54,237 nt of DNA from the NCBI GenBank assembly GCA_017429685.1, contig JAFROL010000025.1:1-54237 (forward strand), given 5' to 3'. Positions within the stretch are counted from its first letter, which is position 1, and every line of letters begins with the position of its first letter. A program made the position numbers and the translations under genes. The notes beneath the pieces were generated by a model, which had not been told where the DNA came from, searched no databases, and saw only the letters and a list, made by a program, of their open reading frames with translations. Shown in pieces: positions 1 to 54,237 of the stretch. Source of the stretch: Bacteroidales bacterium. Its GTDB lineage: Bacteria > Bacteroidota > Bacteroidia > Bacteroidales > P3.

Positions 1-1296
1 CGGCAGCATAACAAAAGTCGATATCCACATACCCCAGGGGCCGAGGGCGCCTTCGCGGACCGCCTTTTCGGCGATCATACCGATGACATAGTAGAGGACG
101 AAAAAGACCACCGAGGCGACAAGGGGGACGCCCAAACCGCCTTTGCGCACTATGGAGCCGAAGGGGGCACCGACGAGGAAAAGGACAATGCAGGCCAGGC
201 TGAGGGTCCATTTGCGGTGCCATTCGATGTAGTGGCGGTTGATGTATTCGCTCTGCGAGACGTCCACCTGCGAATGGATGTGCAGGTCGCTGACGCAGCG
301 TTCGGCACGCGATGTGGCATCGGTGCAGACGCGCCGGCAGGTCTTGGTGTCGGCCGAATCGACAAGCGAGTAGATGCTCTGACGGGTGTCTGTCGGGGTG
401 ACGCTATAGGCCGGCATCGTGTTGCCAAGGCTGCTGAGCTGATTGGCAAAGGTTTCTTCGCGCTGCTGGCTAAGACGCAGTATGTTGGAGTCGAGTTGCG
501 CCAGATTCATCATCTGATAGCCCCCCTGAAAGATGCTTTCGTCGGTCTTGTTGAAGGCAAAATCAGAGAGGTCGAAGGCGATTCGGTTGGTGTCGAAGGC
601 GATGCGCGTGAAGGGTTTAGCCTCGGGGCTGTCGCTGCCCATAGTCTCGCTGTACGAGCATCCGTCGACAAGCGTGAAGAGGAGGCTGCGTTCGTCCTTC
701 GACATTTCCATCGTGCCGAGCCGCGCGGTGACGATTTCGGGCTGTCCGGTGCGGCCGCGGTGGTCGTAGATGGTGACGTCGTGCAGCGTCTTGCCGTCGG
801 GGTCCTTGGTGTTGACGCGGATCACGAAGCCTTCGATGTCGGAATAATACTCGCCAGGACGTATGTTGAGGGCCGGCTTCTTGCGCGTGATGTCGTAGAG
901 CGTGGTGCGGTACTTGAGCACCGCCGAGGGCATAACGAAGTTGGCAAAGAGGAATGCCACAACGGTAAGGATGACAACGATGAATCCCATAGGCATCATA
1001 GCGCGCCACAGCGGCACGCCGCCGCTTTTGATGGCCACGAGCTCGTAGTGCTCGCCAAGGTTGCCCATAGTCATAATGGAGGCAAAAAGCACGGCGATGG
1101 GCAGCGCCATAGGGACAAAGGTGGCCGAGGCGTCAAGGAGCAGCTCGCCGATGATGCCTATCGAAAGACCCTTGCCGGCAATGTCGTCGACATATTTCCA
1201 GATGAACTGCATCAGCAGGACAAAGACAGCAATGACGAATGTGAGGAGCAACGGTCCCACATAGGATTTCACTATCATTTTGTCGAGCTTTTTCAT
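1..1296 (-). CDS. LptF/LptG family permease (partial, C-terminus off window)
   Basis: Inner-membrane permease of the YjgP/YjgQ family, which with LptB moves lipopolysaccharide out of the inner membrane. It starts at ATG 1296 (MKKLDKMIVKSYVGP) and stays open for 432 codons to the window edge, so the C-terminus is missing. The N-terminal helix (about residues 10-33), a second pair of helices near residues 50-110, the long periplasmic domain (about 120-370) and the returning C-terminal helices (LACIVLFLVGAPFGSIVRKG) fit the family layout. It lies 93 bp downstream of rseP on the same strand and probably belongs to that envelope operon. LptF and LptG cannot be told apart here. Confidence 0.88.
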   Translation of the reverse strand, partial: MKKLDKMIVKSYVGPLLLTFVIAVFVLLMQFIWKYVDDIAGKGLSIGIIGELLLDASATFVPMALPIAVLFASIMTMGNLGEHYELVAIKSGGVPLWRAMMPMGFIVVILTVVAFLFANFVMPSAVLKYRTTLYDITRKKPALNIRPGEYYSDIEGFVIRVNTKDPDGKTLHDVTIYDHRGRTGQPEIVTARLGTMEMSKDERSLLFTLVDGCSYSETMGSDSPEAKPFTRIAFDTNRIAFDLSDFAFNKTDESIFQGGYQMMNLAQLDSNILRLSQQREETFANQLSSLGNTMPAYSVTPTDTRQSIYSLVDSADTKTCRRVCTDATSRAERCVSDLHIHSQVDVSQSEYINRHYIEWHRKWTLSLACIVLFLVGAPFGSIVRKGGLGVPLVASVVFFVLYYVIGMIAEKAVREGALGPWGMWISTFVMLP

Positions 1297-1389
1297 CTGG
1301 GCAGCTATTGTTGGACGTTTGTTTCCGGCCGGCGGGTCGCGGAGCGGCGTCTTGAGGGGGGCGGGACCGCGCTCACCGGCCGGAGTAAT

Positions 1390-2844
1390 TCAGAATCCGA
1401 GCCATCGGAGTATGTCGTTACCGTTGGCCACTACAAGCAGCAGCAGGAGCAATGCCATACCAACGGATTGCGCCACATCGAGGAATTTATCGCTGGGCTT
1501 GCGGCGAGTGATGATTTCCCAAAGGGTGAAGACTATGTGTCCGCCGTCAAGGCCGGGAATGGGGATGACGTTCATAAAGGCCAGAATCAGCGCCAGGAAG
1601 GCAGTGATGCTCCAGAAGGAGAACCAGCTCCAGCGTTCGGGGAAGAGGCCGCCGAGGGTGCCGAAACCGCCCAGGCCCTTGTAGCCGTCCTTGGTGAAGA
1701 GGATGCGCAGCGAACGGGCATAGGTGACCATCTGGTTCCATCCGTAGCTGATGCCTACGGGGATGGCCTGCCAGAAGGTGTAGTCGGTGTGCGTGCATTC
1801 GAAGAGGTCGCGGTAATCCATCAGATAGACTCCGATTTTGCCCTTGCTGTCCACCTCGACATCCACGGTGGTGAACTGTCCGTCGCGCCAAAGTCCGATT
1901 GTGGCGACGCTATCGCTGAGTTCGCTGAGTTTGGGCGTTATTTCCGTATAGCAAGCCATCGGCTCGCCATTGATGCTGACCACGCTGTCGCCGATTTGCA
2001 TACCGGCGCGTTTGGCACGCGAGCCGGGGCCGAAATCCTTGACGACAAACGGGGTGCGCACGGTGAAGAGCAGGTTGGTGTCGCGCGGATTGAGCTTCGT
2101 CAGCAGGTCGCACGACAGCGGTAGGTCGATGAGCCCGACGGTGTCGCGGAAAGTGGCGTACTGCGTGCTGTCGGGGCCATAGGCGTAGCTGACGATGCTG
2201 TCGCGGCGCATAACCGTAACGACGCTGGGCCGGTCGAGGAGCAGCTTGTGCTGTGCCTTGACGATGTCGGTCATCTCTTCGCCGTCGATGGCGCAGATGA
2301 CGTCGCCCGTCTGGAAGCCTTCGTCCACCAGTATTTCGTGGTAGTCGTAGCCCATCTTGGCGTTCTGGAGCGGCAGGTCGTCTTTGCCCCAATGTGCAAA
2401 GATGCAGGTGTATATCAGCAATGCCGAAAGGAAGTTGACCAGCACGCCGCCGCTGATGATGCAGAGACGCTGCCAGGCCGGTTTGGAGCGGTATTCCCAA
2501 GGCTGCGGTTCGCTTTCGAGCTTGTCTTTGCCCTTGGTTTCATCGATCATTCCAGCAATGTCGCAATATCCGCCCAGCGGCACCCAACCGATGCCCCACA
2601 GGGTGTTGTCCTGGTCTTCGGGGGCAAGGTTTTTCTCGTCCCACTCGTCAGGTGTCTTGCTGTTGAAAAAAAGGAAATGCCATTTGCCGCCGAATTTCTT
2701 GGCTTTCAGGATGGAAAAGCCCCAGTTGAAGAAGAGGTAGAAACGGCGCACTCGTGTTTTGAAAAGACGGGCAAAAAAGAAGTGTCCGAGTTCGTGAGTC
2801 AGCACGAGCAGCGAAAGGCTAAGTATTAAGGCTATTATTTTCAT
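1390..2844 (-). CDS. rseP: RseP-type site-2 intramembrane zinc protease
   Basis: Membrane-embedded metalloprotease of the M50 family, which cuts transmembrane substrates such as anti-sigma factors. The zinc motif HELGH is in the first helix (about residues 17-21). The NPLPLPxLDGG-type motif appears as NVIPIPGLDGGH near residue 435, followed by a C-terminal helix. The centre holds two PDZ-like stretches (ILVDEGFQTGDVICAIDG and SRAKRAGMQIGDSVVSING). At 484 residues it is slightly longer than E. coli RseP (about 450), in keeping with Bacteroidetes members. The order dxr-rseP-lptF/G suggests one transcript. Confidence 0.95.
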   Translation of the reverse strand: MKIIALILSLSLLVLTHELGHFFFARLFKTRVRRFYLFFNWGFSILKAKKFGGKWHFLFFNSKTPDEWDEKNLAPEDQDNTLWGIGWVPLGGYCDIAGMIDETKGKDKLESEPQPWEYRSKPAWQRLCIISGGVLVNFLSALLIYTCIFAHWGKDDLPLQNAKMGYDYHEILVDEGFQTGDVICAIDGEEMTDIVKAQHKLLLDRPSVVTVMRRDSIVSYAYGPDSTQYATFRDTVGLIDLPLSCDLLTKLNPRDTNLLFTVRTPFVVKDFGPGSRAKRAGMQIGDSVVSINGEPMACYTEITPKLSELSDSVATIGLWRDGQFTTVDVEVDSKGKIGVYLMDYRDLFECTHTDYTFWQAIPVGISYGWNQMVTYARSLRILFTKDGYKGLGGFGTLGGLFPERWSWFSFWSITAFLALILAFMNVIPIPGLDGGHIVFTLWEIITRRKPSDKFLDVAQSVGMALLLLLLVVANGNDILRWLGF

Positions 2845-3005
2845 CGAAAGGAGGTTGGTTTACGAAAGGGATTTTTTGAGTGGTTAGTGGATTAAACCGA
2901 TACATCTGCATCAGAATGGTTATTAACGTTTCGATTGGCAGATTTATTATAGTTATATCGTATTAAATATAGTTAAAGTTGTCGAAGTTGCTTTCTGACT
3001 GATGA
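2845..3005. other. rseP-dxr spacer
   Basis: A 161-bp gap between same-strand genes. It is AT-rich next to dxr and contains GTTATTAAC at 2919-2927, a motif that also flanks the 11-bp repeat element at 19.3 kb. No clear terminator or promoter is visible, so read-through from dxr into rseP is likely. Confidence 0.4.
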
Positions 3006-4157
3006 TTATATCGCAGTGAGTTGCCTGCGCACCTCGGCGTCGCACTCGATGAGCTGCTCGAGCGACGGGTTGGGGATAAAAGCGGCGCGGTCGACGGCAT
3101 CGGCCACAAAGTCGGCAATGTCGAGGAACCGCAGCTTCCCGTCGATAAGGCGCTGTACGGCCACTTCGTTGGCGGCGTTCATCACACAAGGGATGTTGCC
3201 TCCGCGGCGCAAAGCGCTGTAGGCCAGGGGCAGACAGCGGAACGTGTCGGTGTCGGGAGGGAAGAAGGTGAGCTGCGGATGGTCGAGGAAGCTGAAACGG
3301 GGTATGTGGCTTTCGATGCGGTGCGGATAGGAGAGCGCATACTGGATGGGTGTCTCCATAGTGGGTGTACCTATCTGCGCCTTGATGGAGCCGTCTTCGA
3401 ACTGCACCATCGAGTGGACGATGCTTTGCGGATGGACAAGGACCTGAATGCGGTCGGCATCGACGTCGAACAGCCAGCGGGCCTCGATCATCTCAAGGCC
3501 TTTGTTCATCAACGAGGCCGAATCGATGGTCACCTTGCGTCCCATATTCCAGTTGGGATGGTGCAGCACCTCTTCGAGAGGCACGTTGGCAAGCTGGTCG
3601 CGCGTGCGTCCGAAAAGCGGGCCGCCCGAGGCAGTGAGCAGTATCTTGTCGACGCGGTTGCCAGCCTCGCCCTGCAGGGTCTGGAAAATGGCCGAATGCT
3701 CGGAATCGACAGGCAGGATTGGCGCCTGGAAGCGCATTGCCTGCTCGGTGACAATCTGCCCGGCGACGACCATCGTCTCCTTGTTGGCAAGGGCTATGGT
3801 CTTGGAGGCCTCTATGGCGCGCATCGTGGGCCGTAAGCCGGCAAAACCGACAATGGCGGCAACGACGATGTCGACACTGTCGATAGTCACAGCATCGCAG
3901 GCCGACTCGGCCCCGGCAAAGACTTTTATGTCGGTGTTTTTCAGGGCGTCGTTGACCAGCGGATATTTGTCTTTGTCGTTTATGACGACAATATTAGGAT
4001 TGAATTCGAGAGCTTGCTGTATTAGAAGCGTGGAGTTGGATCCGGCCACGAGCACCTCGATCTGAAAGAGGTCGGGATGACGCCTGACGACGTTGAGGGT
4101 CTGTGTGCCGATAGAGCCTGTGGAGCCAAGTATGGCTATGTGTTTTTTGCAGTTCAT
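3006..4157 (-). CDS. dxr: 1-deoxy-D-xylulose 5-phosphate reductoisomerase
   Basis: Second enzyme of the MEP isoprenoid pathway: NADPH-dependent conversion of DXP to MEP in the cytoplasm. The N-terminal Rossmann motif GSTGSIGTQTL is at residues 11-21. Metal and substrate motifs PVDSEHSAIFQ, LTASGGPLF and HPNWNMGRKVTIDSASLMNKG are all intact, and NAANEVAVQRL lies in the C-terminal helical domain. At 383 residues it has normal length. Its ATG overlaps the stop of the upstream membrane protein by 4 bp (ATGA), indicating translational coupling. Confidence 0.97.
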   Translation of the reverse strand: MNCKKHIAILGSTGSIGTQTLNVVRRHPDLFQIEVLVAGSNSTLLIQQALEFNPNIVVINDKDKYPLVNDALKNTDIKVFAGAESACDAVTIDSVDIVVAAIVGFAGLRPTMRAIEASKTIALANKETMVVAGQIVTEQAMRFQAPILPVDSEHSAIFQTLQGEAGNRVDKILLTASGGPLFGRTRDQLANVPLEEVLHHPNWNMGRKVTIDSASLMNKGLEMIEARWLFDVDADRIQVLVHPQSIVHSMVQFEDGSIKAQIGTPTMETPIQYALSYPHRIESHIPRFSFLDHPQLTFFPPDTDTFRCLPLAYSALRRGGNIPCVMNAANEVAVQRLIDGKLRFLDIADFVADAVDRAAFIPNPSLEQLIECDAEVRRQLTAI

Positions 4158-4678
4158 TTGTTTCTGTTCTCTCGTGTTTCGACCTCGTTGCGCAGCAGGG
4201 TGTCGGCCTTCGACTTGACGTAAGGGGTGGGCTGCACCTTGACGCTGTCGCGCTGTTGCTGCTCGACGAGATGACGCTGGGCGGGGTCCTTGCCCAGCAT
4301 AATATATTGTATGTCGGCCAGCAGCTCCTCCTGGTTTTTGAGTTCGACCTGAAGTGAGTCGATGATGCGTGCATTCTCGTAGGTCTGCTCGACCATACCG
4401 GTGTTGGCATAGCCCGGTATCAGCTCGCGAAGGGGCGTGAACGCAAGAAGGAGTGCCGTAAGGAAGACAAGAACCAGCGAGGTTATGCCGAGAAAGACGA
4501 AGATGTTGATTCCCGACAGCTGGAAGGATATTTTCTCTTTGTAGGTGTCGGTGTCGAGGACAACGAAGCGATGCTTGTGTTTGACGAGGTCGCCGATGGT
4601 ATGGCGACCGTTCCAGAGCCTGCGGAAGAAATTCCGGACACTGCCGAAGAGGTTCGATATCTTGTCCTTGAACGACAT
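4154..4678 (-). CDS. M23-type membrane protein lacking its peptidase domain
   Basis: 174 residues. The N-terminal 120 (cytoplasmic FRRLW-GRHTIGDL segment, one helix at about 56-78, then LRELIPGY and a short coiled coil) look like the N-terminus of the M23 metallopeptidases that precede dxr in Bacteroides-like genomes, as I recall them. The protein stops after a KSKADTLLRNEVE-like stretch where the LytM domain would begin, and no HxxxD or HxH zinc motif is present. Because the stop overlaps the dxr ATG, there is no room for a frameshifted remnant, so the loss looks clean. It may be a scaffold or a regulator of a separate hydrolase; this is an inference. Confidence 0.7.
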   Translation of the reverse strand: MSFKDKISNLFGSVRNFFRRLWNGRHTIGDLVKHKHRFVVLDTDTYKEKISFQLSGINIFVFLGITSLVLVFLTALLLAFTPLRELIPGYANTGMVEQTYENARIIDSLQVELKNQEELLADIQYIMLGKDPAQRHLVEQQQRDSVKVQPTPYVKSKADTLLRNEVETRENRNK

Positions 4679-4693
4679 TGTTATTGGGGTTGA

Positions 4694-4735
4694 AAAAGGC
4701 GGTGCTCAGATTGTCTCACCTCCGCACCGCCTTTT
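4694..4735 (-). terminator. Rho-independent terminator of ppiD-like gene
   Basis: A perfect 12-bp stem (AAAAGGCGGTGC at 4694-4705 with GCACCGCCTTTT at 4724-4735) and an 18-nt loop. Read on the minus strand it is followed by a T run, as expected for the end of the gene at 4785-6914. The A/T flanks make it usable in both directions. Confidence 0.85.
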
Positions 4736-4784
4736 GATTAAGCTTGATTATTCTCTCTTGTCGTACAGCCGACGCGCAGACCAA

Positions 4785-6914
4785 TTAGAGATACATAAGT
4801 CTGTTGTCGACGATTTTGACACGGCTTTGCAGAACCGGTATGACGTAGTTGAGAGCATTCATACCAGTGTTCTCGTAGCGCTGGCGCAGGTTCTCGATGT
4901 CGCCGGTCTCGGCCTTGGTGTTGGAGTCGACGCTAATGACATAGACGCCGTTGGCACCCTGGATGGGTCCGATGATGCCGGTATCGTTCTTGGCAGCGAT
5001 GGCCGATGTGGCTTTGGGCTCCATACCGTTACGGCCAAGATAGCCTCCGAAGGTCACGCCGGCGACGGTGTCGACCGTTGTGTTGAGTTTGGCGGCAATG
5101 GCGTTGATGTCGTTGGTGCCTTTGGCAGCCTCTTCGGCTTTAGCCATAAGCTGCTGGCCGAGTTTTTCGATACGGACACGGTTCTCGATGATGGGGCGTG
5201 CCTGGTCGAGGGTCAACTGGTTGGGGACATAGATCTCGCGGAGTCCGACGACGATATAGCTATAGTCGGAGTTGTAGATTTCGCCGCTGACGGCACCGGC
5301 TTTGGTCTTCTCGTTGAAGGCCCAACGCACGGCGTCGCGGGTATTGGCGAAGCCGGTGAGCGAGTCGCTCATCGAGATGAGCAGGGCACTGCGCATCTGG
5401 ACATTCTGCGACTGTGCTCCGTCAATCATAGCCTGGCAAGTGGAGAACTGGCTGGCGAACTGGTTGGCGCGGTCGCGGATGTCCTTCTCGGTGTCAGTGC
5501 TGGGGGTTATGACCTTCTGGGCCAGAGCTACGCGGTATTTCATCTTGGCACTGCTCTTGCCAGTGACCTTGACGATGAAGTAGCCAGCATTGCCAGGGAG
5601 TTCTTTGTCGAAGACTTCGCCGACATTGTGGTGGACGATGTCCTCGTTGAGGATACCGAAAGCACCGTCGGCCTGCCAGTTCTGGTCACCACCGTTGGTG
5701 GTGTCGATCGAGAAGGCGGCGACAGCAGCCTCGAAAGGCATACCGGCCTTGATGCTGGCCATAGCGCTGTCGCGCAGGTGAGCGGCCTGCTCAGGGGTGC
5801 GGGTGATGCTCTGGTGATAGTTCTGCGAGGGGATAAGGATGAGGGAGATACGCAGGCTGTCAGGGCGCATTTCGGTGTTGAGCACCTTGCCCATCACGTA
5901 TTCGCCATAGGTGTGGCGATTGTAGCCGTCGCGGGTGAGCGACTGGACAGCGATGGGGGCGATTTGGGTGCCAGCGTGCGACCCTTTGATAATGGAGTCG
6001 AGGGGAGCGGCAAAGATGTCGCTGCTGACGTACATCGAGTCGTAGCCACCGTGCATATTGACGAAGTCGACGAGGCCGTTGTCGTCCATCGTCTGCATAT
6101 CGTTCCACCAGCCGTTGACTTCTTCCTGGATTTCATTCATATCGCTCTGCGAGGGCTGGGCGGTAAAAACGGCATAGGAGACTTCGCGCTGCTCGCGGTT
6201 CTCCATACGGAAGACGTCGCGGTTGATTTCCTTCTTGTGTGTATTGAAATACTGCTGATAGTCGTCGTCGGTAATGTCGACCTGAACGTCGGCCGACTGC
6301 GAGTAGAGGATTCCTGCAACACGCACATCCGACTGCTTGGAACTAAAGGCAGCAATGGTCTCGGCAAGTGCCTTGGGCATATACATACCATTCTGGAGCA
6401 TAGCGATGTATTTTGTACGCTGGCGGTCCTGACGCACCTGTTCCTGGAATTTCAGCCACTGGACTTTTGCCATCATCGTATCGGGCATTTCATCAATCTG
6501 GCGCACATAGTTGCTGATGCCCTGACGGTCGTAGACGCCGGTCTGGGGATTGGTGAACTGCTGCTGAAGCGAGGGATGGATGAATCGTCCAACATACATA
6601 TCGCTGACCTCAGCGTCGGTAACGACCACTCCGAGGGCTCCCATTTCCTTGTCCAGCAGACGCTCCTGGACGATTTCCTGCCAAACGCTTTCCTTGAAAG
6701 CATAATTGCTGTTGCCGCGCATATTGTAGTCCTCTTCGCGCTGCAGAACACGACTGTTGAAGTAGTCGTAAGTAACCTCTTCGCCGTCCAGCTTGGCAAA
6801 AGCCTCCTGGTTGCGGTTTTTCTGAAGGTCGCCAATGATGAATGCAATGATAGCAATACCGACGATGGTGACTGCTATCCACGAGTGTTTTCTAATGTTT
6901 CCAATAATTCCCAT
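4785..6914 (-). CDS. PpiD-like periplasmic peptidyl-prolyl isomerase/chaperone
   Basis: A 709-residue membrane-anchored folding factor. A short cytoplasmic end and one helix (IRKHSWIAVTIVGIAIIAFIIG, about residues 7-28) are followed by a SurA/PpiD-type N-terminal chaperone domain and a parvulin-like PPIC region around residues 340-460 (LRDSAMASIKAGMPFEAAVA, GYFIVKVTG). Length and architecture fit the Bacteroidetes PpiD/SurA_N family. It is transcribed alone, with its own promoter (6980-7010) and terminator (4694-4735). Whether the PPIC domain is catalytically active cannot be judged; several PpiD domains are inactive. Confidence 0.9.
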   Translation of the reverse strand: MGIIGNIRKHSWIAVTIVGIAIIAFIIGDLQKNRNQEAFAKLDGEEVTYDYFNSRVLQREEDYNMRGNSNYAFKESVWQEIVQERLLDKEMGALGVVVTDAEVSDMYVGRFIHPSLQQQFTNPQTGVYDRQGISNYVRQIDEMPDTMMAKVQWLKFQEQVRQDRQRTKYIAMLQNGMYMPKALAETIAAFSSKQSDVRVAGILYSQSADVQVDITDDDYQQYFNTHKKEINRDVFRMENREQREVSYAVFTAQPSQSDMNEIQEEVNGWWNDMQTMDDNGLVDFVNMHGGYDSMYVSSDIFAAPLDSIIKGSHAGTQIAPIAVQSLTRDGYNRHTYGEYVMGKVLNTEMRPDSLRISLILIPSQNYHQSITRTPEQAAHLRDSAMASIKAGMPFEAAVAAFSIDTTNGGDQNWQADGAFGILNEDIVHHNVGEVFDKELPGNAGYFIVKVTGKSSAKMKYRVALAQKVITPSTDTEKDIRDRANQFASQFSTCQAMIDGAQSQNVQMRSALLISMSDSLTGFANTRDAVRWAFNEKTKAGAVSGEIYNSDYSYIVVGLREIYVPNQLTLDQARPIIENRVRIEKLGQQLMAKAEEAAKGTNDINAIAAKLNTTVDTVAGVTFGGYLGRNGMEPKATSAIAAKNDTGIIGPIQGANGVYVISVDSNTKAETGDIENLRQRYENTGMNALNYVIPVLQSRVKIVDNRLMYL

Positions 6915-6979
6915 TGTTAATATTATTTTTATAGATTTACATAGTTATGAGGAGGCACGATATGCCTCAAACAAGTTTG

Positions 6980-7010
6980 CAAAAGTACAAAGAAAAATCT
7001 GTCTGACAAA
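6980..7010 (-). promoter_or_regulatory. Promoter of ppiD-like gene
   Basis: Minus-strand -7 box TACTTTTG (6980-6987) and -33 box TTTG (7007-7010) separated by 19 bp, matching the Bacteroidetes housekeeping consensus. The start codon lies about 65 bp downstream. Confidence 0.75.
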
Positions 7011-7089
7011 TTTTTGTGCGAAAACTTTTCGGCAGATATGCATACTGCTTTGACAATCAGTTTTTTGTTACTATTTAAAAATAAGCTTT

Positions 7090-7554
7090 TCACATAGTGA
7101 AAATGAAGGGCAAGAGTGATTCGACGCCTTCAAATAGCAATATTTTGTAGTCTGAATAATAGCACAAAACACGCAGTTTATTTCCTTGGCGGCTTTCCTG
7201 TTCGGCCATCACCTGACGGCAGGCGCCGCAAGGGCTGGCGGCCGTAAGCTCGCCCTGAGGGTTGCGGCCTATGATGGCTAAAGTCTCGACGGCGACGCCG
7301 GGATGCTGGGCCGAAGCCGAAAAAAGGGCTGTGCGCTCGGCACAAAGTCCACTGGGATAGGCTATGTTCTCCTGGTTGCTGCCCTTGACGACGGTGCCGT
7401 CGACCAGACGCAGAGCAGCACCGACGTGGAAGTTGGAATATGGTGCGTAGGCGGTGTCAGCCGCTTCGACAGCGGCTTCTATCAGAGCACGGTCGCGGGC
7501 ATCAAGCTCAGCCAAAGTATATTCTTGATAATGTATGGTTTGCGTTTTATCCAT
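7090..7554 (-). CDS. cdd: Cytidine deaminase
   Basis: Zinc hydrolase converting cytidine and deoxycytidine to uridine forms in pyrimidine salvage. Both zinc motifs are present, CAERTA and PCGACRQ, and the APYSNFHVGAAL stretch binds substrate. I chose ATG 7554 (MDKTQTIHYQEY), giving 154 residues, typical for homotetrameric Cdd. The open frame upstream to 7716 overlaps dusB on the other strand and reads as unrelated sequence. It is divergent from dusB, with the dusB -33 box overlapping the cdd start region. Confidence 0.95.
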   Translation of the reverse strand: MDKTQTIHYQEYTLAELDARDRALIEAAVEAADTAYAPYSNFHVGAALRLVDGTVVKGSNQENIAYPSGLCAERTALFSASAQHPGVAVETLAIIGRNPQGELTAASPCGACRQVMAEQESRQGNKLRVLCYYSDYKILLFEGVESLLPFIFTM

Positions 7555-7571
7555 ATTTTTTGTTATCTTTG
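7539..7571 (+). promoter_or_regulatory. Promoter of dusB
   Basis: TTTG at 7539-7542, 21-bp spacer, TATCTTTG at 7564-7571. The start codon follows 43 bp later. The -33 element sits inside the first codons of the divergent cdd gene. Confidence 0.75.
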
Positions 7572-7614
7572 CATTCGTTTTCACGATAACGTAAAGCAAC
7601 GCAAAATATTGTAG

Positions 7615-8622
7615 ATGGTCAAAATAGGCAACATAGAAGTTGGCGAATTCCCGCTGTTTTTGTCGCCGATGGACGACATCACCGACCTGCCGTTCCGTCA
7701 GCTCTGCAAGCGGCACGGGGCCGATGTGCTCATCAGCGAGTTCATCGCCAGCGAAGCCCTGATACGCGACGCCGAAAAGAGCCGCCGCAAGATGCTTTTT
7801 GCCGAATTCGAAAGGCCCATCGGCATACAGGTCTTCGGCAACGACGAGGACTCACTGCTGCGCTGCATCGACGTGGTGGCCGACGCTCGGCCGGACTTTA
7901 TCGACATCAACTGGGGCTGCCCGGTGCGCAAAGTGGCCGGCAAAGGCGCCGGCTCGGGAATGCTGAAAGAGCCTGAAAAACTTGTGGCTATCACCGCAGC
8001 ACTCGTCAAGCGCTCGCCTCTGCCCGTCACCGTCAAGACACGTCTGGGATACGACGAAAACAGCAAAATCATCGTCACCCTCGCCGAGCAGGTGCAGGAC
8101 GTTGGCATCGCGGCCCTGAGCATCCACGGCCGCACCAAGTCGCAGATGTATCGCGGCGAGGCCGACTGGACGCTCATCGGCGAAACCAAAGCCAACCCGC
8201 GCCTGCACATACCCGTCTTCGGCAACGGCGACATCACCACACCGCAGCAGGCCCTCGAGGTTCGCCAACGCTACGGCGTCGACGGCATCCTCATCGGCCG
8301 CGCCGCCATCGGCAACCCCTGGATTTTCGAGCATACAAAAGAGCTGATGCTCTCTTCTTCCTCAGTTTTCACATCTCAGATCTCACATCTCAGTTCCCAC
8401 ATTTCCGTTTCCGACCGTGTCGCCGTCTGTCGCGAACATCTGCTCGCCGCCGTCGACTTCAAGGGCGAACGCCAGGCCATCTTCGAGATGCGCAAGCACT
8501 ACGGCGCCTATTTCCGCGGCCTCTTCGACTTCAAGCGGTTCCGCATCCCGCTGGTCAGCGTCACCACCCTCGATGAGGTGCTGGCCATCCTAGACAAAAT
8601 TAGTGCTCATTACGCAACATAG
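7615..8622 (+). CDS. dusB: tRNA-dihydrouridine synthase with heptad-repeat insertion
   Basis: FMN- and NADPH-dependent enzyme that reduces uridines in the tRNA D-loop; 335 residues. The TIM-barrel starts with FLSPMDDITDLPFR. The catalytic Cys is in INWGCPVRKV, VKTRLGYD and SIHGRT follow, and FMN phosphate binding is GNGDI and GILIGRAAIGNPW. Between KELM and DRVAVCREHLL the protein carries an extra Ser/His-rich loop (SSVFTSQISHLSSHIS) encoded by six 7-bp units at 8363-8404. Family members have a short loop there, so this looks like an in-frame repeat insertion of 42 bp. Function is probably kept because the flanking motifs are intact. Confidence 0.95.
   Translation: MVKIGNIEVGEFPLFLSPMDDITDLPFRQLCKRHGADVLISEFIASEALIRDAEKSRRKMLFAEFERPIGIQVFGNDEDSLLRCIDVVADARPDFIDINWGCPVRKVAGKGAGSGMLKEPEKLVAITAALVKRSPLPVTVKTRLGYDENSKIIVTLAEQVQDVGIAALSIHGRTKSQMYRGEADWTLIGETKANPRLHIPVFGNGDITTPQQALEVRQRYGVDGILIGRAAIGNPWIFEHTKELMLSSSSVFTSQISHLSSHISVSDRVAVCREHLLAAVDFKGERQAIFEMRKHYGAYFRGLFDFKRFRIPLVSVTTLDEVLAILDKISAHYAT
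8363..8404 (+). repeat. Six 7-bp tandem units inside dusB
   Basis: Successive heptamers CAGTTTT, CACATCT, CAGATCT, CACATCT, CAGTTCC and CACATTT, 42 bp in all. Six heptamers equal 14 codons, so the reading frame is kept. Confidence 0.8.
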
Positions 8623-8694
8623 CAGCCGCTCGAACGTCCGCCGCGACAAGAATCCTACAACAAGGCATAGCAACTTCCCAATGGAATACTTTTC

Positions 8695-9267
8695 TTATTT
8701 CACTACCCCTGTTCCATTGCAGAAAGGGCATTTAATGGACGAACCGGTTAATGCAGGGTCTGGCAAATTTGGGATAAGTACCTCTGACGAATGAGGATTC
8801 GCTGTAGACTGGTATGACATTTTTTTTGCATCGCCAATCAACACAACAGGGTCATCAGCACGAGACGAAGCCACCTTTTTGCGTATAAGAGAACAGGTCT
8901 TGACATTTTCAGCAGCAACCGACTGACGATAGCTACACCTTAAAACGCCACCCTGCTCCACCAGCAGATCCTTCCTGTCGGCACTGAATCGGAACGTCGT
9001 GCTATCGCCCCAATAACTCGAGCCTAAATAGACATTAGCATCCGGGCCAAAAGCACTTAGCCTCCGCAGCGTACCATTCCCCACACTTAGTCCTGCAGCA
9101 GTCGACTCATAGCAAATGTCGCAAATGAACGACACAAACTGACCGCCATCTGCTACAATACTATCTTGCGGATTTGCAACAGGCTGGTAATAATACGTGT
9201 TCTGCGCATCAACCATTACTACAACAACGGTTAAAATCCAAAAAGAGAAAAATTTCATTCTATTCAT
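8695..9267 (-). CDS. Exported protein with C-terminal CPFCNGTG motif
   Basis: 190 residues, family not recognised. It begins with a signal peptide (FFSFWILTVVVVMVDAQ, cleavage after about residue 21). The body contains FICDICYES and a Ser/Thr-rich, probably beta-rich segment. The last ten residues hold CPFCNGTGVV, a single CxxCxGxG half-site of the DnaJ zinc-finger type. It overlaps the upstream small gene by 8 bp, so the two are translated together. A metal-binding role is possible but not shown. Confidence 0.7.
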   Translation of the reverse strand: MNRMKFFSFWILTVVVVMVDAQNTYYYQPVANPQDSIVADGGQFVSFICDICYESTAAGLSVGNGTLRRLSAFGPDANVYLGSSYWGDSTTFRFSADRKDLLVEQGGVLRCSYRQSVAAENVKTCSLIRKKVASSRADDPVVLIGDAKKMSYQSTANPHSSEVLIPNLPDPALTGSSIKCPFCNGTGVVK

Positions 9268-9754
9268 ACAAAAAACCAGGTATAGGTGTTGACGACTGTT
9301 CCTTGAGAAAATAATCCTTGTCCACCCTTACCATATGAAGAATTTCCCTATATTGCCCCATCTCTTCATCAAATATAAAGCAGACAACAGTTTGTTTGTC
9401 CTTGTCGATGCCATAAAACATACAATCTTTATCGAATGGAGTATTCCCTTTAAAGTTGCACGACTTATATACCGTCCGCCTGTCGGTCGACAACTCTGAC
9501 ACATATTCGCACGGTTTCATTTCCACGCGCTTGCCACGCGCCAAGCACTCACGCATCAGCCTTTCGCTCATCAGAAAACCCATTCTAGTGTTTTCATCAT
9601 CGAATTCAAAAACAACAGCATACTGCTTTTCTTTGCCGTCGACACTGAAAAAATAGACAGGGTCGACCATTTTCACCAATCCAAATGCTGGCAATAAGAT
9701 TAACACAACCAAAGCCAACAAGCTAATTATTGGAATTCTCTTTCTCGTATTCAT
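9260..9754 (-). CDS. Small membrane-anchored or exported protein
   Basis: 164 residues, no family recognised. One hydrophobic segment near the N-terminus (IPIISLLALVVLILLPAFGL) can serve as anchor or signal. The rest is a mixed alpha/beta domain with two Cys (EMKPCEYVS and YKSCNFKG), which could pair in the periplasm. It starts 12 bp after the end of the large surface-protein gene and overlaps the next gene by 8 bp, so all three appear to form one unit. Confidence 0.65.
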   Translation of the reverse strand: MNTRKRIPIISLLALVVLILLPAFGLVKMVDPVYFFSVDGKEKQYAVVFEFDDENTRMGFLMSERLMRECLARGKRVEMKPCEYVSELSTDRRTVYKSCNFKGNTPFDKDCMFYGIDKDKQTVVCFIFDEEMGQYREILHMVRVDKDYFLKEQSSTPIPGFLYE

Positions 9755-9766
9755 AATGCCTCCCTC

Positions 9767-12700
9767 TTATTTGCCGTTGATTATCACTTTGGTGTCGCCA
9801 AGCACTTCGCCCATATCGCCGCCACCATACACATTGCCATAAACCCTGGTGTGGCCCAGTAGACGCACCTCCGTGCTGCCCACCGTCGATTCCTCGCCAC
9901 CACCAAACACGCTACCTGTGCCGTCCTTTGGTTCTCCGCCAAGCAACACACCAATCACCGAACTACCGTCAATGGTCAGTGTTGCTTTGCCCGTCACTGT
10001 ACCCAAAGACGTCATATCAACGGTAGTGTAAACCAGGTGGTCGGTTTCATTAAATTCGCTGCCTGCAGCAATGGTGTTGTCGGTATGCGTCCAGGTGTAG
10101 GTGGTCGTGGCTGGAAACTCACCCAGCGTATAGGTGCCCGAATTGCCGTCATAGTAGGGTTCGACAGCGAAACCCTCTTTATTCATCACGTCAACCGTCG
10201 GTGCCGTCGCCGAAAAGCCAGCGCCGTAAACATTACCTTTGACGATGCAGTCGGTCAGCGTTGACGTAACATTGCCATTGACCTTGCCTAGATTGCCGCC
10301 ACCGTAGAAGTTCTCCAACACTGTGCACCCTGTCAGCGTGTTGGTCACATTGTGTGTAATTGCCAGCGACAGCGATGCATAATTCACATATAAACGGCCC
10401 ACGTTGTTGTCGTCGGCAAAGCCGGAGAAGGGAAAGAGTTCATACTCGTAGTTGGTGGCGATGGCATTGACGGTAGCAGAGCCATTGTTGCTCGTATTAC
10501 CACCCGTACTCATTGTTGTCGAAGACTCGTACTGGCGCGAGTAGTCATCGGTAGCCCACGTATTGAAACCATAGTTCGTTAGGTTGAGAAAGTTGCGTTT
10601 ACGGATACGATTGTACGACGTACCGCCATAGCCAGCTCCAAAGAAGCGTCCAAATGTACAGCCCTCAGCCGTCGTCGTCACCGTCTTGCCATCTGTCATA
10701 TCGCCGAACTTGGGGCCACCGCAGTAGGTGCTGACGTTGCTGTTCGAAATCCCGACTGTGATATTGCCCATCACTGGCTTTGCATCGTTGATGCCGCCGC
10801 CATAGAAGTTCTCAATGTCGGCATAGTTGATTTGCCAATACACGTCGCCGTTAATCTGCTCCATTCCCGCACCAGCCAACTCACCAAAGCGTCCGCCGCT
10901 GATATAGCACTCCGCATTGTCAGCCCTAACCGTCGCATTGGGGCGGAACATACCGCTGAGGTAGAACTTGTCGTAGTCGCCACCCGTGACCGAAATGGGC
11001 TTGTGTGGCGTAAAATTGCCATTGTCGGCGTGGACACCGTTATTGAACATCTTAAACCACGCATTGCAACCCACGTGGATATAGTTAGTGTGTGTAGGCT
11101 CACCAGCGTTGGCCGACACAATCTGCTCATATACACCACCCAGCAGTATCAGCGGCGAGCCCTCCGCATCGGCGTTCTTGGTGCTCCAGTCATACTCGAA
11201 CTGGTAGAATTGCGCTAGGCAGGTATTGGTCACCTCGAACCATCCATTCGGCCTGAAAATGCCTATGTTTGGCATACGCAAGCTGCCGCTCGGCTTCTTG
11301 GCCATACCGATGCCTGACCAGCAGAGGAAGTCGAATCGGATGGGGGAGACTTCCTTCCGCTGCGTGTGCTGGTAGAAGAAGCAGTTGTCCGGCTCGTTGT
11401 CACCGTCCAGGTCGGCACTCATAATGCTAAAGCCCTTAGTGTCTTTGTCGATGGAGTAGTTTCCGTAATAATGATGGTAGTTGCCCACCAGCACCACAGC
11501 ATAGTCGTATACCGTCCTTCCGCTCTCGCGGCCCAATGCGGCAATGGCATCTACCATCGAGGTATAAACAATCTGGCTGTTTCCGTTAACATTGTAATAT
11601 TGTCCATTACTGTAGCGCGTCCCCATCGTTGTGATGTTCCAACTACTACTTAAATCGTCTTTATAAGTCTTGTCGTAGTTGGGGTCCGACAGGTAGGTGC
11701 AAACTGCCCAGTAGGGTTCGATTGTGATGGCTGTCACACCGGTTGGGACATCAAAGTAAGCACCCTGCGACAGAACACGACCTGTGACACTATACAGGTC
11801 CTTCTGCGTGCAGTTGCGGTCGGCAAAATTGTAGCCACCCTCACTGTCCGATGCCACAAACGTGCCTGGCGTGCCGCCTGTGACAGCAGTAACTTTCCAG
11901 CCTGTCACAACACGGTTGCCCGTATAATTGCCCGTACCGATGTCGTTGTAGTAGGGCAGCTGCACCTTGTCGTAATTGAAATTATAGTTGTCGGGGTCCT
12001 TGCCAGTGCGCGTCAAAGTCAGGCTGCTTGTTGTTACAGTTGCACCATCGGGCTTGGTTTGGCCTCCGCCGGTGGTGTTCGACTCGCTGACAATCACGCT
12101 CAGTGTGCCGAGCTGTTCCGATACGTCCGCAGCGTCGTAGTTGATGACGCTCGGATAGGTGCCGTGCACCTTAAGTATGGGAAAAGGTGCCACACTCTTG
12201 TCCAGCACCCACTTGGCCATAATCTCCCGACTATTGGTTGTCGAACCGGCAACATACCACGTTGCCAACTCACGATTCGAGTTAAGGATAAGACGATAGA
12301 ATTCGAATCTGGTCAAGAAACGCGTCTCGGCACCCAAAGCGCAATTGTATTTCCCCGTCGTAACGGTACTTGTGAAGTTGTCGAAAGAATAATAATTGAA
12401 GTTACTCAATCCTTTGTTACTGTTGTTGTTGATGATTAGGCCTCCATAGATGGGCGAAATATTGGCGGCTCCCGTCACGTTGCCGTAGAACATACAGTTC
12501 ATCACCATCGTCTTCAGGTTGTCCGTTGTCGAGGCCACGTTGTTGTAGCCCACGATGCCGGCGGCGTCGGTGCCACCCTCGACGGTGGCAAAGCTGTAGC
12601 AATTGACCACGCGAGCCTCGCCGTCCAGCAAGCCAACCAAACTACCAACATAGCCACTGCCGCTCACCGTACCCGACAGCACTCCGCAATTATAGATGCG

Positions 12701-14557
12701 CGTGGCGCCCGTAGCCTCGGCGGCAATGGCCCCAACGTTAGAGCCGCTGCTGATAGCCACCCTGTCAATGATGACGTTGCGTATGGTGGCACCGTTGGCG
12801 TAAGCCAACAAGGGCACATTAGTTCCAACTATAGTATTAAACTGGCCGTCGATGCTGCCCGCAAAGGGTGTTTCGGCAGTTCCAACCGAGGCATCAATCA
12901 CAAAACCTGCCGCCAGCAGGTAGTTGCCGCTCATATCGGTTATATCGCTGGCCCGACTCACCGTCGTCTGTTGCGTATAGGTAGCCGTAGCCGAGTTGCT
13001 ATAGCCAGCGTGTGCTGCGTAGGCTGTCACCGTCGTGGCATTGCCCAAACTGAAAGGACCCGTATAGACGCTGTAGGCACCCGAGGTGGCGTAATAGATT
13101 GTGGCACCCGCTGTGGCGCAACTGATGCGGACGGTGCCGTCAGCACAAGTAATGATAGGCGCCGCGCATTGGGGTACATTGTAGACGACCACGTCCGATG
13201 GGCGACAGCCCAGCAAAAAGGCCTTGCCTCGCAATTGCGTGATGTCGGTTCCTTCGGGCAGCAGCACGTTAGGGGAACTGTAAGCGGTCGAGCCCGCCTC
13301 CGGACTGCTCCCATTGGTGGTGTAGCGGATGGTGGCACCCTCCGTGCTGCAAGTCATCGTCACCGTGCCGTCGGCGTCGTTGCAGGTGATAACCGGCGTC
13401 GCACATTTAGCAATCTCCAGCACAGCCACATCTGACAGGTCGTCGTCGTGCAGCATACTTACGGCCTTGATGGTGGCGATGCCGGTGTTGATGTCGAGCA
13501 CAAGGGGGGTGGTGTACTCTGTCGAGGTGTTGGTGGGGTCGCTGCCGTCGGTGGTGTAGCGGATGGTAGCACCTGCCGTTGCGGTAGCCATCGTGATAGT
13601 GCCATTCGTGTTGGTGATGGTGGGTTCGGCGCAAGTAACGATGTACGAGCCCACATCACTCACCCTGCTGTCAAGCGTAGCTTCAGCCACCGCCAGGATT
13701 TTGTAGTCGCCTCCAGTCAGCTGGAATGGTGCCGTGTACTGCTGCCGCGTGGTCGAGTTGGTAGGGTCACTGCCGTCAGTGGTGTAATAGATGGTCGCGG
13801 CAATGGGAAAACTGATGCTATAGTAGCCCTCGCTGACCGCAACCTCGGGCACCACCTTCACCAACCGCCATTTAGAACCACCGTCGTCATCCTTATAGTA
13901 GCCTATCAGTCCTGTGTTGGAAGCATTGTTTTTGCCGTAACTGTTCTTATTGCCGCTTTTAGGGTTGAACGAGACGTTTGCCGATACTGCCTTGCCCTTG
14001 ATGGCATAGTATCCGCTCTTGTAGGTGACGCTGAACCAAGTATTGGCATCGTCTGTGGGCAGTGTTCCCACGTGGGCCACCTCGGCAACAGCTGTCGTCT
14101 GGTCGTTGATGATGTACTTTCCGTCCGAGTGGTGGACAAGCTGAAAATAGTTCGCGTTGTCGCCCGTACCCGCCGTGAGGTACCACAGAGCGTATGCCAC
14201 CGGCACATTCTGATGCGTCGTCAGCATAGGTGTGCCGTTGGCTGTCGTGCTGCCATACCAAGCGCCTTCGGACGCATCGTCAGGCTTTTCGGCTGGACAC
14301 AAATAGTAGCTTAAGTCTTTGTTGCTGACAATGTAGTAGAAACCCTCGGTCGGGACGCCTGTCGCATAGGTCTGCGCCATTATGCTTGGCAGCCCTGCCG
14401 TCAATAATAACCACATAACAGCAACACGTATTACTATACGATATTGCAATAAGGAACCAAAAAGAAAAGAAAACTTACAACTTTTTGCTTTTAACGCGAG
14501 AGGAACCACCCCCCCCCTATGCCATAATTGGCTGATATACATATGATTACTAAACAT
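9767..14557 (-). CDS. Large YGGG-repeat surface protein with chitobiase-type repeats
   Basis: 1596 residues. A long N-region (about 40 residues) precedes the hydrophobic core and signal cleavage after IMAQ (about residue 62). Residues 240-535 hold four chitobiase C-terminal-like repeats, each with a GATIRYTTDGSDPTN-type core. Residues 560-690 resemble GLUG motifs. The last 450 residues are Gly-rich beta-solenoid-like sequence with repeated FYGGG, VFGGGEE and VYGGGD motifs. Relatives I recall continue further and end in a type IX sorting domain; here the gene stops directly after a DTKVIING repeat, with no sorting domain visible. A run of nine G lies at codons 14-17. Likely exported; ligand unknown. 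Confidence 0.85.
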   Translation of the reverse strand: MFSNHMYISQLWHRGGVVPLALKAKSCKFSFLFGSLLQYRIVIRVAVMWLLLTAGLPSIMAQTYATGVPTEGFYYIVSNKDLSYYLCPAEKPDDASEGAWYGSTTANGTPMLTTHQNVPVAYALWYLTAGTGDNANYFQLVHHSDGKYIINDQTTAVAEVAHVGTLPTDDANTWFSVTYKSGYYAIKGKAVSANVSFNPKSGNKNSYGKNNASNTGLIGYYKDDDGGSKWRLVKVVPEVAVSEGYYSISFPIAATIYYTTDGSDPTNSTTRQQYTAPFQLTGGDYKILAVAEATLDSRVSDVGSYIVTCAEPTITNTNGTITMATATAGATIRYTTDGSDPTNTSTEYTTPLVLDINTGIATIKAVSMLHDDDLSDVAVLEIAKCATPVITCNDADGTVTMTCSTEGATIRYTTNGSSPEAGSTAYSSPNVLLPEGTDITQLRGKAFLLGCRPSDVVVYNVPQCAAPIITCADGTVRISCATAGATIYYATSGAYSVYTGPFSLGNATTVTAYAAHAGYSNSATATYTQQTTVSRASDITDMSGNYLLAAGFVIDASVGTAETPFAGSIDGQFNTIVGTNVPLLAYANGATIRNVIIDRVAISSGSNVGAIAAEATGATRIYNCGVLSGTVSGSGYVGSLVGLLDGEARVVNCYSFATVEGGTDAAGIVGYNNVASTTDNLKTMVMNCMFYGNVTGAANISPIYGGLIINNNSNKGLSNFNYYSFDNFTSTVTTGKYNCALGAETRFLTRFEFYRLILNSNRELATWYVAGSTTNSREIMAKWVLDKSVAPFPILKVHGTYPSVINYDAADVSEQLGTLSVIVSESNTTGGGQTKPDGATVTTSSLTLTRTGKDPDNYNFNYDKVQLPYYNDIGTGNYTGNRVVTGWKVTAVTGGTPGTFVASDSEGGYNFADRNCTQKDLYSVTGRVLSQGAYFDVPTGVTAITIEPYWAVCTYLSDPNYDKTYKDDLSSSWNITTMGTRYSNGQYYNVNGNSQIVYTSMVDAIAALGRESGRTVYDYAVVLVGNYHHYYGNYSIDKDTKGFSIMSADLDGDNEPDNCFFYQHTQRKEVSPIRFDFLCWSGIGMAKKPSGSLRMPNIGIFRPNGWFEVTNTCLAQFYQFEYDWSTKNADAEGSPLILLGGVYEQIVSANAGEPTHTNYIHVGCNAWFKMFNNGVHADNGNFTPHKPISVTGGDYDKFYLSGMFRPNATVRADNAECYISGGRFGELAGAGMEQINGDVYWQINYADIENFYGGGINDAKPVMGNITVGISNSNVSTYCGGPKFGDMTDGKTVTTTAEGCTFGRFFGAGYGGTSYNRIRKRNFLNLTNYGFNTWATDDYSRQYESSTTMSTGGNTSNNGSATVNAIATNYEYELFPFSGFADDNNVGRLYVNYASLSLAITHNVTNTLTGCTVLENFYGGGNLGKVNGNVTSTLTDCIVKGNVYGAGFSATAPTVDVMNKEGFAVEPYYDGNSGTYTLGEFPATTTYTWTHTDNTIAAGSEFNETDHLVYTTVDMTSLGTVTGKATLTIDGSSVIGVLLGGEPKDGTGSVFGGGEESTVGSTEVRLLGHTRVYGNVYGGGDMGEVLGDTKVIINGK
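14509..14517 (-). repeat. G9 homopolymer in surface-protein 5' coding region
   Basis: Nine C on the plus strand, read as AGG GGG GGG GTG in codons 14-17 of the surface protein. It is the longest G/C homopolymer I noticed in the window. The present length is in frame. Confidence 0.85.
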
Positions 14558-14590
14558 ATATCTATTGTTGAATTAGTTTTGTTGCAGATG

Positions 14591-14620
14591 CAAAAATACA
14601 AATTTCCACTAATTCACAAA
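14591..14620 (-). promoter_or_regulatory. Promoter of surface-protein operon
   Basis: Minus-strand -7 box TATTTTTG (14591-14598) and TTTG (14617-14620), spacer 18 bp. The start codon is 33 bp downstream. Confidence 0.7.
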
Positions 14621-14842
14621 AAAAATATCGAAAAAAAATCCATCATACGCTAAAAAGAAGAATAATCTATATTATTAGTAACGATAAAAAAATAAGGTAA
14701 AACGACAACCGCGCCAGCATTACCGCCGAAGGCGGAATAAATCTACAAGATTTAAAAGATTTCGCTCGCTTGCGAGCAGGAGAATTATTTTACTTTATTT
14801 TTTTACGATATCTTAATAAAAATATTATTTTGATTAATACCT

Positions 14843-14879
14843 AAAAAAAACTGACCCACACACTTGCCGCGTGGGTCAG
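14843..14879 (-). terminator. Terminator of the candidate sulfonolipid/beta-barrel operon
   Basis: Perfect 9-bp stem (CTGACCCAC with GTGGGTCAG, 14851-14879) and an 11-nt loop, followed on the minus strand by eight T. It ends the operon that runs from 19016 to 14904. Confidence 0.9.
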
Positions 14880-14903
14880 CTCGTTAACGTATGTTCCGAT
14901 ACC

Positions 14904-15536
14904 TCAGAAGCGGATGCCGAAGGTAAACTGGATGCTGCATCCAGTCATTTGCGGTGCGTCGGTGGCAGTATAGCCTAAAGCGGTAAGGCCCGCAGGCAGT
15001 TCCGCAGGTTCGCTGCCAATGTTGGCATAATAAGGCAGCTGCGCGTGCAAACCCACGAAGGTATGCTTGCTGCTTTTGTAGTTGATGCCCATCTCGAAGT
15101 TGCAGCAGAAACCAAAACGTGCGGCAGATTCAATATTGCCGGCAAATTCGTATCCACTACCGTGGAACAGCACTCCCAAAGCGGCACCAGTTTCCAGTTC
15201 AAAACGGTTACCAAGAGGAACATAGTCACGGAAGTCTGCCATAATGTCGAGGTCGAAGAAATTCTCGTCCAGCTCGCGGAACGAGGTGTTGCCACCACGC
15301 GAACCGATGGTGAGGCCGACAAAAGCGTTGTTCTTAAAACGATAGCCCAACGTGATATGTTCCGAAGGAATCATACTATAGGATTCAGTGGGGTCGACAA
15401 AGGCCGACACGGGTGCATAGTTGCCGAACTTGGAGAAACCAAGACCGACCTCGGCCATAAAGCCACCTTTCGCTTCCTGTGCGCCGCACACGGCAGCCAC
15501 GCACAGAATAGCAGTCAGAATTAATGTTTTTTTCAT
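14904..15536 (-). CDS. Small outer-membrane beta-barrel protein
   Basis: 210 residues. Signal peptide MKKTLILTAILCVAAVCGAQ, then alternating amphipathic strands (FMAEVGLGFSKFG, HITLGYRFKNNAFVGLTIG, FELETGAALGVLF, FTFGIRF) and a C-terminal Phe, as in Omp_b-brl family proteins inserted by the BAM complex. It begins 24 bp after the SDR gene and is followed by a strong terminator, so it is the last gene of that operon. Its job there is unknown; a link to the unusual lipid is a guess. Confidence 0.75.
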   Translation of the reverse strand: MKKTLILTAILCVAAVCGAQEAKGGFMAEVGLGFSKFGNYAPVSAFVDPTESYSMIPSEHITLGYRFKNNAFVGLTIGSRGGNTSFRELDENFFDLDIMADFRDYVPLGNRFELETGAALGVLFHGSGYEFAGNIESAARFGFCCNFEMGINYKSSKHTFVGLHAQLPYYANIGSEPAELPAGLTALGYTATDAPQMTGCSIQFTFGIRF

Positions 15537-15560
15537 TTCTTATCGTATTAAAAGTTTAGT

Positions 15561-16361
15561 TTACATTGGTTTAATTTTTCTTGCCAGTCGTGCGGCAAGT
15601 CCGGGGAAGTACTGCTTGATGTAGGCCATCAGCAGCTCGTAGCGACCCACAAGGACTTCGCGTTTCTTCTTATAAACCGCCTTGACGATTTTGTCGGCAG
15701 CCTGTTGCGGTGTGACGCCACCGGCCTGGCCTGCATCCATCTTGCCGTGCTGGCGGCCGTCCTTTTCGAGGGCGTACTTCGAAATGTTGGTCTGCACGCG
15801 TCCCGGACAGACGATGGTGACGCGGATATTCTGGTCGTAGGTCTCTGCCTGGACGGTCTCGAAAAAGCCATACAAGGCGTGCTTGGCCGAGCTGTAGGCA
15901 CACCGCAGCGGGAAGCCGAAACGACCCGCGATGCTGGTGGTCACAACCAGCTGTCCCCCACCCCGTTCTATCATCCGCGGCAGGATATTTTTGGTCAGGA
16001 TTACGGGGGCGAAATAGTCGATGTCCATCACCTTGCGGATGACGCGCATCTCGGTCTCGACGGTGGTGCCGCGCTGGCTGATGCCGGCATTGTTGTACAG
16101 GATGTCGATGCCGCCAAAGCGCTTCCACGCCTGCTCGGCAAGGGCGTCGAGCCCGTCGCTGTCCGACAGGTCGAAGGGCAGCGCCGCAGCATCGGGAGCG
16201 CCAAGCTCCTTGCAGCGGGCCACGACCTTTTCAAGCAGGTCGGCCTCAAGGGCGGTGACGATGACACGCGCACCTTCCTGTGCAAAACGGTAGGCCGTAG
16301 CCTCGCCAATACCCGACGAAGAGCCTGTAATCCAAACAGTTTTGTTTTCGAATTTCTTCAT
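15561..16361 (-). CDS. SDR oxidoreductase, candidate 3-ketocapnine/3-ketosphinganine-type reductase
   Basis: 266-residue classical short-chain dehydrogenase. The nucleotide motif TGSSSGIG is at residues 12-19, NNAG near 90, and the catalytic Ser and YSSAK tetrad residues follow. The C-terminal tail is basic and hydrophobic (LLMAYIKQYFPGLAARLARKIKP), as often seen in membrane-associated reductases acting on lipids. It follows an alpha-oxoamine synthase and a threonine-synthase-like gene, the set expected for sulfonolipid synthesis, where the 3-keto intermediate must be reduced. The SDR family alone does not define the substrate, so the pathway role is inferred from context. Confidence 0.9.
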   Translation of the reverse strand: MKKFENKTVWITGSSSGIGEATAYRFAQEGARVIVTALEADLLEKVVARCKELGAPDAAALPFDLSDSDGLDALAEQAWKRFGGIDILYNNAGISQRGTTVETEMRVIRKVMDIDYFAPVILTKNILPRMIERGGGQLVVTTSIAGRFGFPLRCAYSSAKHALYGFFETVQAETYDQNIRVTIVCPGRVQTNISKYALEKDGRQHGKMDAGQAGGVTPQQAADKIVKAVYKKKREVLVGRYELLMAYIKQYFPGLAARLARKIKPM

Positions 16362-16367
16362 TTTTTT

Positions 16368-16417
16368 CTAGTTTTACTAGTCCTACTAGTTCAACTAGTG
16401 ATACTAGTCACACCAGT
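16368..16417. repeat. 9-bp CTAGT array
   Basis: CTAGT recurs exactly every 9 bp at 16368, 16377, 16386, 16395 and 16404, with a degenerate CCAGT at 16413. The array fills most of the 61-bp gap between the threonine-synthase-like gene and the SDR start, directly in the SDR leader. Confidence 0.85.
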
Positions 16418-16422
16418 CTTGA

Positions 16423-17646
16423 CTAATCCACTTCCACCAACTCCCTGAACCATTGGGCGCGGTCGCAGCCCTCGCCGGTGTTGAGCAGCACGACGTCGCC
16501 GCTCTTGATTTCGCCGCGGTCCACAGCTTGGAAGAATCCGGCATAGCACACCATCGAGGCGGGGCCCATCAGCACTCCGCGGCTGGACTTCATCTCCTTG
16601 CCGTAGCTGGGCAGCTCGGCCTCCTTGACGCGGATGAAGGTGCCGCCCGAACGCTTAACCAGCGGAGCCACAAGCGGATAGTTGCCGGGGTTGGCGGCCG
16701 TCAGGATGCCTATGCGGGTCTTGATGTCCTTCTTGGCCTCATACTGCTGCTCCCACCCCTGGGGGAATCCGGCAGCCGTGGCCTTCTCCCAGGCCGTCAC
16801 CATCGGGTCGCACTCGTCCTGCTGCACCAACAGCATTCGCGGCAGCTGATATTCACCGGCCTTGTCGCCGGCCATAGCCTGCAGGTCGCGGAAGCCCTTC
16901 TCGAAGGCCAGAGGCGACGTGCCGCCAGCCACAGCCTGCATATAGACCGTGGGCAGCTGGCCCATCTGACGCAGGCACTCGAACACCACCAAACGCTTCG
17001 ACTCGATGCGCAGCGGGTCGGTATTGCCGCCACTGATCAGTACATTGTTGGTTTTATGATAGTTGACAGCCTCTTCTTTGGCAGCACCATAGCCGCCGGC
17101 CGAGACGACCACGGGCTGGCCCACCTTGCGGATGGCCTCGACCGTGGCGGGGTCGATGCAGTTGGGCGCAAACTCGGTGAAGCGGATGCCAGCCTTGGCG
17201 CTGTAGGTGGCAAAAGCCACGCCAGCGTTGCCCGTCGAGGCCAGGCAGTATTCCTTGACGCCGTTCTCTTTCAGCACCGTAGCGGCCAGCGCAGCACTGA
17301 TGTCCTTGAACGAGCCGCTGCCGCGGTTCAGGTCGTTGCGATAGACAAACACCTTGCAATCAACACCTTTACCTTTGGCATAGGTCTCCAGGTTGTCCCA
17401 CCTTTCGATAGGAATCAGGCCCTCGCCAAAACTGACCACATTCCGGCGGTCGGCAATGGGCAGCATATCGAAGTAATAGTCTTGGTACGAGTCGGTTGCA
17501 GGCTTTTCTGCGGGGGCGTGCAGCGGCTCCAGGTATTCCACCTCGGCATATCCGCTGCCGCAGTCGCACTTCTGGTCCTGACGAAACCAAGTGGCAAAGT
17601 CGGCGATGACTTTGCCACATTTCTTGCATCTAAGCTGGTATTTCAT
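16423..17646 (-). CDS. Threonine-synthase-like PLP enzyme, candidate cysteate synthase
   Basis: 407 residues, fold-type II PLP enzyme. I start at ATG 17646 (MKYQLRCKKCG); the frame is open further upstream but there encodes repeat-derived sequence. An N-terminal zinc ribbon (CKKC and CDCG, residues 7-32) is followed by NRGSGSFKD, whose Lys binds PLP, and STGNAGVAFATYSAK. This is the compact, zinc-ribbon type, unlike the long ThrC that Bacteroidetes, as I recall, use for threonine. Archaeal cysteate synthase belongs to this family, and the neighbouring oxoamine synthase and SDR make cysteate formation a reasonable reading. Threonine synthase remains the alternative. Confidence 0.85.
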   Translation of the reverse strand: MKYQLRCKKCGKVIADFATWFRQDQKCDCGSGYAEVEYLEPLHAPAEKPATDSYQDYYFDMLPIADRRNVVSFGEGLIPIERWDNLETYAKGKGVDCKVFVYRNDLNRGSGSFKDISAALAATVLKENGVKEYCLASTGNAGVAFATYSAKAGIRFTEFAPNCIDPATVEAIRKVGQPVVVSAGGYGAAKEEAVNYHKTNNVLISGGNTDPLRIESKRLVVFECLRQMGQLPTVYMQAVAGGTSPLAFEKGFRDLQAMAGDKAGEYQLPRMLLVQQDECDPMVTAWEKATAAGFPQGWEQQYEAKKDIKTRIGILTAANPGNYPLVAPLVKRSGGTFIRVKEAELPSYGKEMKSSRGVLMGPASMVCYAGFFQAVDRGEIKSGDVVLLNTGEGCDRAQWFRELVEVD

Positions 17647-17648
17647 AT

Positions 17649-17750
17649 AGTTGAAAGTTGAAAGTTGAGAGTTGAAAAACCTCAGCTTTCTTGTTCCTAA
17701 ATTAAAATGAGAGTTGAAAGTTAAAAAACCTCCAACTCTCTTGTTTCTAA
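17649..17750. repeat. 7-bp AGTTGAA array with imperfect duplication in thrC-like leader
   Basis: Four exact-period heptamers (AGTTGAA, AGTTGAA, AGTTGAG, AGTTGAA) at 17649-17676, then AGTTGAA-AGTTAAA at 17712-17725. The stretch after each block (AAAACCTC...CTTGTTCCTAA, AAAACCTC...CTTGTTTCTAA) is also duplicated. On the minus strand the unit reads TTCAACT, and the array is the leader of the threonine-synthase-like gene. Confidence 0.85.
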
Positions 17751-19016
17751 TTATTTGTGTTTGATAATATGCATATCCGGCATCGGCTTGTTGTAGACGC
17801 CTTCGTCGAGTTTCTTCTTCACCTCGCGGAACACCTCGATGGTGCGGTTGGCGTGCTCCATAGTGTGGACCGCCGTGGGGATGATGCGCAGCATAATCTG
17901 GCCTTTCGGCACCACGGGATAGACCACGATGGAGCAGAAGATGCCGTAGTTCTCGCGCAGGTCGACAACCACGTTGGTGCCCTGGTTCACGTCGCCCGGG
18001 AAGAAGACCGGCGTGATGGGGCTTTCGGTGACGCCCGTATTCAGGCCCTCGGCCTGGAGCGACTTCTGCAGGTAGGTCGACAGCTCCCACAGCTTCTCGC
18101 GGTACTCGGGATGCTGGTTGATGATTTCCAAGCGGCGCTTGACGCCCCATACGATAGGCATCGGCAGGCTCTTGGCATAGATCTGCGAGCGCATATTGAA
18201 GCGCAAGTAGGTGATGATGTCCTCGTCGTTGCAGCCGATGAAGCCGCCGATGATGGCCATCGTTTTGGCGAAGGCGCAGAAATAGAGGTCAATCTCGTCC
18301 TCGCAGTTGAAGTGCGTGTGCGTGCCGCGGCCTTCGGGACCCATAACGCCCATACCGTGCGCATCGTCGATCAGGATGCGGAAGTTGAACTCCTTCTTCA
18401 GCGCCACGATCTTGTCCAGCGCGCCCAGGTCGCCTTCCATACCGTACACGCCCTCGGTGGCCACCAGTATGCCGCCGCCCTGCTTCTCGGCCAGCGCCGT
18501 GGCCTGGGTCAGCTGCTTGCGCAGGCTCTCGATGTCGTTGTGCTGGTATTTGAAACGCTTGGCACCCGTCACGCGGAAACCGTCGATCAGGCAAGCGTGG
18601 GCCTCACTGTCGTAGACGATGACGTCGCGCAGGCTGACGATGGTGTCGAGGATGCTAATCTGACCCTGATAGCCGAAGTTGAGCAGGTAGCCGTACTTCT
18701 TGTGCGTATACTGGCACAGCATCGACTCAACCTCCTCGTGCAAAGCGGTATGTCCGCTCATCATACGGGCACCCATCGGGTAGGCAAGGCCCCAGCGGCG
18801 GGCACCCTCCTCGTCGGCAGCGCGCACCTCAGGGTTGTTGGCCAGACCCAGATAGTTGTTCAGGCTCCAGTTCAGCACCTTCTTGCCGTTGAACGTCATT
18901 TCGGGACCCAGCTCGCCCTCGAGCTTCGGAAAATAGAAATAGCCATCGGCCAGCTTGCGATACTGTCCCAGCGGACCGCCGGTCGACTCTTTGATTCTTT
19001 CAAAAATATCCTTCAT
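17751..19016 (-). CDS. Alpha-oxoamine synthase, candidate cysteate fatty-acyltransferase
   Basis: 421 residues, fold-type I PLP enzyme of the AONS/KBL/SPT family. These enzymes condense an amino acid with an acyl thioester and release CO2. Features are the N-terminal NWSLNNYLGLANNPEV, the GARMMSGHT turn, DDAHGMGVMGPEGRG and the PLP Lys in FAKTMAIIGGFIG. The sequence closely resembles the Bacteroidetes subfamily I associate with cysteate acyltransferase (capnine synthesis) of gliding and gut species. It differs clearly from the second family member at 47167. Together with the downstream PLP enzyme and SDR it gives a complete candidate route to 3-keto- then reduced capnine. Glycine C-acetyltransferase is the main alternative. 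Confidence 0.88.
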   Translation of the reverse strand: MKDIFERIKESTGGPLGQYRKLADGYFYFPKLEGELGPEMTFNGKKVLNWSLNNYLGLANNPEVRAADEEGARRWGLAYPMGARMMSGHTALHEEVESMLCQYTHKKYGYLLNFGYQGQISILDTIVSLRDVIVYDSEAHACLIDGFRVTGAKRFKYQHNDIESLRKQLTQATALAEKQGGGILVATEGVYGMEGDLGALDKIVALKKEFNFRILIDDAHGMGVMGPEGRGTHTHFNCEDEIDLYFCAFAKTMAIIGGFIGCNDEDIITYLRFNMRSQIYAKSLPMPIVWGVKRRLEIINQHPEYREKLWELSTYLQKSLQAEGLNTGVTESPITPVFFPGDVNQGTNVVVDLRENYGIFCSIVVYPVVPKGQIMLRIIPTAVHTMEHANRTIEVFREVKKKLDEGVYNKPMPDMHIIKHK

Positions 19017-19099
19017 ATTGTTTAATTTTTATTTAGATTTCAGTGTAACACTATCATTCACAGCCGCTAACGCCCAGTTGCGCGCGACACTTCAAAAGG

Positions 19100-19130
19100 C
19101 AAAAATACTAAAATTTCTTAAAACCGCAAG
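19100..19130 (-). promoter_or_regulatory. Promoter of the candidate sulfonolipid operon
   Basis: Minus-strand -7 box TATTTTTG at 19100-19107, with CTTG (a near match to TTTG) at 19127-19130 after 19 bp. The start codon at 19016 leaves a leader of about 75 nt. Confidence 0.65.
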
Positions 19131-19590
19131 CCTTCGGCACCCGAAATATTCGCATTTACACTATTTTTAACATTTCACCCGCCGCCGCACCGTCCGATTT
19201 CCAACACCCGAAACCCCGGGCCGCAAGACTCGAATCCCCGACAGCCGTACCATCAAAAAAACCATCCACAAAAGGGCCGCTCCGGATCCTGTTCTGAAAA
19301 AGTTATTAACAAAATCTGACCATCTTCTACTGAAGTAAAACTTGATAAGAATTTGATAAGAACTTGAGTAGAATTTGGTAAGAAGATGGTGCCTGGAAAA
19401 CAGGCGGTTGCAAAAAGCCGTTTTTTGCCCGTTTTCGGGGCTCTTCGGAGGCAAGTTATTAACAATTTCTGAGCTCCGTTTTTCAGCCAAAAAACTTTGG
19501 CACGCCCCTGGTATGCCGCCGCTCCCTGCGAAAAAATAGACACCCCAGCCCGCGACTATATCTATTTCGTTGGTGGGGCGCCTGCGCATC
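19131..19590. other. Gene-free spacer with 11-bp repeat element
   Basis: No convincing gene. It contains four 11-bp units at 19339-19382 (AACTTGATAAG, AATTTGATAAG, AACTTGAGTAG, AATTTGGTAAG), flanked by inverted CCATCTTCTAC and GTAAGAAGATGG, and bracketed by direct GTTATTAACAA copies at about 19301 and 19457. A C/A-rich hairpin-like segment follows the array. A related element is at 44.5-44.7 kb. The open frame on the minus strand here has no start context or recognisable domain. Confidence 0.6.
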
Positions 19591-19746
19591 AATTTGAAGA
19601 TTTTTCAGACAAGATTTGAAGATTTTTCAGACAAGATTTGAAGATTTTTTCAACAAGATTTGAAGATTTTCCAAACAAGATTTGAAGATTAATTTACATA
19701 CTTTTGAAGATTTTTCTTTGGAGAATTGAAGATTTTTTGTATTTTT
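19591..19746. repeat. Seven 22-bp direct repeats upstream of the DUF4143 ATPase gene
   Basis: The core TTTGAAGATT starts at 19593, 19615, 19637, 19659, 19681, 19703 and (as ATTGAAGATT) 19725, an exact 22-bp period. Units are about TTTGAAGATTTTTCAGACAA, with the last two more diverged. The array runs into the promoter of the next gene, so both promoter boxes lie in or at its end. Confidence 0.92.
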
Positions 19747-19747
19747 G
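19717..19747 (+). promoter_or_regulatory. Promoter of DUF4143 ATPase gene
   Basis: TTTG at 19717-19720, 19-bp spacer, TATTTTTG at 19740-19747. The ATG is at 19769, leaving a short leader. It is embedded in the 22-bp repeat array. Confidence 0.8.
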
Positions 19748-19768
19748 CAGTCGGAAAATAATACAAAT

Positions 19769-20956
19769 ATGATAAGACGTATTCACAATAACGACTTGAT
19801 TTCCCGCATCAAGGAGCCTCGCCGCACCATTCAGGTGGTTGCCGGTCCTCGGCAAGTTGGCAAGACAACTATGGTAAAACAGGTTTTGGAAGAGCTGGCA
19901 ATCCCATCTCTGTATTGCAATGCCGATGCCGTAAAGCCTGACGACAATGGTTGGATAGCATCGCGGTGGGAAGAGGCCCGTTCGAGGATGCGCTTCGACG
20001 GAATAGGAGAATTTATTCTGGCTATAGACGAGATTCACAAAATCAACGACTGGAGCGAGCAAGTGAAAAAAGAATGGGACTCAGACAGCTTTAACAATAT
20101 AAACATCAAGGTGATATTACTCGGTTCATCAAGGCTTCTGCTGAAAAAAGGATTGACCGAATCGCTTGCCGGACGGTTTGAGATTTTTCCAATGGGACAC
20201 TGGTCTTTCAAAGAGATGAACGAAGCTTTTGGCCTGAACATCAACCAATACGTATATTTTGGCGGATACCCTGGCTCGGCCGCATACATAGCAAACGAGG
20301 GGCGCTGGCGCAAGTATATGCGTGATTCTATCATAGCACCTGCCATCGAAAAGGATGTGCTGCAAACGACCTTTATCTACAAGCCCGCTTTGATGCATCA
20401 GCTGTTCCATCTTGGATGCAGCTATTCGGGCGAGCTGCTTGCATACAACAAAATGCTTGGTATGCTGCAGGATGCCGGCAACGCGACTACATTGGCAGGC
20501 TATCTGAAAACACTTGGCGAGAGCAAACTGCTCACAGGGCTGCAAAAATTTGCCCTCGACAACGCGCGCAAATACCGTTCTGTTCCTAAACTTCAAGTCT
20601 ACAACAATGCATTGCTTTCGGCAATGACAGACGGTATGACCTACGAGAAGGCATACACCAATCCGCAACTGTGGGGCAGATGGGTTGAATCGGCCGTCGG
20701 ATGCTTCCTCCTCGACAAAGCCGAAGAGCTTGAATACCAGGTGTATTATTGGCGAGAGAACAATATGGAGGTCGATTTCGTTGTAGTAAGAGGCGAGAGC
20801 GTTGTGGCCATCGAAGTCAAAAGTGGCAAAATACAGATGAACAGCGGATTGGCGATATTCCGCGAACGCTTCAATCCGCGCCACTCGCTGGTTGTCGGAG
20901 GCGATTCAATGCCACTTGAATCATTTTTCAATGGCGACATAGAAAACTTACTGTAA
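19769..20956 (+). CDS. AAA ATPase with DUF4143 domain
   Basis: 395 residues from ATG 19769; the eight codons upstream start from TTG inside the promoter and are unlikely. The Walker A motif is AGPRQVGKTT near residue 28, Walker B is FILAIDEIHKI, and LLGSSRLLL is a sensor-like motif. The C-terminal half is the DUF4143 domain, with the VDFVVVRGESVVAIEVKSGK stretch typical of the PD-(D/E)XK-like fold at the end of these proteins. The family is common in Bacteroidetes and archaea, often varies between strains, and has no firmly known role. It is followed 17 bp later by a TfoX-like gene. Confidence 0.92.
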   Translation: MIRRIHNNDLISRIKEPRRTIQVVAGPRQVGKTTMVKQVLEELAIPSLYCNADAVKPDDNGWIASRWEEARSRMRFDGIGEFILAIDEIHKINDWSEQVKKEWDSDSFNNINIKVILLGSSRLLLKKGLTESLAGRFEIFPMGHWSFKEMNEAFGLNINQYVYFGGYPGSAAYIANEGRWRKYMRDSIIAPAIEKDVLQTTFIYKPALMHQLFHLGCSYSGELLAYNKMLGMLQDAGNATTLAGYLKTLGESKLLTGLQKFALDNARKYRSVPKLQVYNNALLSAMTDGMTYEKAYTNPQLWGRWVESAVGCFLLDKAEELEYQVYYWRENNMEVDFVVVRGESVVAIEVKSGKIQMNSGLAIFRERFNPRHSLVVGGDSMPLESFFNGDIENLL

Positions 20957-20973
20957 CTCAAAAAATTATCCAT

Positions 20974-21300
20974 ATGGCAAGCAATCCTGATTTTGTGCAG
21001 TATATAGTCGACCAGTGCGGCGGCGCAGGCGAGGTGACGGCACGCAAAATGTTTGGCGACTACACGCTCTATTGCGCCGGAAAGCCTTTCGGCCTTGTGA
21101 GCGACAACGGTTTTTATGTGAAACCCACCGATGCGGGCCGCGCCCTGCTGCGAAGCGAGGATATGCGGCCGCCCTACGAGGGGGCCAAACCCTGCTTCTA
21201 CATCGAGGATGTCGACGACCGCGACTTTCTTGCCGCCCTGGTGCGCGCCACCGTCCAGGCCCTGCCGGAACCGAAGCCGCGCAAGAGCAAAAAGGGCTGA
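20974..21300 (+). CDS. TfoX N-terminal domain protein
   Basis: 108 residues covering just the TfoX_N domain (VTARKMFGDYTLYCAGKPFGLVSDNGFYVK and the ending AKPCFYIEDVDD), with a basic tail KPRKSKKG. Full-length TfoX/Sxy activates competence genes in gammaproteobacteria, but short stand-alone versions are widespread and of unknown role. It may be cotranscribed with the ATPase gene (17 bp gap). Confidence 0.88.
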   Translation: MASNPDFVQYIVDQCGGAGEVTARKMFGDYTLYCAGKPFGLVSDNGFYVKPTDAGRALLRSEDMRPPYEGAKPCFYIEDVDDRDFLAALVRATVQALPEPKPRKSKKG

Positions 21301-21370
21301 CAACCGAAAAGTGGCACAAAATAATACGGTCACGTACAACATTTTTGCGTTTTTGACGTAATAGGGTTGT

Positions 21371-21823
21371 ATGGAAGCAAAGAATATTATCGAAATAAAG
21401 AACAAGAAGGCTGAGTACCAGTACTTCCTGATGGATTCGTACACGGCGGGGCTGGTGCTGACGGGCACGGAGATAAAGAGCATCCGCGAGGGGCGCGCCA
21501 ACCTGACGGACGCCTACTGCGCCTTCATCGGCAACGAGCTGTACGTAAAGCAGATGCACATAGCCGAGTACCGCTTCGGCAGCTGGCTGAACCACGCCGC
21601 CAAGCGCGACCGCAAGCTGCTGCTGAACCGCAAGGAGCTGCGCAAGCTGCAAAACAAAATCAAGGAGCGCGGATTCACCATTGTCCCCACACTGCTGTTT
21701 ATCAACCCCGAAGGCTATGCCAAACTGAATATTTCGCTGGCGCGAGGCAAGAAATTCTTCGACAAGCGCGAAACCATTAAGGAGAAAGACACCCGCCGCG
21801 ATATGGAACGCCAGTTGAGCTGA
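21371..21823 (+). CDS. smpB: SsrA-binding protein
   Basis: 150 residues. SmpB binds tmRNA and brings it to stalled ribosomes for trans-translation. The [18 protein letters not shown] signature is intact, as are the [14 protein letters not shown] segment and the basic C-terminal tail [16 protein letters not shown] that reaches the decoding centre. Length is normal. It is followed by the repeat-rich lysC leader. Confidence 0.97.
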
Positions 21824-21852
21824 GAAACAGATTTTTAATCAATTATATATTA

Positions 21853-22008
21853 TGGGAAGTTGGAAGTTAAAGGGAAGTTAAAGGAAGTTAAGGGAAGTTA
21901 ATGGGAAGTTAATGGACGATAGTGTCCAGCAGGTACATTTGTCCCTTAACTTCCCTCTAACTCCCCTTAACTTCCTCTAACTCTCTTAATTCCCTAAACT
22001 CCCCTCTT
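21853..22008. repeat. Inverted 10/11-bp repeat arms upstream of lysC
   Basis: The left arm has GGAAGTT at 21855, 21862, 21873, 21883, 21893 and 21904, spaced 7, 11, 10, 10 and 11 bp. The right arm (21943-22008) has the inverse CCCTTAACTTCC twice and related TCTAACTCCCC and TTAATTCCC units. About 30 bp of unrelated sequence separates them. The arms can pair in several registers into one long hairpin in the lysC leader. Confidence 0.9.
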
Positions 22009-22023
22009 TATCAAAGTCAGTCT

Positions 22024-23283
22024 ATGAAAGTCTTCAAATTCGGCGGGGCATCCGTCAACAGCGCAGAAGCCATCCGCAACGTGGCGGAAATCGTAAGGCA
22101 ATATCTTGAAACGCCACTGGTTGTAGTCATTTCGGCAATGGGCAAGACGACCAACCTGCTGGAAAAGGTGGTGCCCGGCGTGCCGGCGTCGGACAACGAG
22201 CGGCGAAAACTGCTGCAGCAAAACACTGACTATCACCTGTCGATTGCCGACAGCCTGTTTGCCGACAAGGGCGATGCGACCTACAGGCGGCTGCGCGAGC
22301 TATTCGGCCAGCTCGATGAGGTGTCGGCCCGCAAAGCGGCCAACTACAACTTCGACTACGACCAGACGGTCTCGTTTGGCGAGCTGATTTCGACCACGCT
22401 CATATCGGGATACCTTAACAGTGTTGGAATCAGCAATGTATGGATCGATGTGCGCGACGTGATCCGCACCAACGAGAACTACCGTGAAGGCATCGTCGAC
22501 TTCGACGCAACCCGCCGTCAAACCAACTCTCGACTATCAACTCTCGACTATCAACTCATTATCACTCAAGGTTTCATCGCCGGTACCGCCGCCGGGACAA
22601 CCACCACGCTGGGGCGCGAGGGCAGCGACTACTCGGCCTCGATCCTTTCCTACTGCCTCGACGCCGATAATATGACCATCTGGAAGGACGTGCCGGGATT
22701 CCTCAACGCCGACCCCAAGTTTTTCGCCAACACCATAAAAATAAACAAGATACCCTTCAACGAGGCCATCGAGCTCGCCTACTACGGCGCCTCGGTAATC
22801 CACCCCAAGACCGTCAAACCTATCCAAAACAAGGGTATCCAACTGAATATAAAGTCTTTCCTCGACCCTTCGGCCGCAGGTTCGGTCATCGGGCCTTTCG
22901 ATTCGATAGAGCCACTGACGCCGCTTTACATATTCAAAAACAACCAGATACTCATCTCCATACAGCCCAAGGACTTCTCCTTCATCGCCGAAGAAAACCT
23001 GCAGACCATCTTCGCCGTACTGGCCGAGCTGAACATCCGCGTCAACCTGATGCAGAATTCGGCCCTGAGTTTCTCGCTCTGCCTCGACTACAACGAGATA
23101 CTGCTCGACAAGATACGCGAGCGGCTCGAATCGCAGTTCCGGCTGGTTTATAACACAGGTTTGCAGCTGATTACGATACGCTACTATAACCAGCAGATAA
23201 TCGACGAGATTGTCGATGGGCGAACGATACTGCTGCAGCAACGTTCGCGAACGACAACGCAGCTATTAGTTGATTCCAAATGA
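22024..23283 (+). CDS. lysC: Aspartate kinase with heptad repeat in coding sequence
   Basis: 419 residues. It phosphorylates aspartate, the first step toward lysine/DAP, threonine and methionine. The N-terminal KVFKFGGASV motif, VVVISAMGKTTNLLE, TTTLGREGSDYSA and the two C-terminal ACT domains (about 295-410) mark a monofunctional aspartokinase. Residues about 166-178 (TNSRLSTLDYQLI) are encoded by five 7-bp units at 22524-22558. The motif ITQGFIAGT directly follows, so the array replaces a variable loop. It overlaps the nuclease gene by 4 bp (ATGA). Confidence 0.95.
   Translation: MKVFKFGGASVNSAEAIRNVAEIVRQYLETPLVVVISAMGKTTNLLEKVVPGVPASDNERRKLLQQNTDYHLSIADSLFADKGDATYRRLRELFGQLDEVSARKAANYNFDYDQTVSFGELISTTLISGYLNSVGISNVWIDVRDVIRTNENYREGIVDFDATRRQTNSRLSTLDYQLIITQGFIAGTAAGTTTTLGREGSDYSASILSYCLDADNMTIWKDVPGFLNADPKFFANTIKINKIPFNEAIELAYYGASVIHPKTVKPIQNKGIQLNIKSFLDPSAAGSVIGPFDSIEPLTPLYIFKNNQILISIQPKDFSFIAEENLQTIFAVLAELNIRVNLMQNSALSFSLCLDYNEILLDKIRERLESQFRLVYNTGLQLITIRYYNQQIIDEIVDGRTILLQQRSRTTTQLLVDSK
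22524..22558 (+). repeat. Five 7-bp units inside lysC
   Basis: CAACTCT, CGACTAT, CAACTCT, CGACTAT, CAACTCA. The unit is close to the TTCAACT heptamer of the thrC-like leader array read on its coding strand. Confidence 0.85.
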
Positions 23284-23954
23284 TTTACCGACTGACAAAG
23301 AGCAAATTCATCCGAGGTCTGCAATGCGAGAAGGCCCTCTATCTGGACGTATACAAGCCACAGCTGGCATACTATCCGCCCGAGACGCTGGCGCGCTTCC
23401 GCCGCGGCCGCGACTTCGAGGCAAAGGTCAAAGCACTGTTTCCAAATGCAATAGACATCAGCCAACGACTGGGGCACCGCATAGAAAAATACCCCGAACT
23501 GACCGCCACACTGCTTGCGCAGCCTGGTGAGGTGAACCTCTATGAGGCTGGATTTGTGTACAATGAGGTGCTTGTACTGGCCGACGTTGTCCACAAAGAT
23601 GCCGACGGAAACGTGGCGGTGTATGAGATAAAGAATTCGCTGTCGGTCAAGGATGTCTTTAGGCGCGATGTCAGCATACAGCACTATGTCATCTGCAACT
23701 GCATCGACCGACTGACCTCATTCCAAATTGTTTACAACGACGGTAACGACGAACCGCTGTACGAGGAGCTCCTGGACGAGGCGCGTAAGGCTGAGCCACT
23801 GATAGCAAAGCAGGTAGAGCGAATGAAAGAGGTGCTGCAAGGTATGGAGCCCAGCGTGGAGCGAGGCGAGCAGTGCTCGTCACCCTACGAATGCCCTTAT
23901 GCGCGCTACTGTAGCGGCAAAGTGGCCACGCAGTTAGAACTTGCCGAATTTTAG
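23280..23954 (+). CDS. Cas4/AddB-like Fe-S PD-(D/E)XK nuclease
   Basis: 224 residues. The nuclease core is visible as LADVVHKDADGNVAVYEIKNSLS, giving the Asp and E-x-K catalytic residues, followed by a downstream Q (IQHYV). One Cys near the N-terminus (GLQCEKALYL) and three near the C-terminus (QCSSPYECPYARYC) match the four-Cys iron-sulfur staple of Cas4 and AddB nucleases. No cas genes or CRISPR array are nearby. It is coupled to lysC by ATGA overlap and overlaps the 3' end of aroB tail to tail by 21 bp. DUF2779-type proteins have this N-terminal domain. The cellular role is unknown. Confidence 0.75.
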   Translation: MIYRLTKSKFIRGLQCEKALYLDVYKPQLAYYPPETLARFRRGRDFEAKVKALFPNAIDISQRLGHRIEKYPELTATLLAQPGEVNLYEAGFVYNEVLVLADVVHKDADGNVAVYEIKNSLSVKDVFRRDVSIQHYVICNCIDRLTSFQIVYNDGNDEPLYEELLDEARKAEPLIAKQVERMKEVLQGMEPSVERGEQCSSPYECPYARYCSGKVATQLELAEF

Positions 23955-25004
23955 CAGCGCGTCGCGGATTTCGTTCTCGTCGATGGCGACATCGATGACA
24001 GGGGCACCAACCTCCTGCAGCAAAACACATAGAATCAGGCCATCACAATTTTTCTTATCCTGACGCATATACGACAGGATATGTTCTGTATCGGCTAGGG
24101 TGAAGCGTTCGAGATCAACAATATGATGGAGCATCTGCTTGAAAAGAGTATAAATGTCTTTGCTAAGACCTAGCTTCATTGTGGAAAGGTAAAGTGCACA
24201 TTCCAAGCCAATTCCGACGGCGATACCGTGGGTTACGGCACTATTCTTTTCCAGCATATAGCTCTCGATGGCGTGACCAAAAGTATGTCCAAGGTTCAGC
24301 ATCTTACGGATTGACTTGTCGTAGGGGTCAGCAGCGACAACACTCTGCTTGAAATCAACACATTGCACAATATATTTCTTGATTTCATCAAGCGGATATT
24401 TCACACATCCGAAAATTGAATTTGCAAGATTGACGAAAGCCTTCTCATCGCTCAGTAACAGCGTTTTAGCCATTTCAAGAGCGCCTGAAACCAATTCCAA
24501 ATCGGACAGTGTGTCAAGAAAATCCGGATATATGCAGACTGCATCGGGCTGACGGAAGAAGCCAACCTGATTCTTTGCATTCTCCACATTGACAGCCGTT
24601 TTGCCACCAATGGAAGCATCGATCATACCAACAAGAGTGGTCGGGATGTTGATATAACGGATGCCGCGCTTGAAGCCTGCGGCAACAAAGCCGCCGATAT
24701 CGCTGACACAGCCGCCGCCGAGATTCAGAATCACGCTGTTACGATCAGCACCGCTGTCGAGCAGGGCGCCCCACAGCTGGGCCGCCACTTCGAGCGACTT
24801 GGCCTCCTCGCCTACGGGAACTTCAAAAAAATCGGCATTCTCCAACGCAGAAACTTTGCTGATTAGCAACGGAAGACATTTATTGTATGTATTTTCGTCA
24901 ACAAGAATGAAGAATTTGGCATCGCTGTATGTTTCGGACATTAAAAGCCGGTTCAACTTTGCCAGAGACGAAATGCGAGAGGGATACAAAATATTTGATT
25001 TCAT
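23934..25004 (-). CDS. aroB: 3-dehydroquinate synthase
   Basis: 356 residues. It cyclises DAHP to 3-dehydroquinate in the shikimate pathway with NAD and a divalent metal. Motifs include LNLGGGCVSDIGGFVAAGFKRG (NAD binding), PTTLVGMIDASIGGKTAVN, and the metal ligands in RKMLNLGHTFGHAIE and THGIAVGIGLE. Length is normal. A -7 box TACTTTTG is at 25060-25067 on the minus strand, 55 bp before the start; no convincing -33 is visible. Confidence 0.96.
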   Translation of the reverse strand: MKSNILYPSRISSLAKLNRLLMSETYSDAKFFILVDENTYNKCLPLLISKVSALENADFFEVPVGEEAKSLEVAAQLWGALLDSGADRNSVILNLGGGCVSDIGGFVAAGFKRGIRYINIPTTLVGMIDASIGGKTAVNVENAKNQVGFFRQPDAVCIYPDFLDTLSDLELVSGALEMAKTLLLSDEKAFVNLANSIFGCVKYPLDEIKKYIVQCVDFKQSVVAADPYDKSIRKMLNLGHTFGHAIESYMLEKNSAVTHGIAVGIGLECALYLSTMKLGLSKDIYTLFKQMLHHIVDLERFTLADTEHILSYMRQDKKNCDGLILCVLLQEVGAPVIDVAIDENEIRDALLKFGKF

Positions 25005-25139
25005 ATAGAGACTTTATTATTAGACATATACACCTATTCGAAACAATAACGAAGAAATACAAAAGTACAAGAATTTTCGGATGCGTGTGATTTTTTTGTG
25101 ATTTTTGCGTTTAATATAGTCAAAAGCTTTCCGCAAAAT

Positions 25140-25628
25140 ATGCAGACAAACGAACATCCATTTCTCGAAACCATCACACGGCATACGGCACTTATCGAAA
25201 AGATATGCCGCTCGTTCTGTGGCGACAGCCGAGAGGACCGCGAGGATCTGCGTCAAGATATACTGCTCAATTTGTGGAGAGGATGGAAGCACTGGAAACC
25301 AAGCCATAAACCCATCACGTGGATATACAAGGTGGCGAAAAACACCGCCATCACGTGGAAACGAAACAGAGAACGACAAGTCGAAATACAACCGCTGGAA
25401 ACCACTGATATACCGCATTATACAGACAACAACGAAGCCGTCGAACAACTATACTCACTAATACGTCAGCTGCCGGCAGCGGACCAAAAGCTGATACAAT
25501 TGTACATCGACGGGTGGAACGGGAAAGAGATGGCGCAGATGCTGCAATTATCTGAAAACAACGTCACTACACGTATTTCGCGCATTAAGCAAAAGCTGAA
25601 TGAAATGAACAGAAAGGAGCAATTATGA
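25140..25628 (+). CDS. ECF-type RNA polymerase sigma factor
   Basis: 162 residues from ATG 25140 (MQTNEHPF). Region 2 is visible as DREDLRQDILLNLWRGW and ITWIYKVAKNTAITWKR. Region 4 is LPAADQKLIQLYIDGWNGKEMAQMLQLSENNVTTRISRIKQKL, with a clear helix-turn-helix. It starts an operon by ATGA overlap with a small membrane protein that may be its anti-sigma factor, followed by an exported protein and a TonB-dependent receptor. The sequence before it (GATTTTTG at 25100-25107) is one mismatch from a housekeeping -7 box. Confidence 0.93.
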   Translation: MQTNEHPFLETITRHTALIEKICRSFCGDSREDREDLRQDILLNLWRGWKHWKPSHKPITWIYKVAKNTAITWKRNRERQVEIQPLETTDIPHYTDNNEAVEQLYSLIRQLPAADQKLIQLYIDGWNGKEMAQMLQLSENNVTTRISRIKQKLNEMNRKEQL

Positions 25629-25909
25629 ATACCGACATCCTTATAGAACAACTGCACCAGGCCAATGCCGCCGAGCGTCAGGCAGAACGCACGAGGCATA
25701 TCAACTTCCGTCCCTGGTGGATAACCATACCCGCTGCAGCGGCAATAGCCCTGATGGTGTTGATTCCGCAGCATAGCAATGCAGAACCAAAGCCCGTGAC
25801 GGGCCTGCACGTCTATTGCAACAACAACTGCCAGAAAGAGAACGCTATGGACATCATCAGGCAAAATATCAACGAAATAAGCATAACACCCATAGAATCA
25901 GAAGAATGA
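25625..25909 (+). CDS. Small single-pass membrane protein, candidate anti-sigma factor
   Basis: 94 residues. About 28 cytoplasmic residues (MNTDILIEQLHQANAAERQAER), one helix (WWITIPAAAAIALMVLIPQ), then about 45 periplasmic residues with two Cys (VYCNNNCQKEN). It is coupled to the ECF sigma gene by ATGA overlap and to the next gene the same way. The position is that of an anti-sigma factor. The cytoplasmic part is much shorter than the usual sigma-binding domain, so the assignment rests on context. Confidence 0.65.
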   Translation: MNTDILIEQLHQANAAERQAERTRHINFRPWWITIPAAAAIALMVLIPQHSNAEPKPVTGLHVYCNNNCQKENAMDIIRQNINEISITPIESEE

Positions 25910-26355
25910 AAAAAATACTCATCATACTGGTCACCTTATTCAGCATAGCGGCGGCGCACAGCCAGTCGGCCATCTGCCTGCAGTTCCTCCCACAAAAGAA
26001 CATACAGACCTATTGTGTTGACAACTACCCCCTTGGCAACGACGACAGCATAAACGTCACATTCCTGATGGCTGCCGACAGCGATGCCTACAACGCGATG
26101 ATAAAATATCTGTTTTCGCTGCCAAAACAAAATCAGCCGTCGTCATTAGAGCAGCATTCTACAAAAAAACAGAACCTTGACAACAAAAAATATTTCATCA
26201 TACGTCTATCCTCCGCCTTGCCGAGCGACAAAGGACTATACCTAACATTCTTTTCCCCCCACAACCTTTCGGCAACAATATTCCAAATAAGGGACAACAG
26301 AGATATGGAAAAAGTTGTGGCACACGTATTGACCAGAGAAACTCCAAAAGACTAA
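25906..26355 (+). CDS. Exported protein of the ECF operon
   Basis: 149 residues from ATG 25906. Signal peptide MKKILIILVTLFSIAAAHSQ, then a mixed alpha/beta domain with two Cys early on (AICLQF and TYCVDN). No family recognised; DUF4252-type proteins occupy a similar place in Bacteroidetes ECF operons but I cannot confirm homology. The start overlaps the upstream stop (ATGA). Confidence 0.65.
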   Translation: MKKILIILVTLFSIAAAHSQSAICLQFLPQKNIQTYCVDNYPLGNDDSINVTFLMAADSDAYNAMIKYLFSLPKQNQPSSLEQHSTKKQNLDNKKYFIIRLSSALPSDKGLYLTFFSPHNLSATIFQIRDNRDMEKVVAHVLTRETPKD

Positions 26356-26360
26356 TACCA

Positions 26361-28625
26361 ATGAATTTACGTAACATCTTGTTACCACTGCTGATAGCAG
26401 TGGCGGCACCCGCTGTGTGCCAAAACGTCGACACGACAAAGACGGCGAAACCCGCCAAAACGCTTCAGGCTGTGACCATTGCCGCCAAACGGCCCATCTA
26501 CACCGCCGACGGCGAAAAGAACATATACAACGTGGCCGACGACCCGTCGGTACAGAGCGGGACCACCGAGGACGCGCTGCAAAACACACCCGGCGTGACG
26601 GTCGACGTGGAGGGCAACCTACAGCTGCGCGGAGTGAGCAGCATAGAGATATGGATTGACGACAAGCCGTCGAAGCTGAGCGAGGAGAACCTGAAGACCT
26701 GGCTGCAGACGCTGCCGGCCAGCGCCATAGACCACATCGAAACCATCACGAATCCCTCGGCAAAATACGCGACCGAGGCCGAAGCCGTAATCAACATCAT
26801 CACACGTGCCCACATCAAGAAAAACCATTTCCTGAGCTTTGGCCTGAACGCAGCTTCGCAGCCTTACGTCTCGCCGTGGATCAGCTACACCTGGGCCAGC
26901 GACAAGCTGTCGTTCAACATCTACGGCAGCTTTCGCAACAGCAATAGCGACAACGACTCGTGGAGCAAAAGCAGTACATTCGGTGACAACCCTGCGGCTC
27001 CGGGCGACCTCGAACGGCTGCAAATGCTGATACGCGACACCAACAGCTCAAACTATGGAACCCGCAACAATATGGGCACCATATTTATGAGCATCAACTA
27101 CGCCATCGACAGCACCAGCGACATCAACTTCTGGAGCAACCTGAGCCCCAGCACATACGATATCGAGTCCTCTCTGTGGGTGCAACGCGAGCATTTCTTT
27201 CCTTCCCCTGCATTGTACATCTACAATCAAGACCAGACGCAACATTTCAACACGCTGTTTGGTTTTTTCGGAGGCTACTATACCAAACGCTTCGACAAAA
27301 AAGGTCACAACCTGACCGTCAGCCTCAATGGAAACATCAACAAGACCGGCCAAAAAATCATCTATAACCGCGTCTATAGTGTCACCGACGGCCTGGAAAG
27401 CAATAGTTACAAATTCAAAGACGTAAACCAGTTTATGCCCTCCGTCACTATGCAGTTGCGCTACAACCGCCCATACAGCGAGCAGGGCGAATTCACCTAC
27501 GGCCTCTCTGCTTCCCAGTCCAACAGCTACAGTGACCTTCAGCCTTACATACTCAATGCAGCCTATGACGAGCAGACCACCGTCCTCTCCCCTGCCCTGT
27601 ACGACACGCTGCGACGCTACATCTTCAACGCCGACAACAAAGCCGTCTCTGCCGACATCGGATGGCAGCACCGGTGGGGAGGCCTCACACTGAAACTTGG
27701 AATGGGAGCAAGGATAAGCTACTACAAGTATGCTTACACCGAGACGATTACACTTCCCGGTGTCGACACCTCACTGCTCAACATAACATACAACCCCTCA
27801 ATCCATCTGACCTATCGGACTGAGAAGATGCACAACCTGAAACTCAACTACACATTGCGTATGCAGAACCCCAACTCGAACGACCTGTCGCAGTTCCGCA
27901 CTTATGGCGAGGACAGCTATCGTATTGGCAACCATAATCTTTCGCAAAGTTACATACACAGCGCCGAGGCGGGCTGGAGCAAATATATGAGCAAAGGCAG
28001 CATAAGCGCCGACCTGTACGCCAAACTGTCGACCGGCGAAATAGAATGGCTCACGGACGTCACCGACGGCATCGACCCCTACATCGGCAGGGTGATAACC
28101 TACAGCACGCCATACAATCTCGGCTCTTCGCATCGCTACGGCCTGACCGCCAACGGCACTTGGCGCCCCACGGCATTCTTCAACCTGCGCTTCGATGGAA
28201 ATATCTATAACTATGGCTACAGCATCCATTACGACCGCTTGGGGAAAGAGCCGTACAGCGACAGCCAGTGGCAATACAGTATGAAACTGAATCTGTGGGC
28301 AAAGATACTAGGACGCTACCAGGTGAACGCATCGGCCAATTACACTTCGCCAACGATAGGACTGCTGTCGACCGGCAGCGCACAATACAGGCTTAATGCC
28401 GGCATCCGTGCCGACTTCTTCAAACGCAAACTCAGTGCCTTCATCAATGTTCAAGATATCTTCAACTGGGGCAAACGCATTGGCAACGAAAGCAATAACA
28501 CCAACCCATACTACATCCGCGAAAGCCTGAGCCGAACCCTCAACAGCCGCTACATCTCGGCCGGCATAACCCTGCGATTCGGCAAGATGGAGCTGGAAAG
28601 CAAAACCAAAAGCGGAAGCGAATAG
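26361..28625 (+). CDS. TonB-dependent receptor-like outer-membrane protein
   Basis: 754 residues. Signal peptide ending AVCQ. The plug-like domain starts with LQAVTIAAKRPIY and contains DALQNTPGVTVDVEGNLQLRGV, then IDHIETITNPSAKY. The rest is a long beta-barrel of the OMP_b-brl_3 type with many aromatic-ended strands. There is no N-terminal carboxypeptidase-like (CarboxypepD_reg) domain and no STN signalling domain, so signalling to the ECF factor would need another route. The C-terminus is polar (KTKSGSE) rather than Phe-ending. It begins 5 bp after the exported protein. Substrate unknown. Confidence 0.9.
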   Translation: MNLRNILLPLLIAVAAPAVCQNVDTTKTAKPAKTLQAVTIAAKRPIYTADGEKNIYNVADDPSVQSGTTEDALQNTPGVTVDVEGNLQLRGVSSIEIWIDDKPSKLSEENLKTWLQTLPASAIDHIETITNPSAKYATEAEAVINIITRAHIKKNHFLSFGLNAASQPYVSPWISYTWASDKLSFNIYGSFRNSNSDNDSWSKSSTFGDNPAAPGDLERLQMLIRDTNSSNYGTRNNMGTIFMSINYAIDSTSDINFWSNLSPSTYDIESSLWVQREHFFPSPALYIYNQDQTQHFNTLFGFFGGYYTKRFDKKGHNLTVSLNGNINKTGQKIIYNRVYSVTDGLESNSYKFKDVNQFMPSVTMQLRYNRPYSEQGEFTYGLSASQSNSYSDLQPYILNAAYDEQTTVLSPALYDTLRRYIFNADNKAVSADIGWQHRWGGLTLKLGMGARISYYKYAYTETITLPGVDTSLLNITYNPSIHLTYRTEKMHNLKLNYTLRMQNPNSNDLSQFRTYGEDSYRIGNHNLSQSYIHSAEAGWSKYMSKGSISADLYAKLSTGEIEWLTDVTDGIDPYIGRVITYSTPYNLGSSHRYGLTANGTWRPTAFFNLRFDGNIYNYGYSIHYDRLGKEPYSDSQWQYSMKLNLWAKILGRYQVNASANYTSPTIGLLSTGSAQYRLNAGIRADFFKRKLSAFINVQDIFNWGKRIGNESNNTNPYYIRESLSRTLNSRYISAGITLRFGKMELESKTKSGSE

Positions 28626-28668
28626 CGATACAACACAATAAAATAAACATACTGGCGTTTACGTCGGT

Positions 28669-30531
28669 ATGGAAACAAAACTCGAACTGCTGGCACCGGC
28701 GAAAAACGCCGAGCAAGGCATCGCGGCCATAAACCACGGTGCCGATGCCGTTTATATTGGTGCGCCGCTGTTTGGCGCACGCGTGGCGGCAGGCAACAGC
28801 ATCGACGACATCGACAAGCTGGTCAAATATGCGCATCCGTTTGGTTCCAAAGTCTTTGCAACAGTAAACACGCTCCTTTTCGACAACGAACTCGAAGCAG
28901 CAAGGCAGATGATATGGACACTCTACGACACTGGCGTAGACGCTATCATTATGCAAGATATGGGCCTATTGGAAATGGACCTTCCGCCCATCGAACTGCA
29001 CGCGTCGACACAGACCCACAACATCAACCCGCAGCGCGTAAAGTTCTTGGAACAAGTTGGTTTCAAGCGCATCATACTGGCTCGCGAAACATCGCTACAG
29101 CAGATGGCAGCGCTGCGAAAAGAGACCACTGCCGACCTCGAGGCATTCATCCAAGGAGCCCTATGCGTATGCTACAGCGGCCAGTGCTATATGAGTCTGT
29201 TCCTTGACAAACAGCACAATAAAACCAACGAACCGCCACGCAGCGGCAACCGAGGCAGCTGCACACAACCCTGCCGTGCCACATACGACCTCATAAACGG
29301 TCAGGGCAAAGTGCTTCGCAAAAACGAGCATCTGCTCTCACTAAAAGACTTTTCTGCAGCGCAGAGCATTGAATCTATGATAGATACAGGCATCACTTCG
29401 TTCAAAATCGAAGGACGCCTCAAAGACATCTCATACGTAAAGAATGTCACCGGATACTACCGCCAGCTGCTCGACAGCATAATGGCTCGACGCGAAGGAT
29501 TCAAGCCTGCCTCGTCGGGAAAGACACGACTGTTTTTCACTCCCGATCTGGAGCGCACCTTCAACCGCGGTTTTACCGACTATTTCCTAAACAGTCGCAA
29601 GCCAATAGCTTCATACGCCACACAGAAGTCGCTGGGCAAGATGATAGGAACTGTTATTTCCAGCAACGGCAACACTCTTGTAATCAACAATAAGGAGCTA
29701 CTTACTGCTGGTGACGGCCTCTGCTATTTCAATGACGAAAAACAACTTGAAGGATTTCTGGTCAACCACGTGAACGGCAATCGCATCACGGTCAACAAGT
29801 CGCTGAATATAAGCAAAGGAACACAACTGTGGCGCAACAACGACTTTGCTTTCGAAAAGCAGCTGCAAGGCAATACATCGGAACGCAAAATTGCTGTTTC
29901 TATGACACTTGCAGAAACGCCAGAAGGTTTAAAACTGACGATTGCTGACGAAGACGGCATAGAGGCATCCGTTGCTGTCGAATGTACAAAAGAACCAGCT
30001 CGCAATGAGACAAAAGCAAAAGAAACCATCATTGCGCAACTATCAAAACTGGGCGGTACACCTTTTGAAATCAACAATATAGACATCGAAACCAAGCATC
30101 AGTATTTTCTGCCAACATCGTTGCTGAACGAATTGCGACGCAAAGCAGTCGAGGCACTCCAAGAAAAGCGCATCGACACAAACAGACCGGCAGATACAAT
30201 CCTTGCACTCAACGACATACCATACTTCCAAGCCAATGTCGACGGCCGTGCCAACATCGTCAACACCAAAGCCGAGGCATTCTACCGCCGACACGGCGTA
30301 ACTATCATAGAACGAGGACCCGACCAGCCAGGAGTTGATTTCAAAGACGACTTTCCGCTGATGACCACAAAATACTGTCTGCGCTACGAAATGGGCCAAT
30401 GCCTGATGCACAAGTGCAACAAAACCGTCAGCCCCGACTATGCCGGCGACCTGTTCCTTTACAACAACGGCAATAAGTTCAGGCTGTCGTTCGACTGTAA
30501 AAAATGTGAAATGCAAATACATAAATCGTAA
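28669..30531 (+). CDS. U32 family protein, RlhA-like
   Basis: 620 residues. U32 proteins, once called collagenase-like peptidases, include RlhA, which hydroxylates C2501 of 23S rRNA. Motifs: ELLAPAKNAEQGIAAINHGADAVYIG at the N-terminus, HASTQTHNINP, then the Cys-rich region GALCVCYSGQCYMS and GNRGSCTQPCRATY, and FKIEGRLKD. A second Cys group CLMHKCNKT and FDCKKCEM closes the protein. Length matches the long two-part form with the DUF3656-like middle. It is followed 3 bp later by cutC. Confidence 0.92.
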   Translation: METKLELLAPAKNAEQGIAAINHGADAVYIGAPLFGARVAAGNSIDDIDKLVKYAHPFGSKVFATVNTLLFDNELEAARQMIWTLYDTGVDAIIMQDMGLLEMDLPPIELHASTQTHNINPQRVKFLEQVGFKRIILARETSLQQMAALRKETTADLEAFIQGALCVCYSGQCYMSLFLDKQHNKTNEPPRSGNRGSCTQPCRATYDLINGQGKVLRKNEHLLSLKDFSAAQSIESMIDTGITSFKIEGRLKDISYVKNVTGYYRQLLDSIMARREGFKPASSGKTRLFFTPDLERTFNRGFTDYFLNSRKPIASYATQKSLGKMIGTVISSNGNTLVINNKELLTAGDGLCYFNDEKQLEGFLVNHVNGNRITVNKSLNISKGTQLWRNNDFAFEKQLQGNTSERKIAVSMTLAETPEGLKLTIADEDGIEASVAVECTKEPARNETKAKETIIAQLSKLGGTPFEINNIDIETKHQYFLPTSLLNELRRKAVEALQEKRIDTNRPADTILALNDIPYFQANVDGRANIVNTKAEAFYRRHGVTIIERGPDQPGVDFKDDFPLMTTKYCLRYEMGQCLMHKCNKTVSPDYAGDLFLYNNGNKFRLSFDCKKCEMQIHKS

Positions 30532-30534
30532 AAT

Positions 30535-31233
30535 ATGTTCGTAGAAATATGCTGTAACTCCGTGCTTTCTGCAGTCAACGCCAAGCGTGGTGGAGCATAC
30601 CGCATAGAGCTATGCCAAGCTCTGGGCGAAGGAGGCACAACACCGTCGGCAGCGGCCATAGAATACTGTGTCAAGGAGCTGAATCTGCACACACGCGTGC
30701 TGATACGGCCTCGTGGCGGCAATTTCGTATACGGCGATGCCGAGATGCGAGCCATACTGCGCGACATCGAACTGGCGCACAAACTCGGGGCTCACGCCGT
30801 TGTGGTTGGATTCCTTACGCCTGATGGCGATATCGACACTGCCAAGACTCGCCAGGCGGTAGAAGCTGCTAACGGTATGGATATCACATTCCACCGCGCT
30901 TTCGACGAATGCCGCAATCCTGAAGAGGCTTTGGAGCAGATCATTGACTGCGGATGCAATAAACTGCTGACTTCCGGCTGCGCACCGACAGCACTGGAGG
31001 GCAAAGAGATGCTCAAAAAACTGCTCAAACAAGCCGACAGACGCATAGACATAATCGGAGCAGCTGGAGTTACCGTCGATAACGTTCACCAATTAGTGTG
31101 GGATACAGGCCTTTACGAAGTCCACGGTTCACTTAAGCATACCGTTGACGGACTTACCTGCACAGACATCGACCAAGTGCGTGAATTTATGAAAATCACC
31201 GACGATTTTCTAAATTATCCACCATTCAATTAA
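30535..31233 (+). CDS. cutC: CutC family protein
   Basis: 232 residues, TIM-barrel family. First linked to copper handling in E. coli, though that role is disputed. Signature segments are EICCNSVLSAVNAKRGGAYRIELC, TRVLIRPRGGNFVY, ITFHRAFDECRNP and LLTSGCAPTALEG. Complete and of normal length. It lies in one run with the U32 gene (3 bp) and the lipoprotein gene (17 bp). Confidence 0.95.
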   Translation: MFVEICCNSVLSAVNAKRGGAYRIELCQALGEGGTTPSAAAIEYCVKELNLHTRVLIRPRGGNFVYGDAEMRAILRDIELAHKLGAHAVVVGFLTPDGDIDTAKTRQAVEAANGMDITFHRAFDECRNPEEALEQIIDCGCNKLLTSGCAPTALEGKEMLKKLLKQADRRIDIIGAAGVTVDNVHQLVWDTGLYEVHGSLKHTVDGLTCTDIDQVREFMKITDDFLNYPPFN

Positions 31234-31250
31234 GACAAAACGACTACAAT

Positions 31251-33941
31251 ATGAAAACTAAATTACTTATTCCGACGTTATTATTGGTCCTTTTGGCCAC
31301 CTCGTGCCACAAGGAGAAACATTTCATCACCGACAAAGACTATCGCGCACAGGTTCACGACGACTTCGTCAACCGGCAGCAGATGGCGGCAGGACGCGCC
31401 GATGCCCTTTTTGGCGGAATGGACACGCTCGACACCGAGACACGCGAGGCCTTGGAATTCCTCTACGCCTATATGCCTTATAGCGACCTGGCCGACTATG
31501 ACCAAACATTTTACTTGCAGCAGATTAGGGCTGCTTTTAAGGCACGCGAGGAGTTCTGCTGGGGCGAAAAGATTCCCGAAGACATCTTTCGCCACTTCGT
31601 TCTCGTCTATCGTGTTAATAACGAAAATCTTGACACGGCGCGGCTGTTGATGCAGCGCGAGCTGAAACCGCGCGTTGAAGGGCTTTCGATGTACGATGCC
31701 GCCCTCGAGGTCAACCACTGGTGCCACGAGTATGTAGCCTATCGCGCCAGCGACGGCCGCACATCGGCACCGCTGGCCACAATGCGCACATCTTTAGGTC
31801 GTTGTGGCGAGGAATCAACCTTTGCCGTCACCGCCCTGCGCAGCGTCGGCATCCCCGCACGCCAGTGCTATACACCCCGTTGGGCCCACTGCGACGACAA
31901 CCACGCCTGGGTAGAAGTCTACATCCCCGACAGCAACCGCTGGTACTTCCTCGGTGCCTGCGAGCCCGACCCCGAGCTGGATATGGGCTGGTTTGCAGTG
32001 CCTTCCACGCGTTGTATGATGGTCCACAGCAAAGCCTTTGGCCGCTACAAAGGCGATGAAGAGGTGGTGAAACAGACCGCGCTGTACAGCGAACTTAATT
32101 TGCTGAGCCACTATGCCCCGACAAAGAAAGCCACCGTGCGCGTCTTCGACGCAAACAATAAAACCGTCGAAGGTGCTGACGTAAAGTTTAAGTTATACAA
32201 CTACAGCGAGTTCTACACCCTCGCAACAATAAAGACCAACAAGAACGGCATCGCCCAGCTAACCACCGGCCTTGGCGACCTGCAGATTTGGGCCACCGAC
32301 GGACAGAATTACAATTACGTGATGATGGATGTCCGTCAGCAAGACACTGTAGACATATATCTTACGCGCGAAGCTGGAACAGAATACACCGAGATGGCCG
32401 ACGTTGTTCCCCCAATTGCCGGCGAAGCCAAGGTAACACCCACCAAAGAGAAGACCGACCGCAACGCAAAACGCTTGGAATATGAGGATTCCGTCCGCGG
32501 AGCATACGTTGCGACCTTCCCGACAAAAGAAAACTACAAAAACCTGCTGAAACCCAACAACAACCTTACCGACGAGCAGGCTTGGGAACTAATCCACAAG
32601 GCCGAAGGAAACTATGAAGAAATCGCCAAATACATAAATAATCACGCAGACGAAAGCATTGCCGCAAACACAACAATAATAGCGGGAGAACGCGAGGGAA
32701 AAATCGCTTGCAACTACCTTTACGACTACCTCAAGACATTCAGCGACAAGGATATGCGCGATATTTCGGCCGAAACTCTTGAGTCGCATTGGTGTAAGCC
32801 AAAAATATCCTGCGTTATGGAAACATACGATGAATTCTACGTCAAAGGCCTGATGCCTTCCCGCATAAGCAACGAGATGGTGCGTCCGTGGCGCCAGTTC
32901 CTGGCAGAAAAACTGGCCGACATCAAGGATGCCAACAGTCTGATAGTATGGACAAAAGAGAATATTTCCGTCGACGATACCGGCAACTACTACAACTGTC
33001 CCATTTCGCCCCGTGGCGTCTATGAGCTGCGCCACAGCGACCGCCACAGCCGCGACATCTTCTTTGTTGCCGCCTGCCGTTCGCTGAATATTCCGGCCTA
33101 TCTCGACAACGCCACAAACACCATTTACGTATGCGACGGTGACGCTGAAAAGCTCTGGAAGAAAGGCAAATGGGTCAAAGTGTCGTTTGAAGAAGACACC
33201 GAAGTCCAACCCACCGCCAAACTGACGTTGACCTACAAACCCTCCAAAGAGCTGGCCAAACCCGTCTACTGGCCACACTTCACGATAGCAAAATACGAGA
33301 ACGGCGACTTCGTCACCTTCGACTTCGAAGGGGATCCGCGTATGGACAAATTCCCAGCGACAATCAGCTTGGAACCAGGCTACTATCGCCTAATGACCGG
33401 CAATCGCTATCCCGAAGGCGACGTACTGACCAGAACGGAATATTTCACCGTAACAGAAGGTCAAAAAATCACTAAAGAAATCATTCTAAGACCTTTGGCC
33501 GACCGCAGCGCAAAAGCCGCCGCAAGCATCGACCCCAACCAGGAAATCATTGCCGATATGGCCACCCTGGCCGAATATGCCGGCAGCACGGGTATGCTGT
33601 TCGTCTTCGTTGGCGACTACAAGGAGCCCAGCAAACACCTTATCAAAGAAATGCAAGCTCTTGAAAAAGAATACAAAGAATGGGGCGGAATGACATATCT
33701 CGTAGCACCAGCATCGGCAAAGCCCGTCAGTTTCGGTCTGCCCAACACCGACTGCATCATTCGCGAAGCAGTCGACAAAGACCCCTTCGAAACACAGATT
33801 CTCAACGCCCTGAAACTCGACCTAAAGAACGACTATCCGCTTGTGGCACTGGTCAATAACCGCGGAGAAATCCTATTCCACAGCCACGGATATTCCATTG
33901 GTCTGGCCGAACAAATATTAAAAAGAACAAAAAAGAACTAA
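31251..33941 (+). CDS. Transglutaminase-domain lipoprotein
   Basis: 896 residues. The lipobox LLATSC at about residues 15-20 predicts a lipoprotein. The transglutaminase-like core (about 180-290) has the Cys in LGRCGEESTF, the His in CDDNHAWVEVYI and an Asp in GACEPDPELD, so the catalytic triad seems intact. A second related segment near residues 585-640 (YELRHSDRHSRDIFFVAACRSLNIPAYL) lacks the full triad. The end (about 760-896) resembles a thioredoxin-like domain without a CxxC motif. Such proteins are common and poorly studied in Bacteroidales; substrate unknown. Confidence 0.88.
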   Translation: MKTKLLIPTLLLVLLATSCHKEKHFITDKDYRAQVHDDFVNRQQMAAGRADALFGGMDTLDTETREALEFLYAYMPYSDLADYDQTFYLQQIRAAFKAREEFCWGEKIPEDIFRHFVLVYRVNNENLDTARLLMQRELKPRVEGLSMYDAALEVNHWCHEYVAYRASDGRTSAPLATMRTSLGRCGEESTFAVTALRSVGIPARQCYTPRWAHCDDNHAWVEVYIPDSNRWYFLGACEPDPELDMGWFAVPSTRCMMVHSKAFGRYKGDEEVVKQTALYSELNLLSHYAPTKKATVRVFDANNKTVEGADVKFKLYNYSEFYTLATIKTNKNGIAQLTTGLGDLQIWATDGQNYNYVMMDVRQQDTVDIYLTREAGTEYTEMADVVPPIAGEAKVTPTKEKTDRNAKRLEYEDSVRGAYVATFPTKENYKNLLKPNNNLTDEQAWELIHKAEGNYEEIAKYINNHADESIAANTTIIAGEREGKIACNYLYDYLKTFSDKDMRDISAETLESHWCKPKISCVMETYDEFYVKGLMPSRISNEMVRPWRQFLAEKLADIKDANSLIVWTKENISVDDTGNYYNCPISPRGVYELRHSDRHSRDIFFVAACRSLNIPAYLDNATNTIYVCDGDAEKLWKKGKWVKVSFEEDTEVQPTAKLTLTYKPSKELAKPVYWPHFTIAKYENGDFVTFDFEGDPRMDKFPATISLEPGYYRLMTGNRYPEGDVLTRTEYFTVTEGQKITKEIILRPLADRSAKAAASIDPNQEIIADMATLAEYAGSTGMLFVFVGDYKEPSKHLIKEMQALEKEYKEWGGMTYLVAPASAKPVSFGLPNTDCIIREAVDKDPFETQILNALKLDLKNDYPLVALVNNRGEILFHSHGYSIGLAEQILKRTKKN

Positions 33942-33961
33942 CACATATTAAAATAAATGCG

Positions 33962-33969
33962 TATTTTTG
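33962..33969 (+). promoter_or_regulatory. -7 box of glmS
   Basis: TATTTTTG, 98 bp before the glmS ATG, starting a leader that contains the hairpin at 33981-34010. No good -33 TTTG at the usual distance. Confidence 0.6.
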
Positions 33970-33980
33970 CATCCACTATC

Positions 33981-34010
33981 TTGGCGGACAATATCCTTTT
34001 TGTTCGCCAA
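33981..34010 (+). promoter_or_regulatory. Hairpin in the glmS leader
   Basis: TTGGCGGACAA (33981-33991) pairs with TTGTTCGCCAA (34000-34010), an 11-bp stem with one G-T pair and an 8-nt loop. No T run follows, so it is not a standard terminator. It lies between the -7 box and the ATG. Confidence 0.6.
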
Positions 34011-34067
34011 AAATGCGCGTAATCAATATAATACACAAATCTACAAACTTCAAAACACCTAAAAAAT

Positions 34068-35936
34068 ATGTGTGGAATAGTTGGATATATCGGGGAGCAA
34101 GAAGCCTACCCCATCTTGATAAAAGGGCTTCACAGACTTGAATACCGCGGATACGACAGCGCGGGAGTTTCGATGATCAACGTCAAAGGCGAACTATCTG
34201 TCTATAAGGCAAAAGGCAAAGTATCGGCACTCGAAGCATCGGTCGAAGACAAAGACGTCAGCGGAACCATTGGCATAGCCCACACTCGCTGGGCCACCCA
34301 CGGCGAGCCCAACGCCACCAACGCTCACCCACATTATTCACAGTCGAAGAACTTGGCTCTTGTACATAACGGTATCATTGAGAACTACAAAGCGCTGCGT
34401 ACCGAAATGGAAAAGCACGGAATGACCTTCTGCAGTGAGACCGACACCGAAGTGCTTGTACAACTGATAGAATACACACAGAACACCCACAACTGCGACC
34501 TTTATACCGCCACACAGTTGGCCCTGAAGAGCGTTATCGGAGCCTACGCCATCGCAATCCTCGACAAACGCAACCCCAATCAACTGATTTGCGCCCGTAA
34601 AGGCAGCCCGCTAATCATCGGCGTGGGTAGTCACAACGGCGAGAAAAACGGAAAAGCTGAATTCTTCCTTGGCAGCGACGCGACGCCAATCATCGAATAC
34701 ACCAACCAGGTGATCTACCTTCAGGACGAGGAAATCGCCATAATGAACCGCGACGGAGACCTGAAGATCACCAACTTATCGAACGTGAAGCAAACGCCGC
34801 AACTGGTGACACTGCAGATGAATCTCGACGAGCTGGAAAAAGGTGGCTATCCCCATTTTATGCTGAAAGAAATCCACGAACAGCCGGCAGCAATGCGCAT
34901 CTGCACCAAAGGCCGTCTGAATATTGTGGACAAAGACGTGCTGCTGAGCGGTATCATCGACCACAAAGATAAATTCATCAACGCCCGCCGTATCATCATT
35001 TGTGCCTGCGGAACCTCTTGGCATTCAGCGCTCATCGGCAAATACTTCATCGAAGAGGCAGCCCAAATACCCGTCGAGGTGGAATACGCATCCGAATTCC
35101 GCTACCGCAACCCAGTCATCTTCCCCGACGACGTGGTGATTGCAGTCTCGCAGTCGGGCGAAACCGCCGACACGCTTGCCGCCATCCAGCTGGCCAAGAG
35201 CAAAGGTGCATTCCTTTACGGAATTTGCAACGTAATCGGCTCCTCTATCCCCCGCGCCACCGACAGTGGCACATACCTCCACGTCGGCCCTGAAATCGGC
35301 GTAGCGTCGACAAAAGCCTTCACCGGACAGGTCATAACCCTCATAATGCTCGGCCTGGCCATTGCCAAGGAGAAAAAGACCCTCAGCGACGAGATGTTCC
35401 ATATGCTCGTCGACGAACTGCAGCAGATTCCCGACAAAATGCAGTGGACCCTCGACCACAACAAGGGCATCGACCAGTTCGCCCAGATGTTCACCTACGC
35501 CCGCAACTTCATCTATCTGGGACGCGGCTACAACTACCCCGTGGCCCTCGAAGGCGCACTGAAACTCAAGGAAATCAGCTATATCCACGCCGAAGGCTAT
35601 CCCGCTGCCGAGATGAAGCACGGCCCCATCGCCCTCATCGACGAAGAGATGCCCGTCGTCGTCATCGCACCGAAACGCGGTATGTACGAAAAGATCGTCA
35701 GCAACATTCAGGAAATCAAGTCACGCAAGGGCAAGATTATCAGCGTCGTGACCGAAGGCGACACCGTAGTCAAGGGTATGAGCGACTACTGCTTCGAAAT
35801 CCCCGACACACGCGACTGCTACGTGCCTCTGCTGGCCATCCTGCCGCTGCAGCTTCTCTCCTACTATGTGGCCATAGCTAAGGGCCGTAACGTCGACCAG
35901 CCGCGCAACCTGGCCAAGTCCGTCACAGTAGAATAG
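34068..35936 (+). CDS. glmS: Glutamine-fructose-6-phosphate aminotransferase
   Basis: 622 residues. It makes glucosamine-6-phosphate for peptidoglycan and lipid A. Met is followed by the catalytic Cys (MCGIVGYIG). The glutaminase domain has LEYRGYDSAG and HTRWATHGEP. Two SIS sugar-isomerase domains follow (CGTSWHSA, VSQSGETADT, STKAFTGQ), and the enzyme ends with the conserved QPRNLAKSVTVE. Complete. The leader holds a stable hairpin but nothing resembling the Firmicutes glmS ribozyme. Confidence 0.98.
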   Translation: MCGIVGYIGEQEAYPILIKGLHRLEYRGYDSAGVSMINVKGELSVYKAKGKVSALEASVEDKDVSGTIGIAHTRWATHGEPNATNAHPHYSQSKNLALVHNGIIENYKALRTEMEKHGMTFCSETDTEVLVQLIEYTQNTHNCDLYTATQLALKSVIGAYAIAILDKRNPNQLICARKGSPLIIGVGSHNGEKNGKAEFFLGSDATPIIEYTNQVIYLQDEEIAIMNRDGDLKITNLSNVKQTPQLVTLQMNLDELEKGGYPHFMLKEIHEQPAAMRICTKGRLNIVDKDVLLSGIIDHKDKFINARRIIICACGTSWHSALIGKYFIEEAAQIPVEVEYASEFRYRNPVIFPDDVVIAVSQSGETADTLAAIQLAKSKGAFLYGICNVIGSSIPRATDSGTYLHVGPEIGVASTKAFTGQVITLIMLGLAIAKEKKTLSDEMFHMLVDELQQIPDKMQWTLDHNKGIDQFAQMFTYARNFIYLGRGYNYPVALEGALKLKEISYIHAEGYPAAEMKHGPIALIDEEMPVVVIAPKRGMYEKIVSNIQEIKSRKGKIISVVTEGDTVVKGMSDYCFEIPDTRDCYVPLLAILPLQLLSYYVAIAKGRNVDQPRNLAKSVTVE

Positions 35937-35960
35937 GCAATATTAATACACAAAGAAAAA

Positions 35961-35987
35961 GCCGAAGCGTTTGCTTCGGCTTTTTTT
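35961..35987. terminator. Bidirectional terminator between glmS and tRNA-Lys genes
   Basis: GCCGAAGC-GTTT-GCTTCGGC (35961-35980) followed by seven T, with a run of A on the left side. It can end glmS on the plus strand and the tRNA transcript on the minus strand. Confidence 0.92.
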
Positions 35988-35989
35988 GG

Positions 35990-36062
35990 TGACCACGCTG
36001 GGGCTCGAACCCAGGACCCCATCCTTAAAAGGGATGTGCTCTACCTGCTGAGCTACGTAGTC
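35990..36062 (-). tRNA. tRNA-Lys(TTT), distal copy
   Basis: 73 nt. The acceptor pair GACTACG/CGTGGTC, D-arm GCTC...GAGC, anticodon stem CATCC/GGATG with loop CTTTTAA (anticodon TTT) and T-arm CTGGG-TTCGAGC-CCCAG all fold. On the minus strand the three bases after the discriminator A happen to read CCA. Confidence 0.95.
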
Positions 36063-36083
36063 TGCGAAAACGACATTTACCAG

Positions 36084-36156
36084 TGACCACGCTGGGGCTC
36101 GAACCCAGGACCCCATCCTTAAAAGGGATGTGCTCTACCTGCTGAGCTACGTAGTC
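36084..36156 (-). tRNA. tRNA-Lys(TTT), proximal copy
   Basis: 73 nt, identical to the copy 21 bp downstream. It folds into the same cloverleaf with anticodon TTT. No CCA is encoded. Both copies share one promoter at 36188-36218. Confidence 0.95.
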
Positions 36157-36187
36157 TACAAATTACTATACCCTCAATTTGAGTTTG

Positions 36188-36218
36188 CAAAAGTACAACT
36201 TTTTTGTTTACTGACAAA
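36188..36218 (-). promoter_or_regulatory. Promoter of the tRNA-Lys pair
   Basis: Minus-strand TACTTTTG (36188-36195) and TTTG (36215-36218), spacer 19 bp. The tRNA begins about 31 bp downstream. Confidence 0.8.
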
Positions 36219-36557
36219 ATATTTTTCCCAAATAATGGTCTCCCTAAAATTATATCACTAAAAATCAGCACAGAAGCCTTCCATCAAGAGAAACCAAACA
36301 ACACAAAGACCGCGAAAAAAACAACGATCTGATTAGCATAAACAATCAAAATTGGACCACTAAAGCAACGAACCAATATCACCCCTTCCACACCTACAAC
36401 ACATCAAATATCGCATAGAAAAACACGATCGCACCCTGAATTGTTTCAGACATAACAGAACACAAAGCCAACCGCACATACAACGTTGAAAACCAGAATA
36501 GCACAACAACTCATTACAGTCAAAAAAGAGAAGACCTTAAAAAATTTAAAACAAAAT
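36219..36557. other. Gene-free spacer
   Basis: About 340 bp of A-rich sequence between the tRNA promoter and the promoter of the small gene at 36629. I see no gene, repeat or strong hairpin in it. Confidence 0.5.
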
Positions 36558-36588
36558 TTTGCCGATTCAGAAAATACGCGTATTTTTG
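36558..36588 (+). promoter_or_regulatory. Promoter of the 137-residue protein/wbqC pair
   Basis: TTTG at 36558-36561, 19-bp spacer, TATTTTTG at 36581-36588; ATG 40 bp later. Confidence 0.8.
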
Positions 36589-36628
36589 TATTCCAATTTA
36601 CACCAAAACTATAAACCAAAAAACGGAA

Positions 36629-37042
36629 ATGGACTATACAATCAATATAAAAAAAGGGCTCGGCAACATAGCGTTCGGAATGCCCGTAGAAGAGGTCGTG
36701 GCCCTTCTGGGCAACGCCGACGAAGTGGAATGTATGGAAAATGCAGCCGACGAGACAACCACCATTCTGCACTATGACGACGGTGCAATAACACTGTTTT
36801 TCGAAGGCGAAAACCCAACGCTGGAATGTATCGACCTTTCTGAAGAGGACGCCACTCTTTTTGACCAAAAGATATTCGATATGAACGAGAAAGAAATCGT
36901 GCAACTGATGGTCAAAAACAACTATTTCGAGCAGGATGCCGACGAAGAGGCCTGGGGCGAACGACGCATCTCGTTTGGCGAAGGCAATATTGATTTCTTC
37001 TTTGAGGACGACGAACTGCTCGCCGTGGTTTATGGACGCTGA
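36629..37042 (+). CDS. Small acidic conserved-type protein
   Basis: 137 residues, cytoplasmic, strongly acidic, no signal or membrane segment. It opens with INIKKGLGNIAFGMPVEEVVALLG, a pattern seen in small beta-rich proteins where a GM-x-EEV-x-LLG helix follows two strands. It ends FFFEDDELLAVVYG. Family not recognised. It has its own good promoter and is followed 9 bp later by the WbqC gene, so the two are probably cotranscribed. Confidence 0.75.
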   Translation: MDYTINIKKGLGNIAFGMPVEEVVALLGNADEVECMENAADETTTILHYDDGAITLFFEGENPTLECIDLSEEDATLFDQKIFDMNEKEIVQLMVKNNYFEQDADEEAWGERRISFGEGNIDFFFEDDELLAVVYGR

Positions 37043-37051
37043 AAAAAAGAA

Positions 37052-37678
37052 ATGACACCATCCTCCACCCTTTTCCCCACCGCCTATTTCCCGTCGATTG
37101 CTTTGATGGCCGCAATGGTTAAGGCGCCCAAAATCGATATCGAAATTCAAGAAAGTTTTCCAAAACAGACACACCGAAACCGCACCGTCATCATCACCGC
37201 CAACGGACCAATGACACTGTCAGTGCCCGTTGTGCGGTCCAACGGCACACACACTCTCACTCGCGACATCCTTATAAGCTATTCCGAAAAATGGAACACC
37301 ATCCATTGGCGCGCCATAGAATCAGCATATAATTCGTCACCATATTTTCTTTACTACCGCGACGAAATAGAGAAAATCCTGATGACAAAACACGACACTT
37401 TGATCCAACTCAACGAAAGCCTATTGCAGTTGCTTTTTCGCAAACTAAAAATCGACCTTACGATAGAATACACATCCGATTATGTAAAGCCGCAAAACAC
37501 AGCAAACGACTATCGAGACAAGTACTCGTACAAGCGTCCCGAAAGTTGCCCCATCTGCCCAACCTACACACAGGTTTTCAGCGACAGAATACCGTTCAAT
37601 CCAAACGTAAGCATCATAGACACACTTTTCAACTTAGGCCCAGAAACCAAGGAGTATTTGAGCAAAATACAAGTCTAA
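37052..37678 (+). CDS. WbqC family protein
   Basis: 208 residues. The WbqC-like family is known from polysaccharide gene clusters and related contexts; biochemistry is unsettled. Features: FPTAYFPSIALMAAMVKAPKI at the N-terminus, SVPVVR, and WRAIESAYNSSPYFLYYRDEIEKIL in the centre. There are no sugar genes nearby. The stop codon is the first base group of a perfect 25-bp palindrome (37676-37700). Confidence 0.85.
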   Translation: MTPSSTLFPTAYFPSIALMAAMVKAPKIDIEIQESFPKQTHRNRTVIITANGPMTLSVPVVRSNGTHTLTRDILISYSEKWNTIHWRAIESAYNSSPYFLYYRDEIEKILMTKHDTLIQLNESLLQLLFRKLKIDLTIEYTSDYVKPQNTANDYRDKYSYKRPESCPICPTYTQVFSDRIPFNPNVSIIDTLFNLGPETKEYLSKIQV

Positions 37679-37700
37679 ACATCATAGTCTATGATGTTTA
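37676..37700. repeat. Palindrome at the end of wbqC
   Basis: TAAACATCATA-GTC-TATGATGTTTA: perfect 11-bp arms around a 3-nt centre, including the wbqC stop. A second copy is the core of the long hairpin 38 bp downstream. Confidence 0.85.
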
Positions 37701-37737
37701 TAACCAACAAGCCTGTCATAGACTCCTTTTTTACCAA

Positions 37738-37784
37738 AAACAAGGCCGTAAACATCATAGACTATGATATTTACGGCCTTGTTT
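37738..37784. terminator. Long hairpin between convergent wbqC and mnmG
   Basis: 22-bp arms (37738-37759 and 37763-37784) with one mismatch and a 3-nt loop. The core AAACATCATA...TATGATATTT repeats the wbqC-end palindrome. It lies between convergent genes and probably ends both transcripts, although flanking T runs are short. Its right end overlaps a parS-like site. Confidence 0.75.
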
Positions 37785-37795
37785 CACGGGAAACA
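37780..37795. promoter_or_regulatory. parS-like site with one mismatch
   Basis: TGTTTCACGGGAAACA, differing from the ParB-binding consensus TGTTTCACGTGAAACA at one central base. It lies just past the 3' end of mnmG. Confidence 0.65.
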
Positions 37796-37802
37796 CTGAA
37801 TA

Positions 37803-39689
37803 CTATCGGCAATTCATAAGAATTAAAAGTACCGAAATATCGGCAGGCGAAACACCACTAATCCTTGACGCCTGTCCAATAGTCCGAGGTCTCATTTTTG
37901 ACAATTTCTCACGGGCCTCATACGACAGGGCGGCGACCGAACGATAGTCGAGATCGTCCTTCAGTAGAAGATTTTCATACTTCAGAATTCTATCAGCCAC
38001 CTCTCGCTCCTTTTCAATATATCGGCTATATTTAACCAAAATCTCTGACGAAACAGACACCTCTTTCCTTAGCGAATCAGGAATTGATGAGACAAAATCC
38101 GACAGCTCCGGCGAAAGCTGCATCAGATCCGACAAACTGATCTCCGGACGTAAAAGCAGATTCGAAAGCATTACCTTTTGCTGCAACGGAGCCGACTGAT
38201 GCGACTCCAAGAATTCGTTACACACACCCGGCACAGCAGGCGTTCGGCCTATAAAGTCCACCAAACTGTCCGAATAGCGAACTTTATCCTCAACACGCTT
38301 CATTCGCTCGGCTGAAGCAAGCCCCATATCGAAAGACAGAGGCGTAAGGCGAACATCGGCATCATCCTGGCGCAGAAGTATACGATACTCCGCCCGCGAA
38401 GTAAACATACGATACGGCTCATCCACGCCCTTTGTCACCAAATCGTCAATCAGGACACCAATGTATGCCTGTGTACGTCCGAGAACAAAAGCCGGCCGAC
38501 CCTTCAGCTTCAAAGCCGCATTAATGCCAGCCATCAAACCTTGACAAGCAGCCTCTTCGTAGCCAGTAGTCCCATTGATTTGTCCCGCAAAATAAAGATT
38601 CTCCACATTTTTCGTTTCGAGGGTATACTTAAGTTGCGTAGGCGGAAAATAATCGTACTCTATCGCATATCCTGGTTTAAAAATACGTGCATTTTCAAAT
38701 CCAACTATTGAATGCAGTGCATCCAGCTGCACGTCCAACGGCAGCGACGACGAAAAGCCGTTAAGATAATAAGAATTCGTATGTAGGCCTTCCGGTTCGA
38801 CAAATAGCTGATGACGATCCTTGTCCGAAAACCGATCAATTTTATCTTCAATCGAAGGACAATAGCGTGGTCCTCGACCCTGAATACGGCCAGTAAACAT
38901 AGGCGATTTATCAAATCCCGACCGTAAAATATTGTGTGTATTAAGATTCGTATATGCCAGATAACAAGGTTTTTGCGTAACGAGAGGCACTGTTTCTGGA
39001 CTGAATGAGAACTTCTGAGGATCCTCATCGCCAGGTTGTTCAGCAAGAAGACCAAAATTTATAGTGCGTCCGTCAATTCGCACAGGCGTGCCAGTCTTCA
39101 GTTTCGCGACTTCAAAACCATACTCCTTGAGCCGATCCGACAGTCCTTCTGCCGCCCTCTCCCCTATCCTTCCGCCAGACAGAACCGTCTCGCCGATATA
39201 AATTTTCCCATTCAGAAACGTGCCGTTCGTAAGCACGACAGCATCGGCAGGAATCTCTATCTGCATTCTCGTCACAACCCCCGCAACAGCACCATCCTCT
39301 ATAATCAAATCCACAACTTCATCCTGCCACAGCGAAAGTCCATCTACATTTTCGAGCACACTACGCCAGTTTGCGCTAAAAGCAGCCTTGTCGCACTGTG
39401 CACGAGGGCTCCACATAGCTGGACCCTTCGAGCGGTTGAGCATCTTGAACTGTATCATTGAGCGGTCAGTCACGATGCCAGACCAGCCGCCAAGAGCGTC
39501 AATTTCGCGCACTATCTGTCCTTTTGCCACACCCCCCATCGCCGGATTGCACGACATCTGGCAGACGGCATCAAGATTTTGCGTCACCAGCATAGTCTTG
39601 GCACCAAGTTTTGCGGCAGCACAAGCGGCCTCAGCGCCAGCGTGTCCAGCCCCTACAACAACGATGTCATATTTATCGAACTTTATCAT
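37803..39689 (-). CDS. mnmG: tRNA uridine-5-carboxymethylaminomethyl modification enzyme
   Basis: 628 residues. FAD enzyme that with MnmE modifies the wobble uridine of several tRNAs. The FAD motif [20 protein letters not shown] is at residues 11-30, followed by [46 protein letters not shown] and the PROSITE-type [14 protein letters not shown]. The C-terminal helical MnmE-binding domain is complete. mnmG is often close to the origin of replication, and a perfect parS lies 34 bp before its start. Confidence 0.98.
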
Positions 39690-39722
39690 TGAATAAATTC
39701 TATTATAAAACGTTACACCACT

Positions 39723-39738
39723 TGTTTCACGTGAAACA
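39723..39738. promoter_or_regulatory. Perfect parS site
   Basis: TGTTTCACGTGAAACA, the complete 16-bp ParB-binding palindrome, in the 57-bp gap between mnmG and ybeY. Confidence 0.9.
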
Positions 39739-39746
39739 GCAGCCGA

Positions 39747-40178
39747 TTACCCTTTGCGTAAGACATCCAACAACTGCAGCGACTCGTCCTCTTTCTGACG
39801 CATAACCGCAGCATCAGCGTCGCTCTTATCCTTAAACCCGAGCAGATGCAGCACACCGTGAATCACAACTCGATGAAGTTCGCGCTCGAATGGAACGGAC
39901 AGAATATCCGCATTGTCCCTCACCCTATCCACACTAATCATAATATCGCCCGATATAAGATTCCCCTCAACACAATCGAACGTAATAATATCAGTATACG
40001 TATCGTGATTCAAAAAACGCACATTTGCATCATACACATACTCATCTGAACAAAACAGGTAGTTGATTCTGCCAAGACTCTTACCATAAGACCTCACGAC
40101 TTCTGACACCCATTTTTTCAGCAAGGGTTCATCATTCAGCTCAAAATCGATATCACCAGACGAAAAAATTATAGCCAT
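39747..40178 (-). CDS. ybeY: Endoribonuclease/rRNA maturation factor YbeY
   Basis: 143 residues from ATG 40178 (MAIIFSSGDID); the six codons upstream are poorly supported. YbeY takes part in 16S rRNA 3'-end processing and ribosome quality control. The zinc motif reads HGVLHLLGFKD: two His are kept and the third ligand is Asp instead of His, which I recall as common in Bacteroidetes members. The D-TYTDIITFDCVEG segment is also typical. It is upstream of mnmG on the same strand, with parS in between. Confidence 0.95.
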   Translation of the reverse strand: MAIIFSSGDIDFELNDEPLLKKWVSEVVRSYGKSLGRINYLFCSDEYVYDANVRFLNHDTYTDIITFDCVEGNLISGDIMISVDRVRDNADILSVPFERELHRVVIHGVLHLLGFKDKSDADAAVMRQKEDESLQLLDVLRKG

Positions 40179-40363
40179 AGTAAAAAAACAACTCAAATTA
40201 AATTTTAGAACAAATTTTCTGAACTGGATAAAAATAAGTACAAAAACCTGATTTATATGTATTTATACCCAAAACAACGGAATTATTCATCAATCTCCGT
40301 AGCACAGAAACAAATATATAGGGAAGATGCCCACAAAAAAGGCAAGAAAAACAGCAATCGGAC

Positions 40364-40819
40364 CTATGCATTTACCAAACGATGCGCATAATGATTCCGA
40401 AGTGTAACCAAACGCTCCAATGCCTTCGATGCCTCGATGCCACTAATGACAAATTCGAGACGCACCGAACAACCATTATTCAAAAAACTGATACGATCTG
40501 AAAGGGTTTTCATAAGATAAATTCCAGTCCCCCTACCCTCGTTCTCGGGAATCGACCCAAATTGTTTGTAGTCGAAGCCTTCCCCTTCATCGGTCACGGT
40601 AAAGAAAATGCCGCCCTTACATAGGTCACTTTCGATAGTAACCTTCTTCGAGGCATCATTATGGTTGCCGTGAACTATTGCATTTTCCACTGCCTGAAGC
40701 AGCGACATCGAGATAGTGGCAGCATAATTATTGATATTGCAAGTGTCGCAAACGGCACTTACAAACCTTTCCACCTCAACCATATTATTTATATCTGACT
40801 GAATAATAAGTTTTTCCAT
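40364..40819 (-). CDS. RsbW-like ATP-binding protein (anti-sigma kinase type)
   Basis: 151 residues. GHKL ATPase fold: LLQAVENAIVHGNHND (N-box), DEGEGFDYKQFG (G1) and EGRGTGIYLMKTLSDRISF (G2). This is the HATPase_c_2 form seen in SpoIIAB/RsbW partner-switching proteins. No anti-sigma-factor antagonist or phosphatase is adjacent, so its partners are elsewhere. It has its own promoter. Confidence 0.9.
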   Translation of the reverse strand: MEKLIIQSDINNMVEVERFVSAVCDTCNINNYAATISMSLLQAVENAIVHGNHNDASKKVTIESDLCKGGIFFTVTDEGEGFDYKQFGSIPENEGRGTGIYLMKTLSDRISFLNNGCSVRLEFVISGIEASKALERLVTLRNHYAHRLVNA

Positions 40820-40846
40820 ACAAAAGCATTATAACTATCTCTGATA

Positions 40847-40877
40847 CAAAGATACTATCTTTTCTGGAAAACACAAA
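40847..40877 (-). promoter_or_regulatory. Promoter of the RsbW-like gene
   Basis: Minus-strand TATCTTTG (40847-40854) and TTTG (40874-40877), 19-bp spacer, about 28 bp before the start codon. It lies between the end of the DUF4175 gene and this gene. Confidence 0.8.
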
Positions 40878-40931
40878 ATAAAATCTTCAACAAAATGCAA
40901 AATACCAACTAAAAGGGTAGGGGATAGCGGA

Positions 40932-43900
40932 TTAAAACTTGAAAAAATAATCGTTGACCTTGTTTTTATAGTAATTGTTCAGCGAAGGCGGCGTGGTATG
41001 GAAAAGGTCCTGATTCTTCTCTTGCAGGCGTTTATATTCCTCCAAATCGCCCTGCGAAGGCTGGAACACATCCTTGCCTTCGGTGCTTTCACGTCGATCC
41101 TCTTTTTCGCGCTGCATCTCAGCCTTTTCGTGCTGCAGCAGGCGAGTCATTATCTGCTGCTGGCGCTGTATTGTCTGACGCGTAATGGTCTTGTTCACAA
41201 GGTCGGTCTCTGTTTGCTCCATCTGACGCATAATTTCGTCTATTTCTTTGGCAATCTTACTATTGCCGCCGCTCTGCTCTTTCATCTCCTGGCCATACTG
41301 CTGCATCATACGGCGTATTTGCTCCTGACGTGCAGCCATCTTGGCAAACTCCGAACTCATCGAATTGCGCTCGCCTATTTTCGTTCTGCCACCAGGCTTA
41401 TTACCCTGTTTTTCAAGTTCTTTTTTCAGCGATTGCATCTGTTTGTTCAGCTCTTCCTGCATCTGTCGCATCGACTTGGGCGACGGCTTTCCGCTTCCAG
41501 GATTCTCACACTGTCCGCTCTTCATCTTCATTCCCTGACGTTTGCAGTTGCCATTCTTTTTTTGCTGCTGGTTCTGGCGCATCTGATTCTGCATCTGGTC
41601 GAGCGATTCAGCCAGAACCAACGACAGGTTGTTGAGCGACGTCATCGAATATTGCATTGATTTCGAAGCGGATGTATTGTGGAACGAACCGTATATCGAC
41701 TCATTGTACTGCATCAGACCCGACATCGATTTAGCAATATTCGAATTGACCGAAGCCAGTTCCTTGTTCACTACCGAAGCCACAGCAATCTGGCGTTTTG
41801 CCAAGGCTCTCAGCGAGTCCTCAACACTGCGGAAATCGTCCTTAAGGCGATTTTGGTCAGCAATAATTTGCTGATATCTTGGATCTTGAACACTTACCGA
41901 ACCAACCGAAGAAACTAAAGCCTCCTGATTAAACGACAGTTGCACCAAGTTTTTCAAAAGCAAACGGATTTGCTCCGAATCCTCCGCCAAATCTTGCTGT
42001 TCAACGTCCGTCTGTGCCTCGGCCAGCTTTTCGGCCAGTTTCTTCAAATCGTCAGCAGCTGACTTCTGCGACTTCGACGCATCCTTTTTCTTGCCCTTCG
42101 ACAGCTTGCTCTCAGCGTCATTCTGATGCTGTTCTATCTGCTTCTGCAGTTCTTCATCAGTCTTGAAATCAGACGGATGCTCAAGTTCTTTATAGTCCTT
42201 TTTGATTTGGTCAATATCCTTTTGCAGCTGCTTGTATTGCTCCGACAGCTTCTGCTGCTCCTTCAGGTTCTGCTGTGCATCGTCCTGCTTTTGCGACAAT
42301 TCCTCCTGCTTTTTCGCCAGCTCATCGGCCTTGTTGACAGCCTGTTCCACCTTCTTTTCAATCTCCAGGCGTTTCAGCAGCTCGATGTTCTGATCCAGCT
42401 GCTTCTCCAGGTCCTCGTTCTTCAGCTTCATATTCTCCAACTCCTCCTGCACCTTCTTTTTATCCATCTCATTCATAAGGCGTTCCATCTCCTTCATCAT
42501 CTCCTTCATCTCCTCGCTCATCACCTCGTCGAACAGGCGGTCAAGCTCCTTCTGTTTCTCCAGCAGCTGCTCGCTCTGGTCGCGGTATTTCTCCTCAAGC
42601 CGGTTGTTTTCCTTCATCTGCTCGCGCATCTGCTGCAGCTGGTTTTTCACCTGCTCCTGCTTCTTTTTCAGCTCCTCTATCTGCTTCTTGTCCTGCCACG
42701 AAAGTTCCTTCTTGTCAACAAGTTTGCGCATCATTTCGTTGATTTCCTCCTGCAGTTTCTTCAGCTCCGAAATCGACAAGTCGGCCTGCTGGTGTATCTG
42801 CGACGACGAGGAGCGAATCATATCGTCAATTTCCTCGTCCGTAGGTACTTGCACCTCGAACGACTGCGACTGCGTCGACTTGGCTCCGTTGATGCCATCA
42901 TTGTCCCACACCTCGAAATAATACTTTATATGATCGCCCGGATTGACGGCAAACTGCGACATATCAACCGAATAGTGGAACTCCTGCGAAGCGTCGCTTC
43001 CAACAGCAATCGGCAGTCGCTGCACATCTTTGACAGAAGTGTCTGACACATTAGTCTTTATAACAACCATTTCGAGCTTCGAGAAGCCATAGTCATCCTT
43101 TATCTGACCGCGGAAAAAATGCCTGTCGGGCATCAGCGAATCACTCATCCTTATGACGGCAATCATCGGATACGCATCGTCGACCACCGACACCGAATAG
43201 GAGAGCGTATCGCTGACAACACGGTCATTATTTACACAGAAAGCGTATGAAAACGAAGACATTGCGCGAACCGATGTCCGCACACGCCCGTTGCCGTTGG
43301 GCGAAAGGTGCAACGCGTTATGGTCGGTGAAAAAATGAAGCGAATCGGCATCCGCTGTCTGGAAAGCCCACTCGATACGCGTCCCCTTCGGAAGCGTGAT
43401 GTCGCCATCGTTCGACAGCGTTTCGGGTTCCTTGCCGGTATAGGCAGGGTAGGAGAGAACCGCTTGGAAATGAACTATCGACGGACGCGGCTGGACCTCA
43501 AGACGATAATCGCGCGAACGTACGCCGACGGCACTGAAATGGAAGTCGCACGACCGCTGCAAATTCTTAAAAACATAGCTGTATTGCGCATTGTCGACCT
43601 TTTGCATACCGTAACTGATGCCATCGACAACAATCGCCGCCTCGTTGGGCACCTCGTCGCCCTCGACAGCGACACGCACCACATAATCATCCTGCTGCGA
43701 AGCAGTAAGATTATCGTTTTCAAGCACAAATGCAAACGGAGCGGGACGCTCGTAGAACGTGGAATGGTTGATAATGCGCTTCGACGGCTCCGTGATGAAC
43801 GACGGAGCAACCAGCAGGGCTACAGCAATGAAAACCAGCGGGAAGGCGACAAATTTCACATACTTCAGATTGCCGCGCAAATCGATGGCCTTCAGGAAAG

Positions 43901-44321
43901 GCACCGGCGACAACTGTGCCGTCTTCTGCTCGATCGAGGCCGACAGAAGGTCGCTGCCGGTCGATTCGCCCATCTGCTGCAACTGCAACAAATTCAGCAA
44001 CTTGTCGCTAACTTCGGGGAAATGGTTGCCGATAATCGATGCCGCCTCGCCATACGAGATGCGTCGACCCAGCCGCCACATCTTGAGCAGCGGCGAAACC
44101 ACATAAAAAGCAACCACAGCGGCCATCGAGGCGATGAACATCCAGAACAACGCGGTGCGCACACCCGTGCCGAACCAGCCAAAATGCTCGAGGACAACAA
44201 TGACGATATAAACCGCTAACAGAATGGCAGCAGCAAGCAGCAAGCCCTTCAGCAGCTTGTTTTTGTAATACTTGCGAATGAAAGCGTCAAGCTTGTCAAT
44301 AATATTGTTTCCGCCGGACAT
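40932..44321 (-). CDS. DUF4175-type large coiled-coil membrane protein
   Basis: 1129 residues from ATG 44321 (MSGGNNIIDKLDAF); the longer open frame to 44600 runs through repeat sequence and is rejected. Two helices near residues 23-75 and a third near 155-175 anchor it. A large exported part with Ig-like segments follows (about 180-470), then a very long Glu/Lys/Gln-rich coiled coil (about 470-830), and a Met/Gln-rich tail. Bacteroidetes DUF4175 proteins have this layout and no settled function. It could be an envelope scaffold. Confidence 0.88.
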   Translation of the reverse strand: MSGGNNIIDKLDAFIRKYYKNKLLKGLLLAAAILLAVYIVIVVLEHFGWFGTGVRTALFWMFIASMAAVVAFYVVSPLLKMWRLGRRISYGEAASIIGNHFPEVSDKLLNLLQLQQMGESTGSDLLSASIEQKTAQLSPVPFLKAIDLRGNLKYVKFVAFPLVFIAVALLVAPSFITEPSKRIINHSTFYERPAPFAFVLENDNLTASQQDDYVVRVAVEGDEVPNEAAIVVDGISYGMQKVDNAQYSYVFKNLQRSCDFHFSAVGVRSRDYRLEVQPRPSIVHFQAVLSYPAYTGKEPETLSNDGDITLPKGTRIEWAFQTADADSLHFFTDHNALHLSPNGNGRVRTSVRAMSSFSYAFCVNNDRVVSDTLSYSVSVVDDAYPMIAVIRMSDSLMPDRHFFRGQIKDDYGFSKLEMVVIKTNVSDTSVKDVQRLPIAVGSDASQEFHYSVDMSQFAVNPGDHIKYYFEVWDNDGINGAKSTQSQSFEVQVPTDEEIDDMIRSSSSQIHQQADLSISELKKLQEEINEMMRKLVDKKELSWQDKKQIEELKKKQEQVKNQLQQMREQMKENNRLEEKYRDQSEQLLEKQKELDRLFDEVMSEEMKEMMKEMERLMNEMDKKKVQEELENMKLKNEDLEKQLDQNIELLKRLEIEKKVEQAVNKADELAKKQEELSQKQDDAQQNLKEQQKLSEQYKQLQKDIDQIKKDYKELEHPSDFKTDEELQKQIEQHQNDAESKLSKGKKKDASKSQKSAADDLKKLAEKLAEAQTDVEQQDLAEDSEQIRLLLKNLVQLSFNQEALVSSVGSVSVQDPRYQQIIADQNRLKDDFRSVEDSLRALAKRQIAVASVVNKELASVNSNIAKSMSGLMQYNESIYGSFHNTSASKSMQYSMTSLNNLSLVLAESLDQMQNQMRQNQQQKKNGNCKRQGMKMKSGQCENPGSGKPSPKSMRQMQEELNKQMQSLKKELEKQGNKPGGRTKIGERNSMSSEFAKMAARQEQIRRMMQQYGQEMKEQSGGNSKIAKEIDEIMRQMEQTETDLVNKTITRQTIQRQQQIMTRLLQHEKAEMQREKEDRRESTEGKDVFQPSQGDLEEYKRLQEKNQDLFHTTPPSLNNYYKNKVNDYFFKF

Positions 44322-44835
44322 AAGGCACTTTGATTTGAACAGATAACAAAACGACGCAGGCGAAAAAATATTGTCTGCCCGCATATTTTTCGCAACAAAG
44401 TCCGCCGATGCCGCCCCGATTCGCCCAAAACACAGCAGCAATGCGCCATTCGGTCGCCTTTGGAAAATCCACAACAAAAACCGTGCCAAACTCCGGCCAT
44501 TTTTCGAAACACGCCACCAAAAGCTGTTGATAACTCCAAAAAAATGGCCAAAAATGCCATTTTTCAACCCCCTGATTCCCAAGGACCAAATACCTACCAA
44601 AGTTTACTCAAAGTTTTACCAAAGTTTAGTCAAACTTCAATGTTGAAAACTTTGATAAAATTTTTGTAAGGCTAAGAATTGAAAATGAGCCTTAGCAGCT
44701 AGGTCGGAAACAAAAAGCGAAACGGACAACGGCGAGATCCACGTGGATGAAAAACGAAAGATGCGTGCCACTGACACAATAAAGGGCACATTGCGGCGTT
44801 GTAGCTATATTATTGAGTAAAGTCGCATCCGCATT
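44322..44835. other. Gene-free spacer with 11-bp repeats and hairpins
   Basis: 514 bp between divergent genes. It contains a 9-bp hairpin AAAAATGGC/GCCATTTTT (44540-44564), TGTTGATAA (inverse TTATCAACA) at 44525-44533, four 11-bp units at about 44598-44641 (ACCAAAGTTTA type), and an inverse copy AAAACTTTGATAAAA at 44646-44660 that can pair with TTTTACCAAAGTTT. On the minus strand the order matches the element at 19.3-19.48 kb. No gene is seen. Confidence 0.65.
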
Positions 44836-45636
44836 ATGAGTAAAGTCGTTTTTATATCCGGAGCCTCGTCGGGTTTTGGCAAGGCAATAGCAGAACTTCT
44901 GGCGTCGAAAGGCTACATCGTCTACGGCACCAGCCGCAAGAGCATAACGCACAGTCAGATACACTTCCTGTATATGGATTTGCAGGAACGCGAATCTGTC
45001 AGAAAGGCCATAGGCCGTGTAGTTGAAGAACAAGGACGTATCGACGTGGTTATCAACAATGCCGGAATGGGGATAGGGGGGTCGCTGGAGCTGGCCACCG
45101 ACGAAGAGATTGACATACAGATGGGCACCAATTTCCGCGGCTGCGTGAGTGTATGCCAGGACGTGCTGCCCGTGATGCGGAAGCAGGGCGGCGGACAAAT
45201 AATCAACCTGAGCTCGATTGGTGGAATTATGGGCCTGCCTTACCAGGGCTATTACTCAGCCTCGAAATTTGCCATCGAGGGCTTCACCGAGGCGCTGGCG
45301 GCAGAGGTCCGCGGCTTTGGCATAAAAGTGTCAATGGTCGAGCCCGGCGATTTCGCCACCAATTTCACGGCCCGGCGCAAGATATCGGAGGCGACGCAGA
45401 AAAGCGCCGCCTACGGCGACAGTTTTGCCCGCAGCCTGTCACTTATCGAAAAAGAGGAAAACGGCGGCCTAAAGCCCGAAAAACTGGCCAAAACAGTGGA
45501 GAAAATCATCCGCAGCCGTCACCCGCGCCTACGCTACGTCGTGGCCAACCTCGAGCAGAAGCTTTCAGTCCTCCTGAAACGCATCATCCCTAGCAACTGG
45601 ATGGTGTCGATTTTGAGGAACTATTATAAGGTTTAA
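44836..45636 (+). CDS. SDR family oxidoreductase
   Basis: 266 residues. ISGASSGFGKA at residues 7-17 binds NAD(P); NNAG is near 72, then LSSIGG and the catalytic YSASK near 145. The C-terminal end is basic and amphipathic (LEQKLSVLLKRIIPSNWMVSILRNYYK), suggesting membrane contact. It lies 1.5 kb from serine palmitoyltransferase but on the other strand. A 3-ketosphinganine reductase role is conceivable but unproven. Substrate undetermined. Confidence 0.9.
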   Translation: MSKVVFISGASSGFGKAIAELLASKGYIVYGTSRKSITHSQIHFLYMDLQERESVRKAIGRVVEEQGRIDVVINNAGMGIGGSLELATDEEIDIQMGTNFRGCVSVCQDVLPVMRKQGGGQIINLSSIGGIMGLPYQGYYSASKFAIEGFTEALAAEVRGFGIKVSMVEPGDFATNFTARRKISEATQKSAAYGDSFARSLSLIEKEENGGLKPEKLAKTVEKIIRSRHPRLRYVVANLEQKLSVLLKRIIPSNWMVSILRNYYKV

Positions 45637-45654
45637 CCATTAACAATCAGCAAT

Positions 45655-46023
45655 ATGAACAACCACGGCAAAGACATCTGCAACCAGCTGAAAGAGATCC
45701 GCAAGCAGATAGCATCAGAAAATGATATTCCTCTCGAAGAACACGAGTGCCACTTCGACGGCCCGTGCAAGGGCACCTGTCCGCGCTGCGACGCCGAGCT
45801 GCAGTATCTTGAAACAGAACTTGGCCGGCGCGGCAAACTGAGCAAGGCCGCCATTGTGGCCGGCGTGACCCTGAGCCTCGCCGCCAGCGCCTGCACAACG
45901 GAAGGCGATCCAGCGCCCGATCCGCTTGAAGGCGGTATCTACTTTCCGGAGGACACGACGCAATGCCCTGACAACGAAAAAACCTCATCTGACGACGAGG
46001 TTAATACTATTATTTTCAAATAG
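45655..46023 (+). CDS. Zinc-knuckle protein with internal lipobox-like segment
   Basis: 122 residues. The first 60 form a Cys/His-containing unit (ICNQLKEIRKQIA, then HECHFDGPCKGTCPRCDAEL), which looks like a small metal-binding knuckle and is preceded by a helix. A hydrophobic stretch (AIVAGVTLSLAASAC) ends in a lipobox-like ASAC at about residue 80, followed by a 40-residue acidic, Pro/Asp-rich tail. Having a likely cytoplasmic domain before a lipobox is unusual. It starts 18 bp after the SDR gene and ends 6 bp from the convergent gene. Confidence 0.75.
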   Translation: MNNHGKDICNQLKEIRKQIASENDIPLEEHECHFDGPCKGTCPRCDAELQYLETELGRRGKLSKAAIVAGVTLSLAASACTTEGDPAPDPLEGGIYFPEDTTQCPDNEKTSSDDEVNTIIFK

Positions 46024-46029
46024 AAACTA

Positions 46030-47157
46030 TCAAATCTCCTTACCGAAAACGGCGCGTTTCATCAGCTCTTCGGTCTGGTAGGTGGTGCCCCAAATCTTTT
46101 CGGCTTCGTTGCCGATGATCTGTGGGTTGGTATAAGCCCAGATGACGTTGTTTTTGATGGCATTGCGGTTCATTTCGGCATAGTAGATGGAGTGCACGCC
46201 GCGCTTCTGCCATTCGGGATGCACGCCGTTGAGCAGCAGGTCGATGGTGTCGTATTTGCGCAGGGCGCGAAGCAGGTGGTACCAACCGAAAGGGAAGAGG
46301 CGTCCGTTGGCCTTCTGATAGGCCTCGGTGAGGCTGGGAATGCTGAGGCCAAAGGCCACCAGGTTGTCGTCCTGGTCGACGACGAAATTGACAAAATCGA
46401 GGTTCACGAAGGGGAAATACTCCTTTATGTAGACATCGATTTCCTTCTCGGTCATAGGGACGAAATCGTAGAGGTCCTTGAACGAGTCGTTGAGCGTGTG
46501 GAAAAACTTGTGCGCATAAGGATAGACCTCTTTGCGCTTCTTGAATTTCAGCAATTTGAGGTTGTAGCGCTCCAGGATGAGCTGGTTGATGCGCGCCACC
46601 TTGTCGGGGATAGGTTGGCTGGCCGGCATCTTGTACTGCTGCCAGCGGCAAAGAATCTTGCAATCAAGGCGTTCGATGAAATCGATATAATACTTGGGAT
46701 TGTAGAGCGTGCTGAGGTTTTGGCGGGCGTCGAAGCCTTCGATTACCCAGCATTCCTTGTCCATATCGGTAAAGCCGAACGGGCCCTCGATTTCGGTCAT
46801 TCCCTTGCTGCGCCCATACTCCACAACCTTGTCGAACAGGGCCTTGCAGACATCGAAATCCTCGACGAAATCGAACCATCCGAAGCGGACAGCCTTCTTG
46901 TTCCAATGCTCGTTGACTGTGTGGTTGATGATGGCAGCCACGCGACCCACAACCTTGCCGTCGACGGTGGCGAGGTACATCTGCAGGTCGCTATGCTCGA
47001 GCGATGGGTTCTTGTCGGTCAGCAAAGCGCGTTCGTCGCGGTTCAGCGGCGGCACGTATGTCGGCACGCCTTTGAAAAGTTTGTTGGGAAAAGCTATGAA
47101 CTTGTTAAGGTCACGGCGACCTTTAACCTCACTGATGACAATATTGTTCATATTCAA
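46030..47157 (-). CDS. GNAT-like protein encoded beside SPT
   Basis: 375 residues, cytoplasmic. The N-terminal part (FIAFPNKLFKGVPTYVPPLNRDERALL) and GKVVGRVAAIIN match the large GNAT-like proteins found next to serine palmitoyltransferase in Bacteroides, as I recall. The remaining domain contains GPFGFTDMDKECWVIEGFD and a second acetyltransferase-like half (FVVDQDDNLVAFGLSIPS, LLNGVHPEWQKRGVHSIYY). The gap to the SPT gene upstream is 9 bp, so they are one transcript. A part in sphingolipid synthesis, such as N-acylation, is a fair inference from context. Confidence 0.82.
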   Translation of the reverse strand: MNMNNIVISEVKGRRDLNKFIAFPNKLFKGVPTYVPPLNRDERALLTDKNPSLEHSDLQMYLATVDGKVVGRVAAIINHTVNEHWNKKAVRFGWFDFVEDFDVCKALFDKVVEYGRSKGMTEIEGPFGFTDMDKECWVIEGFDARQNLSTLYNPKYYIDFIERLDCKILCRWQQYKMPASQPIPDKVARINQLILERYNLKLLKFKKRKEVYPYAHKFFHTLNDSFKDLYDFVPMTEKEIDVYIKEYFPFVNLDFVNFVVDQDDNLVAFGLSIPSLTEAYQKANGRLFPFGWYHLLRALRKYDTIDLLLNGVHPEWQKRGVHSIYYAEMNRNAIKNNVIWAYTNPQIIGNEAEKIWGTTYQTEELMKRAVFGKEI

Positions 47158-47166
47158 TAATAAAGT

Positions 47167-48351
47167 TTACAAAAGTCCAAGTTTCTTGAAGCATTTGACC
47201 GTCTTGTCGACAGCAAAGTCGACCTGCTCGATGGTGTGCGTAGCCATCCAAGCCAGGCGGATAAGTGTGTCCTCGGGCGGCACAGCCGGCGAGATGACGG
47301 GGTTGACGAAGACACCCTCGTCGAGCAGCATACGGGTGACCATAAAGGTCTTCTCGTTGTCGCGCACATAGAGTGGTATGATCGGCGTTTCGGTGTTGCC
47401 GATTTCGAAACCGGCCTCGCGGAACGATTTGAGTGCATAGTTGGCCACCTTCCACAAGTTCTCCTGGCGTTCGGGCTCGCTGCGCATAACCTCGATGGCG
47501 GCGATGACCGATGCCGTTGCCGACGGCGGGATGCTGGCGGTGAAGATGTAGGGGCGCACGTTGTGGCGCATCCAGTTGATGGTGTCCCTGTCGGCGGCGA
47601 TAAAGCCTCCGATTGAGGCCAGCGATTTGGAGAAGGTACCCATTATGAGTTCCGTTTTGTCGAGCAGTCCGAAGTGGTCGGTGACGCCGCGGCCTTCGCG
47701 GCCGAAGACGCCGAGACCGTGGGCCTCGTCGACCATCAGCGTGGCCTGGTATTTGTCGCAGAGCGCCTGTATTTCGGGCAGTTTAGCCACATCGCCCTCC
47801 ATACTGAACACACCGTCGGTTACCACCAGTTTGCCAGCCTCGAGCGGGCAACGCTGAAGAACACGTTCAAGGTCGTTGAGGTCACTGTGGCGGTATTTAA
47901 GAGTCTGAGCGAAAGTCAGACGCTTGCCCTCGATGATGGAGGCGTGGTCCATCTCGTCGAAGATGACATAGTCGCCACGACCCGTAACACAGGGAATGAC
48001 ACCGGAATTGGCCTGAAAACCCGCCGAGAAAAGCATCACGCCGTCTTTGCCAAGGAATTCAGACAAAATGTTTTCGAGCTTGATATGAATGTCGAGAGTG
48101 CCGTTGAGGAAAGGAGAGCCTGCACAACCGGTGCCGTACTTGTCGATTGCGGCTTTAGCAGCCTCTTTGATTTTTGGATGATTGGTAAGTCCTAAATAAC
48201 TGTTGGAACCAAGCATCAGGACTTTACGTCCGTTCATAAGAACCTCTGTATCCTGGTCGCTTGAAATCTCTCTGAAATAAGGATAAACCCCCTTGGCTTT
48301 TGCCTCTTGGGGAGCAGTGTATCGCGCAAGTTTCTGTTGCAGTGGCTTCAT
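47167..48351 (-). CDS. spt: Serine palmitoyltransferase
   Basis: 394 residues, fold-type I PLP enzyme of the alpha-oxoamine synthase family, first step of sphingolipid synthesis. Key segments: SNSYLGLTNHPKI, CAGSPFLNGTLDIH, DEMDHASIIEG, VDEAHGLGVFGREGRGV and the PLP Lys in GTFSKSLASIGGFIA. The sequence closely follows the Bacteroides SPT I remember, including the N-terminal GVYPYFREI segment and the C-terminal RLAWMATHT. Complete. It precedes the acetyltransferase-like gene by 9 bp. It is clearly different from the oxoamine synthase at 17751, so two such enzymes are present. Confidence 0.92.
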   Translation of the reverse strand: MKPLQQKLARYTAPQEAKAKGVYPYFREISSDQDTEVLMNGRKVLMLGSNSYLGLTNHPKIKEAAKAAIDKYGTGCAGSPFLNGTLDIHIKLENILSEFLGKDGVMLFSAGFQANSGVIPCVTGRGDYVIFDEMDHASIIEGKRLTFAQTLKYRHSDLNDLERVLQRCPLEAGKLVVTDGVFSMEGDVAKLPEIQALCDKYQATLMVDEAHGLGVFGREGRGVTDHFGLLDKTELIMGTFSKSLASIGGFIAADRDTINWMRHNVRPYIFTASIPPSATASVIAAIEVMRSEPERQENLWKVANYALKSFREAGFEIGNTETPIIPLYVRDNEKTFMVTRMLLDEGVFVNPVISPAVPPEDTLIRLAWMATHTIEQVDFAVDKTVKCFKKLGLL

Positions 48352-48419
48352 CTAAAAATTATCGTTAGTATATATATTAAAAATGCAAAATAACAAAAAA
48401 AAATCGGATAATAAAGCGT

Positions 48420-49271
48420 TCAAAATGTTAAAATATTTTGCAGTTGCGCCGTCAGACGGCTGGTTCCAATTCTAAAATTCTGATTAGTAATATTTTGAAC
48501 ACTAATTATTTTTTTATAGAGAAGATAATAAAACAGTGCTTCCTCTGGAGTTGAAATACCTCCAGCAGCTTTGAAACCGACGGTTTTTTTTGAATTTTTC
48601 ATAAAATCACACAGAGCCGACAGCATAGCGAAGGCCCCTTCGGGGGTAGCGCCAAGCGGTATTTTGCCTGTGGATGTCTTGATAAAATCTGCTCCTGCAC
48701 GCAACGCAAGCATAGAGGCATTGTAGATGTTGGCCATTGTCTTCAATTCGCCAGTCTCGATGATGACTTTCAGTTTCACGCTGTTTCCACAGACACTCTT
48801 CGCAGCCTCAATTTCATCGCTCACGTATTGCAGGTCACCATCAAGAAAACGTCCTCGGTTTATGACAAAATCCACCTCATCGGCTCCCTCCTCGACAACA
48901 TACCGTATTTCCTCTGTCTTAACGTGTTGCGAGGTTTGTCCGGCAGGGAATCCACCCGCCACCGAGGCTACTCTGATTGTGGTTGAAGCGAGCTGTTTTT
49001 TTGCGATGCCTACAAAGCTGGGATAAACACACACCGATGCAACGTGCTTCCTTGTGTCGTTGCCTGGCACCGACAGCAAAGAGGTGTTCCTGCAGAATTC
49101 ACTTACAGTTTTTGGTGAGTCACTGCCGTTTAGTGTAGTATTGTCAATACAAGTGAAGATATCTGTATATGGTATTATGCGATTTGCGTCACTGAGGCTC
49201 GAAACTTCGTCCCAAACATTTTTAATGACGCTTTTAGCATCAGACTCCAGCTTCAGGAAATCCTTTTCCAT
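48420..49271 (-). CDS. deoC: Deoxyribose-phosphate aldolase
   Basis: 283 residues. It splits deoxyribose 5-phosphate into acetaldehyde and glyceraldehyde 3-phosphate in deoxynucleoside breakdown. Motifs: FTCIDNTTLN, ASVCVYPSFVG, VASVAGGFPAGQTS, DEVDFVINRG, LKVIIETGEL, and the Schiff-base Lys in FIKTSTGK, then VGFKAAGGIST. Complete and of the longer type. The start at 49271 overlaps the end of the LutB-like gene by 32 bp; no later Met gives a full protein. Confidence 0.96.
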   Translation of the reverse strand: MEKDFLKLESDAKSVIKNVWDEVSSLSDANRIIPYTDIFTCIDNTTLNGSDSPKTVSEFCRNTSLLSVPGNDTRKHVASVCVYPSFVGIAKKQLASTTIRVASVAGGFPAGQTSQHVKTEEIRYVVEEGADEVDFVINRGRFLDGDLQYVSDEIEAAKSVCGNSVKLKVIIETGELKTMANIYNASMLALRAGADFIKTSTGKIPLGATPEGAFAMLSALCDFMKNSKKTVGFKAAGGISTPEEALFYYLLYKKIISVQNITNQNFRIGTSRLTAQLQNILTF

Positions 49272-50418
49272 TCTCGGTGAATTTTTTATATGACTTGTTA
49301 AATGTTTCTTTACTGAACGGTATCAGATGGTGGCTTTTGCGATAGTCGGACGAAAGATATTTTAGTAAAACGTGACGTTTCAGCAAATTGTACCCATTCA
49401 TTTTCTTTCGGTTAGACGAAAATTTCCGTATTGCTGCCAAACGGCGGCGGTCGTTCTTGTCAACACCATCGTTTGCAAGGAGAACCTGTCGGCTGTCGAC
49501 TATCATATCGCGTACGGGCAGCGATATTGGACATACCTCTTCGCAACGTCCACAGAGGGTACAGGCGTATGCCACGTGGCGATAGCTTTCGACAGTCTCA
49601 AGATACGGCAGTGTGATATTGGCAACAGGACCGGCAAAGACGTTGTTGTAAGGTTCGTCACCTATAGTCTGGTATACAGGACACACATCGCTGCAGCGCC
49701 CACAATTGAGGCAAGTCAAAGACTGACGCAAATCCTTAAATTGGAGCAAGTTTGTGCGCTGATTATCTATTATGAAAAGATAGTTGTTGCAATTTGCAGA
49801 ACCTCTAAAAACGAGCATATCCTGACTGCCGCATCCTGTATTGTAAGAGGTCAGCTGCTGGAACACTTCAGCCCAGTCACTATTACCTACAATACAGTCG
49901 ATGGTGGCGAAAAATACATTTATTTTATTGTTAGTCAGTCTCTCCAATCCTTTGTTTGTCTGATTCAACAAAAGAAGCGACCCTGTGTCGGAAAACATCA
50001 TATCAGCAACAAAAAACTGCATATCGCCTTCGTCAGAGAGTTCTATTTTCTGGTCACGGAGGAAATATTTTATTCCCAACTCGCGGAACACAGTTGATGC
50101 ATTGATGTTGGGCAGGCGAACAGATTTTATTTTATGCAGCTTCAGAAGTTTTTTCAGACTCTCGAAGACATCATTGTAGTCCGAAGCCCAAAAGACTGCG
50201 TTGTGCTTACTGGAAAACATTTTCTCGAATCGCGACAGCTCTTCGTCCAGATTCTCTATACTTTTAGACAGTGCAGACCTGAATCTGTCAAGAGTATGAC
50301 CATTGCAGACAGAGTCGGGGAGGGGGTCGTTTTTCAACTGAAACGACCGTGGCGCAGACCCTTCTGCAATAGCTTTTTCAGCCGACTCAAGAAAAGCAGT
50401 ATAGAACTCGTTCTCCAT
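49240..50418 (-). CDS. LutB-like iron-sulfur protein
   Basis: 392 residues. An N-terminal LUD-type domain (about 60-230, with SDTGSLLLL and VFFATIDCIVG) is followed by two 4Fe-4S motifs CLNCGRCSDVCP and CTLCGRCEEVCP with extra conserved Pro and Val. In lactate utilisation LutB works with LutA and LutC, but neither is adjacent. Here it sits between rpiB and deoC, pointing to a redox step linked to pentose breakdown, or simple hitchhiking. The end overlaps deoC by 32 bp. Confidence 0.85.
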   Translation of the reverse strand: MENEFYTAFLESAEKAIAEGSAPRSFQLKNDPLPDSVCNGHTLDRFRSALSKSIENLDEELSRFEKMFSSKHNAVFWASDYNDVFESLKKLLKLHKIKSVRLPNINASTVFRELGIKYFLRDQKIELSDEGDMQFFVADMMFSDTGSLLLLNQTNKGLERLTNNKINVFFATIDCIVGNSDWAEVFQQLTSYNTGCGSQDMLVFRGSANCNNYLFIIDNQRTNLLQFKDLRQSLTCLNCGRCSDVCPVYQTIGDEPYNNVFAGPVANITLPYLETVESYRHVAYACTLCGRCEEVCPISLPVRDMIVDSRQVLLANDGVDKNDRRRLAAIRKFSSNRKKMNGYNLLKRHVLLKYLSSDYRKSHHLIPFSKETFNKSYKKFTENGKGFPEAGV

Positions 50419-50435
50419 CGTTTAAAGTGTTATTT

Positions 50436-50879
50436 TCATTCCAAAAGCTTATTGATTTTTTCAACACGCCGTAGGTGACGACCACCTTCAAAAGGGGTAT
50501 TCAAAAAGATGTCCACCATCTTAAGTGCCAATTCGGTCGGAACAAACCTTGCGGGCATCGATATAATGTTGGCATCATTATGCTGACGGGCAAGCTTTGC
50601 AATTTCCTCATTCCAGCAAAGAGCACAGCGTACATTGGGATATTTGTTCACAGTCATCTGTACTCCATTGCCTGAACCGCATATCACAATGCCTCTAGAA
50701 AAATCTCCACGATTGATGGCGGAACCTACCTGATGTGCAAAATCAGGATAATCTACACTTTCTGTAGAAAAAGTGCCAAAATCTTTAGTTTCAATATTTT
50801 TAGAAGAAAGATACTTTTTTACTTCTTCCTTAAGTTCATATCCAGCGTGATCAGATGCGATGGGAATAATTTCTTTCAT
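50436..50879 (-). CDS. rpiB: Ribose-5-phosphate isomerase B
   Basis: 147 residues, interconverts ribose 5-phosphate and ribulose 5-phosphate. IPIASDHAGYELK at the N-terminus, the catalytic Cys in IVICGSGNGVQM, and ALCWNEEIAKLARQHNDANIISMPARF are typical. The gap to the next gene is 17 bp, so rpiB, the LutB-like gene and deoC form an operon. A -7 box TATTTTTG is at 50901-50908 on the minus strand, 22 bp upstream. Confidence 0.97.
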   Translation of the reverse strand: MKEIIPIASDHAGYELKEEVKKYLSSKNIETKDFGTFSTESVDYPDFAHQVGSAINRGDFSRGIVICGSGNGVQMTVNKYPNVRCALCWNEEIAKLARQHNDANIISMPARFVPTELALKMVDIFLNTPFEGGRHLRRVEKINKLLE

Positions 50880-51563
50880 ATTAGTAAATTTTTATATTGC
50901 AAAAATACAATATTTAGACCATTCAACAATATATAATCATTTAAAAATTATCACCAATATTTATTAAATATTTATATATCATAATCTTATATAATCATAA
51001 CATATATTAAAATTTAACAAAACAATAAATGCCGGTATTATTCTTCGAATAATATACCTTTACTTTACTTTTTATAAAACATATTTTTACGGTATTAAAG
51101 CGTGTTTTAAACAACTGTATGTTGAAATATCAATAAAAAGCCTTTTAAACAATAGTTGATAAAATTATTCTCAATCCATTTGTTTATTTCTGTTAACAAA
51201 TATAGCATTTTTGATTGTTTTTTCACCATCGGCATAAACAAAAAAGAGCAAACATAAACCATATGTTCAAATGAAAATAAACATATTGTTCAAAACTTCA
51301 CAATACGATGAAAATTCATATCTTGCGATTTGATAAGTGTTTTCAAACCTGTTTACATCACATTAATGAAATACCAAGAAAATAGAGTGTTTTCAACATT
51401 TCAACAACACAAAAAAATAAATGAAAAAAATAAAATTTTAATTAAAGATTTTTTATTTTTTCACTGTTTCGTTGAAAAATCGTAATTTTGCATTCTTCAA
51501 TATTTTCATTGTGAGAAGATATTTTATTCATAATTAGAATCCATAACTTAAAAAGTAAAAAAT
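50880..51563. other. AT-rich gene-free block, candidate replication origin
   Basis: 684 bp with no gene between divergent rpiB and nadA. Repeated motifs: GTGTTTTAAAC (51103), GTGTTTTCAAAC (51338), GTGTTTTCAACA (51388), CTTTTAAACA (51143), TGTTGAAAT (51121), ATTTCAACA (51399) and CGTTGAAAAA (51471). Most of the stretch is A/T, including 50930-51020 and 51410-51465, which could unwind. Three parS-type sites lie within 14 kb. The motifs are close to, but not identical with, the TTATCCACA DnaA box, so the origin call is an inference. Confidence 0.5.
51484..51491 (+). promoter_or_regulatory. -7 box of nadA
   Basis: TAATTTTG, about 73 bp before the nadA ATG; no clear -33. Confidence 0.5.
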
Positions 51564-52511
51564 ATGACCAGCGAAGAGTATAGAAAAGAAATTTTACGAC
51601 TAAAAAAAGAAAAGAATGCTGTCATTCTGGGCCACTACTATCAAATTGAGGAAATACAGGCATTGTCCGACTATGTTGGTGACAGCCTTGCCTTAGCCCA
51701 GGAGGCACAGCGTACAGATGCCGACATCATTGTTTTCTGTGGTGTTCATTTTATGGCCGAAACGGCCAAAATATTAAACCCAAGTCGCAAAGTTCTGCTT
51801 CCCGACGTCAATGCCAGTTGTTCTTTAGCCGAGTCGTGCACTGGTGCCGATTTGCGCGAATTCAAGAAACAATACCCTGGTTATATGGTTGTTTCGTATG
51901 TCAATTGCTCGGCCGAGGTCAAAGCCGAGTCTGACTTGATTTGCACCTCTGGCAATGCCGAGAAGCTTATCAACTCTTTGCCTTCCGACCAGAAAATCAT
52001 TTTTTCACCCGATAAGAATCTTGGTGGATATATCAACCGCCAGACAGGTCGCGAGATGGTTTTATGGAACGGTGTCTGCACGGTCCACGATGCGCTCGAA
52101 GCTGAAAGTATCCTTAAATTAAAACAGCAGAATCCTGACGCTCCCGTAATTGCTCATCCAGAATGCAATGCCGCCGTACTGGCTGTATCCGATTTCATCG
52201 GGTCTACCAAAGCTATGTTGAACTATATAGCTAAGTCGGATAAAAAGAGATTCATTGTTGTAACCGAGGCTGGAATCCTGTACGAAATGAAGAAGAGCAA
52301 TCCAGACAAGGAGTTCATAACTGTTTCTAATGAAGAAGGCTGCAGCTGTGCTGAATGTTCTTATATGAAGATGAACACTCTCGAAAAGCTGTATAAATGT
52401 CTACGCGATGAAACTCCTGAAATAACGCTTAGTGCAGATATGATTGAACGTGCTGCCAAACCGATAGTTAGGATGCTCGATATGTCGCGCGAACTGGGAA
52501 TCATCAAATAA
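51564..52511 (+). CDS. nadA: Quinolinate synthase
   Basis: 315 residues. 4Fe-4S enzyme that condenses iminoaspartate with DHAP to quinolinate in NAD synthesis. GHYYQIEEIQALSDYVGDSLALA, VNASCSLAESC, and the Cys in HPECNAAVLAV and EGCSCAECSYMKMNT are present, covering the cluster ligands. Length is normal. It is the first rightward gene after the candidate origin block and is not followed by nadB or nadC here. Confidence 0.96.
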   Translation: MTSEEYRKEILRLKKEKNAVILGHYYQIEEIQALSDYVGDSLALAQEAQRTDADIIVFCGVHFMAETAKILNPSRKVLLPDVNASCSLAESCTGADLREFKKQYPGYMVVSYVNCSAEVKAESDLICTSGNAEKLINSLPSDQKIIFSPDKNLGGYINRQTGREMVLWNGVCTVHDALEAESILKLKQQNPDAPVIAHPECNAAVLAVSDFIGSTKAMLNYIAKSDKKRFIVVTEAGILYEMKKSNPDKEFITVSNEEGCSCAECSYMKMNTLEKLYKCLRDETPEITLSADMIERAAKPIVRMLDMSRELGIIK

Positions 52512-52529
52512 AAGCTGATACACCGTATA

Positions 52530-53030
52530 ATGGAAAGAATAGGTCAAAAGCAGGTCTATGACTATCTGGATTCGCTGAATATCAAGTATGAGTATTATGA
52601 GCACCCCGAGGCACCTACTATCGAAATAGCCTCGCAGTTTTATCGTGGTGAGGGCACTACGCTGTGCAAAAACCTTTTTTTCCGCAACCATAAGGGCAAT
52701 CGCCATTATCTTGTGATAATGGAAAGCACTTTTGCTATGGACATTCACAGTGTCGAGAAAATCCTCCATCAGGGAAAGCTTTCGTTTGCTTCACCTGAAA
52801 GGATGATGCGTTATCTTGGTGTCAAGCCTGGCTCGGTCAGTCTGTTCAACCTTGTCAACGATATAAACAGGGAGGTGACTTTGTTCGTTGACTCTAAACT
52901 GCTAACTGTCGAAAAGGTCAGTTTCCATCCCAACGACAATCGTGCCTCGTTGGTGATTAGTAGTGAAGATATGTTGAAATTTATAAAAAATATAGGAAAC
53001 AACTACGAAATTATGGATTTGTACGAGTAG
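52530..53030 (+). CDS. YbaK/ProX-type aminoacyl-tRNA deacylase
   Basis: 166 residues. Proteins of this fold remove mischarged amino acids from tRNA-Pro and related tRNAs. Signature segments: YEYYEHPEAPTIEIA, GEGTTLCKNLFFRNHKGNRHYLVIM, and VNDINREVTLFVDSKLL with PNDNRASLVIS. Length fits the stand-alone ProX/PrdX type. It follows nadA by 18 bp. Confidence 0.93.
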   Translation: MERIGQKQVYDYLDSLNIKYEYYEHPEAPTIEIASQFYRGEGTTLCKNLFFRNHKGNRHYLVIMESTFAMDIHSVEKILHQGKLSFASPERMMRYLGVKPGSVSLFNLVNDINREVTLFVDSKLLTVEKVSFHPNDNRASLVISSEDMLKFIKNIGNNYEIMDLYE

Positions 53031-53136
53031 TTAGAAAACTGTGTGTTGACAAACATCGAAAATATGTTCATAACGAATATTTCTAGCAACTTTAATTATT
53101 TTATATAAGAAATTGTATAATAGGATATTATGGGTA

Positions 53137-53152
53137 TGTTTCACGTGTAACA
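53137..53152. promoter_or_regulatory. parS-like site with one mismatch
   Basis: TGTTTCACGTGTAACA, one base from the parS consensus, in the 143-bp gap before the RluA-type gene. Confidence 0.75.
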
Positions 53153-53173
53153 ATTTAATATAGGAACCGATAG

Positions 53174-54043
53174 ATGAAAACAATAGAAATAGAGGTTAAG
53201 GAACCTGTAAAATTACTTGAATTAATCGAAAAGACTTTTCCCGATAGTAGTCGCACAAAGCATAAGGAAATTCTTGCGCATCGTGTGATAATTGCTTCGC
53301 GTCATATCACGCAATATGATTTTCCTCTCAGTACAGGAATGCGTGTCACTATCGAAGGCGACGAAGACCGGAACAAGTTGATGCGTGGAAAAATGCCTAT
53401 ACTTTTTGAGGATCGTTATCTGATGGTTGTCAATAAGCCTGCCGGTCTTTTAAGCAGCAGTGTTCAACCCAACGACCGTTCTGTCATCAGCGAACTGAAC
53501 GACTATTTCATCCGTCGCCGGTCGCGTCAGCGTGCCCACGTGGTGCACCGCCTGGACCGCGACACATCGGGTCTGCTGCTTGTGGCCAAGTCAAAGGATG
53601 TGGCACGCGAGTTGGAGTACAACTGGAAAGAAAAAGTTTTCGACCGTGCCTATGTGGCTGTATGCTGGGGTGCCCCGGTCCCGGCAAACGGAATGATACG
53701 CTCCTGGCTCACCGATGGCGAGTACTGTGTCGAGTCGTCGCCAGTCGACAATGGAGGCAAGTTGGCTATAACATACTATAAAACACTCCGCAAACGTGGT
53801 CGTTATGCATTGGTGCAGTTTAATCTGGAAACTGGTCGCCGAAATCAGATCCGTGTCCAGATGCGCGAAATAGGCCATCCTCTGCTCAAGGACCCGATCT
53901 ATGGCTACCGCGACGACGATTCGCCTGCCTCACGATTGATGCTTCACGCCTTCAGGCTCTGTTTCTATCATCCTGTGACAGGTAAGGAAATGCGTTACGA
54001 GACAGAGTTTCCTCCCGAGTTCTTGTCCTTTTTTGACAAATAA
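53174..54043 (+). CDS. RluA-family 23S/tRNA pseudouridine synthase
   Basis: 289 residues. An S4-like N-terminal segment is followed by the catalytic motif HRLDRDTSGLLLVAKS, whose second Asp is catalytic, the KPAGLLSS stretch and the C-terminal RRNQIRVQMREIGHPLLKDPIYG. Family members modify 23S rRNA (RluD, RluC) or tRNA (RluA, TruC); the target site cannot be told here. Complete. Confidence 0.94.
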   Translation: MKTIEIEVKEPVKLLELIEKTFPDSSRTKHKEILAHRVIIASRHITQYDFPLSTGMRVTIEGDEDRNKLMRGKMPILFEDRYLMVVNKPAGLLSSSVQPNDRSVISELNDYFIRRRSRQRAHVVHRLDRDTSGLLLVAKSKDVARELEYNWKEKVFDRAYVAVCWGAPVPANGMIRSWLTDGEYCVESSPVDNGGKLAITYYKTLRKRGRYALVQFNLETGRRNQIRVQMREIGHPLLKDPIYGYRDDDSPASRLMLHAFRLCFYHPVTGKEMRYETEFPPEFLSFFDK

Positions 54044-54132
54044 ATGTGTAGTGCAAACAATAAAAGGCAGATTGTAGCGTTAAAGAAATAAATATATAGG
54101 GGAGTTCTATAAATTAAATAGCTAAATTTCAT

Positions 54133-54163
54133 TTTGTTATATCAATATTTTTTCGTATTTTTG
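54133..54163 (+). promoter_or_regulatory. Promoter of the last partial gene
   Basis: TTTG at 54133-54136, 19-bp spacer, TATTTTTG at 54156-54163; ATG at 54191. Confidence 0.8.
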
Positions 54164-54190
54164 CAGTATTAACAGAAAAATACAGCATCT

Positions 54191-54237
54191 ATGAAATACC
54201 GTAATAATCAAGGCATTGGATTATTTGACAAAGAGAA
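54191..54237 (+). CDS. Start of a gene, possible IS5-type transposase (partial)
   Basis: Only 15 complete codons remain (MKYRNNQGIGLFDKE). The opening resembles, from memory, IS5/IS1182-group transposases of Bacteroidales that begin MNYR-x-x-x-GLGLFD. The preceding stretch with GGGGAGTTCTATAAATTA (about 54099) could be the left end of an insertion sequence. Not provable from this window. Confidence 0.4.
   Translation, partial: MKYRNNQGIGLFDKE

Follow-up and report, generated by a model that had tools for sequence, protein, structure and literature searches.

The window analysed here, a stretch of 54,237 nucleotides (54 kb) from the genome of an uncultured gut Bacteroidales bacterium, carries a run of four minus-strand genes at positions 14904–19016, encoding an oxoamine synthase, a threonine-synthase-like PLP enzyme (hereafter type B), a short-chain dehydrogenase (SDR) and a small beta-barrel protein. 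An ORF check of the window confirmed all four reading frames, and their domains (Aminotran_1_2, PALP, adh_short and OMP_b-brl respectively) are as described in the initial annotation of this DNA. The promoter that it had placed at 19100 corresponds to a minus-strand TTG-N19-TAnnTTTG site (19129–19100), which we take to be the Bacteroidota-type promoter consensus; eight such sites were observed across the window against 0.54 expected, and a sigma-70 scan of the window listed no site at 19129–19100. The terminator proposed at 14843 was likewise recovered, as an intrinsic-terminator-like hairpin on the same strand (14882–14848; 15-pair stem plus T-run, z −4.5). A single transcript would be expected for the four genes, the beta-barrel gene probably being co-transcribed with the others. 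A further strong hairpin, absent from the initial annotation, lies between genes 1 and 2 on the minus strand (17740–17709; z −5.7) and is a possible attenuator that may reduce transcriptional read-through from gene 1 to gene 2.

Judged from its sequence, gene 1 (17751–19016, minus strand; 421 amino acids in length) is a cysteate fatty-acyltransferase of the SulA/CapB type. It matched the structure of Alistipes SulA (PDB 7u7h) over its full length at 582 bits and 28eh at 521 bits, compared with 240 bits for SPT. In the tree suggested by the initial annotation (L099 being excluded as too short), it clustered with characterised cysteate acyltransferases, apart from E. coli KBL and AONS and from SPT. 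Of the residues of the cysteate acyl-ACP transferase of Alistipes finegoldii (SulA/CapB/CFAT; alfi_1224, PDB 7u7h), gene 1 keeps Asn53, His140, Asp217, His220, Lys251, Lys281 and Arg376, and both Lys251 (the PLP lysine) and Lys281 are present in all 102 distinct SulA-like matches (at least 300 bits) from related loci. Unlike the A. finegoldii enzyme, which has Thr at position 248, 55 of 57 distinct SulA proteins from type-B1 loci, that of the window included, have Ala, a residue also found in 8 of 36 SulA proteins outside such loci.

Lys281 has been proposed to discriminate SulA from SPT (PMC9304779, in the part of the paper available), and an SPT encoded in the same window has Ala at this position. 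The operon might instead serve sphingolipids, with gene 1 as SPT and gene 3 as ketosphinganine reductase, given the shared fold and reaction type and an SDR reductase adjoining the oxoamine synthase; yet gene 1 scored only 295 bits against the SPT model NF047600 (cut-off 640), whereas the gene at 47167–48351 scored 658 bits and is a true SPT, and a KdsR-like gene (44836–45636; 391 bits, cut-off 400) sits near the window's own SPT rather than here. With its low NF047600 score and a Lys at the SulA-specific position, gene 1 was rejected as an SPT, and we regard the sphingolipid reading as barely conceivable. Sulfonolipids and sphingolipids have reportedly been called possibly mutually exclusive lipid classes; genes for both nevertheless lie together in this 54-kb window.

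Gene 2 (16423–17646, minus strand; 407 amino acids in length), whose frame is nested in a longer open frame reaching 18150, adjoins sulA and encodes the type B enzyme. The four cysteines earlier read as a zinc ribbon (C7, C10, C27 and C29) are invariant in all 15 aligned type-B proteins. Its best curated model was threonine synthase PRK08197 (141 bits), and a nearby gene (22024–23283) appears by eye to encode an aspartokinase, as might be expected if gene 2 were a threonine synthase standing by chance beside sulA. We rejected this as very improbable: the score lies far under the ThrC cut-off of 303, type B forms a group of its own (support 100/99) that includes none of the eight threonine synthases sampled, and no homoserine dehydrogenase (PF00742) was detected in the genome of the window, which is 96% complete, whereas all 14 controls gave a match. 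A screen of the same genome returned no ThrC match at E ≤ 10, a screen that misses remote kin, since the window's protein scores 54 bits against that model yet went unmatched. With gene 1 outside KBL and AONS and gene 2 outside the threonine synthases, neither of the two sequence-based outcomes that the initial annotation held to speak against its reading was found.

The tree proposed for gene 2 gave a divided answer, however, as type B falls outside the threonine synthases but also outside the clade of 9k3c, an archaeal-type cysteate synthase, and its score against the archaeal cysteate synthase model TIGR03844 (101 bits) is below the curated cut-off of 324.9. The two types have a PALP fold and a threonine-synthase-like character in common, but 9k3c matched gene 2 at 31 bits, compared with 543 bits for the archaeal-type Bacteroidales protein of locus L036, and type B, unlike the archaeal type, has zinc-ribbon cysteines, forms a separate clade and often stands beside sulA. 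Gene 2 is not an archaeal-type cysteate synthase, and its predicted activity therefore rests on genomic context.

This context was surveyed in 80 named loci, many of them close relatives and thus non-independent. The conservation of the neighbourhood, which the initial annotation had suggested examining, held up well: SulA is encoded on the same strand within 1 kb upstream of type B in 63 of 79 testable loci, and 61 of 78 have a same-strand SDR gene no more than 3 kb downstream (two B1 loci, L051 and L053, have no SDR nearby). Loci of G081, G185, G202, G203 and G208 show the order sulA–type B–SDR; those of G120 and G217 show it too, but with additional sequence inserted. No SulA at all was found in 11 of the 80 loci, six of these having 10 kb of upstream flank. 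Of the 33 genomes encoding both SulA and type B, 15 have the two genes no more than 11 kb apart, compared with none of the 47 that encode SulA and the archaeal-type enzyme. Type B and the archaeal type never occurred together (0 of 198 genomes, 10.3 expected), with G110 (a partial sequence, 312 bits) counted as archaeal type, G064 (84 bits, one stop) excluded from the type-B set and G128 (98 bits) included in it. Order-wide, SulA is present in 33 of 40 type-B genomes and 107 of 158 others, a difference that is not significant (P = 0.08, uncorrected for kinship like all P values here); three of the seven type-B genomes with no SulA match are at least 95% complete, and 60 of 140 SulA genomes have neither type B nor the archaeal type. 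Because of the proximity to sulA, the mutual exclusivity of the two enzyme types and the downstream SDR counts, sulA–type B–SDR is a conserved three-gene module, and as such a defined set for heterologous reconstitution.

Gene 2 might also be a cysteine synthase using phosphoserine and sulfide, with cysteate coming from another source. Its genome gave no second PALP match, so that no ordinary cysteine synthase was detected there, as this alternative would predict. We nevertheless think it unlikely, because within the genus type B and SulA are present or absent together (type B in 5 of 25 members, SulA in the same five), because across the order type B never shares a genome with the archaeal-type cysteate synthase, and because none of the 20 NCBIfam families matched by gene 2 is named cysteine synthase or cystathionine beta-synthase, although they include a weak match (19.5 bits) to the SbnA family, which uses phosphoserine. 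We thus favour a putative cysteate synthase for gene 2. The phosphoserine-dependent cysteate synthase CapA of Capnocytophaga presumably catalyses the same reaction; CapA is reportedly cystathionine-beta-synthase-like (Liu et al. 2022), a name borne by none of the models that gene 2 matched.

Gene 3 (15561–16361, minus strand; 266 amino acids in length) has an adh_short domain (181 bits) and, in its translation, TGSSSGIG, NNAG, S and YSSAK, the catalytic and cofactor motifs of SDRs. From its position downstream of type B and its family, it is a putative 3-ketocapnine reductase, belonging to the same SDR family as the CapC/KCR reductases, with which it was compared by description. Gene 3 shares an operon with genes 1 and 2, unlike the 3-ketocapnine reductases tested in Alistipes and Chryseobacterium (A. 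finegoldii and C. gleum), which are unclustered according to the available part of PMC11211663. The module names a reductase by context, whereas prior studies screened unlinked paralogues.

The fourth gene (14904–15536, minus strand) encodes a small beta-barrel outer-membrane protein of 210 amino acids. The initial annotation was right as to its presence, but it is not a conserved member, a homologue being found in only 4 of the 80 related loci, 74 of which are long enough to show one (homologues weaker than E 1e-5 being missed). In all four the type B protein is at least 95% identical to that of the window, and at the remaining loci a variety of different genes stands downstream of the SDR gene. 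A role in exporting or inserting the sulfonolipid would suit its place in the same apparent transcript and the outer-membrane location of sulfonolipids (PMC9304779, in the part available), but with 4 of 74 testable loci we rejected it as a conserved pathway member, and such a role is highly unlikely. The beta-barrel gene is a local addition.

Taken together, genes 1–3 probably form a sulfonolipid-base operon (to which we assign a probability of roughly 0.85), predicted to yield capnine from phosphoserine, sulfite and acyl-ACP. Gene 2 would convert O-phosphoserine and sulfite to L-cysteate by PLP-dependent beta-replacement; gene 1, given its closeness to characterised SulA, would join cysteate to acyl-ACP with loss of CO2 to give 3-ketocapnine, which gene 3 may then reduce to capnine with NAD(P)H. 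N-acylation would fall to an enzyme encoded outside the operon; no N-acyltransferase was identified. The earlier claim that the operon supplies these three steps in order is well supported as regards a sulfonolipid operon (gene 1 tree, conserved gene 3), but by pathway step the genes run 2, 1, 3. This is most likely a variant of the known pathway, with a cysteate-supplying enzyme apart from the archaeal-type cysteate synthase. Gut sulfonolipids have been linked to host inflammation (PMC9304779 and PMC11211663, in the parts available). We propose type B as a new cysteate synthase type.

A heterodisulfide-reductase (Hdr)-like complex encoded outside the window tracks sulA in the genus (6 of 7 genomes with sulA, 0 of 24 without) and is a candidate sulfite source, flagged here as a possible sulfite-supplying redox complex. 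It comprises an HdrB-like protein, two HdrC-like proteins and a short HdrA (360 amino acids in the window's own genome) lacking the extra domains of methanogen HdrA. More tentatively, and with odds somewhat below even, type B may be a third, independently evolved cysteate synthase from the threonine-synthase branch, paired with sulA, and the operon-tracking sHdr-like complex may oxidise sulfane sulfur to the sulfite that it uses, in which case these anaerobes would themselves generate the sulfite that goes into a lipid of the outer membrane. A glyoxalase-like neighbour of about 356 amino acids gave only two weak PDB matches (E 0.04) and, for the own-genome copy, no NCBIfam match at E 1e-10. 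The short HdrA, the HdrB-like protein and the two HdrC-like proteins resemble the sulfur-oxidising sHdr complex, and residues 4–337 of the 349 in the HdrA of locus L053 matched PDB 6tjr, presumably sHdrA, at 186 bits; however, methanogen HdrA chains match as well or better (up to 203 bits over ~230 residues), and the HdrB-like protein matches only methanogen HdrB. The sHdr complex has a soluble HdrB2 and an associated gene for a lipoate-binding protein, whereas 'HdrB2' here is 590–628 amino acids in length (628 in the own genome), with a long N-terminal part that appears membrane-spanning by eye. The lipoate-binding protein gene is named lbpA in the available part of PMC12423496. The Hdr genes of loci L052 and L053 run C1-B1-A-C2-B2, and those of the own genome C1-C2-B2-B1-A, the former being what we take to be the sHdr order.

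We read the operon as a new gene arrangement for making a known lipid class, the sulfonolipids, with the activities of its products predicted. Reading-frame and domain searches recovered all four minus-strand genes of the initial annotation with their claimed domains, namely a predicted cysteate fatty-acyltransferase (gene 1, 17751-19016), a threonine-synthase-like PALP-type protein (gene 2, 16423-17646; hereafter type B), an SDR (gene 3, 15561-16361) and a beta-barrel (gene 4, 14904-15536), and site and hairpin scans recovered the promoter and terminator. The promoter site (19129-19100, minus strand) matches the Bacteroidota-type consensus, and eight such sites occur across the window against 0.54 expected by chance. 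The terminator is a 15-pair hairpin (14882-14848, minus strand), and a strong second hairpin separates genes 1 and 2. The gaps between genes 2 and 3 (16363-16408) and genes 1 and 2 (17649-17740) are filled by ACTAGT-like and AGTTGAA-like short repeats, and a tandem array of a 22-bp repeat (ATTTGAAGATTTTTCAGACAAG) lies upstream of the operon (19592-19738).

Judged by its sequence, gene 1 is a cysteate fatty-acyltransferase of the SulA type. It scored 582 bits against the crystal structure of SulA from Alistipes finegoldii (7u7h; PMC9304779) and 521 bits against 28eh ('Cysteate-C-fatty acyltransferase') versus 240 bits against serine palmitoyltransferase (SPT), and missed the SPT cut-off (295 versus 640 bits). 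The proposed identity was borne out by a 16-row tree, in which gene 1 grouped with 7u7h and 28eh (12 rows, support 100/100) and SPT, E. coli Kbl and E. coli BioF (AONS) fell outside, the two E. coli proteins as long branches. Lys281, proposed to discriminate SulA from SPT (Radka et al., 2022; PMC9304779), and Lys251 were present in all 102 distinct SulA-like matches at the loci examined. Thr248 of SulA, which binds the PLP phosphate, is Ala in 55 of the 57 SulA proteins grouped with subgroup B1 of type B, kept in 9/9 proteins of subgroup B2 and Ala in eight of the 36 others.

Type B is probably a new type of cysteate synthase. The protein carries zinc-ribbon cysteines and scored 141 bits against threonine synthase PRK08197 (cut-off 303) and 101 bits against the archaeal-type cysteate synthase TIGR03844 (cut-off 325). 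Type B (18 proteins), the archaeal type (13, including PDB 9k3c) and annotated threonine synthases (eight) formed three separate starred groups in a 39-protein tree, which is unrooted and gives no nearest pair among them; a position outside threonine synthases thus held, and one with the archaeal enzyme did not. A threonine role is unlikely because profile searches of the window's own genome found no homoserine dehydrogenase, no ThrC (14/14 control genomes positive for each) and no PALP-family match beyond gene 2, the screen being of limited sensitivity (in its ThrC search gene 2 itself, at 54 bits to that model, went unlisted). Threonine synthase was accordingly rejected for gene 2 on its PRK08197 score, its place in the tree and the missing homoserine dehydrogenase match. 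A passage of a review (PMC10191378) has Capnocytophaga using CapA, and Alistipes and Odoribacter a homologue of the archaeal enzyme, the latter credited to Radka et al.; a term search of that paper (PMC9304779), however, returned no occurrence of 'cysteate synthase' or of 'archaea'. Should the review be correct, type B, compared here with the archaeal type and with threonine synthases, would represent a third way of making cysteate. SulA evolves far more slowly than type B of the same operon (genomes G000, G202, G203, G208 and G217), identity to the window's protein in four genus members being 90-96% for SulA and 61-84% for type B.

Of 198 genomes surveyed across the order, 140 carried SulA, 51 the TIGR03844 type (50 above cut-off and one partial) and 40 type B. 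Type B and the archaeal type never occurred together (0/198 versus 10.3 expected, P = 1.3e-6, kinship ignored), and neither was found in 60 of the 140 SulA genomes. SulA accompanied the archaeal type in 47/51 genomes and type B in 33/40, its excess with type B over the remaining genomes of the 198 not being significant (P = 0.08). Type B lay within 11 kb of sulA in 15/33 genomes, the archaeal type in 0/47, and position next to sulA is stronger evidence for type B than co-presence. Within the genus, type B occurred in 5/25 members and SulA in exactly those five; a wider draw gave SulA in 7/31, the two additional genomes carrying adjacent type B.

The neighbourhood of type B was compared across 80 named loci from 77 assemblies, the best of 341 relatives and many of them close kin. 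A same-strand SulA gene lay no more than 1 kb upstream in 63/79 testable loci and an SDR at most 3 kb downstream of type B in 61/78; 11 of the 80 had no SulA, six of these with 10 kb of upstream sequence. By their record titles, most loci belong to uncultured Bacteroidales, many of which inhabit the guts of sheep, goats, yaks, water buffalo, deer and horses. In some relatives the operon is flanked by a 554- or 594-aa AMP-binding (acyl-activating-like) gene (L048 3949-5613, domain-checked; L156-L158, L170, L122, L126 and L140, by eye). Gene 3, a PRK06181-type SDR (235 bits, cut-off 215), is the best candidate for the reductase because it is the conserved third gene, and is predicted to be a 3-ketocapnine reductase; in A. 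finegoldii and C. gleum, the reductases that proved active are reported as unlinked to the other two genes (Wu et al., 2024; PMC11211663). The beta-barrel was found in 4 of these best 80 loci (74 long enough for detection) and seems to have been added locally.

An unexpected candidate partner of the sulA-type B operon is a heterodisulfide-reductase-like (Hdr) cluster, which combines one HdrA-like, one HdrB-like and two HdrC-like genes with a long Fe-S/CCG protein and mostly also a glyoxalase-like gene (L049, L050, L052, L053, L097, L107, L129, L131-L134, L159 and others). It adjoins sulA-B in four of six type-B1 loci outside the genus (L049, L050, L052 and L053; not L048 and L051) and, within it, in L097; at least two Hdr subunits occur in 16 of the best 80 named loci. 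No Hdr gene was found in eight type-B2 loci with sulA, three without, or 17 sulA loci from genomes lacking type B. The cluster tracks sulA within the genus and adjoins it in several genomes: its 597-aa protein was found in 6/31 genus genomes, all SulA-positive, and in 0/24 SulA-negative ones (Fisher P = 9.5e-6, kinship ignored), one SulA genome (G217) giving no match. The window's own genome carries it on a different contig from the operon (C15; L107 4115-10269), and the link to sulA is therefore more than neighbourhood. The short HdrA of L053 matches PDB 6tjr, which we take to be sHdrA, across nearly its full length (186 bits); matches to methanogen HdrA chains score up to 203 bits but cover only a part; methanogen HdrB is the sole match of the HdrB-like protein. 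sHdr complexes are described as releasing sulfite (PMC12423496), which the gene 2 enzyme presumably takes as its second substrate. We hypothesize that the cluster feeds the sulfonolipid pathway as a possible sulfite-supply partner. A search of a limited literature collection found no paper pairing 'sulfonolipid' with 'heterodisulfide'. The glyoxalase-like protein (about 356 aa) is strongly conserved and lies close to the Hdr cluster or to sulA, including at loci without visible Hdr genes (L148 4797-5867; L107 9202-10269; also L055, L056, L059-L061 and L082).

The window also encodes a true SPT (47167-48351), which passes the cut-off of 640 with 658 bits, and a KdsR-like reductase (44836-45636; 391 bits, cut-off 400). 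The review suggests in one passage that sulfonolipid and sphingolipid routes may exclude each other (PMC10191378). In the order-wide survey an SPT-like match (E <= 1e-150) was present in 29/140 SulA genomes versus 34/58 without SulA; SulA and SPT avoid each other yet co-occur, and so are not exclusive. Between the SPT and KdsR-like genes lies a 375-aa gene (46030-47157) with no Pfam or NCBIfam match.
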